Below, piece by piece: positions 1 to 64,000 of a stretch of 64,000 bases of DNA. The DNA comes from Melieria omissa (taxonomy: Eukaryota; Arthropoda; Insecta; Diptera; Ulidiidae). How positions within the stretch are numbered: position 1 is the stretch's first letter; every line of letters starts with the position of its first letter. The stretch spans positions 43,979,264 to 44,043,263 of the forward strand of contig OZ020269.1 in assembly GCA_963971225.1 (NCBI GenBank). Direction: 5' to 3'. The position numbers were made by a program, and so were the translations under genes. The notes under the pieces were generated by a model. The model made no database searches. It was not told the DNA's origin and worked only from the letters and a program-made list of their open reading frames with translations.

Positions 1-141
1 CAGATTGTGCAAAATGCCAATCATACATGTTTCTTGACTTTGGCAGTCCCTCAAACTAGCACGAAACTCCCCGTGCAAGCTATCGTACTCCAAGAGCTTA
101 CAAAATTGCTCCCACCTCGTCATTTCCACGTCTTCGAATAA
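1..141 (+). pseudogene. BEL/Pao retrotransposon fragment (region after the protease)
   Basis: Frame 1 reads an open stretch of 46 codons to a TAA at 139-141. It closely matches 48780-48905 in the full BEL element further right (shared QIVQNANHTCFLT and LPVQAIVLQELT), so it is a second copy of the same family. In BEL/Pao Pol this segment lies just after the aspartic protease. The copy enters from outside the window and loses similarity near position 115; flanking sequence beyond is not BEL-like. Confidence 0.75.
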
Positions 142-358
142 ACACCCACTTAATCTCGAACACCGCTCGTTTATTATTTCAACCGCTCCGCGCAGAACTT
201 TACAGAGATTTCATTTAATATAATTAAGTTTAATATAAAATAAACATTATTTCTGAAATATTTCAGCTTCCACGCGTAATCGCTCGAATTTTGATTACGG
301 GATGATATATGAATAAATAAATAAAATAACTGATAAATATTGAAACGAAAAGGCACTC

Positions 359-733
359 TGTGCTGTGCATGAACGCTTTTGCAAGCATACTTTTAGGCAT
401 GCACTGTGAAGTACTGTGAAGTCCGATATGGCAAGGTTCGCGAGAAATAGGCTGTGCGAGAATGGTCGAGCATTTTCCAATTGGAAGTTGCAAGAAACTT
501 CTGCGCGATAAGAAAACTGGTATAAAAGCAGCAGTGTGCAGCGCAAGGAGTCGAGTCGGTGTTGAGCAAGCAATGGGGAAACATGCAATAGTAGTAGTGT
601 AAAGTAGAACAAGTGTAAAGTTGTAAATAAAGCGATTGTTAGTTACTGCGTTTGTGCTGAATAATTGAAGTTGTTTTATTTTCAAATACAATCAAAACGA
701 ACCGTCGATAACGAACTGTGGAATTTCGTAACA
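359..733 (+). repeat. Probable solo LTR
   Basis: The segment begins TGTGCTG and ends CGTAACA, has a TATA-like GTATAAAAG near 521-529 and an AATAAA signal near 625, the expected order of U3, R and U5. No paired copy, primer-binding site or coding interior is visible and I find no clear target-site duplication, so both limits and the LTR assignment rest on composition and signals only. Confidence 0.4.
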
Positions 734-797
734 ATATAAATATAACTATTTTTGAAGATTTCAAATCAATTTACTGCATAAACATAGCAAACACATT

Positions 798-1340
798 AGG
801 GTAGTTCAAAATAACGTGCAAATATGTGGGCAAATGCATGTCATTTCAAATATTTGCCATCAACACTGAGCACACTTTTTAAAATTTCATGGCAAATCGG
901 TTGCAGAACAAAATCACAGATGTTTTTGAAGAATAAATCAAGAAGAAGAAGAATCAAATATTTGCGCCGTGGGAGCCTGCGAAAATAAAGAGCACGCATA
1001 AGTTGCTGCCGCTGTGGAATCCGTTCAATTCACACCTCTAACTCCAGCGGTTCTTGCAAATAACTTAAAAATGTACGAATTTCTTCCTCCGTCCACTTTT
1101 TATTCGGTTTTTTTCTTTGTATTTTCTTTTTCGTCTGCTTTATCTCGACAATTGTAACAGCTGATTGATTGGCAAATCTTGCCCATGCCGAAAAATATGC
1201 AATGGTTTTCAGTGTGGCAAATTTGCAGCTGCTCGGCATGGGCAAATGTGTACATTTTGTTGTTGCGTTGAAAATATTTGCCATCACATTTTGCAAATGC
1301 CATGATGCCAGACCGTTTGCACGTTATCCTGAACTTCCCT
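798..1340. mobile_element. Small TIR element with a Myb/trihelix-type remnant (Harbinger-like MITE?)
   Basis: Left end AGGGTAGTTCAAAATAACG and right end CGTTATCCTGAACTTCCCT are imperfect inverted repeats of about 26 bp. GCAAATATTTGCC-type motifs recur inside both halves. On the minus strand, about 1030-1140 encodes KKWTEEEIRTFLSYLQE, which resembles the SANT/Myb-like helix of the second protein of PIF/Harbinger elements; that link is an inference. The flanking duplication is unclear (ATT on both sides). Confidence 0.5.
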
Positions 1341-3135
1341 ATTCTAAGTCCAACCACAACGCCATTAGCAGCAGCAATATCTGGTCTGCTGTTGACTTTG
1401 AAGCTGCAAAAATACTCTAGCTTCCGTAGGAAGGTACCTCATACTCGCGGAAGTTTTGCTATTATGTTCCTATTTTTACATGTTCCTATTTTTTCATGTT
1501 CCGATTTTTCGGCTACCGTTTTTTCGTGGCTTCCTTCTCGGTGTTATCCGAAATTATGTGCTTCTCTTCTCAACGCGTGAGTGAGAGAGCGAGTAAGAGG
1601 AGTATACCTACTCGTTAGCGATCGAGTAAGTGAAGTATACATATCCGACACCAAACTTCTCATGTGCAGTAAAAAGTTATCCGATGCAGATCTCTATTAG
1701 AAATCTCCGAACAAAATTGAACCACCTAACAAATTTCCAAAGCGATGTTTTTGATTGACGAAGCTATAGAGATTTTTTTAAAAAACGATCCTGACAGCGG
1801 AAGGAGTTTTAAAGTGTCCCAGGCGGTAGCCACGAATATCAATTGCTACAAGGAAATTTATTTTACGTTGAAAAAAAAGCTGTTCAGCAAACATTGGACC
1901 ATTTTTTTGTGAAAGAAAGCTGACTTACAACAACAGCCACTATGGACCCATCAGACAGTGATTAATTTTTATTTTGTTTTTATAAATTAATTGAATATCT
2001 TATTTTGTTTTAATTGGTTTTTTTTTTGTTTTTTGTATGTATGTATGTAAAAAAATTTTATATTATTTTTGTGTTTTAAATGTTCACTTTGTTCAATTTT
2101 TAAAAGGTTTTTTTTCCTAACCCTGGAACCTATCTTCGATGTTTACATGGTTTGCGATAGAAAATCATAATTCACCTTGCGTCGTTTCAGTTTGTGTCGT
2201 GTTTTTTTGGAACGTAATCACGACGCAAAGTGAGGTATGGGTGTATTTGAAGAAGTGTTGCGACTTAAGTGTCACTTATCGGCTAGCAATATAAATTCAG
2301 AAGAAATTTTTCTGTGATCTGGACTAAATTTATTAGAAAAAATTGTAAAATGGGACTTCAGTGAAACACTTTCAAATTTTAGTTTAATCGTGCTATATAT
2401 TGTAATATTTCTTAATACTTTGTGTATCGGTGTCAAGTTGCGAAAGAAGTTTTTCAAAACTGAAACTTGCAAAAAACTATTTGTGCTCCACCTTGTTTGG
2501 AAAGACTTAGTTGTTTGTCATTTTTATCAATTGAAAGAGACACATCATCGACAATTGACTTTAAAAATGCAATAGACGAATTCAGTTCAATAAAAGCAGG
2601 AAAACATCTTTTCTAAATAACACTTGTTTACAAATTTTCGAAAAGTTTTCCCTCGAAGATTGCAATATTTAATTTTTAACTTAAAATTTTCTGCAAAATA
2701 TGCAAATACAAAATTCGAAGTCAGAAATTAAATTTCGTAATCTCCGAGATTTTGCTATTTAACTTTAACCAGTAAAAATGTAGAATTTTGAAGGACACAT
2801 TAACAAAAAGGAATCATCTGATTTTACTTAAATAAACTGCGGTTTATTATCCAATTCTTATACTGTATTTCCACTGAGCGCTTAAATGCATTTAAGGGCT
2901 CTGTTAAATTTGACAACTGTCAAGAGTTTCCACCAAAACTGAGTTTACTCCAACAGCTGGGTTTTGTTTACATTTTCATTTGGATAAATCAAATTCTGCA
3001 TTTGTTTCTGGGCAGCCACAGCTATACCCATCGCCGCCACCTCCTTGTATACGTATGAGTGGTTTCTTGTAGCCTCCCTAGTACTAAAAACCACTCCGCT
3101 TTCCTTCTAAACAGTCTAGGAATGTCTACGTTTTT
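1341..3135. other. Unassigned AT-rich DNA
   Basis: I recognise no gene here. A 55-codon open frame at 1745-1912 has no recognisable motif. A short (TGTA)n tract lies near 2035-2050. Inverted copies of TTGCGTCG and CGACGCAA at about 2178-2185 and 2221-2228 could form a hairpin. The rest looks like decayed repeat DNA. Confidence 0.5.
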
Positions 3136-3207
3136 AAATTTGTGAAAATTTATTGCATTTGTGAAAATTTATTTCATTTGTCAATGTTTATTTCATTTGT
3201 GAAAGTT
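3136..3207 (+). repeat. 19-bp tandem repeat, about four copies
   Basis: ATTTGTGAAAATTTATT(G/T)C-like units follow each other four times at a 19-bp period, immediately upstream of the plus-strand I-clade LINE. Confidence 0.7.
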
Positions 3208-3489
3208 GTCGGGTGATTGATATCAGAGCTGTCTGAATTTTTAATGTCAAGAGGGTTCATGAGAAGTTCCACGTTTTTATTTTCTTTTTCCGCATTTATT
3301 ATTGGCAAATAATATAAGTTTTGACCTAAGCTCTCGGGCGAGTAAGATCTTAAACCAACCGTCTAAGCGTAAAGTTGAATTAAGTGACTAATACTTTCAT
3401 CGCGCTCTCGTGCAAAACCTACGAGTCTAAGCAATGAACGAGCCACCCGACGTGGACGGGGGGCCCCGCTCCCTTCCAAACTAGACAAA

Positions 3490-4787
3490 AAACATATCGA
3501 AATAAAATCTCCTGGACCTAAATATTTAGTGATGAAAAGAATAAACAGTGACGAAACCTTAATTAAAGTGTCTCCATTTCTTATCAAAAAAGTGATCGAC
3601 GGTGTATGTGGGCAGGTCGACACGTGCAAAAAATCAGAAGTGGTGATATTCTCATTTAAGCGATCAACCATATACAAGCACAGAAACTCGCTAAACTAAC
3701 AAATTTATCCCCCAATATACAAGTACAAATAACGATGCACTCTTCTCTGAATTTTACCAAAGGCGTTGTCTATTGCAACGACCTCCGTGGAATACCCGAA
3801 AACGAAATCTTAGAGGAACTCAAAGATCAAAGCGTGAGTGAAATTAGTAAAATTATGCGAAAGGAAAATAATGACAGCTCAACACTTATCGAAACCGGCC
3901 TCGTAATAATCACCTTCTCGGCGCTCTCACTACCTGACACGATTTCAATCGGTTACGAAAAAATACACATTCGGCCCTACATACCCCTGCCTCTTCGATG
4001 CAAAAACTGTCACCGCTACGGCCACATCACTAAATACTGCAAAAACCAAAAGCTCTGCTCAAACTGCTCCCAAATATACCACACATCACCGGACTCAACC
4101 GAAAAGTGCCAGCATCCGCCCGCCTGCCATAACTGTAAAGAAAACAACACCATCGACGCCGACCACTCGCCCTACTTTAGAAGCTGCCCTATATTTATCA
4201 AACAAAAAGAAATGCAAGCAATTAAAACTCTCCAAAAAGTGGACCATAAAACTGCCCACACTATATACAAACAACAACGCCAACAATCAAGTACATTTGC
4301 CAACATTCTACGAACACCAACAGTGTACAGCTCGAGCGACGAGCTCTTAGCAGCGGCTCTCACAACGTCCAACAGCTCCAAAAACAAACAGCTCCACAAC
4401 AACAACTCAAACTCTACTCTAACTACTCAACGTCCTTCGACGCAATCCACTTACACTCCAGCAATGGTCCGCAGCAACAACAGTACGAATCCCACAAACA
4501 CAAAGCTCAACTCTGTTTCAAATCAACACACCAGCCAAGCAAACAGCAATACTACTGCGTCCGCAGGTCGTCCCTCAACGACAAATAAATGCTGCGAATC
4601 CCCACAATTAACAGAAACGAAAATCAAAATATTCCCAACAAAAACCTCAAATCGCACGATCAAGCAACTAAAAGCTAAAGCTAAAGGACAAATAGGCAAA
4701 ACCAAACTAAAAATGATCAACCATAAACAAGAAAGCAACCACTTAAACACAGATGATAGTGTTGACTTTATTTATTTAAGTATTTAA
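3490..4787 (+). pseudogene. I-clade LINE ORF1 (gag-like nucleic-acid-binding protein), frameshifted
   Basis: ORF1 proteins of I elements bind the element RNA. From about 3490 one frame reads KYLVMKRINSDETLIKVSPF, typical of the N-terminal domain. Near 3675 the frame changes, and from 3678 the second frame runs to TAA at 4785-4787 (KGVVYCNDLRGIPENEILEE). Cys/His clusters starting CKNCHRYGHITKYC and CSNC follow at about residues 90-110 of the 3735 frame, then CHNCKENN. The C-terminal third is low-complexity Ser/Thr/Asn/Gln. One frameshift breaks the gene; the second frame is otherwise open. Confidence 0.85.
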
Positions 4788-4960
4788 TATAATACACTAA
4801 CATGTCACTATACTCCAATGGAATATAAAAGGGTACACAAACAACTACATCGACTTACAACTACTCTTAAAATTACACACCCCGAAAATAGTGTCTCTCC
4901 AAGAAACACACATACAACACGTCCAAAATTTACCTATACCTATCAACTACCACTTATATA

Positions 4961-5909
4961 CCTTGTGACCGAAAAGTTTCCGGAAATTTTAAATAAAACG
5001 CAAAATTCTTAATCTTCATCAATATTTATTTTATCTCCTTCAAAATATGCTCCATTAGAAGCGATACACATACGCCAACGTTTCTTCCAATCATCAAAAC
5101 ATTTTTTATAGGCGCTTTCCGGTATGGCTTTGAGTTCCCTCTGCGAATTCTGTTTTACGTCTTCTATGGATTCAAAACGCGTTCCTCTGAGTGGTAATTT
5201 GAGTTTGGGAAACAGGAAAAAGTCACACGGTGCAAGATCAGGTGAATACGGTGGCTGTTCGATGGTATTTATTGAATGTTTGGCCTTAAAATAGTTGATA
5301 ATGTTGGCTCGGTACGAGGGAGCATCATCGTCATGAAAAATCCATCAATTATCCTTCCACAATTGAGGCCGTTTACGGCGGATATTTTCACGCAAACGTT
5401 TTAAAACAGTCAAATAATAGTCTTTACCGACTGTTTGTCCTTCAGGGACGAATTCATGATGCACCACACCACGAATATCGAAGAAAACAATCAGAATTAC
5501 CTTGATTTTCGAGCGACTTTGGTGTGGTTTTTTCGGTTTCGGCTCGTCTTTTCCTCTCCATTCCGATGATGGCGATGATGACATTTGCATGTCGTACTCG
5601 TAGACCCATGTCTCGTCACCAGTTATGATGCGTTCCAGGAAAGTTGGATCGGAATTGGCACGATCAAGCACGTCGAAAGAGACCTGTTCACGGTACTCAT
5701 TTTGAAGAAAATTCTCAACAAAATCGCAACGCACTACTGAGGTGAACTGGTTTCAACAGCTGCCGTAAACAAACTGTCTGACAGATCGCGCTCATTTTTG
5801 GCATAGTAATTAAGGACAGTGCTACCAACCTACAGAAACTTAAAATATCGAAAAATATACAGCGCGCGAATTTTAAATGAGAATTTCCGAAAACTTTTCG
5901 GTCACAATG
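4961..5909 (-). mobile_element. mariner-like transposon A, internally deleted
   Basis: Terminal inverted repeats of about 29 bp (left TTGTGACCGAAAAGTTTCCG from 4963; the right end matches with few changes) lie between TA dinucleotides at 4959-4960 and 5910-5911. The element interrupts the LINE endonuclease. At 949 bp it is shorter than the usual 1.3 kb because the DNA-binding half of the transposase is missing. Confidence 0.9.
5009..5734 (-). pseudogene. mariner transposase, catalytic half
   Basis: The reading frame of 242 codons has one in-frame TGA (5342-5344). It carries TGDETWVYEYD (first catalytic Asp), HDDDAPSYRA (second) and PPYSPDLAPCDFFLF (third). The second and third Asp are separated by 34 residues, the D34D spacing of mariner proteins. 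The paired helix-turn-helix region normally before residue 120 is absent; a short non-homologous stretch joins the 5' UTR to MRCDFVENFLQ. It ends at TAA 9 bp outside the start of the LINE-proximal TIR region. Not functional as it stands. Confidence 0.88.
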
Positions 5910-8900
5910 TACATCTGGCCACACACGGAACGCGTTCGGCGGCTCCGCACTTCTTGTCCACAACTCTTTGCAACATAAACATACCAACTCAACTGTAAAT
6001 AACTTTGACGTCACGAACGTTGTCATCCAATCTAAGCTGAAATTCATAATCGGCTCCACTTACATTCCACCCAATACATCACCTACTTACAATAACCTAC
6101 AAAACATAGTTCCACAATCCAGATTACCTGTACTAATTACGGGTGACTTTAATGCCCATCACACTAGTTGGGGCGCCAAAAACAATAATAGAAAGGGTAA
6201 AACGGTATCCAAATTCATAACACAATCCTCACTAACACTCCTAAACGACGGCTCGCCTACCCATTACTCCACCCACCACACATTCACACACATTGACCTA
6301 TCAATCGCATCCCCAATCATCGTCATACAATGCCATTGGCTAACAAAGTCGCAGCTCTTCGGTAGTGACCATTTCCCAATAATAATCTCTCTCTTCCCCG
6401 ACAATAGTCCTGAAGTAGTCCTAAACCGTCCCAAATTCAACCTAACTAAAGCAAACTGGACCAAGTTTCACCTCTTAGCAAACCATTTTAGCAACAATAG
6501 ACCGGTTAGTGCAAATATCAACAAAGAAACTGCAAATATCCACAGGATCTTACTTCAAGCTGCCAATGAATCCATACCCCAAACATCAAGAAAAAGAAAA
6601 TATACAGTCCCATGGTGGAACGAAACTCTACAAGAACTAAAGCTAGAAAAAAATCGCCAATGGAATAAATTAAAAAGAAATATCACGAATGACAATATAA
6701 TTCAATACAAAAAGCTCGTGCAAAATTTAGGCGCAACCTTAAGCTAGCTAAAACAGAGTCGATTAGTCAATTTACTGCAAATATTAACCCTCACACACAA
6801 CCAGGTAAAATATGGACAACCATTCATTCCTTCTGCGGACTAAAACCCAAATCGTCTATTCATTGTATTGATACGCAACTCCCAAACGGAAATACAACTA
6901 CAGAAAAAACGGAAATAGCGAATTTATTTGGACAATCTTGGTCGAAAGAAGCACAAAATAATAACTTTTCTTCAACATTTCAGCAATGCAAACATGATAC
7001 CATCAAACAAACATACACCCTAATACCCAGCAAATCAGCTTCCTTTATCGAAGAAAAAATCAGCTACTTGGAGTTAGACATTGCAATAAATAGACTAAAA
7101 GGCAAAACACCCGGTCTTGACCGCATATCCTACCAAATGATACAACACTTACCAAAAACCACAAAAAACCGACTCCTTGATCTTTTCAACAATATTTTCA
7201 ATCAATACTTACCGCAGATATACAAAAAATAGTATAAGGTATAAAAGTAAAGGTAATTCCTATACTAAAACCGGACGTCGATAAAACCTTAATAAAATCG
7301 TACTGACCTATTTCTCTCAACCCATGTTGCTCAAAAGTACTAGACAAGATCATTGCCAATAGACTATGGTGGTTTGTCACCACAGACAAACTTCTACATA
7401 GTCATCAGATGGGCTTCAGGAAGGGAAAATCATTGTCTGATTTTCTAGTATATCTAGTCTAGATATCAGATCACTCAATCCCTCTCAGCGAAAAACACCT
7501 TTCACTCGTCTCTCTCGACTTCTCCAAAGCCTTTGACAAAGTGGGAATGCACTCCATTTTGAACCAACTGAGACATTGGAATATCGGCCCAAAAATTTAC
7601 CGATAAATAAAGAATTTTATGACCAACAGAACTATCAAAATAAAAATTAATTCCCATTACTCTGAACAATATTCGCTACAGAATGGTATCCCACAGGGAT
7701 CACCGTTATCCGTTATACTCTTTCTCATTGCGTACAATAAGCTTAATAACATCATTTCCCTTCACAAGGAATTAAACTTCCTGGCATATGCCGATGACTT
7801 CATTATTATTAAAAAAATGAACAAAACAAAAACCCTCTGCTAGACCTCAGCAGCCTACATAATGACATTGCCAACTGGTCCCAATATTCAGGGGCCCAAC
7901 TATCACTGCAAAAATGCAAACACATCCACATATGTAAAAAACACAACTGCCAGGTTACCACCCTCTGCAACTACATCAACATAAGCTCAGTTGACAACTT
8001 AAAAATACTCGGACTTATATTTAATAAAAGATACAAATGGAATAGTCACATCGACTACCTAGTATCTGCACTTAAAAAACGACTCGACTCGTCGTTAGTA
8101 TCAGCAGTAAAAGCTTTGGTTATATCAAAAATCAACTACGGCATATACTTATACGCATACGCACCAAAATCTACTACAAACAAGCTGAACTCAACCATCA
8201 ATTCCAGCATACGTACCGCCCTTGGCGCTTTCAAAACAACCCCAATCATATCCTTAAACTCCGAGGCCAATATCCTACCGTTGAACACCAATAGAGATTC
8301 TATTACAGCTAAACTTTTAAAATCTGTCATAATAAATGACCACTCCCCCCTTCCTACGCTCCTATCCAAAACTCCACAAAAAAGAATTAATAAATCACCA
8401 CCCTGTCTAAACAGGATAACAAACTTAGCAAAACAATTCGATATCCCAATAAATTTTAAACCTTACAAAAACTCCAAAACACTGCACTGGAAACTGGATC
8501 ACTCAACAATAAACACAAATGTAACCGCTCTTAAAAAAAAACTGTACTCCTCCACTAGTACTTAGAAAGCAATTCTACGCAACTATCGAAAAACTCCCAA
8601 ATTTCAAGTTCCTATACACGGGCGGCTCCAAAAACAACGTCAAAGCTAGTTACATCATAATTCTAAACAAAAAAATTATACAAATAGCACACCTTCCTAT
8701 CTATAGCTCAAGTTTCTCTGCCGAACTTATAGCCATTCACGAAGCTATCAAATACGCAGCAAAGCTACCAGGTAAATTCGCAATTTGCACTGACTCCCTC
8801 TCTTCTATCGACTCAATAAAAAACCTAAACAACCAAGACTTCTACCTCAACTCAAATCGTAGCTTTGTACTAGAGAAACCAAATAAGCTAAAACTAATCT

Positions 8901-9630
8901 GGGTCCCAAGTCACGTACAGATACCCGGCAGTGAATGTGCCGACATAGCAGCTAAAAATGCCATAAACGCACCGCTGACAATTACACCCAACGTAGTCTT
9001 CTCGGACATAAAATGCTTTTTAAAATCACACTTCCTCCAAAAACACCAAAACGATAATAACAATTTTTCACAATGGTACTCAAACATATCACAAAACTCC
9101 AAGACAATATACGAATACCTCAAAATTAGTACAACTTCCCTGACTAGAAAAGACCAAACAAAAATTATAAGACTAAGGCTAGGACACAATAGACTCACAC
9201 ATAAACACTTAGTTGACAAAAACCTGTCTGACACCTGTAGCTTTTGCAACGGCCACACAATCAATATCCAACACATCCTTGATAAATGCACATTCTTCGA
9301 CACTTACTGACGTTCATTTCCACACACAATACCTTCAGACCTACTCAAAAACCCTTCAATTAATAACCTAATAACACAAATAAATTATTTAAAGTTTTGC
9401 AATCTATATAATGAAATATGAACATATTATTCAACCCCAGCGTACTGCACACTTAACATCAATCACTCACACCAATTAAACTTTTAAGCTCACCTAAATT
9501 AACTTTATGATAATAGTATTAATATATTAAATTAATTGCACTACTAACACTTCGTTCAATAATGTGTGTGACTAACTAATTTAAACACATTTTTTTGCCA
9601 AAATTCTTTTTTCATCTTTCATCAAAATTT

Positions 9631-10688
9631 TTATTCATCAACATAGTCCCCTTTTAGGGAGATACAATCATTCCAACGCTTTTCCAATCTTTCGATACCG
9701 CCTTTGTAGAAAGGCGGTACCGATCGGTATTTTGCCTTCAAAATAGGCGTTAGTTTCGGCGATTACTTCATCATTTGAGCCAAATCTCTTACCACGGAGC
9801 ATCTTTTTGAGGTCTGCGAAGAGACAGTAGTCGCTGGCGGCCAGATCTGGAGAATACGGGGGATGAGGAAGCAATTCGAAGCCCAATTCATGCATTTTTG
9901 CCATCGTTTTCATCGACTTGTGACACGGTGCATTGTCTTGGTGAAACAACACTTTTTTCTTCTTCATATGGGGCCGCTTAATCGCGATTTCTTCTTTCAA
10001 ACGTTCCAACAACGCTATATAATAGTCGCTATTGATTGTTTTCCCTTTCTCAAGATACTCGATGAATATTATTCCGTGCACATCCCAAAATACTGACGCC
10101 ATAACCTTGCCAGCCGATGTTTGTGCCTTTGGACGCTTTGGGCGGCTTTCACCGGTTGCATGCCACTCAGCAGACTGCCGATTTGACTCTGGAGTGAAAT
10201 GGTGGATCCATGTTTCATCCATTGTGATGTACCGACGCAAAATCCGACTTGTTGCGCGTAAACATGTCCAAGCAGCTCTTTGAATCATCGATTCGTTGTT
10301 GTTTTTGCTCCGGTGTGAGCAAACGCGGCACCCATTTCGAAAACACCTTTTTCATAACCAAATATTCGTGTATTATGGTGTGTACACTGCCTGCTGATAT
10401 CTTTAGAATGTCAGCAATCTCCCCCACTTTCACTTTACGGTCGGACATAATGATTTTCAGTGTTTTTTCAACGTTTTCCGGAATAACAGCGTCATTTGGC
10501 CGTCCAGTAGATGGAATGTCATCGGTGTCTGTACGACCACGTTTGAATTCGGCATACCAATAAGAAATGGTTCTTTTTGATGGAGCAGAGTCCGAATAAT
10601 GTTTTTCAAGCCATTCCTGGCATTGAACAGTATTTTGTTTCATTAAAAAACAATGATAAATCAGCACACGGAATTGCTTTGAATTCAT
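9631..10688 (-). pseudogene. mariner transposase with two frameshifts
   Basis: The N-terminal frame (10688 to about 10245) begins MNSKQFRVLIYHCFLMKQ and covers the helix-turn-helix DNA-binding region and the WVPRLLTPEQK linker. After a frameshift near 10245 a second frame contains MDETWIHHFTPES, LFHQDNAPCHKS and PPYSPDLAASDYCLF, the three catalytic Asp motifs of a D34D enzyme. A second shift near 9715 precedes the normal end (DYVDE, stop at 9631-9633). All domains are present, so only the two indels separate it from a full-length protein of about 350 residues. Confidence 0.9.
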
Positions 10689-10721
10689 TTTTTTTGAAAA
10701 CTCAAAAGTAGTGTCACTTAA

Positions 10722-11446
10722 GGCAGGTTCTCACCTTGTGGATCCGAAAAAGTGCACTTTTTTTAGGACTTTTTTTTGAGAAAATGGTTAAAGATACAAC
10801 GCTGAAAATTGTTTCTGGATATGAACACACATTTATTTAGAGAATACAATTTTTCAAATTGAATGAATCAAAAAAAGGGGGGGAGGGGGCGTCCATCAGT
10901 GGCGGCATGTCGGCGAGGAGGTGTCCCGCTACCAGAAGTGATTCCGTCAAAACCCGTGATCGGAAACACAAAAATCGAACACATTCTTAATGTGTACCGT
11001 ATTATCTATTGAATGAACCAAGATCATGAAAAAAAAATCAAAATTACAAAAGTTATGAGGTTTTGAAAAAAAAATTAAGATTTTCGCATTTTTTTGTTCA
11101 CTTATTATTTTTTTAAATAAACAATTTTCAATATTTTTGGCTGATCGGTGGTTCATTCATTAGAAAAAACCCTAAGGAACATTTGGAAAAAATTTGGTGA
11201 CGATTGGTTCATTCCAGCGCCTTCAATCACTTCCGTAAGGTCCGAAAATGTGGTTCTGAGAAAAACGCGTTTAAAGTTTAAAGCGCGCTTGGCCGGTGCT
11301 CTACACTGCTCTATGTAACGGCCTGTAACTTTTGTAATTTTTCAGATTTTGATCTGAAATTTCTGGAGTACATTTTTGAAACATATATCTACACGATAAG
11401 GCAAAAAAAAATTGTTGTTTTTTTTTCCACAAGGTGAGAACCTGCC
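10722..11446. mobile_element. TTAA-site MITE (piggyBac-type target)
   Basis: Inverted termini GGCAGGTTCTCACCTTGTGG and its complement at 11427-11446 are flanked by TTAA at 10718-10721 and 11447-11450. It sits inside mariner B, so it is younger. The 725 bp contain no credible gene. A block around 11210-11280 ending AAAACGCGTTTAAAGTTT also occurs in two other non-autonomous elements of this window. Confidence 0.85.
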
Positions 11447-12070
11447 TTAAAGCACTGTAACTTGTAAACTAATGGTCGGATTGACATATAATTTTGACAG
11501 TAAGCCTAAAAAGGTTCACAATTTCGAAAAAAATATTGATTTAGTATTAGTGCCGCCATCTATGTGTCAGTCACACACATTATTGAACGAAGTGTTACAT
11601 ATCCTACACCCATATTAGCTTAAGGGGGAAAGCCACTGTGACTGTTTTTTTTTGTTTTAAATCAAAGCTTGTATATTCACAATTATGTGTACAAAATTTC
11701 AAGTCATAATTTCAAAAATTGACTAAGTTACAACTATTTTAAAATTTTAAAAGATACATGATTTCATTACGAGAGAAATGGACTCAAAACTTTAAACGCG
11801 TTTTTCTCGAAACGACTTTTTTTGAACTGGCGGCATCAATAACTCGAACAATTATGAACCGATTTCTAATTTTTTTTTTGTTTTGTTCGTCTTAGTAGTG
11901 GTTAAGGTTAAGCGTAGCCGATTTGGAAAATTTTGTTTTTTACTATTTTTTAAACTGTCTTAAAACCAAAAAAACAAGGTCGAAAACATGGAAATATTTT
12001 CAATCGGTCGCCATTTTGTGAAAAATCAAAATAAAAAAAAACGGCTACGTACAAAGATAGCTACATTCAT

Positions 12071-13120
12071 ACTAGTACAGTAAATTGGTATATTTTACTA
12101 AAAAAAAATACTTAATGGCTGAAAGTTAGAGGGTGTGTTCGGGGGCATGTCCTGAGTCTAAAACTGAGTTTTCGTATTCGAGGGGGTGGGGGAAGATACT
12201 ACCCCCTGCTTATTTAGGGGTGAGCTCGTTTTAATTCCTTATCTCCGGTGCTATTACTCGTACCGACAAGTCCGAGGGATCAAATTTGTGGGGAATAAAA
12301 TTATCTATCTAATGATAATAAAATCGAGGTCATAGGTCGATAAGGTGAATCACAATGGCCGGTCAAAGGTCAAAAGTGAGGGAAGTTTTTCGTTTTTCGT
12401 GAATATCGTGAAACCGAGAGTTTTTTCGCATACTACTTCAATACCATTTTAAAGTACTTGAAATTACCTACAAAATGAGTGCTCGAACACTCATCTACTA
12501 TAAATAGTTTGCCGTCAATCCAACGACCAAGTTGACCGCGGGCGCCGATGTTGACCGCGCGCGCTGTACGTGCGAGCACGTAGAGAGTGCAATGTATGCG
12601 CAATGAGTACTTCTCGCGCCGTGCGCGGCTCAACATCGGCGCGCGCGGTCAACTTGGTCGTTAGATTGACGGCAAACTATTTATAGTAGATGAGTGTTCG
12701 ACCACTCATTTTGTAGGTAATTTCAAGTACTTTAAAATGGTATCGAAGCAGTATGCGAAAAACTCTCGGTTTCACGGTATTCATGAAAAACGAAAAATTT
12801 CCCTCACTTTTGACCTTTGACCGGCCATTGTGATTCACCTTATCGACCTATGACCTCGATTTTATTATCACTAGATAGATAATTTTATTCCCCACAAATT
12901 TGATCCCTCGGACTTGTCGGTACGAGCAATAGCACCGGAGATAAGGAATTAAAACGAGCTCACCCCTAAATAAGCAGGGGGTAGTATCTTCCCCCACCCC
13001 CTCGAATACGAAAACTCAGTTTTAGACTCAGGACATGCCTCCGAACACATCCTCAAAATTTCAGCCATTAAGTATTTTTTTTTAGTAAATGTAATTTATT
13101 TGTCTCTATTTACTGTACTA
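12071..13120. repeat. Inverted repeat with arms of about 490 bp
   Basis: 12098-12590 is matched in reverse complement by about 12605-13088; for example GCATGTCCTGAGTCTAAAAC near 12144 pairs with its complement near 13025. The loop near 12560-12620 is GC-rich (GCGCGCTGTACGTGCGAGC). Small mismatches and one indel show the arms have begun to diverge. Confidence 0.9.
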
Positions 13121-13296
13121 TACAGATTACAATAAAATTTTATTTTTTTTTTTCTGAGTACGGGTTTTTGAGAAATCGATGCCGTCATGGAGGGGGAATT
13201 TTTTTTCAAGCGCTACGGGATCATCTCTATTGTTTAAACTATTTAATATTTTTTAATAAAAATTTGTGGAAATATTATTAGATGTCTGCTTAATAA

Positions 13297-13628
13297 TTTA
13301 ATAATAATTGATTGGCACGACAGCCCGCTTACGCGAGACTAAGGCCTAGCTTCCCGCAACCACCCGTGTTGTGCGTGTGAATTTTGTACGCGGGTGGAAG
13401 GGACCTACAGTTTTATGCCGGTTCCGAACGGCAGGTTGGGAGCTTTTTCATAGGCAATTTTTACTCTCAGAGGTTTGCCATTTCCAGCTGAGAGGACAGC
13501 CACCGAAAGAGAAAACGAGTTTCCCGTTATTTTTTTTTAGGTGTTACTACATGCAGAATTCGATCTTGCGTCGCTCTGCATGCGACTCGTTGGACCGCGC
13601 ACTAACCAACTGAGCCACGGCGGCTGCC
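13297..13628 (-). mobile_element. tRNA-derived SINE
   Basis: On the minus strand the head reads GTGGCTCAGTTGGTTAGTGC, with an A-box TGGCTCAGTTGG (13606-13617) and a B-box-like AGATCGAATTC (13556-13566), spaced as in RNA polymerase III promoters. A unique body and an AATTATTATTAAA-like tail follow. The 18-bp duplication TAGATGTCTGCTTAATAA at 13279-13296 and 13629-13646 proves retrotransposition. The LINE partner is not identified. Confidence 0.85.
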
Positions 13629-13840
13629 TAGATGTCTGCTTAATAAAATAAAAAAAACCCGATCCAAAAATTCCTATATTTACTCGGTCAAAAAAAATGT
13701 TTAAAATCACTAATTTTTTGACCCGTCACAGTGGCTTTCCCCCTTAAGGCCTCAGTTGCCATAGCTTCTATTTTAGGTATATATTGTTTTATAATTTAGT
13801 TATAGTTTCAATATTCTTGTAAATAAATAAATAAATCTTT

Positions 13841-14370
13841 CAATAGGCCGAAGTTCCGGCTAGGGAGAATTTTCCTCTTTTGGGACCACCTTGACACAAT
13901 TTTCTTCATTCCATTCCATAGTTGACCTGGAGTAGTGGCTTGTCGCTAGGTCTACCCAAAACAAAACTGTTCGTTTGTGCTGTTCAATAAATGGTAGAAG
14001 CCGTTTTTGCAGGCATTGTTCCTTTCGTCCTCCTTTCATGCTTTCGATGAACACCTTGCGATGTGCCCCTCTGCAGCTGCAACATCGAGTCGATCTAGTG
14101 GGGCTATTCCGATATGTGCTAACAACTTGTTTCAGCACTTCAGGGTTACTTGGACCCTTTTTCTGCCTGATCCTTCGGTTCTGTAGATGGAGTTTCCAGC
14201 GTTGTAGTTGTTTATGATATTATGAACCGTCGCTACGCACGCTTTGCTTTCCCTTGCAATGCTTAGTCTAGACTTCGTCTTATCAGTCAAGTAAATGTCC
14301 AGTATTAATTTGCGGCAGTGTTCTTGTGGGCTGGACATATTGACTAAAGTAGATCCAAGATGCAATTGAC
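13841..14370 (-). pseudogene. Tc1-like transposase, deleted and interrupted
   Basis: The minus frame starts MSSPQEHCRKLILDIYL at 14338 and reads a helix-turn-helix region with GSGRKRVQVT, as in Tc1/Tc3 proteins. After VLKQVVSTYRN it jumps to FWVDLATSHYSRSTMEW (the second catalytic Asp region), so the middle of the catalytic domain is deleted. It continues as KVVPKEEN and PELRPIERF to 13841, where the I-clade LINE tail begins. A LOA-like LINE interrupts its upstream side at 14385. Flanking sequence after 19627 should be its 5' part. Confidence 0.75.
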
Positions 14371-14899
14371 TAATATAGCAAGAATATTGGGGTCCTGATC
14401 TGGGGATCAGGGTTTGGGTCCATAAGGTAAAGCAACTGACTGCACGGATGGGGATATGGTCTACATCTTCGGCTGCGATCTTTATGGGTACCAGGCCAAG
14501 CAGACTCAACGTCTCCACGAAGATTGCTTCTGTAACCGGGCGGTCCCTGGGCGGCTGTGGGGCCTGTCTTCTCAGCCGGCAAAGTTTGAGCTGCGGAAAT
14601 CCAGAAGCGTCTGTCCCACAGTGGGCGGCTCCCTGGTCAGCGTCTGATCTCCATGTTAGGAGCGGCTGTTTTCTCATCATCTTTTGGTGGCGTGATAGAT
14701 GTCAAAGAACCGCCACAGGGGAAGGCGGTTCATCAAAACCATTCTGGAGGGCTTCCATAAGGACTCTTTTACAGTGCAGGGAGTCGGATCCCAGTACCGG
14801 CGGTAGACAGTGGGCGAGCGGGCTGTCTGGCGTCGTCATCCAACGACCGCTTAGGCTGTGCAGCGGGACCCTAGGCTGCACGGTCTACTAATGTTACTG

Positions 14900-16105
14900 G
14901 GCAGCAGGAGGCGCCAAAACCCTAAACCCAAAACCTTTAAGCAGGCAAAAGGCGCAGAAGACCACCGAACAGGCTGGCCCCTCGCTTTCGGGGGTGGTGC
15001 CTCGGCTCCAGGGCCTTCGACTCGACGCGGCTATAGAGGGGAATCAGGTGGACTCTGACACGGAGGCGGCACTGCTGGGGGAGGGGGACGAACCTGCGGC
15101 CACTGGTTCCACTCCTGGAACTTCATCGGCGGGGGATCGCAAGACGAGCAGTGCTGCGAAGAAAGCCAGAAATGGCTACCGGCGCTCGCTTGCGTTTCTC
15201 CGGAAAATTAATAAAGTGCCTGAATCCTTGTCTGACAAGGAGAAGGAACTGGTCAAGAAGCACCAGAAGATCGTGACTAAATTCGAAAAGAAGCAGGCTG
15301 CGACTTCCGGTGCTAGGACCTCGATCACTGCAGCAACGCCTGGAGACGGTGCCACTCCTGAACAGTCGACCAGTACAGCAACGGCGGCAAAGCCTGGTTC
15401 TAGGGCCATGGCCATGGCCGCTACAGCTGTACGACCGGACAGAGCAGGGGCGGCAAAGCCTGGGAACAGTGCCACGGCTGCCTCGGCAGTACGGAAGGCG
15501 GATCAGGAGCCATCCACCTCGACAAAGCCCACTTCCACCGTAGTGGAAAAGGCTGTCAAAAGGGGTAGATCGAGGGACGATCAGCCTACAAGGGAGGGGA
15601 ATAAGCTGAAACTCTCAGCCAGCTTCTCCTCTCCACACGAGCTGCAGATTGCAGTAGTGGACCGGAGCGATCCCGATGGGAAAATTCGTCCGGAAAACTG
15701 GCTCTCTGTTGAGGCGCGCATTCTGTGACCGATGCTCGTGGCGGTGGACGGCGAGATCAACTTTGACAGCGCTTGCTGGCAGAGGGGCGTAAAGATCGTC
15801 GGGTGTGGCAACAGGCAGTCACTTGACTTCCTGGTGCGCACAATCGGCGGTCTTGAGCCTCTCTGGCAGGGGGCAAAACTCGAGGTCATACCTCGCGACC
15901 GATTGCCCCTCCGACCTATCGTCACACTGTGGGTGCCCCCTCCAGTTATGGAGGATGCGCACGTTGAAGCTGATAGGTCGGCAGAACAGCGGCCTTAACA
16001 CTGGAGAGTAGAGAGTAATCTCCTCTACTACGAGCACGAATGAGACGCGTAAGGACCTCGTGGTCGCTGTTGACCAACAGTCATTTACTTTTCTGGTGTT
16101 GTAAA
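14900..16105 (+). pseudogene. LOA-like LINE ORF1, broken
   Basis: The clearest frame (14994-15728) holds an Ala/Thr/Ser-rich linker after RSLAFLRKINKVPESLSDKE and ends with a premature TGA at 15726-15728. The same frame continues as VAVDGEINFDSACWQRGVKI and SLDFLVRTIGGL, a conserved RNA-binding-like domain of LOA ORF1 proteins. A frameshift near 15955 moves to LKLIGRQNSGLNTGE. I see no classical CCHC knuckle. Confidence 0.7.
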
Positions 16106-16170
16106 GTTCGGTTTGGGTTCCTTAAAAGCTCGTTTTCCCAATTAGGAGCGCGCCACACAGGGAAAGGCTG

Positions 16171-19100
16171 AAGGTGGTGCAGATAAACCTGCACCACTCT
16201 AAAGCCGCCACGACCTTATGCAATTCCTGGAGGAGGAGGAAGTTGACTTGGCCCTTATCCAGGAACCCTGGCTCGTCAGAGACAAGGTTTGTGGATTGGG
16301 GTCAAGTAAATTCAGAGTACTTCATTCGCGTGGTGAATGTAAGATACGAGCCTGTATTGTATATAGAAAGCACATTAATTTGTTTCTTTTATCTCAATAC
16401 AGTACTGGTGACTTGCGTGTGGCTGCGTGTGAGTGAAGGGAAGGGCTTGACCTCATCCTCTCGTCCGCAAACATGCCTTTCGAAGGTGAGGAGCCACCGC
16501 CGAAGGAAGTCCGGGACCTGGTTGCTCACACCCGATCACGGAGTGATCATCGGGTGTGACGCCAACGCTCATCATCTTCAGTGGGGAAGTTCCGGCACCA
16601 ACAGCAGGGGTGAGTTTTGAGTTTCTTCTTAATTCTAACCTTATGCGATGTAATAGGGGGCAATCCGCCCCCTTGGCTACCGACTCGAGTACTATCTCTG
16701 TAGCCGACTGGAAGGTACTAACGGAATGTTCGTTTTCGGACCACAACCGGATAGTGTTTTCCGTGGCCATGGAGGTGGGGAGTCCACCAGCCTATAGGAA
16801 TCCGAGAAAGACTAACTGGCCTAAATTCAGTGCATTAGTTTCCGAAAAACTGGCGTCGGGCAAGGCGACAGCTATCTTTGAAAGAAACAACATTGACAGG
16901 TCATTTAGTCTTTTAACGAAAGTTCTTAATAAATCTTTCAAGAAATGTGTCCAAAAAGTCGAGCTCCACGGAAAACCAACGCAGTTTGGTGGACCCCAGA
17001 GCTAAGACAACTGAAGAAGACTGGGGAGCCTACAAGGCTAGCTTTAATAAGTTTAAGAAAACTACTAGGGTAGCCAAGCGGGACGATTGGAAAAATTACT
17101 GTGAATCCCTCGACAATGTTAACGAGGCCGCCGGCCCCGTAAGGTGCTGGCTGGGGTTTCACACACCCCTGGCAGCATCAGGAAATCTGATGGATCATGG
17201 ACGGAGTCGAGGGGGGAACTTCTTGAGATCCTCATGAACACTCACTTTCCTGGATGCACGGATGTTGTTAAGACGACCACGTCGCATAGGCAACAAACAC
17301 CGCGACCGGATGGTCTAGTTAGCGAAGCCAAGGTGGCATGGGCAATTGACTCCTTCAGCCCGTATAAATCCCCGGGTCCTGATGGTGTCATTCCTGCTAT
17401 GCTACAATGGTCTAAGGAGGCGGTGGTCAAGGAGAATCTTTCATGGATCTCTCCAACAAGGATATGTCCCGCGTGCCTGGAAGGAGGTTAGGGTGGTGTT
17501 CATTCGCAAAGCGGGGAAAGTGAACCACTTATCAGCAAAATATTACAGACCGATCAGGGGAAATCTGTCGACAGCGCACTGCATGAAGCTGTTGAGACGA
17601 TCGAAAGATCGCTGAACGTTAAGGAGTATACGTTAGCCGCTTTCCTTGATATCGAGGGGGCCTTCAATAACGTTACCTTGGAGGCTATAATCAATGCACT
17701 TAGAAAGTTCGAAGTTCATGAGAAGGTGGTAAAGTGGACCAGTGACATGCTTAGCAGCAGAAGGGTCCACGCTAACCTTAGCCTGTGCTCAGTGAGGAAA
17801 TTAACTACAAGAGGCACACCACAAGGGGGTGTTCTTTCGCCTCTGCTGTGGCTCCTTGTAGTGAATAGCATCCTAGAGATCTTCGAAACCAGGAGGCTGC
17901 GAGTAGTAGCATATGCAGACGATGTCACTATCCTGATCCCTGGACGATTCCTGTCCACAATCAGCGATCTCATGAAATCTGCTCTAAAGGAACTTTCCAG
18001 GTGGGCAGAGCTGAATGGTCTAGGGGTTAATCCCTCGAAAACTGTTTTGGTACTGTTCATCCGGAAATACAAAATACCGAAGTTTAAGCTGCCTAAACTC
18101 GGCGGCACTACTCTCACCCTATCACCCGAGGCAAAATACCTCAGCACCATACTCGACTCCAAGCTCTCTTGGAAGCGCAATGTGGAAAAGCGGGTGAAAA
18201 AGAGCTTTTTACATTTGTAAAAGGGCTTTCGGGAAAAAGTGGGGATTGCAGCCGACTATCGTTCACTGGATGTATACCGCGATCATACGGCCGATCCTAA
18301 GTTAGGGAGCCATTGTCTGGTGGCCGGCTACGGGCACCAAGACCCTGGTAACGCAACTGACGAGGGTGCAGAGACTAGCGGCTATGGGAATAGCAGGCAC
18401 TGTCAAAAGCACCCCCCAGGCTGGGCTGTATGTGATCTTGCACCTCCATCCCATTGAACAGTTCATTAAATGTTGCGCCGATAAAGGCGCTCTCAGACTG
18501 TGGGAGGCCAACTTGTGGAGGCAACACGCTTATGGACATTCTGAAATTCTAAAGCTATTCGCGAAACCAGATATCGGATATCAGTTGGATTCCTGCACGG
18601 ACTATCTGATCCCATACCTCGATTTTGACACGCGCGCACTAGCCTCATATCCCACAAGGGAGGAATGGGAGCTGACAGGTGTGTCGAGAGACGCCTCTAT
18701 CATCGTTTTCACCGATGGCTCCAAAATGGAGGAAGGTACTAGAGCTAGTCTCTACTCCGATGTACTGCAGACCCACATGTCATTCAGACTGCCGGACCTC
18801 TGCAGTATTTACCAAGCAGAGATCTATGCAATTTGGAAGGCTGCTGAACTGATTTCGTGGATAGCCAGGCGGCACTTAAAGCGCTGGAATCAGTTGTTGT
18901 GAAATCAAAGCTAGTGCAGAGGTGTCGTACCGCACTTCAAAGCATTGGGCACCACCAGGTCACTCTCTGTTGGGTTCCGGGACACTCAGGAGTGGCTGGG
19001 AACGAAGCAGCGGATGAGATGGCAAAAAAGATGGCCTTGCCTGCCACCGAAGTGGATACCTCTGTGTATCTCCGATATCTGCCCTGTACATGTATATTGA

Positions 19101-19420
19101 CAGGTTGACCAAAAAGGAAATTGAGTCATCATGGCGTACCAGGACCGACTGTGGCACCTGCCAGGCACTGTGGTCCTCCTTTTCCTTGACGCAAACACGA
19201 TTCGTACTGTCCCTGAGTCGTACCTCCATTCGGCAGCTCGTTGGAGTCATAACCGAACACTGCGCTATTGGATCTATGCTTACCAAATGGCGCCCCTCGT
19301 CCGGGGATGTCTGCCGTAGCTGTGGAGATGGAGAAGAAGTAAAAAGATACAACACTTCCTGTGCCATTGCCCGGCTCTGCAGGAACGCGGACTCCGCACC
19401 TTGGGGTCAAGGTTTCTGAT
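16171..19420 (+). pseudogene. LOA-like LINE ORF2 (endonuclease, RT, RNase H), many frameshifts
   Basis: Successive frames give VQINLHHSKAATTLC and LALIQEPWL (endonuclease start, 16174-16275), GCDANAHHLQWGSSGTNSRG (16552-16611), the RT N-terminus SPYKSPGPDGVIPAMLQ (17360), RGTPQGGVLSPLLW (17811) and the catalytic AYADD (17912-17926). RNase H follows with VFTDGSKM (18708), QAEIYAIWKA (18811) and CWVPGHSGVAGNEAADEMAK (18967). At least six frame changes and several stops separate the parts. Catalytic residues are mostly retained, suggesting decay by indels. Confidence 0.85.
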
Positions 19421-19627
19421 AGACCTGGCTTGCACGGCGAAAGTCGAAATCTCGAATCTACTCTCCTTCATTAAGAGATCGAACTGGTTTCCCCTTGATT
19501 GAGACTATTGGTTTGCTCCAGAACACCATAAGAAGGGATTCATAATCGGCCATTCTGGCCTCCGAGTGGAAGTGCGGTCCTGCCGCACACACCCTTCCCT
19601 ACCTAACCTAACCTAATATAGCAAGAA

Positions 19628-20499
19628 ATTGCAACTCTTGACATTTTCTTATGTTGGATGCCCAAAAATTCTAAAATTTGTCTGGTTCACCCCTTACTTA
19701 TCCTTATTAAATTTTGTAGAAGTGAAACACATTTACAGTTATTATTACTTAGATATGTATTATGATTTTTTTTACCCCTACAAAACGATACGTTAAAATA
19801 ACATGTGCATACATACAGTCACCATTAGTGACTTTCTGATGTGTTGAAATCGTAACAACACAGCAAACCAAATCGAAACTGAAGCGATATAGAAACGGTA
19901 TCGTTAAGGCAAGCATTTTTCTCGTTTTCGAGTATTGCTAAAGTGTCGTAATTGATGCCGAGAACGAAAAAAAATTACATTATCGTAACGATATCGAGAA
20001 TTTTGAAAATCTCGATATCATTGGGATATTGAAATTATCTTATCCGAAACATCGTAAAGATGTCGAAAATTTTGAAAATTTCGATATCGTTTCGACAAAG
20101 CCATTTTTCTTGTTCTCAGTAGCATTTTGGATACAATAACGAAAACTTATTTTCTTTCTGAAAATTGAAATAAAACGAATATTTTACAGTACTGCCGCAT
20201 GGGCAGTCCATTATTCAAATCAAATAACGATAATAAGTACAACACAACAATGCACAAACTCTCAAACTCGTTTTTAAATGCGCCCACGTTCACGTAAGGC
20301 AAATTTTCGTTTCACAAAAAATATTTCATTCAACTTGAAAATTTTCAAATTCTTCAAGGAAATTATTCAAACATTATCGAGATTATTTCGAGAGTTTCTC
20401 GCTAATAATTATATCGAGAAATTGTTTGTTTGGAAGTTTTTTTTTCTTAGTATCGTTTTTTCGTCATTGGAGATACTGTTCTAAGTGGTTGCTTTGTGC
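19628..20499. other. Unassigned repeat-derived DNA with dispersed short palindromes
   Basis: The first part probably continues the 5' side of the Tc1-like element cut by the LINE. From about 19890 to 20110 the motif ATCGAGAATTTTGAAAATCTCGATATC and degenerate copies recur in both orientations (around 19990-20020 and 20065-20095), giving local hairpins. No gene is recognised. Confidence 0.45.
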
Positions 20500-20625
20500 C
20501 TTACTTTTCCGCCTTGGCTGCAATTTCGTTGCCTCTGATTCCTACATGGCTGGGCACCCATAGGATTTTGACTTTTCCACTTAGGGCAATGAGTTGCTGT
20601 TGAATTTGTTGTATTAATTCATTTT
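20500..20625 (-). pseudogene. LINE RNase H fragment
   Basis: The minus strand reads VKILWVPSHVGIRGNEIAAK, the conserved C-terminal end of RNase H domains in I/Jockey-type LINEs, followed by a stop. No other domain of that element is adjacent. Confidence 0.65.
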
Positions 20626-20627
20626 TG

Positions 20628-21107
20628 TTGCAGATGTTTCTCTATGGCGCTGAAGCATGGACAATGACACGAAACGACAAAGCGGCCCTTGAAGTGTTCG
20701 AGAGGAAGGTACTTCGCAAAATCTTCGGCCCTGTTCGTGTTGATGACGACTTTCGTATACAAATCAATTACGAGCTGTATGAGCTGTATAAGGACATGGA
20801 CGTAGCGAAGCCAGTGGCGGATCCAGGGGGTGTTTCGGGGGGTAGAAACCCCCCGAAACCCCCCTGGATCAACTATAAAACTACATACAAATTAAAAAGA
20901 ATTTTATAAATATTAAAGAATTACATTTCAAAACCCCCGAAATATTTTTCTGGGCCTGAGCGAAGCGAATTAACATCGAGCGGCTACGCTGGCTCGCTCA
21001 TGTCTGCCGTATGGACGACGAAGCTCTGCGAAAAAGGTGTTCGATGCGATGATTGGGGGTCGATGGCGAAGAGGGAGACCGTGTCTCCGGTGGAAGAACC
21101 AAGTTCA
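20628..21107 (+). pseudogene. RTE-like LINE ORF C-terminus, interrupted by a MITE
   Basis: FLYGAEAWTMTRNDKAALEV and VLRKIFGPVRVDDDFRIQIN followed by NYELYELYKDMD are typical of the post-RT C-terminal region of RTE/R2-like LINE proteins. The 147-bp hAT-like MITE splits it at codon level; after it the frame resumes with IERLRWLAHVCRMDDEALRK and PCLRWKNQ. The end is cut at 21108 by a larger TIR element. Confidence 0.75.
20812..20958. mobile_element. hAT-like MITE, 147 bp
   Basis: It starts CAGTGGCGGATCCAGGGGG and ends CTGGGCCTG between exact 8-bp duplications AGCGAAGC at 20804-20811 and 20959-20966. The CAGTGGCGGATCC terminus with 8-bp duplication is characteristic of hAT MITEs. Internally GGTTTCTACC-type inverted sequence forms a strong hairpin (GTTTCGGGGGG with CCCCCCGAAAC). 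Confidence 0.88.
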
Positions 21108-21198
21108 AGGGGCCCTGTTTTTTGAAGCTTTTTTGGGGATTTTTTTTTAGAAACTGCAAATGATAATTAGATAATTCTTCGTATTTATTCTTTACATA

Positions 21199-22827
21199 CA
21201 GTGGCGGACAAAACTGTTCACAAAAAAATTAAATTTCACAAAATGTTAAATTCACGGGTACTTGTTTGGAGTATAGCAATCGTAGTTTGCCACATTTTTA
21301 CTTCAAGCTAGCATTATATAGCATTATACCATGATAATTTTAGCTGTTTATATTTTCTGCAAAACACCGTTTTCTAAAGAAATATTTGCAGGCACGTGTG
21401 AACAGTTTTGTCCGCGATCGGTCAAAGCTACGTATTAGAGCATTTGTCTCGACAATCGCTATTAGTTCTATTCGGAACCGCGTCGGTGTATTGAGAAGAT
21501 AAATAATACATAACATTATGCTCCAAAAAACTTTTCAAAGTACAAAACTTCTAATTAAATTTGCTGATTTGAAATAGGTCGAAAATTGTTTGCAGAATTT
21601 AAAGAAAATTTTTGCAAAAGACATTGAAAGTAGTTTCACCTATCGGAAATTTGCTGGAAAACACAAAACATCAATCGGTGTAGCTAAAAAAATGAAAGAC
21701 TGCTATAATATAACACCCAGATCGAGCAAAAATGGTCGCAAGAAAAAGTAGTTTCCGGTGGTTCAGCGTATTGTTCGCAGATTGATTTTAACTGTTGCCA
21801 CTAACACTGCTGCAGACATCGCAAAAGTACTACACGCTGATTAATGTATACAAGTCACCACTAGAACCGTCCAAAATACATTAAACGAAAGCGGATTTGT
21901 AGCCAAGATCAAAACATAAAAAAACATTGTTGACTGGTCGTCATCGCAAGGTCAGGTTGGCATTTGCTATGAAGTACGCAATGACTCCCGTTGATGACTC
22001 GCGGAGAGTAACTTGGTAGGATGAAACAAAAATTCATCGTTTGGGGTCTGACGGTAAACGTTACACTTGGGTAGACAAGCAAATTGAAGTCCCAAACTGC
22101 AATATAGAACAAACTCTAAAGTTTGGAAGTTGTTTCTCTTATAGCATGCGGTTGTTTCCGTGGAAGTGATGTCGGAATTTTGCGCCGTATCAAAAGTAGA
22201 ATGATGGTAAGCGACTTTATTACCATTTGAGAGGACTCCTACCTACTAAGTTTAGATATCTTTTATAAAAAGCCGGGTCACGAAAAAATTTTTGTGCAGG
22301 ACAACGATCTAAAACATACAGCCAGAGCCACCAAAGAGTGGATAGCCGAAAACGGCATACACATTTTTGATTGGCCACCCCAATTACCGGACTTAAACTC
22401 CATAGAACATTAGTGGTTTGCCTTAAAGAGAATAATTATGCCCAAAAAGACGTACTAAAGGATATTGACAGATTATGGGAAAAAACTTCACCAGCGTGGT
22501 TGGAAATTCCCTCAAAAATACTACACAATCTAGTACAAAGCATGCCGAATCATTATAAAGGCCCGCGGAGACCACCCAAAATATTAAAGATAATATCAAT
22601 CGATTTTTGCTTATGTGCGTCAAAACTGTTCACACCACTTTTGTTGAATTTTAGTGTTTCTTTATTTATTATTATATAATTATAATATTTTGTTTGTTGT
22701 TTTTCAGTAAACAAAATATTCAATTTTAAAACTATGTACTTAAATTTTTGTTTTTGTTGTTAAAAAGTAAAAAATTTTATAAACTTTCTAACTTATGAAA
22801 ATTCGTGAACAGTTTTGTCCGCCACTG
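21199..22827 (+). mobile_element. Tc1-like transposon
   Basis: Inverted ends CAGTGGCGGACAAAACTGTT at 21199 and complement at 22827 lie between TA at 21197-21198 and 22828-22829. The length of 1.63 kb suits an autonomous Tc1 element, but the transposase is decayed. Confidence 0.92.
21570..22580 (+). pseudogene. Tc1-like transposase, multiple stops
   Basis: Fragments in three frames give SFTYRKFAGKHKTSIGVAKK (DNA-binding region), TTRTVQNTLNESGF, DETKIHRLGSDGKRYTW (first catalytic Asp), FVQDNDLKHTARATKEW (second Asp) and QLPDLNSIEH (catalytic Glu). The Asp-to-Glu spacing fits DD34E Tc1 proteins. Stops occur near 21750, 21842, 21918, 22016 and 22411, so it is a pseudogene. Confidence 0.85.
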
Positions 22828-23469
22828 TATTGAATTATAAAAAAATAAAATTTTCCACGAGCTTCCGCGAACACTGTTAGTGTCCGGCAGCTGAGTACCG
22901 GCCATATTTTTTTTAATGGTGTGTGTGCGCCATCCTCACTTTGTCCCTGTTCATCTGAAATGTAATTCAAAAATTGTCTCTTAAAAAGCATTACTACAAT
23001 TAAATGATGACCTATAATGAACCCGATCTGATCAAAATTGGACCCGCGGCATCGTTTTGACGTGTTTTTTTTCGAATTTCGCCCCTTTTTCGCTCTAAAA
23101 ACTCCCCCCAAAAATCGGCTAGTCAATGGAGCGCAATCTCCGTAAGTTAACCCGTAGAGAAAAACGTTTTGAATACAGCAAAATAAGAATCAAGTGAATC
23201 GGTCAATTAGTTTCGACGGAATCATGGCGCAATGGTCAAAGAATGTGTTTTCGAGAAAATCGCGTTTAAAGTTTTAAAACCGTGTTACGGCGTAGTGAAC
23301 GAGACGGATTTGAGGCTCTGTATCTCAAAGACGTTTACGAATTCTACAAAATCCGTTTGTATACTTTTTCTATGATAGTTATAAGTACTATAAAAATATG
23401 AAATTAAAAAAAATCCATTTTTTCAAAATGTAAAACTAGAGGACCCCTCTAAGTAGTTGGATGGGATAG

Positions 23470-24219
23470 TGTAGAAGGCTGGAACTAGGGCCAGCTAACA
23501 ATGTCAATTTGTTGTTCGATCATGTGGAAGCCTCCCTCGGCAAGAAGATTTAAAATCGGAGTAGTTCAGAAAGCTCTTAGGCTTGATCTAATTGTCGCGA
23601 GGTAAGGAGCCTTTATGGTGTTGAGGTTGCCTTTAGCGCAGCTACCAAAAATCACAACGCTGTATTCAATTTTGGAGAATATAATTAATTTGGTTATGTT
23701 TAAGAGGGTATTGCAATGAGTGCTACTTTTGTAAAATGTGAGGTATTTTATAATTTCTAGCCTGGTAGCTAAAGTTTGTTTGAGATATGTACAGTGATGC
23801 TTAAACGTATACTTAGATCGAAATATACTCCTAATATCCTAATAATATCGACATTATTAATTTGTGTGTTTCAGTATGAGATATTTAGGTTGTTGTAGCT
23901 TCGTTTTTTGCACAGATGCAAATGTTTAGTTTTTGCAATTGATATTTGTGCTCCCGAAGATTCTGAACAAGTGTCAATATCCGCAAGAATTTGGATAACG
24001 TTATTTTGTACCTCTACAATATTTTGTTGTCTTGCGATATATGCGTTGTTGTTTTGCGATATATGACCTATATATATGGTCATCCGCATATATGCAATGT
24101 TCAAGTTTTTTATTGTTCATTATTATTCTACTAAGGTTGTCAAACGCAATAAGAAATAGAGTTACTGAAAGCGGAGAGCCTTGGGGGATCCCATTAAATA
24201 CGCACGTAGACACTTTCCA
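23470..24219 (-). pseudogene. I-clade LINE ORF2: RT palm and thumb
   Basis: Minus frame contains FNGIPQGSPLSVTLFLIAFD and the catalytic motif as IYADD (24085-24071), then SSGAQISIAKTKHLHLCKK. Downstream frames are broken by several indels (DIIRILGVYFDL, TIEQQIDIVSW). No RNase H part is seen before the fragment ends near 23470. Confidence 0.8.
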
Positions 24220-24220
24220 C

Positions 24221-24453
24221 ATCAGCTTTTTCAGGTCAAACTATGCTAAGAATGCGCCAGTGGCCAGAGCCCTTGCGGAACTGAATAGTGTCCCCGATCT
24301 CGATGTATCGCTTCCCAAAGGGACATTGTTAAATTTGTTATTGAATAGGTTAAGTTGAAGCTCTTTTCGTCGTGATCTTTTTTTCTTTTTTTTTCGTTAA
24401 GTCAGTAAGTTCTGAATGTTCATTGGCTTATTAAATAAATAAATAAATAAATA
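24221..24453 (+). mobile_element. 5'-truncated LINE 3' end
   Basis: A short coding tail (APVARALAELNSVPDLDVSL to a stop at 24356-24358), a T-rich 3' UTR and an AAATAAATAAAT tail interrupt the minus-strand I LINE between SKTFSI and KVSTCVFNG. The family is not recognised. Confidence 0.6.
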
Positions 24454-24881
24454 TCGAAAATGTTTTGGATTATATGTTGTTTACCCTGCATCGAAACTTG
24501 GGCGAAGAGAGAAGTTATTTAATATAGTTATATAATTTTGGGCCAGCCTCCCAGACTTGCAGTTTTTTCAATATTATTTTTTGATAATATTTTGTCCAAG
24601 AACAACAATGCATGTATTGTGCTGTTTCCGGATTGGAAGCCTACCTGATTTTTTGCTAAAAGATTATATTTTTTAATAAACCACATCAATCGCTTTGAAA
24701 TAATTGTTTCCATTAATTTTCTGATGCAGGGTAGTAGAGAAATAGGACGAAACGAGTTCACTGCGCAATCCGGTTTATTTGGTTTTTTAATTGGGACAAT
24801 GATGACTGTTTTTAAGTTTTGTGGTATAGTACCGGAGTTCAAGATGTTGTTTAAAAATTTGAGAATTCTGGATTTAAACAC
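24454..24881 (-). pseudogene. I-clade LINE ORF2: RT finger region
   Basis: The frame reads FKSRILKFLNNILNSGTIP, then KTVIIVPIKKPNKPDCAVNS, FRPISLLPCIRKLMETII and NQVGFQSGNSTIHALLF, the conserved N-terminal reverse transcriptase blocks. A shift near 24560 moves to WEAGPKLYNYIK and FRCRVNNI. It is interrupted on the right by a mariner-like element and on the left by a LINE 3' fragment. Confidence 0.85.
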
Positions 24882-25785
24882 AGGGTTTTTCATGTCGAAC
24901 CGAAAACTTTGGCAGCCCTGCGTTCGAATACCGCAGCTGTCATCTGTCGTTGCATTGTGTTAATATTGTAGTTTAGTATTTGCCATTTATGAAAATGGAC
25001 CGATTTAGCATCGCTCAACGTGTAAACATAGTGAAAATTCACTACAAAAATGGTGAAAATTTGAGCACCACTTTTCGCGCACTAAGGAAGGATTTCGGAG
25101 TCCACGGAAGGCCTGTTTTGTCACAATTTCGGATTTATTGGCGAAATTCGAACGAACTGGTTCTGTACAAGATGTACAGAGGCCAATACGCAATCGCCCT
25201 GCTCGTTCGGCCGAAAATATTGCTGCTGTAGCTGCCAGACGAAAGACAGGCCGTTACCGTCAATTCTGAACGTTATAGCCGTATGATAACCGAATATTTC
25301 TGGCCAGCGATCGAAGATATAGATGTGGAGGAGAAGTGGTTTCAACAAGACGGCGCTACATGCCACACAACACGACCGAACATAACAGAATTGCGAACCA
25401 GGTACGATGAACGCATAATTTCGCGTTTTGGTGATGCCAATTGGCCGTCAAGATCGTGCGATCTCAACCCTTTGGACTTTTTTCTTTAGGGCTACGCGAA
25501 AGACCAAGTCTATGCAGACAATCCGCAGACTCTGGAGCATTGGAGGGACAACATACGTGCGGTTCTTGGCGCCTTACAGCCTGCTATATGTAAAAAAGTC
25601 ATCGAAAAGTACCTAAAAAGAATCGAGCTGTGCCAGGCTGCTCGTGGCAGTCATTTGAATGATGTCATATTCCATTACTAATGGCACAAACCAAATATTA
25701 TTTTGATAATAAAGTTTCATCAAAATTCACATTTTAATTGATTTTTTTTCTTTATTTACTTTTTCGGCTCATGATGAAAAACCCT
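24882..25785 (+). mobile_element. mariner/Tc1-superfamily element, internally deleted
   Basis: Left AGGGTTTTTCATGTCGAACC and the complement of the right end (AGGGTTTTTCATCATGAGCC) form inverted termini of about 25 bp. It interrupts RT of the minus-strand LINE. TA flanking is present on the right; the left side reads CA, perhaps mutated. The 904-bp length is short because the transposase middle is missing. Confidence 0.75.
24989..25681 (+). pseudogene. mariner-superfamily transposase, deleted centre
   Basis: MKMDRFSIAQRVNIVKIHYK and ENLSTTFRALRKDFG give the N-terminal helix-turn-helix. After about 25240 the sequence jumps to EKWFQQDGATCHTTRPNITE (an Asp motif) and FGDANWPSRSCDLNPLDFFL (last acidic motif), then a C-terminus with HWRDNIRAV-like helix in another frame. 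The first catalytic region is deleted and stops occur, so it cannot be active. Confidence 0.75.
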
Positions 25786-25905
25786 ATATTTTTGGTGCAT
25801 GTTTAATCATCGGGTATTGGATTTTATCCGGACCTGGTATTTTGCCCGTGAAATTTTGAAGACAAGACTCAATTTCTGAAAATGTGAGTGTAGAATCGAT
25901 ATCTT
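25786..25905 (-). pseudogene. I-clade LINE ORF2: RT start
   Basis: The minus strand reads DIDSTLTFSEIESCLQNF and GKIPGPDKIQYPMIKHAP, the conserved block just before RT finger motifs. It joins 24881 once the mariner-like element is removed. Confidence 0.8.
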
Positions 25906-26477
25906 CCCAACAAACACTGAACAAAAAAATCTCAAACCTTTGAGAAACCCTTTGATATCAAATTGTTTTCCAGCATTATTACATTATTATATTTGAAAAT
26001 GAATATATTCTCAAAAGTTTCTCAAATGTTTGCTATCAACTTGAGAACGACTTGAGATGAAATGAGAAACATTTTAAATTTACCACGTTTGATAATTTTG
26101 TAATTCTCAATGGTTACGTTTACCTTAATATGAACTAAATGAATTTTGTGCCTTAATGACGTTTTTGGCCGATGCCGATGCCGATTAATCGGCTGGACTC
26201 TAGTAATGTTTGCCTTATATAAAATGAATGAAATGTAAGTTAATACTTTTTCCACTTTAACACTTTATTTATTGGTTATTCAATAAAAACTGAATTGATA
26301 CTAACCGCCCGATTCTGCACTTTTGATAAATTCACCATATTGACTATTTATCAAGTTTTGACTATTTGTCAAGAATTGGCATTCTATTACTAAAATAAAA
26401 GCTCTTTTCTTGATAAATTGTCAAAAGTGTGAATGCTATTGACAAAAGCTGAAAAATTGAAATTGTGTCTTTGAAAA

Positions 26478-27608
26478 ATGGAAGAATGGTGCATGTTAAC
26501 ACTTTTAGTGGTTGAGGAGGATAGAAGAGAAGAAATCAGGAGCAGAAGACAACAAATAATTTACCTTCGTGATAATTGTAATCCCTTTTCGTTGAGCGAA
26601 GAACAATTCACAAAGAATTTTCGACTGACTCGATCCTTGTGACGCCAATTAATTGAGGACTTGGCGCCACATGACACACAGAGGACATCGCTATCTTTGC
26701 CCATACGCGTTCTGGCGGCATTGCATTTTTTTGGACATGGATCCTACCAAAAATGCGTTGATAATAACTGCAACTTGCCTATGAGTCAATCATCTGTCTC
26801 ACGCTGTATACGGTCGGTGGCACAAATGATCATTAAAGCAAAGGCTTGTGAAATAAGGTTTCCTAATTCAGTGGAAGAAAATGTCATCAAAGCAGGGTAT
26901 AAGCGCCTAACAATCTTGCAACAATGATAAATACAATACAATTTTTTCTAAAGATTTTTTAGACGGTTTGGCATAAAGAGCACAGTTAGCGCAATTGATT
27001 GCACAGACGTAGCAATTATTGCCCCATCCTCCAATAACCCAGAACGACCCCTGAATATGTACTATATGAATAGAAAAGGATTCTACAGTGTTAATGTAGA
27101 AGCTGTAAGAAATACATTATTTTGTATCGATATAAAATTGCATTGAATAATGTTTTTTAAGGTGTGTGACCATCGCCTAGTGTTTACTTATGCTAACTCG
27201 AACTTTCCTGGTGCAACACATGACTCTGGAATATGGACCACATTCGATGTACGCACGCATCTCATTCGCAATCATATTGGCAGATCGAATAATAGGCAAG
27301 AAAGCTGGTTGATAGGAGACCAAGGCTATCCTCTGGAGCCGTGGTTATTTACACCTATTGCTAATCCAACCACATCTCAAGAGACGAAATACAACAAAAT
27401 GCACGCCAGTGCTAGAAATTGTATTGAGAGAGCGTTTGGAGGTCTGAAGACAAGGTTCCGATGCTTACATAAACATCGAGTTCTGCACTATTCGCACAAG
27501 ATCGCAAGTGACATTATTGAATCTTGTATGATTTTACACAATATAATATTTAAATCAGGTGCGCCTGAGATAGAAGCAGAAGAGGAATATGGTCATGCAT
27601 TCTGGTAA
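26478..27608 (+). pseudogene. Harbinger (HARBI1-like) transposase, one premature stop
   Basis: The nuclease that excises and inserts Harbinger DNA. Three exons are apparent: 26478-26896, 26963-27104 and 27162-27608, with introns of 66 and 57 bp bounded by GT..AG. The acidic motifs are IDCTDVAI (exon 2), PGATHDSGIW and LIGDQGYPL (exon 3) and NCIERAFGGLKTRFR with the Glu. The start MEEWCMLTLLV at 26478 gives a normal N-terminus. The only lesion I see is TGA at 26640-26642, between NFRLTRSL and RQLIEDLAPHD, so recent inactivation is likely. The stop codon is TAA at 27606-27608. Confidence 0.88.
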
Positions 27609-27609
27609 T

Positions 27610-27822
27610 TCATCGCAGTATACCACCGAAGGTGCTAGAATGAGAAGCAGATACGTGTCCACCCTCAGTATTTCGGCCAATACCATGTACAGCTGCTGCG
27701 CCCAAAGTGCTTAAGGCCAGCTCTTCAAAATCACTCAGCGATTTAGTACATGGGCCACCACCAGTTACCAATAGGCCACTTTTTATGCGCCTAGCTCGCG
27801 TTCGCAACTGGATTTTCCACAC
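27610..27822 (-). pseudogene. Harbinger second protein (Myb/trihelix type), C-terminal remnant
   Basis: The frame reads RRIKSGLLVTGGGPCTKSLS and DFEELALSTLGA, resembling the conserved C-terminal TGGGP segment of the DNA-binding partner protein that accompanies Harbinger transposases. The N-terminal SANT/trihelix domain is missing. Its stop faces the transposase stop two bases away, tail to tail. Confidence 0.65.
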
Positions 27823-28077
27823 GCCCAGAGTCTACAAATACAATAATTTCACAAACATCAACTTTTTTTACGGTCCGCGCAATGAATTGAGACCTGCAGC
27901 CAATTCCGCCCACTGTCGCATATTCACCTCATGTTGAATTTAATGAGCTTTTTACTTTATCAATGTTGCATCAGAATACCAGCAAATATTTTGCTTGATA
28001 AAAATCTTGACAAAATTTTTTGATACAAAATTTGTCAAGAATACACAGAATCAGGCTGTAAGTTCGGGCCTACTTAA

Positions 28078-28595
28078 CCCTTCGTTGCATGATTTAATTT
28101 CCGTGAAGAAAAAACTTGTCTGTTATATAATTCTTGTTGCTTGTTAAGTTCTGATGGTAAAAATGAAATTTTGTTGAATTCCTGTATCTATGAAAGAAGT
28201 TTTGTGGCCATTTTCCGTAACCTAAAAAGAGCGCTACCGCCGAAATGAAAGTCGGCTTTATCAATATTTTAGTGTTGACAACAACGGGGAGTCGAACAGA
28301 GGTCAGACGTCACTGTATACTCGTAACTTAATGCACTAAACAGCTGAGCGAAGGCGATCGCCATATCACCATCGCCATCAATAACCAAAATTATTTCACC
28401 AAATCGAAACACTTGTTGCTTTTTCGATTCTTTTGCGCATACTTTCAATGTTAATCGCAAAATTCCGTTAGTAATCAATTGGTTTAACATAAAAGATGCA
28501 ACTGAAGAATAAACGACTGTAAAATGCTGAATAGAATAGTTTCAAAATCTATGAAAAGTTAACATTGCATATATGCAATGCCATGCAGCGAAGGG
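28078..28595. mobile_element. piggyBac-type MITE (TTAA)
   Basis: CCCTTCGTTGCATG and CATGCAGCGAAGGG are inverted ends between TTAA at 28074-28077 and 28596-28599. CCC termini at TTAA are the piggyBac pattern. The 518 bp show no gene. Confidence 0.88.
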
Positions 28596-28629
28596 TTAAA
28601 TACTAATATGTCACGTTGCATTAATCACC

Positions 28630-28748
28630 GTTGCGCTGCTATGGTCATCGCTGCGCTGCTGCGGTCATTGCTGCGCTGCTATGGTCATCGCTGCGCTGCT
28701 GTGGTCATTGTTGCGCTGCTGCGTTCATTGCTGCGCTGCTATAGTCAC
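28630..28748 (+). repeat. 20-bp minisatellite, about six units
   Basis: Units of the form ATGGTCATCGCTGCGCTGCT alternate with GCGGTCATTGCTGCGCTGCT variants. It lies between the TTAA MITE and a Transib element. An open frame crosses it, but periodicity, not selection, explains that. Confidence 0.85.
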
Positions 28749-28758
28749 GTTAGCGTCG

Positions 28759-30944
28759 CACAGTGGCTGATTCTGCTGACGTAGGTTGCAAAAGTCGATT
28801 TTGTCATGTTCGATTTGGGGGAAACTCTTATACTTGCCCGATAGATAAATGATTGGACCTAAGAAATCCGAAAACCTTAACTATATTGGACAAATAGTTT
28901 TACTTGTAGAGCCCGTCAAAGTTGAGCAATTTGTAGAGTGTGAAATAATATCAGCAATTTGCACTTTTTCGGCAAAGCTGAAGTTTTAAAATACGGAAAG
29001 GAGCAAATTAGTTGAAACTTTTTGCACTAGCATCGTAAAAGAAGGCATTTGTAGTAAATAATTAAATATAGAAAAAAAAGTTGGTTGTTGTTGTTGTCTT
29101 TTCATAGGCACTCACTTGAAGCATTGTTTTTATCACTCTTTTTGAACTTTCGATAGACTTTCAAAAAAAAGGCCATACTTGCCACGGTTCCGTCTTTGGG
29201 AAAATTGTTCACTAGTCTTCTGTGATTTCTGCCATGAAGAGATCGGGTGCCCGATTTTGCCCGACTGGATTTTACAGCGATATTTCTGTGGCCACCTCGC
29301 GCAATTTTGTGCTTTCGGGTGCGTACGTTCAAAGAAGTTCGTCAAGGTTTTGAAAGTGAATCAAATACACGCGATTATACTTGTTGCCAGGGCATGCAAA
29401 TTTAGATTTTGGCTTCATTTAAGATGTGATACAAGCTTGCAATTCAATATTAAGTAGACTTTTTTTTGGCGTATATTGCTGTAAGCTCGAAGTAAAGAAT
29501 ACTTTTACTGGATGCGCAGTTCGCACATACGAAAAACAAGTTGGCTTTCATTTCCGGCAACCAGTCAATCATCAATGTATCCTTTGATTTTGTTTTTAAC
29601 AAAATACTAACACTGTGTCTGTCATACAATTTTTTTTTTTAATTTGAGCAAAACTCAGCCAGTCGCCATTAGTCTTTGAGTTGAACCGCGCCAATGAAAC
29701 AATTAGTTATTGAAAAACAAAAAGCAGACTTATATCTATGTGTACTGTCTAAAACCCACTTATGTGTCTGGGCTGTTCAAAAATCCCACAACGGGTAAAA
29801 ACCTAAGAACTGCCGGTACCTGCTAGTACTAGAAGCTTAGTTCCTGCTATTTGAATGCATATGCAAATCCTACTTATAAATAGAAGAGTTTAGAGTAATT
29901 AAAGTTAGTTTCGATTTTAATTTGAACTAAACATCACTTTAATTCCGCCACTGCAACTAAACCGAAGAAGAAGCACAAAAATGTTTCTGAAAAATTCGAA
30001 GCCGTTTGAAATATTTACTATTTCGAGGACAAAGAAGTTCGTTCTGGCTGTCGCTAAAGAAATTGGTTACGTCGAAAAAAGTTTACCTGCATCCAACGTA
30101 TCTACGACTAAAGAAAAGATATCCAGGACTTATCGTACTATAAAGTGGAAATGGATTGCGGCAAACCGTACCCAATTCAATTTTGTCCAGAATAATGAGG
30201 AGTGGTTGGAAAAAACAACTTACTTCGATGCAGGAGATGCATGTAGCATAAGCGATGACCAACCATCGACATCAACGGCGGCAATAGGAAGGCCGAAAAA
30301 GTCAACGGAGGTCGGTGCGTCATTCACTAAAACAAGGAAGCTTATGGAGGCAACAGGAAAAATAACTACCATCCACTTTTCAGAAGCTTTGACCATAAAA
30401 TAAAATAAGGATCAGGAGAAAATTAAAGGCATTATAGTGAAAACTGTTTTACCAGCAAACTCGGATCCTGTTAAAAGAATTAAAAACAGTATTCCCACCC
30501 CACGCAATGTGCTCCCGATCAAATATAGTCCTAATGAAGCTTTAGCAGTGTTTTTGAACTTAGGATTGTCTAAAAAAATTGACTTCTTACGTAAATTTTT
30601 CGAATTCTGGTTCTAATTTTGAAAGCGAAATTTATTAATTTGTATCTTTAAATTTGACTCTTTCAGCTTATTTCTTCAATTTCTTATTACTTTTCATCTT
30701 TTTTAATGAATTTTCATTAATTTTGCAACTAAAAGTTAACATTGTTGCTCGCATTATTCTTATTTACAGCAACCCGAACTTTGACAAACTATTACGTAGC
30801 AACCTGTACATTGATTGAGTTTATTTTTTAGAATACAATAGCCTGATGAATTTCTAATCAACAGCAAAAAAAAATTTCCAATTATCTCTATTCGTTCAGG
30901 AGTTATTAATTTTGCAACCTGAAATGACAAATTGAGCCACTGTG
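28759..30944 (+). mobile_element. Transib transposon, symmetric ends (22-bp spacing)
   Basis: Both ends begin CACAGTG between CGTCG at 28754-28758 and 30945-30949, the 5-bp CGNCG target of Transib. After the heptamer each end has 22 bp and then GCAAAA (GCAAAAGTC left, GCAAAATTA right). Only an N-terminal transposase remnant is visible; the catalytic core is deleted. About 28790-29980 and 30410-30940 contain no other gene I can support. Confidence 0.92.
29981..30403 (+). pseudogene. Transib transposase N-terminal fragment
   Basis: 140 codons. KFVLAVAKEIGYVEKSLP, YRTIKWKWIAANRTQFNF and AIGRPKKSTEVGASFTKTRK follow the same order as the first exons of the intact Transib at 49658-50500 (WVACHRIKATFEKK; RGRPPVDYDESCDKTKRRK). 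The G-R-P/K-K linker precedes the catalytic core in Transib proteins. Nothing of the DDE core follows. Confidence 0.72.
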
Positions 30945-31164
30945 CGTCGTCAGCATTTCTGGGTGTTTGCTGTTGACGGGTGTCTTTCACCTGTGAAAAT
31001 GCATTGACTGCGTTGGCCTTGACTTTGGGTATCGTCTGTCGACGGAAACGTAGCGGCCAAGTCGATACCAGCGTGCATGGTGTTAACTTGTATATACATT
31101 ACATATGTAATGCTATGAAAATATTATTTATATAAATGTATATATTCGTTTTTTTTATTTCACG

Positions 31165-31375
31165 CCAATCTATACAAGAGGCGAATTGGATTCCATCCGT
31201 TCCACTATGTACATTTGAGAATTTTAAATTCTCAATTTGAGAATAAAGGCAAATTTCCATAAAAAAATGTGCGAATATGGCCAATTGGATTCCATTCGTT
31301 CCGCTCGTTTGAGATACATTTAAGAATTTTCAATTCTCAATTTGAGAATAAAGGCAAATTTCCATATTAAAAATG
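31165..31375 (+). repeat. Tandem pair of about 95-bp subterminal repeats
   Basis: AATTGGATTCCATCCGTTCC near 31184 and AATTGGATTCCATTCGTTCC near 31283 start two units, each ending with CAATTTGAGAATAAAGGCAA and AATTTCCAT. They belong to the right side of the CCCAACAAACA element. Confidence 0.8.
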
Positions 31376-31503
31376 TGCCTTTTAAGTTGAGAACGCCATA
31401 ACAGTTTATTTTAGATCAATTTGAGAACAAACGTTTGAGATTTGAGAAAGCAATTTGATTCAAATGTACCTCAATTTTAGATTAGTCATTGATGTTTGTT
31501 GGG

Positions 31504-31698
31504 TTTGTTTTGATTGGTTAGATTTTGTTAATTCATGGTTTTTTTAAGTACCGAGATTTTCGCTGAGCAAAATTTTGTATGGAAATTTGAGTCATGAGAG
31601 TCCATTGACCAATTTTCTCCAAACGTGCTGGCTATGTCAAAGGTTGTGCGACCCCTTTCGTGTGGTGTTATTAACGTTTAGTGCTTTTACTGTATGTG
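31504..31698 (-). pseudogene. I-clade LINE ORF2: segment between endonuclease and RT
   Basis: The minus strand reads DIASTFGENWSMDSHDSNFH, parallel to EIANLFGQSWSKEAQNNNFS in the plus-strand I LINE, followed by LKKTMN and NLTNQNK. It bridges the snap-back element and the CCCAACAAACA element. Confidence 0.7.
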
Positions 31699-32335
31699 GT
31701 GTGTAATAGGGTGGGTCGATTCCGGACTTTTTTTCGATTCGAGATTTCTAACAGAGCGGAAAATTTGCCTTAGTACTTCCTGATTCCAATGCAATTTTTT
31801 GTTTTGAGATCGGACTGCATCTTCAACCCCAACTCCGGCCTTGAAATTTCGGAAATTTGCCTAAAATCGTGAAATTGCCTACCTAGCGCCTGCAATACGC
31901 CTCTCATGGCAAAATGTATACAAGAAAAGTTGTTTGTCGCATCATTAGCTACCGATATGGTATTATGATCATAGCCGTAGGACGAACCGTTCCCGAGATA
32001 CGAGCGAAAAGGCGGCGTGCCGCAGCGCAAGGTAAAAATCGGCTTGCGGCCACACTTCTCCCTGAATGCGCCAACAATGACGCCGGCGCTGCGGAGATGT
32101 GTTCTGTGCTTCACGCGTCGGGTTGGACCGGCCGGGCCGCTCCCCCCGTCCCGTCTCGCTCTTCCCCCATCCCTCTCCCCTCCCCGCCAGACACTAGACT
32201 AGACTCCCGCTGCACGCCGGGCGCCACCAGCTTGCTCCGTCGTGTATTCCCCTGCGCCATACGACACGTTCGGACAGGTCCCCACACAAATATTCTTTCA
32301 TCGAGTTCCTTCACTCTTGTCGTTGATTTCGCCGA

Positions 32336-32716
32336 GTGATATCACTTACATTCTCTGAACAGAACACAAAACACAACATGTCTGTATCTAAATTTAAATT
32401 TAGACAGAAATGTCCTGTGTTTGGCATATATCCGTACGATCTCACTGAGTCCCAGCTCCCCAGTTACCAGGATGTTCTTTTGTATTATCAGTTTGAAAGA
32501 TTTCGTATAGGGCGACTCCGAGGTGACAACTATGAACCTAGGAGTAAAGAGGTTTCAGAAATAGTTGCAAAAATGGTTGAAAATATTTTCAAAAAGTCAT
32601 CTATTCCGATAGTCTCACACACCAGAGTTCTACAAATGCTCACCACATACCATAAGAAATTTCTGACACTTAAACAAATGTTTTTAAGGAACCAAAACCT
32701 TCGCGGACTTGTGTGA
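32336..32716 (+). pseudogene. Inverted duplicate of the snap-back element's gene start
   Basis: The plus strand repeats the same initiator and first 100 residues (MSVSKFKFRQKCPVFGIYPY to FLTLKQMFLRNQ) with one substitution visible (KEVSEIV against KEVLEIV). It then runs into unrelated sequence at 32695 and stops at 32714-32716. It is a by-product of the inverted duplication, not a second gene. Confidence 0.85.
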
Positions 32717-33740
32717 GTGTATTGTCTTTGCGGCCGTCAAAATACAGCCCATATACAGAGTCAATACTTTCGGTGTTTTGGAGCTTAATTCCAACACTTT
32801 TTTTTGCTCGACATTTGCATTTGTCAGTGACAAAACTAGCCTGATCCTCTGTTATCAAAGCTGCTTTTTTGGCATCCAGAAAGGCAGATGAAACCATCAA
32901 GGCCGCTGCTCTGTCACTTAATCCGAATCTTTGGGCAGCTAAAGCAGTGTGTTCTAATAATAGTGTGTGTTGTTTGATTTTAGAGGATGGAAGAGAAAAT
33001 TCAGCATCAGCATCGTTTTTGGAAGAATGTATGTGCGACGCACCGACATTGTTGTCGTCTGTGTGAGTGTCTGGTTGATCTGAATGGTCACGTGTTGTAG
33101 CTGATACTTTTCTGGTAAGTGTTGATGTTGAATGACGTTTTGAAAGCTTTTCTTTACGTTCATTTCTCTTTGCAATCTTTTTTGTTTCAGGTAGATCAAC
33201 ACTTCCAATGCGACCAATTCTTCTGGTTCTCTGGTCCAAGAGAAATGGTTGTTCAATGATAGGAACTTTCCTTTCCTTTGGACAATTGCATGAAGAAAAA
33301 GAAATGCATTTACAAGCAGCGATGTCAAATAATTCTGCGGCAGAAGAGACAAAGTCGTCTCTTTTAGAGCGCAAACCTATTTGGTTCCTTAAAAACATTT
33401 GTTTAAGTGTCAGAAATTTCTTATGGTATGTGGTGAGCATTTGTAGAACTCTGGTGTGTGAGACTATCGGAATAGATGACTTTTTGAAAATATTTTCAAC
33501 CATTTTTGCAACTATTTCTAAAACCTCTTTACTCCTAGGTTCATAGTTGTCACCTCGGAGTCGCCCTATACGAAATCTTTCAAACTGATAATACAAAAGA
33601 ACATCCTGGTAACTGGGTAGCTGGGACTCAGTGAGATCGTACGGATATATGCCAAACACAGGACATTTCTGTCTAAATTTAAATTTAGATACAGACATGT
33701 TGTGTTTTGTGTTCTGTTCAGAGAATGTAAGTGATATCAC
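32670..33740 (-). pseudogene. Transposase-like protein of the snap-back element, C-terminally truncated
   Basis: An open frame of 356 codons; the probable initiator is the Met of MSVSKFKFRQKCPVFGIYPY (33698). It has a Cys-rich segment CKCISFSSCNCPKERK near residue 150, basic stretches, a helical region LLEHTALAAQRFGLSDRAAA and ends at LYFDGRKDNTLTQVREGFGS, where an acidic motif (FDGRKD) may be the first catalytic Asp. The frame is cut where the inverted second copy begins. I do not recognise the superfamily; function as a transposase is inferred from its location. Confidence 0.6.
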
Positions 33741-34368
33741 TCGGCGAAATCAACGACAAGAGTGAAGGAACTCGATGAAAGAATATTTGTGTGGGGACCT
33801 GTCCGAACGTGTCGTATGGCGCAGGGGAATACACGACGGAGCAAGCTGGTGGCGCCCGGCGTGCAGCGGGAGTCTAGTCTAGTGTCTGGCGGGGAGGGGA
33901 GAGGGATGGGGGAAGAGCGAGACGGGACGGGGGGAGCGGCCCGGCCGGTCCGACCCGACGCGTGAAGCACAGAACACATCTCCGCAGCGCCGGCGTCATT
34001 GTTGGCGCATTCAGGGAGAAGTGTGGCCGCAAGCCGATTTTTACCTTGCGCTGCGGCGCGCCGCCTTTTCGCTCGTATCTCTCGGTCCTACGGCCATGAT
34101 CATAATACCATTTCGGTAGCTAATGATGCGACAAACAACTTTTCTTTTATACATTTTGCCATGAGAGGCGTATTTCAGGGGCTAGGTAGGCAATTTCACG
34201 ATTTTAGGCAAATTTCCGAAATTTCAAGGCCGGAGTTGGGGTTGAAGATGCAGTCCGATCTCAAAACAAAAAATTGCATTGGAATCAGGAAGTACTAAGG
34301 CAACTTTTGCGCACTATTAGAAATCTCGAATCGAAAAAAGTCCGGAATCGACCCACCCTAGTGTGTAA

Positions 34369-34793
34369 GTACCGACGAGTATTCGGTGCAGTGCAGGTAG
34401 AAGGATTTAAGCCTTGTGAATTCTTTAAGGCTTTCTTCTTTTGCTGTTTTTTTTTGGCGTTGGTGAATTGTGTATTTTTCTTTTTGTACTCTATAAAATT
34501 TTGGATAGTGTTATGCCTGCGTAAAATGCGCCAGGCTAATTGCCTTTCATCTCTGAGTTTTTTCAATTCTGAGTTCCTCCAGAGAACTGTTTTGGAGCTT
34601 GTCTTGTTGGCGTTAAAAGGGATCGTTTTATTTGCTGCAGCTCGGATAATCTTTTGGATGTTTCCGGCCAACCTAACTTCCACATTTCTTGTTGATGTTT
34701 TCGGATGTTGGAAAGTTTTCAGCGATGGAAGAATAGCTTCCTGGTGTTTCGGCCAGTTGGCGTATTTCGTTGGGAGGGGTTTATTAATTGATT
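34369..34793 (-). pseudogene. I-clade LINE ORF2: post-endonuclease linker
   Basis: Minus frame reads NWPKHQEAILPSLKTFQHPK, then AGNIQKIIRAAANKTIPFNA, LWRNSELKKLRDERQLAWRI and IEYKKKNTQF, the usual conserved region between endonuclease and RT of I-type ORF2. It is bounded by the BEL element's left LTR and the snap-back element. Confidence 0.8.
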
Positions 34794-34798
34794 AATGG

Positions 34799-35044
34799 TG
34801 GCTAAATGAGTGCTGTCTTAAGTGATCTGTCGATCCCATCTCTAATCCCTTCCTTTCCTTGTCCCTTTGTACTCATGTTTCCCCCTATTTTCTGCTCCCC
34901 GGCTTCGGCCGTTTGTCTCGTTCAATGTTTCATGTATTCTTTGTCATCACTCTTTATTCGACACCCGTACAATAAAGACACCCAAAAACGAAACCCAACC
35001 CGTTTTATTTATTTCCCCCGCTCCGCCGCGATCGAAGTTAAACA
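34799..35044 (+). repeat. BEL/Pao 5' LTR
   Basis: Starts TGGCTAAATGAGTGC, contains AATAAA near 34971 and ends GAAGTTAAACA. TGGTCCTTCGAGCC follows immediately as the probable primer-binding site. Confidence 0.93.
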
Positions 35045-36405
35045 TGGTCCTTCGAGCCATCGCGAACCCGCGACTATAAAAAGTGAATTTAAAAACAAAA
35101 AATAACTATAAAACTATCCAAATACAAAACAATCGAAAAAGTGAAAATGCAAAAAAAAATCACACACATAGTTACAACAATCAACAAACCAAAAGTGGCA
35201 GAAAACAAGCGCAGTGAACAATAGAAAAGAAAAGTGACAAACAAACCGAGTGCGTGCAGTGCCACCAGCAAAACCAACAACACACAGTTTTACATATAAA
35301 CACGTAACAACAACAAACACACTCAACAAACAAATACACAACAAATACATTACTAGCAACAGTGACAAGACGAAACAAACTAAAAAGTAACTACAAAAAT
35401 TAAAACAGTGCACGAATTATAAAAATTAAAAGCAAAAAACCAAAAAGCCATCCCCGGCCCCCTATTCAAAAAACAAAAGCCATCCCCGGCCCCCCTTTCT
35501 CAAGAAAAAAATAAAAACATAAAGTGCAGTGCAGCAGCTACAACAAAACGAGGAAACATCAAACAACAACAACACACCCTTCGCAGACGAAGAGGGAAGC
35601 GACAGCGGACAAACAAAAAGGGCAGACAATATCAGCACCACAACACAACGTTGGACGGACATCCAACAAACATAAAGGAGATCCCCATACTCGGGCACTG
35701 GGCCCAACAAGATAAGCCCATAAACATTTATTTAAAAACAATAACACATGCACTAACCACTATATACATTACTATTTTAAAAATTTACATTGAAAAAAAA
35801 AAAATACCCATATTCCCACTTTAATATACCCAACAAATAAATTCGCCGTTGAATATTGTATATGTATATACAATATTCAATGTATATGTATATACAATAT
35901 TCAACTGGATCGAAAATACCGCAAAAGTAGTCCGCTACGGCCCAGTTTAAATTTTGCATATTTCCCGTGCACATAACAATCAGCCGCTAATCCCCATTTT
36001 CGCGCTTCTCCTTGTGCGCACATACTCCATTTCTCTCTTCTTCTTTGTGCTTCGCACAAAAAATCAGCAGCAAACTGCCCAGCTGCTTTCCACTTGTTCA
36101 CGCACTTTTCCTTGTGCTAAATTCGTACACACCAGTTGCCCACTTTGTCTTTGCGCTTGTACATAAGATCAGCAGCGACACCCAGCTGCTGTGTACATTC
36201 TGCGCGTCCACTGCTGCACTTAATTCCGCATTTCCTTTTGTGCTATATCCGCACGCACTTGGCAGCACGCAATCCAGCTGCTTGGCCCAAGTGCATATAT
36301 ATAAACAAGAAAGCACAAAGCGGATACAGTGGGACAAGTTGCACATTTTCACTGCACATTGAAAATTTTCTTCGACTTAGAAAATTTTCAATCGTGCATA
36401 TATAT
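35045..36405 (+). other. BEL/Pao leader, non-coding, with hairpins
   Basis: After the primer site comes a long A-rich, G-poor leader (to about 35840). A palindrome at 35849-35904 (GTTGAATATTGTATATG with inverted copies) and ATTGAAAATTTTC/GAAAATTTTCAAT near 36359-36394 can form hairpins. Between them three spaced repeats containing CAGCTGCT (about 36079, 36182, 36272) recur. I see no gene. Confidence 0.6.
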
Positions 36406-36413
36406 ATACTCAT

Positions 36414-38347
36414 TAGGGATCGCAATTTTTTGCCATTTTGCGATCCCGGGATTTTCGGGATTGAAAAGTCAAATCCCGGGATCCCGGGATTTAATCCCGG
36501 GATTCAAATAACAAATTTGTTAAATAAAACAATTTTACCAAATTGCATAAATACTTGTTTATAATATATTTACCATAAAAATGGACACATTTGGCGTAGT
36601 TTTAAGATTTTTTATCTTGAATTTAATCACATTGTAAGGCGGAAAGGGAGGCAGTCGGTGTTGAGTCGTCGAAGTGGTTGGTTGTGCGCGGCACATCACC
36701 AAAATCCAGTTGTCATTTACAATCAGTTGTCAATTACATTCAAAATTGTCAGTTTAAATTTAAATCAAATAAATAAACATAGTCATTGACAACATTTTGT
36801 TTAACTTAAAAGTTTTTCATTTGACATTTAACTTCAGTTTGATAACATTTTGTTTTATCCAAAAATTACACTTAAACATAACTTATTGCTTTGCATCAAA
36901 TGTATCATAAAGTACATATAAAGGCATATTTGATAAAAAAAAATAAAATAGTTAATTTGTTAGTAAGGGAGAGGGCTGGGTTGTGAACCAGGCTGGGGTG
37001 TGAACCATTGCCGTTTTTTCTTTCCCTAATTGGCATATCGCCAATCTTTCAACTGTCAATTTTGTCTTATGAAATGACTCTGCTTTTGTGGTTACACCGA
37101 AGTACAAACACGTATTGCTTGTGGCAGCAATCGAGTTTGAAAGACATCGTGTTTGAAAATCGACTGCGAAAACTTGTTGGCTTTTTTTAAAGTGCTATCC
37201 AAGAGACTGCGCTTATTGCAAAAAGTCTGTGTAATACATGTTTATTTAGTGTTTTGATTCTATTTTACGATGCAATATTTGTTTATGTCGAATTATGATT
37301 GGAAGTGTCGTTTATTTTAAAGTTTCCAAAATGGCATCGTGGTTGGGCTGTGAACCACTGAGGTGGCTGGGTTATGAACCACCTGTTTTTCGTACTACAT
37401 TTGTTCTAACACTGTCAAATATGGACGGATATATTAAAATAAAGTAATTTTATGTAATTTCACTCGATTTCCTTGAGTTCACTTGAAGTGGGCCAAAGCG
37501 AGAACGCATTCGTATTTCACAAGCAAACATTGCGACACCGATTAGGATGAAAATTCAAAAAATTGAGCACTTTCATTCATTGCGATTTTTTGGCCTAATG
37601 GGCGTCATTATAACTTTTTTTCACCTCTTGAGGCTTCCTGATTAAATAAATTCTCAATGTACTTAAAAATTATGGGTGTTTTCTTCGTATTTTCCGACTT
37701 TAATAGGGATTTTCCAGATGGTTCACAACCCAGCCACTTTTTTGAAAAAGCGAAAAATCACGTTCTCAGAAAATTGGACGTAGAGAGTTAAATTTCAATC
37801 AAAACGGTAATCTGTCTTCATAACAAAGTTGCGTTATATATTCACCTTTCCAACGGTATCTTCGATTTTTCGATATTTTTATTCTGTGAAAAGTTAGAGC
37901 CAAACACAAAACCCGGTTCACACCCCAGCCCTCTCCCTTACTTTTAGTTTTACTTCGATTATTTCGATAAAAAAGTTAAGCGTTGTGATTAACTAAAAAC
38001 TGAGATCTTAAAAATACTAAGGCATTAAATGTTTTGCCCTCTAATCTAGAGCGAAATTTATTGCAAATAAACCCTGCTGAGAGAAAACATCTTTCAGATT
38101 CAACACTTGCTGGTTGAATGCTTAGTAAATAATTATAAGCCTTTTGCAAAAGACGCCCTCTATCCCCTCCCTCCTCCTTCAGATAAGGAATTGGGTTTTT
38201 GTGCTTTTAAATTTATTTCATTTGAACTTTGAAGCATCTTTTGCAATCCCGAAAATCCCGGGATTCAAATCTTTTAATCCCGGGATTTTCGGGACTGGAA
38301 AAAGTCCGGGATCCCGGGATCCCGGGATCCCGGGATTGCGATGCCTA
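36414..38347. mobile_element. hAT-like non-autonomous element with CCCGGGAT repeats
   Basis: Termini TAGGGATCGCAAT and the complement of ATTGCGATGCCTA are flanked by exact 8-bp duplications ATACTCAT (36406-36413, 38348-38355). Both subterminal regions carry tandem ATCCCGGG units and ATTTTCGGGATTG. No transposase is visible; a TA-site MITE occupies 36966-37938. Confidence 0.87.
36966..37938. mobile_element. TA-site MITE nested in the hAT-like element
   Basis: Inverted ends AGGGAGAGGGCTGGG, with GTGTGAACC following, match at both sides with a single difference, between TA at 36964-36965 and 37939-37940. GGTTGTGAACCA-like motifs recur inside (about 37370 and 37720). No gene is supported. Confidence 0.8.
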
Positions 38348-38519
38348 ATACTCATACACTGCACATCTGCTGCCATCCCAAGTGCATACAGGGGGACAAA
38401 GACATCCCACCTGTGCACAAAAATTTTTTTACACAAAATTAATTGCACCCTTTTTACCTACATTAACACACTAAAACAAATAATCCCATACACATATATA
38501 CATATACACACAATTATAC

Positions 38520-40566
38520 TATATGAATTATATTATATGAATGAGAGAGTAGAAGAGAAGAAGAAGACGGTCGCGTTTTTTTCTGCTCCAGGCAAAAAGT
38601 GTTTTTTGAAAAGTGTAGTGCGTGTCACCGCGAAATAGTGGGAGCTGACTAAGTGCGAAAGTGTAGTGCCACGGTGTGCAAAGTGTACAGGCACGAGCTG
38701 GGACACAAGCGTTCCAAAATTGTGTTTTAATTTTGATGGTTCGCTGCTTTCATAGAAATTTTCTCGGACGACGAAAACTCACCTCACAGGTCTTCGCGGA
38801 ATCCCGCGCAACACCCTAGGGTTTATAAACATTAATCAGCTGTTTAATCTCCAAATCAGCTGATCAAAAAAGGTACGTTCTTTTTGCATTAAGAGTGTGT
38901 TCAATTAACGACAGTTTGGGAGAGACTGGGTTTTTGCGAGCCAATTCCCAAACCAGTTGATCGAATAGACACGTTCCTTGTACTTTGAGAGTGCACTCAA
39001 ATAACGACAGTTTGAGAGCAACTGGAGTCGCGCGCCCACTAGAGTGGGTAATACCAAAGAATATAGAATATAAAGAATACGCATCTTCAAAAATTTGTCA
39101 AGCGTGTTTCTTGATGCGGGCGGGAAGAGATGAGCGGAGGCATAGGTTGCGGGAAATTTGCTCGCGCTCAACAGTTTGCGATCTTGTTCGTCGAAGCGCA
39201 AGCGAAGAGTAAACAACGAACCAAAGCTTCGTCATCGTCGTTTCAACGAAGATGATTCGGGATTCGCTAATGTTTTTGGTGTTGTCGTTTATTGTGTGTA
39301 TGCTTTTTTGTGTTGTGATTGCTGAAAAAGTTGCTGCAATTTCACCATCAATCGAATCTTTGTGGTGTATGGCTTTTTGCTGGCCAATGCTTTGATTAAT
39401 TTAAAAATTTGGTGGTTGATCCCAATTTAAAATGTTTGCAAATATTTTTACGTGGCGAGTTCGAAGTAAAATTATTTGTTTATATTTTCACATGCTTGAT
39501 CACAATTTTGAGAATATGGGAAAACTACGAACAAAAAATGAACTGATAGGCATATTGACTTCAAAATTCGTTAAACACTTGAAATTAAAAATAATTAGAT
39601 GCGTGTTTTAATTTTTTTTTATCGAAATCTAACGGAGGGTTAGAAGATTGTATGGAAAAACATAATTTAATAGGTCTATTGACTTTCAATAGGGCGAAAG
39701 CACTACTAAAGCACTAAATAAAGAAATAATTAGACAAGTCTTTTGTCATAAGAAAATTGTATTACGGCATGCCTACGTTTAAAAATAGTTTAAATGTTCT
39801 ACACTTGAATGATTCCATGGCGAATGATGTGATCATAAATTTACAATATTCGATTTTCTTACTTTAGTTCTTTTAAACAAGCATTATATGTGGGCCGTAA
39901 GAAAAGTTCCAAAGAACGAGACGGAAAATTATTACGGGTAATAAAGACGTTTTCTTCTCTTTCCAATACCATTTTTATTGATAACTTATTATTTATTTTT
40001 TAATTGCCTGTAGCGATCATATAGGTCGCCATGAAAGCCATATTTTATTTTATTTTCTATGATTTTGCGCACACTACAGTCGGCAGTGAGTTCAGGAGCA
40101 ATATGCGACGCTGTGCAGGCTTATAGAAGAAGAACAAAAGCCAGCCAGAAAATATAAATCGTTTTACAATTTCAGCTTTTCGCCAGCGCAACAACAAGAA
40201 CAACAGCACATCGTCTTCCTCCTCTTCGGACAATTGAGCGAGAATGAACGAGTGAGCACAGACGCGGCATTCGTGTTTCTATGATTTGCGCTCAGAGCAT
40301 TGTGCTGTCATTTCAAGTGTTTCCTCTTGTTGTCTACCCCCCGCATCCAGAAGACGGGTGGCGATATCACCACCCGCATACAAATTTTTGCTTGTATGAG
40401 ATGCACACTCTTTATGTTTCATACTTTTTGGTAATACAGCGCCGGTCTATTGTTGTTGGCTAGCCGACGTTCCTATTGGCTGCAGCCAGCTTAGGCGGCC
40501 ATTGAAATAGTTTTCCCTACTGCCATTGCATTGACCAATAGCAATCGAGCAAACTGAGCTGCAGCG
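38520..40566 (+). other. 5' region of the Waldo-like LINE
   Basis: Two kb precede ORF1. A diverged tandem duplication of about 95 bp (about 38857-38950 and 38955-39045; both contain AACGACAGTTTG) lies in it. The stretch from roughly 38815 to 40080 may be an additional insertion, but I find no convincing termini. No gene recognised. Confidence 0.5.
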
Positions 40567-42207
40567 ATGAGCGTCAACCGATCGCCCCAATCGGGGCGAA
40601 GCTTAAGGAATGGCGGAAGGGCAACACCGCTAATGGGCTCAAAGGAGAACGCTGGCTCTGTAGGGGTGAATGAAGCGCAACATACCGAGATAGCAGGGGT
40701 ATTAGCGATAAACCCGTTTAAAAGCCGAGCAAAAATAGCACGATCGCCGACCCGTAGGAACGAAGAACGCTCGCAGTCTTCACCACCGAGCATACAAGCG
40801 GAGGAGAGCTGCGTTATAACAGAATCGGGACGAAATTCGGAAGAAAACGGCTCTACCCCCACCTCAAAAACGGGGCGCGCAGGAAAACTACCGCTAAGAC
40901 GAAGCGACCGCGATGCATCGGGGGGGAAAAAAAACGGAAAAGAGGTCCTGGTAATAATGGGAGCAAAAATCAAAGAGCTGGCAAAAATGATGTACGCACA
41001 ACGACATGTGAACCGGGTGATGAAGGACATGGTCTGCGGTATTGTCAAGTTGCAAAAACAGGCACTTAGTAGTACGCGCAGCAGCAGAAAAACGGCTGAG
41101 CAGAGTACGCAAACGACTCAAGTTGCTACGGAAATGAACAGGCAAGGAAAGCGGACCAGAGTGCCAACTAGTGAGGAGGCCGACTCAACCCCTGAGTATC
41201 CATCGCTGCCAACACAAAAACGATCGCGAGTGACGTCGCCAAAACAAGCGGCGCACAATAGCAGCGCGCAGCAACAACAACAGGGCAATAGTAAAAAAGA
41301 CGGCAGGCAGCAAGCGACGCAAGTGGGTCTTAGCGCCATCGAAAACGGCCAAAAAGGTAAAGCGACGAGCACGGTTACTGCCAACTTTAATGCAGAAACT
41401 ACAACCGGCGCAGCTGCCTGGCAAGTGGCAAGTGCGAAACGGCGCAAATTTAAACATAGCCAGGAAGGGCAACGAGACAAGGGTGCGGTGAAGCAGATTA
41501 GGCCAAGGCCGGACGCGATAGTCATATCAAAGACGGGCGACTCGTCGTACGCAGATATTTTACGTAGGGTCAAGGCCAGTGAAGTCCTGAAGCCACTCAG
41601 CGATGACATAAAGGCTATGCGCAGAACAGCCAAAGGCGACTTGTTGCTAGAGTTCAAGCGAACGCAGCAAGGCAAGACAGAGGACTACCAAACGGCAATT
41701 GAGGGGGTGCTCAAGGAGGAGGCGAAAGTGGAGGCAAAGCAGCACACGATTACGATCCAATGCAGGGACCTGGACGAAGTCACAACGCCTACCGAAATTT
41801 GTGACGCGTTGCACAAGCAATGCGGGATTCAGCTCCATGCGGACACGGTAGTACGCAGTCTGCGAAAAAATGCAAACGGCACTCAAACAGCCTTTATTGC
41901 TCTGCCGGCAAACGAGGCAAAAAAAGCTTTGAATGCTTCTCACATTCGCGTAGGCTGGGTATCCTGTAGGATACGTGAAATAGTGTCAGTGAAAAGCTGC
42001 TATAGGTGCTGGGGCTACGGGCATATGGCAATGCACTGCAAATCAGCAGTCGACAGGACCGCCCTATGCAGGAAGTGCGGTGAAAGCGGCCACCTGGCGG
42101 CGAAATGCAACAACCAGGAAAAGTGTGCACTGTGCTTAGGCAACCATGCGGCAGGTAGCTACAAGTGCCAAATGTTAAGAGACGCAACGCAAAATGTGTC
42201 GAAATGA
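40567..42207 (+). CDS. Waldo-like LINE ORF1 (gag-like, three CCHC zinc knuckles)
   Basis: An uninterrupted frame of 546 codons beginning MSVNRSPQSGRSLRNGG. The N-terminal half is charged and low in complexity with a QQQQQ run near residue 240; a central domain (about 330-470) resembles the RRM-like region of R1 ORF1 proteins. The C-terminus has three Cys/His knuckles: CYRCWGYGHMAMHC, CRKCGESGHLAAKC and CALCLGNHAAGSYKC. The product would bind the LINE RNA. Its stop overlaps the ORF2 start as ATGA (42204-42207), the classical R1 arrangement suggesting translational reinitiation. Confidence 0.88.
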   Translation: MSVNRSPQSGRSLRNGGRATPLMGSKENAGSVGVNEAQHTEIAGVLAINPFKSRAKIARSPTRRNEERSQSSPPSIQAEESCVITESGRNSEENGSTPTSKTGRAGKLPLRRSDRDASGGKKNGKEVLVIMGAKIKELAKMMYAQRHVNRVMKDMVCGIVKLQKQALSSTRSSRKTAEQSTQTTQVATEMNRQGKRTRVPTSEEADSTPEYPSLPTQKRSRVTSPKQAAHNSSAQQQQQGNSKKDGRQQATQVGLSAIENGQKGKATSTVTANFNAETTTGAAAWQVASAKRRKFKHSQEGQRDKGAVKQIRPRPDAIVISKTGDSSYADILRRVKASEVLKPLSDDIKAMRRTAKGDLLLEFKRTQQGKTEDYQTAIEGVLKEEAKVEAKQHTITIQCRDLDEVTTPTEICDALHKQCGIQLHADTVVRSLRKNANGTQTAFIALPANEAKKALNASHIRVGWVSCRIREIVSVKSCYRCWGYGHMAMHCKSAVDRTALCRKCGESGHLAAKCNNQEKCALCLGNHAAGSYKCQMLRDATQNVSK

Positions 42208-45200
42208 AGATAGTGCAACTCAACTTAAACCACTGCGCTGCAGCACAAGACCTGCTGAAGCAAACTGCGGTCGAGCAGAACTTCGATCTGGCTCTGCTCA
42301 GCGAACAATATAAAAACATTGATGGCCACGAATGGACAGCAGATGCGGACAATAAGGCCGCAATATGGGCGCCAAACAACAAAAACAACGGCTTCCAGTG
42401 CAAAATGCTGACGCCGGAACGCGGTTTCACATGGGTTAAGTTCAGCGGCGTTTATTTCTTCGCCTGTTACGCACCACCCAGCTGGAACAACACTGAATTC
42501 GAACGCATGCTAACGGCGCTGGTAATGGAAGCGCAGGGCAAGACGCCCTTGGTGGTTGCAGGCGATTTTAACGCTTGGTCGACGACGCACAGTGTCGCGA
42601 GTGTGGCCAAAAATACAAAAAGTCGATGTTGCAAACATGATATTTTTTTTACATACATGGTGAGATAATACTCCCAATAAGACAAATCCAAAATATTTCT
42701 TTAAACAAATAATAAATGTAAGCAGGAGCCATCCACAAAGTTGAGCCTTTTCTTGGAACACATTTTTGCCAGAGCAACTCACTATTTTTATGCTAAATGT
42801 AAGTAGCATTTTTAGCTTACAGGTACTATGTATGGATACAAATTACATACGTAAGAAAAATATAGAGTTTGGGCAAGTAGGTGCTACTTTTTTGTTTTCT
42901 TTTGATCAGCATATGCGAAGTTACGTTGCTCTAAAAAAACCCGGCCTGGCTCACGAAATGTGAGAAAAATTGCTAACTTTGGGAGACGATAAAAAGAAAA
43001 CGTCTCAATGCATCTCTGCAATGATTAGTGCAAAACAAAGCCACAAGTACCACCTTTCAAATAAAAAAAAAATTAGCTGCGTCGACCTGCGTCCCCACCT
43101 AAAATTATACTTCTTGTAGTGGCACCTACAGTCAAAAATTGTGATTTTTTCGAAGTATGGCTTGGGACGCATAATGAAAACTGCGGCAAAACAGCTGTTA
43201 CAATGGTGACCTATATAAAAGATAAGGTGGGAACTTTGTTCGTATCTTCAAAAGTAGGCAGAATGTCACGCCCACTTTAAAAATTTAAATATTCATACCA
43301 AAATATGGTATCACAAGCTGAAAAAATTAATACACGAATTCATGAAGGAAAACTTTTGGCCACTTAATAAATATTCTCCAGCTGCCACGCCCACTTTTAA
43401 GGTTTAAGGAAGCTTAAAAATTAAAATCACATCGTAGAACGGTATTGTAAACAGCATTTTAAAAATACAGTTGTAGTTGTAGTAAAATTCGAATATTTTT
43501 GAAAGTGGGCGTGGCAGACCGCCCATTTTTCGTGTGAGCTTTTTTGTCATTATTTTAAGCACAAATACAAAATTTCATAATTCTATCACTAATATTAAGC
43601 AAGTTATTTCAAAATTTCAGTTCCTTTCGTAAGGGGGGTGGGCGTGGCAGTGGTCCAATTTAAATGATTTTTTGCAAATTTCTTAATTTTGACCCCGAAA
43701 ACGATCTCACCAAGTTTCATCGAGATAGGACAACGCTAAGTATTTTTGGCCACAGCTTATATGGGATCGCGACACTGTGCGACGTGGGGCAGCACTCGCA
43801 CTAACCAGCGCGGCAAAACGCTGCTGGAATGCCTGGCGCCGCTAGAGCTTGAGCTCCTCAACCACGGCGGGCAGCACACATTCGACTCCGGCAGAGGTAG
43901 GTCAGTGATCGACCTAACGTTTGCGAACTCCTCACTGGCACGAAACGCAAAGTGGGCGGTCAGCAGTATTTACACGCACAGCGACCACTTTGCGATCGTG
44001 GTAGAGCTTGATTTGCGCATGCGAACGCCGCACCAGGTAGGCAAGGCGCAGACCAAAGGATGGAGAAGGCAAGCTTTTGACGCGGAGATGTTCGACTTGG
44101 TGTGGAACGAGGGGCAGGTCCAGTTAGACACCGCAACCAAACTGGCAACGAGCATCACAGACAAGCAAAAGCGTGCGATGCGGCAATGCCCAGGCGGGGA
44201 AGCAAACCAATTAGAAAGCCCGTGTACTGGTGGAATGACGAAATCGCTTGCCCCAGGAAAAAATGCCACCAGGCGCGCAGAAGGTTGCAGAGGGGTAGAA
44301 ACCTGCCAACACGAGAAGCGCTGCAAGGTGCGTACAGGGCGTGCAAAAAGGCATTAAAAGGAGCGATTAGCCGCAGCAAGCAGGCATGCTTCAAGGCGCT
44401 ATGCGACGACGCGGACCTGGACCCATGGGGCAAAGCCTACAAGGTGGTAATGAGCCGCATCAAAGGCCCAAGATCGCCACAGCCGAGCGACCCAACATTG
44501 TTAAAAGAGGTGGTCGTCACACTTTTCCCACCCCAACACGACAGTATAGAAAACTGTGGTCCAGGTCTGGATATCGGCGACGTCCCGGAGGAGACAACCA
44601 GTGAAGTGCTGCAGACACTGGGGAAAATCGCGGACAACAAATCCCCGGGGCTGGATGGCATCCCGAATGTGGCGCTTAAAGCCGCAATGCGAGCCAGGCC
44701 GGATGTATTTGCCAACCTGTATGGCACCTGCTTGAAAGAGGGTGTCTTTCCAGACAAATGGAAACAACAAAGACTGGTGCTACTACTCAAGCCTGGCAAA
44801 CAGCCAGATCAACCCTCGTCGTACCGGCCGCTCTGTATGCTTGATACAATAGGCAAGGTGTTAGAGCGGATAATATGCGACAGATTGCAAAGCATATTGG
44901 AGCAACCAGGCGGTCTATCGACGCAGCAATACGGTTTTCGCAAAATGCGCTCCACGGTCGACGCTATCCAGGAAGTAATGGGCATAGCTCGCGAGGCCAC
45001 GCGCGGAAAAAGGTGGCGGGGGGGAACCAAAAAGTACTGCGCCGTCATTACTCTGGACATAAAGAACGCCTTCAACTCGGCAAACTGGGGTCGCATCATG
45101 GAAGCGCTGCGAACTTTCAAGGTTCCGGCGTACCTCCAGCGAATCATCGCCAGCTATTTTCACAACAGACTGCTACTGTACGACACGGACGCGGGTGTGC

Positions 45201-46375
45201 GACAACATGTAGTCTCCGGTGGCGTTCCACAGGGCTCGGTGCTTGGCCCACCACTGTGGAACGTCATGTACGACGGTGTGCTCAGACTTGAACTGCCAAA
45301 AGATGTGACCATCGTCGGCTACGCTGACGACATAGCAATCGTGGCAGTTGCGAAACACACCGCCACGCTGCAGAGAAGCTGCAATGACGCGATAGCCCGG
45401 GTGAAACAATGGCTTACTGGCGCGAAACTGGAGTTGGCGGCGCATAAAACCGAGGCAGTGCTGCTCAGCACAAGAAAGGTGACCGAGTTGCTCACCATAA
45501 CGGTTGGTGATCACGAAATTACGTCCCAGCCTCACCTGCGGTACTTGGGGGTCATCATGGACACCAAAATGACCTTCAAGGAGCACTTAAAAACAGTGTG
45601 CGAAAAAGCCACCCGAGTAAACGGCGCACTGACACGTATGATGCCCAACGTGGGGGGCCCACGCGCCAGCAGACGAAAACTCCTTTCGCGAGTCACGGCA
45701 TCAATAATACTCTACGCAGCGCCAGTTTGGGCGGATGCAGTGTATACAAAAGAGTACACGAAAGGCATCAGATCGGTTTATAGACTGAGTGCGCTACGGG
45801 TAGCCAGCGCTTTCCGAACCGTGTCGGACGATGCGATCGGGGTCATCGCAAACATGCCACCCATCGACCTGCTGGCTGTCGAAATGCGACGGCTATACGC
45901 TGCAGCCACAAAAACCACGAGCGCCACCAAAGCCGCAGAAAGGAGCGCCACCATTAAGGACTGGCAACGAAGATGGAGCCAATCCAGTAAAGGGCGATGG
46001 ACGTTTGCGCTGATACCCGACATCGCGCGATGGACAGAACGCGCACATGGCGAGCTGGACTATTACACGACGCAAATACTGAGTGGGCACGGCTGCTTTA
46101 AGCAGTACCTCCACCGATTTAAACATGAGGAGGATCCTTTCTGCCCGCAGTGCCCGACGGAGCAGGAGACCGCGGAGCATGTGCTGTTGGAGTGCCCGCG
46201 TTTTGAGTCAGTCCGAGGGGAACTAACAGTAGCTCTTGGGGAGCGTCCGTCTGTGTCAAATTTGACTGCACACATGTGCGACACTTGGTATAAGTGGAAA
46301 GCAGTATGCTCGGCCAATGCCAGCATCATGAAAACGCTCCGCGTCCTAGAACGCCAACGTAGGGAAAATAGATAG
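42204..46375 (+). pseudogene. Waldo-like LINE ORF2 (endonuclease and reverse transcriptase)
   Basis: Starts MKIVQLNLNHCAAAQDLL. Endonuclease motifs are LALLSEQY, VVAGDFNAWST, then after the Transib insert WGSTRTNQRGKTLLECL and HSDHFAIVV. The insert plus duplication is 1197 bp, so the frame is kept. One frameshift lies near 44185. The RT reads KSPGLDGIPNVALKAA, SSYRPLCMLDTIGKVLERII, QYGFRKMRSTVDAI, GGVPQGSVLGPPLWN and VGYADDIAIV with both catalytic Asp. A C-terminal CPQCPTEQETAEHVLLEC knuckle follows. No RNase H, as in R1. Apart from the insertion and one indel it is open to 46375. Confidence 0.9.
42588..43779. mobile_element. Non-autonomous Transib with 12/23-spaced RSS-like ends
   Basis: CACAGTG at 42588-42594 and CACTGTG at 43773-43779 lie between exact 5-bp duplications CGACG (42583-42587, 43780-43784). 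Left: 12-bp spacer TCGCGAGTGTGG, then CCAAAAATA (42607-42615). Right, read inward: 23-bp spacer beginning TCGCGAT and ending GTGG, then CCAAAAATA (43741-43749). No transposase frame exists in the 1192 bp. A GTGGGCGTGGCAG motif occurs at about 43506 and 43635. It interrupts the Waldo-like endonuclease. Confidence 0.93.
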
Positions 46376-46564
46376 TCCGAGGTGGTGGGCACGGTGCCGC
46401 ACCCTACTGCTACCAGGAAGTAATTCCTAACAGGACGTCCCCTGGTAGCAGTTTGTAGGAGATAGAAGGGTTTTTAGTGGGTGAAAGTCTCACACTCCGG
46501 CTTTTAATGCTTTTCCCTTCTGAAAAAAAAAAAAAAAAAAAAAAAAAAACACACACAATTATAC

Positions 46565-47060
46565 ACACACAAATTTATACACATACACATATATACGTGT
46601 ATATTCACACACATTCACATTCACATACAAATAAATTCACTTTTCACAAATAAAGACAAATTTTCACACACAATTGACTACACATTTATATTATATTTAC
46701 ATTCTAGTACATACAATTCCCATTCTTTTACATACATTCCCTACTCACATTTACAAAAAATTTACTTAATTCCCAAATACACATTCCTGTTTAATACCCA
46801 TTCACATTCAAAAATTTTGTTTGTTCCCATATATACATATTTATACATATATATTTCCCTGCACGTTTGCACATACACGGGTGTAACCTCTTTTGCTCGA
46901 CAAGTATTCAAAATCGTTTTAACGAATTGCCCCATTCCCAACTCTTCCCATTCTCAAACATCGTTCGCGCGGACGCGGTTAGACTACACGTCTATTTCTC
47001 CCATACCCTACATTTATACAATATTAATTTAAATTTTTTACCCTTTGTCGAGCTTTTAAA
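46565..47060 (+). other. BEL leader, CA-rich
   Basis: Alternating ACAC/ACAT and AT-rich sequence continues the BEL leader after the LINE and runs to the gag ATG at 47061. No gene; no clear regulatory signal. Confidence 0.5.
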
Positions 47061-49528
47061 ATGAAAATGCCTGTTGAGCGATCCCCCAAACGCCAACTTG
47101 TCACAATGGAGACTCCTTCCTCCAGATACGCAAAGTCATCTAAATCACATTTGACAGTTCCTGTCACTCGGGAGCCACCAAACACTCGCTCCAAACTCTC
47201 TAGTCCGAAAGCAACCGATCCCAGTGTTGCCAAATTTACTTTCGAGTACGATAGACTCGTGCTATTATGCACACAATTTTCATCGGCTCCCATTGACGAA
47301 TTGACCAAATCCCTGGTCCAAATTAAGCAAAAAAATTTGCAAGCCCAATGGGAGAGGCTTATGTGCGCACATGAGGCAGTCTTCATTGCTGAAGACAACA
47401 GCCAGCCTGACGGTTTCAAAGAGTCGGCTAGGCAAAAAATCGACGCCTGCACAGACCAGTACGAGTTGTGCATGGCTCAGATGTTGGACATCATTGAGAT
47501 GCTCCAAACTCAGTCCCCCCAGCCCGCTGCGCATATGGAACCGGTTCGACCCCTAGAACCAGCAAATACCCCTTACATTTGCCTACAAGTTCCACCTTGT
47601 GATACCGAAACCTTTTTCGGGGGCTATGAGCAATGGCCGTCCTTTCGGGACATGTTTACCGCGGTTTACATCAACCACCCCCAGCTCACTCCAGCCCAAA
47701 AATTGTATCACCTCCGTTACAAGACGCAAGGTAAAGCCGGTGCTATTGTTAAGCAATATGCATTAACCGATGAGAATTTCGGACTCGCGTGGGAAGCCCT
47801 AAGATCCCGCTTTGAAAATAAACGCATACTCATTGATTCACAAATTAGATCCCTCCTAAATATCGCTCCTGCCCACACTGAAGATAGTGAGGCACTTCAG
47901 CGGATCCAAAACACAATAAACAATTGTCTGTCTGTTCTCAATACTCAGGCCGTAGACACTGACAATTGGGATCCGCTATTGGTTTACATATGTTGTACCA
48001 AATTGCCCCAAGAGACACTCGCTCTATGGGAGCAATCACTGACATCCCGGAAGGATCTGCCACCCTGGTCGCAAATGGATGAGTTCCTGACCGGCAGATA
48101 TGAGGTACTTGAACGGCTTCAAAGTATTCGCCCTTCTAAGCCGAAACCGTCTCAACCTTCGACTTCCAATGTCCTCCCAAATCGGCCACACAAATCCCTT
48201 AACTAAAAAAGGGACTTCGCGTGCAAACTCTGCAACGCAAATCATCCCATACGGACTTGCCAGAACTTCAAAGGACTCACCCCCCAGAGTCGATTAAAAT
48301 ACGTTCAGAAGCACAATCTCTGCGTAAAATGTCTTGCTACCTCGCATCTCACTAAAGATTGTACAAGCAATTTTACGTGCGTATATTGCCAAAAGAAGCA
48401 CCATTCTATGCTTCATTTCCCTAAAGGCAATGCGCAACCCTCTCATACTCCTAACTGGTCACATTCGACCACTCCACAGGTCGCAACAGCTCCAAAACGA
48501 TCGCATAACAACTCCGTTACTCATTCCCCCCTTTCGGATGCGCAACCCCGCACATCTTCCAGGCAAAGTACGCCCAAAGTACAAGCCCTCCACTCTAATA
48601 ATGGCACCCAATCTCTTCTGCCTACGGCACTGGTGTCCATTGAACACTCAGGAAAGTTGTTTAAGGTTTGAGCGTTGATCGACCAAGCCTCTCAGCGTAC
48701 CTTCATCTCCGCGAAGGTCCAGAAACGCCTCAAATTGCCGATCGAGAAATCCCCCTTCCAAATCCCGGGCATGGGCGGTCAGATTGTGCAAAATGCCAAT
48801 CATACATGCTTCTTGACCTCGGCAGTCCCCCAATCGAGCACGAGGCTCCCCGTGCAAGCAATCGTGCTCCAAGAGCTTACGAATTCGCTCCCATCTTCCC
48901 ACATAAACGCTCCCAATATGAAACATTTCGCCATGCTAGAACTCGCTGATCCAAATCCTTTCGAGACAGCGCAGATTGATATAGTGATTGGCAGTGATCT
49001 CATCCCGCAGATCATGCTCGAAGGTATCCACCGGAATGTATGTGGCAGCTTACTTGCTCAGCATACAGTATTCGGTTGGGTATTAAGCGGTCCAGTACCC
49101 CGTTCTTCGCATTTGACATGTGCCACAGAGGTACCAGGTCGCCATATGCATACTGGACACGCCCTTCGAAATAATCTTCCCGCCCTAAAGGAAGCTCTTT
49201 CGCAAGTGATTGCCGCCCTCAATCCCGCAGGGTTTCCACCCCAGGAATTAATGGAAAATCGCTTTGAACCCACCACACCTGCAAACCCATTCTCAAACCG
49301 GCAAATTCCCCCCTTCGTTGCCAACCGTTTTGATCCCGCAGGATGGCTTTCGCCTCTAATGAAACAGAGAAAAAGGTTTCGACAAGAGCGTTGGCTTAAC
49401 GCCACTCGATCCACATCCACAGCAACTGACGGAAATTGCATTTCCCCGCAGTTACGCATTGCACCACCGCCATCCCGGGTCCGAAAAGAGGACAGTTGCC
49501 ACTCCAGTGCGACTCGCTCCAAGCGCTG
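47061..49528 (+). pseudogene. BEL/Pao gag-protease polyprotein with two in-frame stops
   Basis: One frame runs from MKMPVERSPKRQLVTMETP to the Transib insertion. Gag shows FFGGYEQWPSFRDMFTAVY (typical Pao capsid region, about residue 190) and LTDENFGLAWEALRSRFEN. TAA at 48204-48206 interrupts before two zinc knuckles (CKLCNANHPIRTC; CVKCLATSHLTKDC). TGA at 48669-48671 precedes the protease, where ALIDQASQRTFIS replaces the usual D-S-G with D-Q-A. GSDLIPQIML and FGWVLSGPVP follow. After about 49200 a jump to RFDPAGWLSPLMKQRKRF shows RT is largely deleted. Confidence 0.85.
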
Positions 49529-49556
49529 CACAGTGTCGCGAGTAGGGACAAAAATC
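49529..49556 (+). promoter_or_regulatory. Left Transib terminus, 12-RSS-like
   Basis: Heptamer CACAGTG (49529-49535), spacer TCGCGAGTAGGG (exactly 12 bp), nonamer ACAAAAATC (49548-49556). The vertebrate RSS consensus is CACAGTG-12/23-ACAAAAACC; the nonamer differs at one position. Role as transposase-binding site is inferred from family knowledge. Confidence 0.85.
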
Positions 49557-49657
49557 AAAAAAATGAATTTCGTAAATGTAGAAAAATAAGTTTGCAGTAC
49601 TGGAGTAAATACCTCAAATCACTAAAATGTGAAAACGGATTTTAAAAATATCAATTT

Positions 49658-52109
49658 ATGTACCGATGGCAGGCCACCAAACTTGCACTTTGTGAAGGTA
49701 TGTGACTTGGGTAGAAATTATTGCAATTTGTTGAATGTAAGTTCGAGGACTCTTATTGAAAAATTTCCCATGGAACCTTATGTTAACTAAATATATTCTA
49801 TAAATATACTATTTTTGCAACTCTGTGGAAGCTTTCCCACTTTTGTTTTGCTTTCTATATTCCTTGTACCGTTACTTGGAGAAATGTCAATTCGTAGGAA
49901 TTAAAGTGCAGTGTCATCAAACTTTAGCTAAACTTTAAAAAAAAACTACTTCTTACTACTTCGAGATTTTACACTGTGATATAACTGAAAGTATGTATTA
50001 ATAGAAACCATGGACTTTAGCTGCACAAACTTGCACGTTTTTAAGAAATTCAACATTTTCAGTGGCGTATGCAGTCAAAAATAGGGACCTTTTTGCAGCA
50101 TGGTTGGCAGCAAAACATTTCGACCGCTGCGGCGCTTTGCTTGAGCTACAAATTTTTGTATCAAATAATATGCCAACTCCACTTAATTCAGAAAAATTAC
50201 AAAATAAAATAGGTAAAATTGAGGGAAGGCTTCGGCAATACTGGGTGGCTTGCCATCGAATCAAGGCAACGTTCGAAAAGAAGCACTTTCAATGGCTTAC
50301 GTCGTCCACTGATTTTGAAGATTGCGCTAATGAACACTACGATAACAGAGATTTGCCACTTGATGAGGTATGTTATTTTAAAAACAGTTAACAGATATTT
50401 GCTGATTAAACATATATCTTTTTTAGAAGCCAAGTACTAGTAGAGGCAGACCTCCGGTGGATTATGATGAATCATGTGACAAAACTAAGCGTCGAAAAGT
50501 CATGCAGCTTGTGGATAGCACTCCATCAGACCAAATCGTACGAGCAGCGGATCTAATAAACAAGGAAAATATTGATGCTGAAGATCAATGCCTGTCAGTT
50601 TATCAGGCACTTGGTCTTTATTATGATTTGGATTTGTCTGTGCGGAAATATACTGTTTTGCAAACGGTTGTCAATGCAATTCGTAGTAAGTGCTTTCCAA
50701 GTTATTACGCCCTAAAAAAGGCTGCAGACGCTTTAATGCCACGCCCAATTATTGTGTCGGAAGTATCAGCTGAAGTTCCGTTGCAAAGTTTACTTGACAA
50801 AACGGCCGAAAGTTTGCTAAAAATATGTGGTACAGAAAAAAATTCGTGTTATGTCCTCGAATGCAAATGGGGCTTCGACGGCAGTTCAGGACATAGCATA
50901 TATAAACAAAAATTCTCAGATGTTAGCTTTACGGACGAATTCATGTTCATAGCAGCATTAGTACCTCTACGAATTTTGAAGACTGATAATAATGAAGTTA
51001 TTTGGGTTAATAGAAAGCCTTCATCTACACTTTTCTGCAGGCCCATAAAATTTGTTTTCATTAAAGAAAATCCAAAAGTGATTAATGAAATTGAAAAACA
51101 CATTGCAAGTCAAATTGAAAGGCTTTGTGCATATCGCGACAATGAAAATAATTGTGAAGTTACTTTTAGAATGTACCTTACTATGATCGACGGTGCAGTT
51201 GCTAATGTGCTGTCTGACAATAAATCTGCAATGAAGTGTTATTTATGCGGATCACTCCCAAAAGAAATGAACTCATTTCATGCCATTGCAAGACCATTTA
51301 ACGAAGAGTTTTCTAAATACGGACTATCGACATTGCATGCCTGGATAAAATTTTTTGAATGTTGTTTGCACATTGCTTACAGATTGCCCTTGAAAACATG
51401 GCGAGTTTATGGTGAAGAAAATAAAGTAATTTTAAATGAAACTAAGGAACGAATTCAACGTGAATTCAAAGAAGAGATAGGCTTAATTGTAGACAAAGTA
51501 AAAACAGGTTATGGAACATCTAATGATGGAAATTCTGCTAGGAGATTTTTCCAGAACCTTGATATATCAAGTAAAATTACTCAGATAGACTTTAATTTGC
51601 TTCAAAATTTTTCTATTATATTAAGAACGTTGTCTTCCGGCAAAAATATAAACATTACCAACTTTGAAGTCCTACTTAAAGAAACATATGAAATATACAT
51701 GCGGCATTATCATTGGTTCTGTATGCCGGTTACAGTGCATAAAATATTAGTTCATGGAAAGGATATAGTAAGTCACTTTAATATTCCTATTGGTATGCTT
51801 TCGGAAGAAGCATTAGAGGCAAGACATAAGGATTTTCGCAAAAGTCGGTTAAGTCATGCACGAAAGTCCTCACGCGAATCGGCGAATAGCGATATATTAA
51901 GGAACTTGTTAATGTCTTCAGAACCAATAATATCAGTTAATAGGAAAATAAAACATAAACATGAAAACCGAAACTCTGATATAATGCAATACATAATATC
52001 TGAGGAAGTTGAAGGACCGAGTTGTGAAATTTTGTCAAAGATAGATGTAGAGGGTTTAATTTGCAATAATTCATCATCGGAAAGCGAGTGTCCTAGCGGT
52101 ACAGAATAA
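49658..52109 (+). CDS. Transib transposase (RAG1-like DDE recombinase)
   Basis: Predicted exons 49658-49697, 50063-50367 and 50427-52109 (introns 365 and 59 bp, GT..AG) give 675 codons without a stop. It starts MYRWQATKLALCE; exon 2 continues in phase as AYAVKNRDLFAAWLAAKHF; exon 3 begins KPSTSRGRPPVDYDESCDK. Candidate catalytic residues are Asp in KWGFDGSSGHS and in LTMIDGAVANVL and Glu in GMLSEEALEARHKDFRKSR. CYLCG and HAWIKFFECCLHIAYRL may bind zinc, and YGTSNDGNSARRFF with MPVTVHKILVHG are shared by other Transib copies in the window. It should nick and hairpin DNA at CACAGTG ends in the nucleus. First exon is the least certain part. Confidence 0.87.
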
Positions 52110-52492
52110 CAAATTGTAATTTTTAATGAAAATATATGCTATACTGAATTAAATAAGAGATGTTTTTATTTTCTATTTTGGTTTGAAATTACTTAGGTGC
52201 GCGTAAGTATGAACAGATATTTGTAGATTTTTCAAAATTTCATTTTTTTATAACAAGCGTATTTGTAAGGTGATCGATTTTTGGCATATGTCTTTATATT
52301 CATGATGTGAGTTGCTGTACTAAATTTTATCAATATATCTTTTATAGTTTCCGAGATACTGTCAACTTAGTATTTGGTTTGTATGGGAGGTGGGCGTGTC
52401 CGTGGGGCGATTGAAGTAATTTTTGGCCTATTACCTTCTCTTTATAACAAAATCATATGTACAAAATTTTATTGTCGTACGACTATTCCTTC

Positions 52493-52531
52493 TATTTTTG
52501 TCCCTCGCTACTATGGACTCGCGACACTGTG
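52493..52531 (-). promoter_or_regulatory. Right Transib terminus, 23-RSS-like
   Basis: Read inward on minus: heptamer CACAGTG (52531-52525), spacer of exactly 23 bp (52524-52502), nonamer ACAAAAATA (52501-52493). The spacer is the left spacer with an 11-bp insert CCATAGTAGCG between TCGCGAGT and AGGG, about one helical turn. Confidence 0.85.
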
Positions 52532-52536
52532 CGCTG

Positions 52537-53103
52537 CAAATCCCGCAGACGTCGGACTGATCGGGTATAAGCTCCAAGATCTCACTCTCAGGTGGACCGG
52601 CTCCAGCAATGCCCATGCTCACACAGTTCCAACTCCGGATCAAAGAGCCGGCCACCACCCTCTCGAAGAGCAAACCGACATTCTCGTTCGGTTCTCCTGC
52701 TTCTCTCGAGCCCTACGTGCAGCCAATTTTCCCGAGCGGAATTGGCTTATTTTATAAACAGCCTTCGAACCCTCTCGAAATTATTTTCACTTCCCCTAAG
52801 TAAATGGCAACTCGGCCAATTGTTATATGTATTTTTCCCATATTCCCTCGGCTTACGCAAACCCTGCAGCTTAGCCACGATTTCCCATATCCCCGATGTC
52901 AGCTTCAATACTGTTTTGTCCGAGTAACTGACATCTTTTACCATTTGCAGATCGGTGACGACGCCCCAACCTCTGCAGCAGCACTTCCTCGAGGACGAGG
53001 CGACGATGGATGGCCCCTCCGCACCTGTAAAAGCTTCATCCCGGAGTCCTCGCCCGTCTGGCCCGCGGCATAAATTAATTGCAATATGCAATGGCGGCCG
53101 CGA
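52537..53103 (+). pseudogene. BEL/Pao pol tail, heavily deleted
   Basis: Across the Transib junction a frame reads CAANPADVGLIGYKLQDL and LRWTGSSNAHAHTVPTP, the NPAD segment between RNase H and integrase of Pao elements. It ends at 52755-52757. The remaining 350 bp to the LTR contain stops in every frame and no integrase core motif, so integrase is lost. Confidence 0.65.
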
Positions 53104-53349
53104 TGGCTAAATGAGTGCTGTCTTAAGTGATCTGTCGATCCCATCTCTAATCCCTTCCTTTCCTTGTCCCTTTGTACTCATGTTTCCCCCTATTTTCTGC
53201 TCCCCGGCTTCGGCCGTTTGTCTCGTTCAATGTTTCATGTATTCTTTGTCATCACTCTTTATTCGACACCCGTACAATAAAGACACCCAAAAACGAAACC
53301 CAACCCGTTTTATTTATTTCCCCCGCTCCGCCGCGATCGAAGTTAAACA
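53104..53349 (+). repeat. BEL/Pao 3' LTR
   Basis: 246 bp; I found no difference from the 5' LTR at 34799-35044 by eye. Followed by the duplication AATGG. Confidence 0.93.
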
Positions 53350-53354
53350 AATGG

Positions 53355-53988
53355 CTATGATACAAGGGAAGTGATCACTATTGTGTAGGTTGTTAATAGC
53401 CTGCCAGGAGCAGTATCGAAGTAGCTGGGTTGAGCATATGGCTAAGTCAACATGCGTGAAAGTCCGGTAGTTACTGAAGTGAACTGGAGTTCCATCATTT
53501 AGGATTGATAACTTGGAGCAAAGTAGAAAGTCTTTCATACCTCGTGGGTTGTGATTCAGAGAGACGCAGAGTTGGCTCCAGGCATTAAAATCTTTTACTA
53601 GAAGAACGGGGGTTTTGAAGTTTGTAAATAGCTAGTAGTCACAGTTTGTTGGGGTTGGGATGAAAATAGAAACTATAGCTAGACTAAAGTTTAAAAAAAT
53701 GTTGACAGCTATGTGTGAGATGTTGGAATTTTTATTCAATGTTTTGTGGGGAATATTTTTGTGAATTAATAGGGCTGTGCCTAGTTTTGCTGTGTGATTG
53801 TGTATAAAATTGTGAAAATAACCTGTATATTGCTTGGGAACTAGTGGGTTTGAATTATGAATACAGTGAGTTTCTTGTAAGCATATTGCTAACGGATTGA
53901 GTTGTTTTATTAATATTTCCATTTCGGAGTAATTATTATGGTGTCCGCGAATATTCCATTGCAGAATATTGGAGATCATGATTTTCAC
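53355..53988 (-). pseudogene. I-clade LINE ORF2: endonuclease
   Basis: Starts at MIMISNILQWNIRG-like sequence (first Met about 53988) and reads QWNIRGHHNNYSEMEILIKQ, LAICLQETH, then in another frame LVKDFNAWSQLCVSLNHN, TFTHVDLAIC and NLHNSDHFPCIIAI. These are the metal-binding and catalytic blocks of apurinic-type LINE endonucleases (GDFNAW appears as KDFNAW). A frameshift or stop lies near 53635. The BEL element cuts it at 53354. Confidence 0.85.
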
Positions 53989-53999
53989 TTTGTGGCATT

Positions 54000-54309
54000 T
54001 ACAACAGTGACAGTGCAGTGTGCGGTACTGGGCGCTGGAATCCTTATAATCTTCTTATAAACAAGGTAGGAGTTCAAGTAGTGTTCCTGTTGACGGCGGT
54101 GTCGCGAGGTAAGGCACCTGGTCGGATCCACGGCCAGTGACTATTGTGCTCTGGAGAGGCTGTCAAGTCGTCGCGGTGGGTGGTGTGCCCATTGTGGTGG
54201 CTGTGGTCTCCTGCGCGCGAGGTACTGGGCCGATCCGGTCTTTGGTGCTGAGGAGCACATCTGGTGGCTCCCGCCTTTTCCTGTCAGCTGTTTGTTGGTA
54301 GGATCGTCG
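54000..54309 (-). pseudogene. I-clade LINE ORF1, C-terminal end
   Basis: Minus strand reads RRSYQQTADRKRREPPDVLL followed by KDRIGPVPRAQETTATT, a Pro/Thr-rich basic end as in I-type ORF1 proteins, with a stop in the middle. It is cut on its 5' side by a Gypsy LTR at 54310. No zinc knuckle remains. Confidence 0.5.
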
Positions 54310-54501
54310 TGTAGGTGTTGCGCCTACGTTTTATTTTTCAACATAACCGTTTTACATTAGTTTTACAACGCGACTAAAATAGAATACAAAAGAAAAACGT
54401 GTCGACGCCTGCTGGCGTTCCAACTGCCAGTTCGCATTCGAAAGTTCGAAGTCGAACGCCGAACAGCTGTCAAAGCAATCTTCACCTAGTGTGTTCCCAC
54501 A
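54310..54501 (-). repeat. Gypsy LTR (3' copy on minus)
   Basis: 192 bp, from TGTAGGTGTTGCGCC to GTTCCCACA; several small differences from the 55762-55959 copy. Confidence 0.75.
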
Positions 54502-54769
54502 TGGCACCCCCCCGAGTGGAGCGTTTGAGGGATGCTGCTCGCCGCTTGCGGGCCTTGATTTCCTTGAGTATGTCCGGAGTTGGGTGGGTGGCTGAGGTAG
54601 TCCTTGCCTAATGGGTGCGTCGCCCGCTGCATGTGGCGCTGCTCGTAGAGGGCTCGGGGCGGGGTCAAACACGTCGTCGGCAGCGAGATGGGTGGTGATG
54701 AGTCTGGTGTTCTTCGTGGGTGGCAGACGCCACCAGCAAATCGTCGGTGCAAGCGATGTGGTAGAATGC

Positions 54770-55079
54770 GTTGCTGCTAAGCGAGTGCGACGGCGATGCA
54801 GTCAATGTGGCTAGAAATGCTCGCAGTCGTGGCTGATGTAGCAGATGACGTTGACGATGGGATGTCGAATGTGTTGCTGCTAAGCGAGTGCGACGGCGAT
54901 GCAGTCAATGTGGCCAGAAATGCTCGCAGTCGTCGCTGATGTAGCAGATGACGTTGACTATGGGATGCCGAATGTGTTGCTGCTAAGCGAGTGCGACGGC
55001 GATGCAGTCAATGTGGCTAGAAATGCTCGCAGTCGTCGCTGATGTAGCAGGTCACGTTGACGATGGGATGTCGGAAGAC
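54770..55079. repeat. 103-bp tandem repeat, three copies
   Basis: GTTGCTGCTAAGCGAGTGCG starts units at 54770, 54873 and 54976. Units differ at only a few bases. They lie in the Gypsy interior directly beyond the protease. Confidence 0.92.
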
Positions 55080-55701
55080 CACCTCTTGTCCGGAGTTGCA
55101 GGAACTACAGAAATATCCGCGCCGGTGTCGACGAGAAATTTCGTTCCGGTGATGCGGTCATAGATAAAGAGGCGGTGAGGACGTAGCTGCGGCTGCGGCA
55201 GCGGCGTTGCTGCTACGGCGCTGCTGGAGAACGTCCGGTAGAAATGCGCTTGTTGTTGTTGCTGCGTTTGCGCCGACGATCGTTGTTGTTGTTGTCGCTG
55301 CTGATGGTTAAGTTGACCTGGCCAGTGGCTGCTGCTGCGATGGTTGAGCTGGCCTGGCCAGTAGTTGCTGTGGTGTATTCTGTTGTGACCGGTGTAGTTG
55401 CAGTTTTGGTTAACGTAGTCGACCGGGCAGTGGCCGGAGCTGTTGCAGGTCGAGCGCTGCTGGAAGTGGTTGTGGTGCGCATTGTGCTAATCTTCGTGGT
55501 GGCGCTTGCTGCAGTCAACGGCGACGCCATTTGCTGCTGTGTGTGTAGTGGCTGTGCCGCCTGAATGACGTGTTGTTGTGTGAGTCGCGTCGCCCGCTGG
55601 GTGCTCCTGGTGTAGAGATCGAACATCGTCTTTTGTGGCTGCTTTGATCTCGGGCGGAATGAGCGGCTTGACGGCGTGTAATTGTTAGAATTATGTTGCA
55701 A
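55080..55701 (-). pseudogene. Gypsy gag-like and protease remnants
   Basis: The minus frame over 55701-55213 is a Ser/Thr/Ala-rich low-complexity protein (RPRSKQPQKTMFDLYTRS near its start) without a zinc knuckle. Then about 55180-55085 encodes RLFIYDRITGTKFLVDTGAD followed by ISVVPATP, an aspartic protease with an intact D-T-G. RT and integrase are absent. Confidence 0.7.
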
Positions 55702-55761
55702 ACTATGCGGGTCACCAATTGTAGGTGACCGCCTAAATGAAAACTATACGGGGTCACCAAT

Positions 55762-55959
55762 TGTAGGAGTTGCCTACGTTTTATTTCACAACATCCGTTA
55801 AGTACAAGTTACAAAAACGACTAACCTAGAAGAAAAGAAAAAGCGTGTCAACGCCTGCTGGCGTTCCAACTGCCAGTTTTGCATTTTGAACGTTCGAAGT
55901 CGAACGCCGAACAGCTGTCCCAACAGTATTCACCACTAGGTGGCTAGTGTGTTCCCACA
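55762..55959 (-). repeat. Gypsy LTR (5' copy on minus)
   Basis: 198 bp, TGTAGGAGTTGCC to GTTCCCACA. Confidence 0.75.
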
Positions 55960-55962
55960 GTT

Positions 55963-56191
55963 GTGGCGGCAATGCCCTCTCTAAATGTAATGCTGGCAAT
56001 GCTGTCTGTCAGCAACTCAGCAAATTTAAACACAACGAAATGTTTTTATCGTAGTAGGCCGTGCGCTGCAGTCGCGCCGGCAACCGTTATTCCGTTTGCA
56101 TCATTTTATAATAAAAGAGAAGTTGTTACAACGTGCAAGTTCGCGTTTCATTACATACATATATATTCGTTAGAGGCAACAAGCCCTACAC
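55963..56191 (+). repeat. Possible further LTR fragment
   Basis: Begins TGTGGCGGCAATGCC, resembling the TGTGGCGGC start of the next Gypsy LTR, and has AATAAAAGAG near 56112. It is cut by the next Gypsy element. No partner seen. Confidence 0.4.
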
Positions 56192-56195
56192 AGTC

Positions 56196-56413
56196 TGTGG
56201 CGGCACCACCAGGCAGGGAACGATGTGGTAATACCACGTTTGTAAAAGCTTGCAGATGCAACCCTGCGAATGCAACCAGCTGGACCGCCATTTCCTTGTT
56301 TCCGCCTCTTGCTGTTTTGACCACTGGCGTGGATGGAAGTCTTTTATTTGTAATCTTATCAATTTCCTGTAATCCTTGAATAAATAAATTAAACAGCCGT
56401 TCAGGCGGCCAAA
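56196..56413 (+). repeat. Gypsy 5' LTR
   Basis: TGTGGCGGCACCACC to GGCCAAA; AATAAATAAATT near 56381 may include the polyadenylation signal. Primer site follows. Confidence 0.93.
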
Positions 56414-56530
56414 GTGGTGACCCCGACATCAGTTAGAACTAATAAAACAAGTAAATTATTGAAGACCGAAGCGCACACCAACGCAGGTGCAACACAGCAG
56501 GAGCAAGCATCTCTACGGGCGCTACACAAA

Positions 56531-57471
56531 ATGCCAAACTCCCATTACCAATTACGCTCTGCGGCCCAATTGGAGCCCATCGATGACGACGAGGGAAAGC
56601 GTCAACTGCAGGCGGCGCAGACCAGCGTCGAGGTACTGCCGCAGGCAGGTGTTCCGGCGAATCCTCACACCAATTGGCAGCGCATGCATGTTCCGCAATT
56701 CAACAAGACGAACCCCCAGCTATGGTTCGCCCAACTGGAACGCGCGTTCCGCCTTATCGACATCACGGCCGACGCTAAGTTTGACTGGGTGGCGATCCAC
56801 CTGGAGCAGGACTTCATCTTCTGCGTTGAAGATCTGGTGACCACACCGCCGCCGAGGGATAGGTACAACGCGTTGAAGACTAGGCTGCTGGCGAGGTTTG
56901 CGGAGTCCGCTGAAAGCAAGCTGCGCCGATTATTGCAGGGGGAGACACGGCCGACCTGAAGCCGTCGGAGATTCTACAGCACATGAAGCGCTTGGCGCCA
57001 GACCCAGGCAGTGCAGCTATCGTCCGGACGTTGTTTTTGGGACAAATGCCACATACGATCCGGCCCCTGCTGACCGTGTGGAAGGAGGAGAGTCTGGATC
57101 AGTTGGCGCACGTCGCCGACAAGATGCTGGAAGCAGTGAACGGGAACTCCATCTGCGCGCTGGCTCCTCAGATAAACGGGGAAGCTGCTCCGACGCCCAC
57201 AGTAAATTCCGTATCAGGCGGCAGCATGTCGTTGGCAGACATCACGACGACGCTCAGGACTCTATCCGACGCCGTGAAGAAGTTGCAGAACGAGATGAAA
57301 TCCTTCAAGCGGAGCGGAAACAGATCCACCTCAAGCAGCCGCTCCCCACATCGCGGAGCGCCTGCGGCGGGTGACCGGGCTGAGCCAAGATTGTGTTATT
57401 TCCATGCGAGGTTCGGCAAGAACGCACGTAGCTGCCGTCCCAATTGTACCTTTTCAGAATCGTCAAACTAG
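56531..57471 (+). pseudogene. Gypsy gag, one frameshift
   Basis: The start is best at ATG 56531 (MPNSHYQLRSAAQ). The capsid region reads FNKTNPQLWFAQLERAFRLI and VATHLEQ-like helix, then LLARFAESAESKLRRLL. Near 56943 the frame shifts by one and continues with LKPSEILQHMKRLAPDPGSA and LFLGQMPHTIRPLLTVW. A Cys/His motif [18 protein letters not shown] closes the protein, typical of tRNA-Trp-primed Gypsy gags. TAG at 57469-57471 overlaps the start of pol, compatible with -1 frameshifting. Confidence 0.87.
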
Positions 57472-58922
57472 CGCGGCTGCCGCCAGTCGCGCTGGTCGGC
57501 GGCAGCGTCAACTCAACCAGCCCCCACACGGACATTCCTAGCGCTGCTCGATACGAGACGCAGCTTCATGTATATGACAGATTAAACCATCTTCGTTTCC
57601 TCGTAGACTCGGGTTCAGTGGTGTCGGTCATTCCCCACAGCATAGTCAGCAGTGAGGCCAGATCGAGTGCATTGCAACTGTTTGCGGCGAACCAAACAAC
57701 GATCCGGACGTTCGGCAGCCACGCTCTCCAGTTGGACCTTGGGTTACGGCGCGTGTTCAGTTGGTCGTTTATTGTGGCTGACACGCATACGGCGATCATC
57801 GGCGCGGATTTCCTAGCCCAGTTCAATCTGCTCATCGACCTCAAGCAACAACGTCTGATCGACACAGCTACTCGCCTGACAACGCGCGGGAATTTGGTGC
57901 ACACCACCGAGTTCGCCGTGTCAACAATAAACACCGATGAGGACTTCAGAGGGCTCTTGAACGAATTCGTAGACATCACAAGGGCGCCGAGGAAGGTCGA
58001 CCAGAACGGCGACGGGGTTCAGTTCCACGACGTCCTGCATCACATCGAGACACGAGGTAACCCAATTGCCGATCGAGCTCGACGCCTGGCGGGTGACAAG
58101 CTTGCAACCGCCAAGGCTGAGTTCAGCCTCCTGCTTGACCAGGGGATTTTCCGCCCGTCGAAAAGCCCCTGGGCTAGTCCGCTGCACATGGTCTCCAAGA
58201 AGTCAGGTGGATGGCGAGCTTGCGGTGACTATCGCAAGTTAAATGCGATTACTGTTCCAGACCGTTACCCCGTCTCACACATACACGATTTTGCCGACCG
58301 CCTACACGGTAAAGCAATTTTTTCGACAATCGATCTGGTCCGCGCATATTACCAAATTCCGATGGCGAGGAAGATGTCCAAAAGACGGCAGTTTGTACAC
58401 CGTTCGGCTTGTACGAATTTATGTATATGCCGTTCGGGCTGAAGAACGCCACGCAAACGTTTCAGCGCTTTATGAATGCTATATTCAGGGGCGTTGATTT
58501 CGTCTACATTTACATCGATGACATCCTCGTCATGACCAGCTCTGCGGATGAGCATGCAGAGCACCTGCGGACCGTTTTTTCCATCCTGCGTCAACACGGT
58601 TTAACCATAAACGCCAGCAATTGTCACCTGGGAAGACAGCAAGTGGTGTTTCTGGGATACATCATCAACAGCAGCGGCATACGCCCACCTGAAGAACGTG
58701 TAAAGGCTGTAGAGCAGTACCCGCGGCCGGAGACAGTTCGCGACCTGAGCAGATTCTTGGGGTTCATCAACTACTATCGCCGTTGCATTCCTCATGCATC
58801 CGAGCTGCAAGCGCAGCTAAACGAATACACTCGCAACATGCGAAAAAACGACAAGCGCAAAATCGATTGGACACCAGAGGCGCTACGAGCTTTTGAAAAT
58901 TGTACACGCAGTTTGACCGTCG
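57444..58922 (+). pseudogene. Gypsy pol: protease and reverse transcriptase, one frameshift
   Basis: Protease: [18 protein letters not shown] with D-S-G, then [61 protein letters not shown] and [14 protein letters not shown]; a one-base shift near 58365 moves to [20 protein letters not shown] and the catalytic YIDDILVM (58513-58536), then LGYIINSSGIRPPEERVKAV. The Transib begins at 58923; with its duplication it is 2073 bp, so the frame is not changed. Confidence 0.9.
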
Positions 58923-59608
58923 CACAGTGTTTCGCCTAGAACAAGCTAGCTGGACAAAAACGACATTTTTATTTCCTGATTTTTCCATTAGATAATGAAT
59001 GTCAATATTCATACATTAGGATTTGTGTGAAAATAACACACCGGCACTTTCAATATAGTGAGCTATATAGATAAATATATCAGATTATCGTAAATTTTAA
59101 TAATTTCTTCACATAGTTGGCCTGCAGTGATTTATTAAAATAAGTTCGTGTTAAAAGTCGGTTACAACTTTTTTTTTTAATGGAGTCTGTGCTTAAGAGT
59201 GAGTAGTATTTTTACAATGTCTTGTATTAGCAATTAAGCTATATTTAATAGTTGTAACGTGCCATGATTAAGAAGGAAAGCGATTTTTTCCACAAATTTT
59301 CAACTTTAAAGGTGAAAAGTTGAGATGTCTCCTCATGTCACCTCTCCAATTTTTATATATATTCTGCTCATAAGTACGGACTAGTAGATGGAACAAAAAA
59401 CCATTGCGAATTTTTTGCACATCTATTTTATTTTATTTTTTCAGATTTGACTATAAGCATAACAAAATTTAAATTTTTCGGAAATTTGGTTGGAATATTC
59501 TAATGAAACAAAAAATAAAGAGATAATGAGGCACATGTTACCAAATTTAACGATTATGAAGTGACAGACAATTCCTTAAAAGTCAAACTTTCCCAAATAC
59601 CATAAAAG

Positions 59609-60357
59609 TTGTCCATGAAGTGGAACAGCCTAGGAAGAAACCGTGAACGATTTCTAAATAAGACCCCTGACTGGCTATCTGGTTCAGAGATAATTTTCAA
59701 CATTACTGTACGTTCAAGCTTGCCATCGACATCTTCAGACAGCCATCCAGTTTCTGGCAGACCAAAGAAGGTATTTGATAACTCCAGTCTGAGGACCAAA
59801 CGAATAGATGACTCAATACAATCCAGAAGTGCTGATGAGCTGATTTATGCTGCAGAGGTATCTGCACGACTGTCCGGCAGTAGAAATGTAGCAAGTGTTA
59901 TCAAAACTGCGAAAAGGGAGACTCAAGAATCTCTGAACGAAAAAAAAAGTGAAAAAATTCTAGATGTTTGAGCAGTGAAGAAGCTTTAGCATACTATGTA
60001 GATAGCAAATCAACTAGTCAATTCAAAAATGTGCTTGGACTGATTGTAGATAAACCAAAGCCTGGATTCGGTAACACAAACGACGGCAATACTGCACGTA
60101 GGTTCTTTGAAAATTCAGAGAAAAGTGTAAAAATTACTGGCTTGGATGTCACTTTCATGAAAAAATTCGACACACTCCTACGCGCTTTATCTTCGTGGTA
60201 TAACATGCCTGTTACGGTTCACAAAACTTTGGTGCACAGCACTGACGTTATAAAATCGGCAATTCTGCCAATTGGTCAGTTTTCTGAGGAAGCTCGTTAT
60301 AAAGTATGTAGGCGATTTAGAGCAAACAATACGCAAAAGCAGTCCCGTGAACTGTAA
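59609..60357 (+). pseudogene. Transib transposase with catalytic core deleted
   Basis: N-terminal part: MKWNSLGRNRERFLNKTPDW, VSGRPKKVFDNSSLRTKRID and ADELIYAAEVSARLSGSRN, up to a stop near 59971. Then a C-terminal part: LGLIVDKPKPGFGNTNDGNT, ARRFFENSEKSVKI, YNMPVTVHKTLVHSTDV and LPIGQFSEEARYKVCRRFR with the Glu motif. The two Asp motifs are missing, so the protein is dead. Confidence 0.85.
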
Positions 60358-60639
60358 GTAGGTAATAAATTGACAAGAATTTCCTGCTGTGCTAAGAATA
60401 AACGCTCAACAGTCGTATCTTAAACTGCTTGAAGTTTCATTTTAGCACGCGTTTCATTCACATCAATTTGGATGTGGATATAAGCAGCTTTTGCCGTTCT
60501 AACACTATAAAATGACGGAAATACCTTATGACAAGCTTAGATACTCCATTTCCGAGGCCTTTTGTGTGCATGACTAGTCGATTGGCTATCTATATAGTAC
60601 AATAAAGCTGTAATATCTCAAACTTAAACGTCTATCATT

Positions 60640-60812
60640 TTTTTCGTTCAGATAATCTTGAGTCTCATTTTTCGCAATTTTGATAACACTTGCTACATTT
60701 CGCCAGTGGACAATCGTGCAGATATCTCCGCAGCATAAATCAACTTATCAGTATATCTGGTATGTTTTAGGTCATCTATTTTTCTCCCTTTGGTCCTAAG
60801 ACTGGAACTATT
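60640..60812 (-). repeat. Inverted duplicate of part of the Transib gene
   Basis: Its reverse complement matches 59774-59945 (for example TTCCAGTCTTAGGACCAAA against CTCCAGTCTGAGGACCAAA, and GTAGCAAGTGTTATCAAAA in both) with roughly 10-15 percent difference. Confidence 0.85.
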
Positions 60813-60995
60813 AAGCTCCTTAATGTACATATGTATATATAGGTATTTGTATATTTATATGTATATATACATATAAAAAGACATAAAAAACTAAAAAAGT
60901 ATATGTATCTGAAATAAAAAGCCGCATATTAAACGAAAAATCCTGAAAAATATGTTTGTCCAGCTAGCTTGTTCTACACGAAACAATGTGCGTCG

Positions 60996-62590
60996 CCACG
61001 CTGTTGGCTCACCCCGCTCCTGACGCCAAATTAGGCTTAGTGTGTGACGCCTCAGATTCAGCCATCGGTGCCGCGCTGGAGCAGTACGTCGACGAGTCGT
61101 GGCAGCCACTGGGGTTTTTCTCACGAAAGTTAAATGGTGCAGAGAAAAACTACAGCACGTACGACTGGGAGCTCCTGGCGATCTACGATGCCATTCGCTA
61201 TTTCAAACACATACTCGAGGCTCGAGTATTCGTGATTAAAACGGACCACAAGCCGCTCATCCATGCCTTTAAGCAAAGGCCCGAGAAGGCATCACCACGA
61301 CAACTGCGTCACCTTGATTTCATTTCGCAGTTCTCCACTGCCATTGTACATGTGGCCGGGACTGCTAACGCCGTCGCAGACGCGCTATCACGGGTGGAGG
61401 CGATATCGATGCCCACCCACATTACGTATGCCCTACTCGCCGAAAACCAGGTGGCGGACGAGGAATTGCCGACGCTTCTCCAGGGAGGTACGTCGTTGAA
61501 GCTGCAAAAAATTCAGGTAGAAGACAACTCCGTTTTTTGCGACGTCTCGACCGGGAACATACGCCCATATGTGCCCCAAAAACTACGTTACAACGTTTTC
61601 GCTGTAGTCCACAGTCTGTCTCATCCGAGTGGCAGAGCAACACTGCAGCAACTACGTCAGAGGTACGTTTGGCCTTCTATGCGCAAGGATGTCACAGCGT
61701 GGGCTCGAGCTTGCCTTCCATATCAACGCGCGCAGATACACAGGCATTATTCCTTCCAGACGAACAAGATCGACGTTCCTGACAACCGCTTTGACCACGT
61801 CCACCTCGACATTGTTGTTATGCCGCTAGTAGGGGGATTCCGGTATTGCGTGACGATGATCGATCGGTTCGCACGCTGGCCAGAAGCCGTACCTCTCAAG
61901 GACATCTCCGCTGAATCTGTCGTCACGGCATTCTGGACACATTGGATCTCCAGGTTTGGTTGCCCCAAGACGATCACAACGGCCCAGGGCGCGCAATTTG
62001 AGTCAGCCTTTTTCCAAGGGTTGGCCAAGCTGGTCGGATCTCAACATATACACACAACCGCCTACCACCCCCAGTCAAATGGGTTGGTAGAGCGTTGGCA
62101 TCGTTCGTTCAAATCCGCCTTGATGTGCAGTCCCACTATCACTTGGCCCGAGCTGCTTCCAACGGTGTTACTGGGCCTGCGAACGTGCTACAAAGAAGAC
62201 CTACAAGCCTCCGCCGCAGACATGCTATACGGCGGGCCACTAAGATTACCTAATGAATTTTTCGAGGAGTTGGACCAAACCGTCGACCCGCGTGTCTTTC
62301 TCAGCAACTTCCGGGAGCATATGCGCAGCATACGTCCAACACCTACCGCCCATCATTCAAGAAAGACTACCTTTGTGCTGAAGAACTTGTACGATTGCTC
62401 ACATGTCTTTGTACGTACGGACGCAGTCCGTCAGCCGTTGGAACCACCATATACTGGTCCCTATGAGGTGGTCGACCGTCCAACAGACAGAGTTTTCAAC
62501 GTTAAAATCAACGGGAAGGTGATAGCATTATCGACCGACAGGTTGAAGCCCGCATTTGTGGTCCGCGATGACGCCGCAGCAGGGCCGTAA
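60996..62590 (+). pseudogene. Gypsy pol: RNase H and integrase, catalytic residues changed
   Basis: The frame is open to TAA at 62588-62590. RNase H has GLVCDASDSAIGAALEQ, YDWELLAIYDAIRYFK and TDHKPLIHAF. Integrase zinc region reads HPSGRATLQQLRQRYVWPSM and ACLPYQRAQ, where the second Cys of CxxC is Tyr. Core: HLDIVVMPLVGG (first Asp), KTITTAQGAQFES (the second catalytic Asp is Ala) and NGLVERWHRS (Glu). Two altered key residues mean the integrase is probably inactive although the frame is uninterrupted. Confidence 0.87.
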
Positions 62591-62682
62591 GTCGCGCCAC
62601 ATTCCATACTACGTACGTATGAACGGACTAAGCGGGTGAGGTTCCAGGACTCATCGTGACTCCGTCACTAGAAGGGGAGTAC

Positions 62683-62900
62683 TGTGGCGGCACCACCAGG
62701 CAGGGAACGATGTGGCAATACCACGTTTGTAAAAGCTTGCAGATGCAACCCTGCGAATGCAACCAGCTGGACCGCCATTTCCTTGTTTCCGCCTCTCGCT
62801 GTTTTGACCACTGGCGTGGATGGAAGTCTTTTATTTGTAATCTTATCAATTTCCTGTAATCCTTGAATAAATAAATTAAACAGCCGTTCAGGCGACCAAA
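62683..62900 (+). repeat. Gypsy 3' LTR
   Basis: 218 bp, same limits as the 5' LTR; three substitutions noticed (near 62717, 62799 and 62894). Confidence 0.93.
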
Positions 62901-63127
62901 AGTCGGCGCGCACAGCGCCACCTACTTGCGACGCACAGTGGGGTATTGAGCATTGAAAACGGCGATTAATTCTCCTGAGCTATTAAAATGAATGTAAAGT
63001 ATTTTTTTACATAGATGAAGCATATATAAGACAAATTGAAAAAAAATATTGTAGTTGTTGTTGTTTTTTTATTAAATTTATTCAATTTAAGTAAATATTT
63101 CAAGTTTTGGGCTTCTCACACTAGAAT

Positions 63128-63168
63128 TATTAAATGTCATCGCTATTATTATCATTATTATCATCATT

Positions 63169-63201
<33 letters not shown>

Positions 63202-63853
63202 CGCAATATCATTACCAGACTGGAAATTTGTATTATCTGTTGAAGTTTTTACAGATGGTGATTTTAAAAGTTCAATAGCTGAAAGTGGTAGGTGTTGGAT
63301 CTTTTTTTTAGGAAGTTTCCTTAAACTTGATAGAATTGGATCGGAAGCAACAAGAACTCGATGCAAAATATCATGATTTGTTTTTTTCTCTGCTAGTCTT
63401 GCGTGTAAAATGTTCTCCGTATTTTTTAAATTCTTTATTCAGTGCTTCTTGAGCTTCCTCAGTTAATTGGCCAATTGGTAACAGAGCGTGGTGTATTATT
63501 TCTGGCCCATGAATTAGAAATTTGTGCACCGTAGGTGGCATGGTTGGTTGGTTAAGTGGCTGCCTCTGTATGAGACACACTTAGGCCTATGGGCCCGTTG
63601 TGATACCATGCATATTGCACCATGGATACTTTGATACAAAATATCTCGCAGTATCATGTGCGAAATTTCGAAACTTTGCAATATCTACCTCATGGCCACA
63701 AGAAGCCACTATCAGTATAACGTGCAACCTTTTTATCAAGTTCAAGTCAACATTCGTGATTTCAGACGATAGCTCTGCGTTTCGAAAGAACCTTCTTGCC
63801 GTATTTCCATCATTTGAGTTGCAGAATCCGGGTTTCGGTTGATCAACAATCAA
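63128..63853 (-). pseudogene. Transib transposase C-terminal half with an Asp-rich tail
   Basis: Minus frames give VDQPKPGFCNSNDGNTARRF, a helical segment, PTVHKFLIHGPEIIHHALLP and IGQLTEEAQEALNKEFKKYG (Glu motif), then LHRVLVASDPILSSLRKLPK. A stop and at least one frame change interrupt near 63380 and 63580. The C-terminus is a run of Asp encoded by an ATC/ATT microsatellite, ending at 63130. The catalytic Asp region would lie beyond 64000. Confidence 0.82.
63134..63200. repeat. ATC/ATT trinucleotide microsatellite
   Basis: About 22 ATC or ATT units, in frame with the Transib C-terminus on minus, where they encode Asp and Asn. Confidence 0.9.
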
Positions 63854-64000
63854 ACCTGCTTTCTCTCTGAATCCCTTTTGAATATTTTTTTTTGTTTCGT
63901 TTTCTGACCTTACTTACCATTTTTTTATTAGTAATTTGTACGATAAATGAAGAAGGCATTTAAAAAAATTGTATCGAACCATGCAGTACTGACAGTCCAA

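Follow-up and report, generated by a model that had tools for sequence, protein, structure and literature searches.

The window analysed here, a stretch of 64,000 nucleotides from Melieria omissa, contains an element of 3003 bp (E1, 49529-52531) flanked by a perfect 5-bp duplication, CGCTG, whose left copy, read from the letters, occupies 49524-49528 and whose right copy occupies 52532-52536 (both on the plus strand). Its terminal inverted repeat starts with CAC in an RSS-like heptamer, and the first 15 bp, CACAGTGTCGCGAGT, are the same at both ends. On the plus strand, the left end is composed of the heptamer CACAGTG (49529-49535), a spacer of exactly 12 bp, TCGCGAGTAGGG (49536-49547), and the nonamer ACAAAAATC (49548-49556), which agrees with ACAAAAACC at 8 of 9 positions. 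The right end, read inward on the minus strand from 52531 to 52493, is composed of the heptamer CACAGTG (52525-52531), a spacer of exactly 23 bp, TCGCGAGTCCATAGTAGCGAGGG (52502-52524), and the nonamer ACAAAAATA (52493-52501), with 7 of 9 agreements. The right spacer can be written as TCGCGAGT-CCATAGTAGCG-AGGG, which is the left spacer with 11 bp (CCATAGTAGCG) inserted after its eighth base. The initial annotation had described the two ends and the 11 extra bases in the same terms, and was correct on each point; it made no mention of the target duplication, of the second 12/23 element or of the two symmetric Transibs described below.

Scored over the 16 bases of the RSS consensus CACAGTG / ACAAAAACC, as quoted in PMC8289069, E1 has 15 matches at its 12 end and 14 at its 23 end. 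The nonamers found at spacings 12 (8/9) and 23 (7/9) are the best of 44 offsets at their respective ends, and a nonamer match of at least 7/9 occurs at 0.34% of the window positions. A resemblance to RSSs arising by chance in A-rich transposon ends has some footing in the left ends, where the A-runs by the heptamers give matches elsewhere as well, of 6/9 in E1 and, at offset 20, of 7/9 in the second element, E2. However, a nonamer of at least 7/9 at spacing 12 or 23 is absent from all 123 of the window's other CACNNTG sites.

The transposase gene of E1 lies on the plus strand, and a three-exon model yields a protein of 675 aa. The putative exon 1 (49658-49697) was modelled from GT-AG splicing and an open frame, the spliced frame being open in all seven full-length copies, E1 included. 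Exon 2 (50063-50367) was modelled from the spliced frame, with weak tblastn support from P0013, P0019 and P0024, whereas exon 3 (50427-52109) is identified by homology, catalytic residues and predicted structure. The catalytic residues are D266, D370 and E579; among 48 aligned sequences, both D residues are invariant and the E is nearly so. A GRP motif (GRPP) is located at protein position 122, and PMC9435367 lists GRP among the conserved positions of the nonamer-binding domain; the same paper describes Transib Subgroup II as having a type II C-terminal tail and having lost the α11-α12 region. The 550-aa reading frame of E1 has HzTransib as its best match in the PDB (E=1.9e-107), with much weaker matches to RAG1-like proteins. 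The predicted structure of exon 3 (mean pLDDT 88.6) also retrieved HzTransib as the top match, at 38% identity in the Foldseek alignment and a target-length TM of 0.91, followed by RAG1 and BbRAGL, which bears out the original identification of the element as a Transib.

A protein collection contains 604 relatives of the E1 transposase, the top three being 53-57% identical. Among the 120 relatives listed, those with names are from insects and some carry PF26100; a Pfam search of the E1 protein from the window returned no match. No relative was confirmed in the viral contigs and genome contigs collections. The 14-bp end CACAGTGTCGCGAG does occur in 48 stretches of viral contigs, which we read as chance: none has a nonamer at 12 or 23, CAAAAA lies within 50 bases in 6 of the 48, and one stretch is truncated after 16 bases. 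Within E1, no second gene or RAG2-like partner was found among unspliced ORFs of at least 60 aa, a search that a many-exon gene would escape, and outside the transposase exons the ORFs contained within the element reach at most 88 aa. After removal in silico of E1 together with one duplication, two frames ran open over the junction, for 110 and 128 aa.

The window's own genome (490 Mb) was searched for the E1 family, which gave 74 matches, with 40 of 435 candidates scored. Besides E1, six full-length copies were recovered, with 0-13 mismatches over 3001-3003 aligned bases plus short indels; in all six, the 675-aa transposase frame is open and the target duplications match. Given these few differences, the open frames and the matching duplications, E1 looks recently active. 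One full-length copy (L054) carries CGCCGTG in place of the right CACAGTG, and its target duplication still matches. When ends were recounted in the fetched loci with E1's own ends as the query, which favours similar ends, and with offset ties resolved to 12 or 23, all 32 distinct left-type ends had a spacing of 12 and all 25 right-type ends had a spacing of 23. The initial annotation had raised the question of whether 12 and 23 are fixed at the 5' and 3' ends across the copies of the family; they are in 22 of the 22 sampled copies with both ends, E1 included, and 17 of these have identical target duplications.

A rather unlikely explanation of this constancy is a frozen accident, in which the ancestral element had unequal ends, the enzyme is indifferent to their pairing, and the copying of whole elements preserves the asymmetry. 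Such indifference would agree with a report, in section 6 of PMC8355894, that RAG1 alone does not prefer 12/23 over 12/12. Against it, the E1 copies that keep 12 and 23 include internally deleted, non-autonomous ones, and decayed copies likewise retain both spacings.

The second element, E2 (42588-43779, plus strand), is a non-autonomous 12/23 Transib of 1192 bp with the target duplication CGACG, within which no transposase was found. Its ends are CACAGTG-12-CCAAAAATA and CACAGTG-23-CCAAAAATA; the spacing was counted to CCAAAAATA, common to the two ends, and not to the vertebrate consensus, which the nonamers match at 6/9 at 12 and 23, the best left offset being 20 (7/9). A genome search for the E2 family scored 40 of 402 candidates, and 20 well-aligned copies were sampled from at least 40. 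The left spacing is 12 in all 20 and the right spacing is 23 in 19 and 22 in one, the single exception to 12/23 among the two-ended copies, and the target duplications match in all 20. Spacer sequence diverges between families while spacer length stays constant except for that one 22, which also speaks against the frozen accident. E2 is inserted in a LINE, in a putative endonuclease region labelled from a motif rather than a family match. The named matches to the LINE are in Bactrocera, Trichogramma and Neodiprion (47-53% identity), and when E2 and one duplication were removed in silico, one frame stayed open over the whole 271 aa inspected around the junction. The target duplication has the form CGNCG at 24 of 28 sites, comprising the seven full-length E1 copies (the shorter ones being left out), E2 and the 20 E2 copies.

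A window scan for CAC ends that lie 300-6000 bp from each other, have similar termini and are flanked by the same 5 bp, run with no shuffled control, retrieved exactly E1, E2 and two decayed symmetric Transibs, both with the target duplication CGTCG: E3 (58923-60990, plus strand), with 24/24 spacing, and E4 (28759-30944, plus strand), with 22/22 spacing as counted by eye. Both contain transposase remnants, that of E4 being weak (29981-30592). Since symmetric and 12/23 Transibs share one genome, 12/23 is a property of some lineages, and the symmetric elements in the same window indicate that Transibs as a whole can transpose without it. A minus-strand fragment of another Transib transposase (63304-64000) runs off the window, and CGACG-CACAGTG at 62934, with no clear nonamer, may be the end of that element. 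Elsewhere in the window, two CACAGTGGCTTTCCCCCTTAAG sequences, at 11640 (minus strand) and 13727 (plus strand), stand in divergent orientation.

Genome-wide, the pattern CACAGTG-N(5 to 35)-ACAAAAAT gave 1797 matches, as compared to 126 for a control pattern read backwards. By spacing, 634 of the matches fall at 12, 494 at 23 and 182 at 24, as compared to one control match at each. The first 100 matches listed show the same peaks, with 39 at 12, 29 at 23 and 6 at 24, whereas no other spacing has more than 5. Nearly all of the spacing-24 matches listed (about 100 of 182) have the end type of E3. The excess at exactly 12 and 23 over a single control match each argues strongly against chance resemblance in A-rich ends, which we regard as extremely improbable.

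The pairing of the ends was counted over the first 85.8 Mb of contig C1, from the 100 listed of the 634 12-ends and from 78 23-ends; of the 494 23-ends in total 100 were listed, and the other 22 of these lie beyond 85.78 Mb. In this region, 12- or 23-type ends face each other at a distance of up to 5 kb in 38 pairs, every one of them 12/23 and none 12/12 or 23/23; two pairs are on the same strand, and divergent pairs do not occur. Since 12/12 or 23/23 pairs could result if copies exchanged ends, their absence from the 38 is a further point against the frozen accident. In 20000 trials of label shuffling, at most 31 of the 38 came out as 12/23, with the limit that family copies are not independent. 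Both ends come from one family in 34 of the 38 pairs. As for the remaining four, the pair at 16094634 is a tie, and those at 45085645, 47356064 and 34670004 probably combine ends of separate elements or do not represent an element at all: the first two join two families, 47356064 also shares its 12-end with another pair, and 34670004 spans just 128 bp. Among 10 fetched pairs, 6 have identical target duplications. The ends fall into about five related types, TCGCGAGTAGGG, TCGCGAGTGTGG, TTGCGAGTAGTG, T/CTCCGAAGTGGG and CTTCGAGAGTGG, for all of which there is a 23-bp partner. For the F5 end type, the partner end was found in 3 of 4 loci tried, with identical duplications in all three, the partner having been sought by its duplication. 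Because family copies inherit their ends, the pair counts are not independent events, and the independent evidence amounts to about five related end types.

The four spacer bases proximal to the nonamer are equal at both ends in 28 of the 34 same-family pairs and unequal in 6, and they vary between families (AGGG, AGTG and TGGG, with GTGG in E2). Such equality is as would be expected if one protein domain reads both ends. In addition, of the 56 distinct 23 spacers taken from the 100 listed of the 494 matches, 37 carry CATA at positions 10-13, and at any other offset it occurs at most once. In two loci (L160 and L162), the 23-end spacer CTTCGACTCCATACAAAATTGCG has a nonamer-like ACAAAAT at spacing 12, 11 bp before the real nonamer. 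The agreement of the proximal bases and the CATA could in part be explained by shared ancestry; the likeness of the 12/23 end types in their proximal bases, together with the CATA in most 23 spacers, probably does reflect shared ancestry, and to that extent is compatible with the frozen accident.

The same features might instead point to separate roles of the two ends, the left one leaving room for a promoter and the CATA of the 23 end binding a bending protein, in which case the asymmetry would fix orientation and not coupling. The position of the CATA would fit such roles, as would the location of the 12 end upstream of the transposase in 7 of 7 full-length E1-type copies. However, the nonamer and its flank are common to both ends, the extra block of about one helical turn fits phase-preserving recognition by one protein, and the CATA is explicable by shared ancestry alone. 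We consider separate end roles to be distinctly improbable.

The 12/23 arrangement of E1 is not new: 12/23 Transib ends were already published in 2005. In PMC8355894, which refers to Kapitonov and Jurka 2005, D. melanogaster Transib5 and A. gambiae Transib2, N1, N2 and N3 are given as 12/23 asymmetric, whereas most Transib families are symmetric according to PMC8289069. Like that group, E1 belongs to the Transib superfamily and has asymmetric RSS-like ends, with spacers of 12 (±1) and 23 (±1) at opposite ends as in the Transib5_DM type, a likeness drawn from the published description and not from sequence alignment. E1 differs in having seven near-identical full-length copies, itself included, with open transposase frames.

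E1 combines a RAG1-core DDE transposase, a 5-bp GC-rich duplication, CAC inverted repeats and a single gene, as Transibs do. It shares the transposase fold of HzTransib from Helicoverpa zea (PDB 6pqn and 6pqx), whose ends are symmetric with little or no nonamer according to PMC8289069, whereas those of E1 are 12/23 with a clear nonamer. As compared to vertebrate RSSs, the heptamer is identical, the nonamers agree at 8/9 and 7/9 and the spacers are alike at 12 and 23; a resemblance between the 23 spacers of Transibs and vertebrates was set aside as post hoc. With vertebrate RAG1/RAG2, E1 has a RAG1-like fold in common (13-15% identity to RAG1 in structural alignments), but it is mobile and has a single recognised gene, and no RAG2 was seen in it. 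ProtoRAG and RAG-like transposons resemble E1 in their 5-bp duplications, CAC ends and asymmetric end pair. In contrast, these carry RAG1L and RAG2L, with 27/31 spacing in amphioxus, and no RAG1L-RAG2L pair was seen among the unspliced ORFs of E1, where a many-exon gene would escape.

Taken together, E1 is likely to be a complete, recently active autonomous Transib whose RAG1-like transposase synapses one 12 end with one 23 end. The RAG1-like DDE transposase would bind a bipartite signal at each end, consisting of the heptamer as the cut site and a nonamer extended to about 12-13 bp (AGGGACAAAAAT), the latter probably being read by the N-terminal domain with the GRP motif. One 12 end and one 23 end, which differ by one helical turn, would then be synapsed and the flanking DNA would be nicked and hairpinned at the heptamers; once excised, the element would join a CGNCG-like target with a 5-bp stagger. 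The chemistry, the nonamer-reading domain and active discrimination against 12/12 or 23/23 pairs are proposed by analogy with HzTransib and RAG. The spacing pattern records the natural pairing of ends and is not in itself evidence that the enzyme would refuse 12/12 or 23/23. As for how the two ends arose, the 23 spacer of one family type holds, directly ahead of the real nonamer, a nonamer-like ACAAAATTGGG whose spacing is 12. This hints that tandem duplication of the nonamer module, in a step of 11 bp, could turn a 12 end into a 23 end.

The origin of the 12/23 rule is an open question, on which a 12/23 Transib with near-consensus nonamers bears. In the literature consulted, structures have been solved for HzTransib, a Transib enzyme whose ends are symmetric, and 12/23 Transibs appear as sequence cases; among the papers listed for Transib ends and related subjects, none was recognised as a test of 12/23 coupling in a Transib. 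Only tentatively can it be proposed that a RAG1-type transposase enforces 12/23 without RAG2, and that the rule predates V(D)J recombination, having been inherited from an end-pairing check of Transib. E1 offers a test system in which a RAG1-type enzyme acts without RAG2 on near-consensus RSS ends, with E3 and E4, the symmetric Transibs of the same window, as natural controls. With its near-identical copies and open frames, it makes the question of whether a RAG1-type enzyme alone counts 12 and 23 directly testable.
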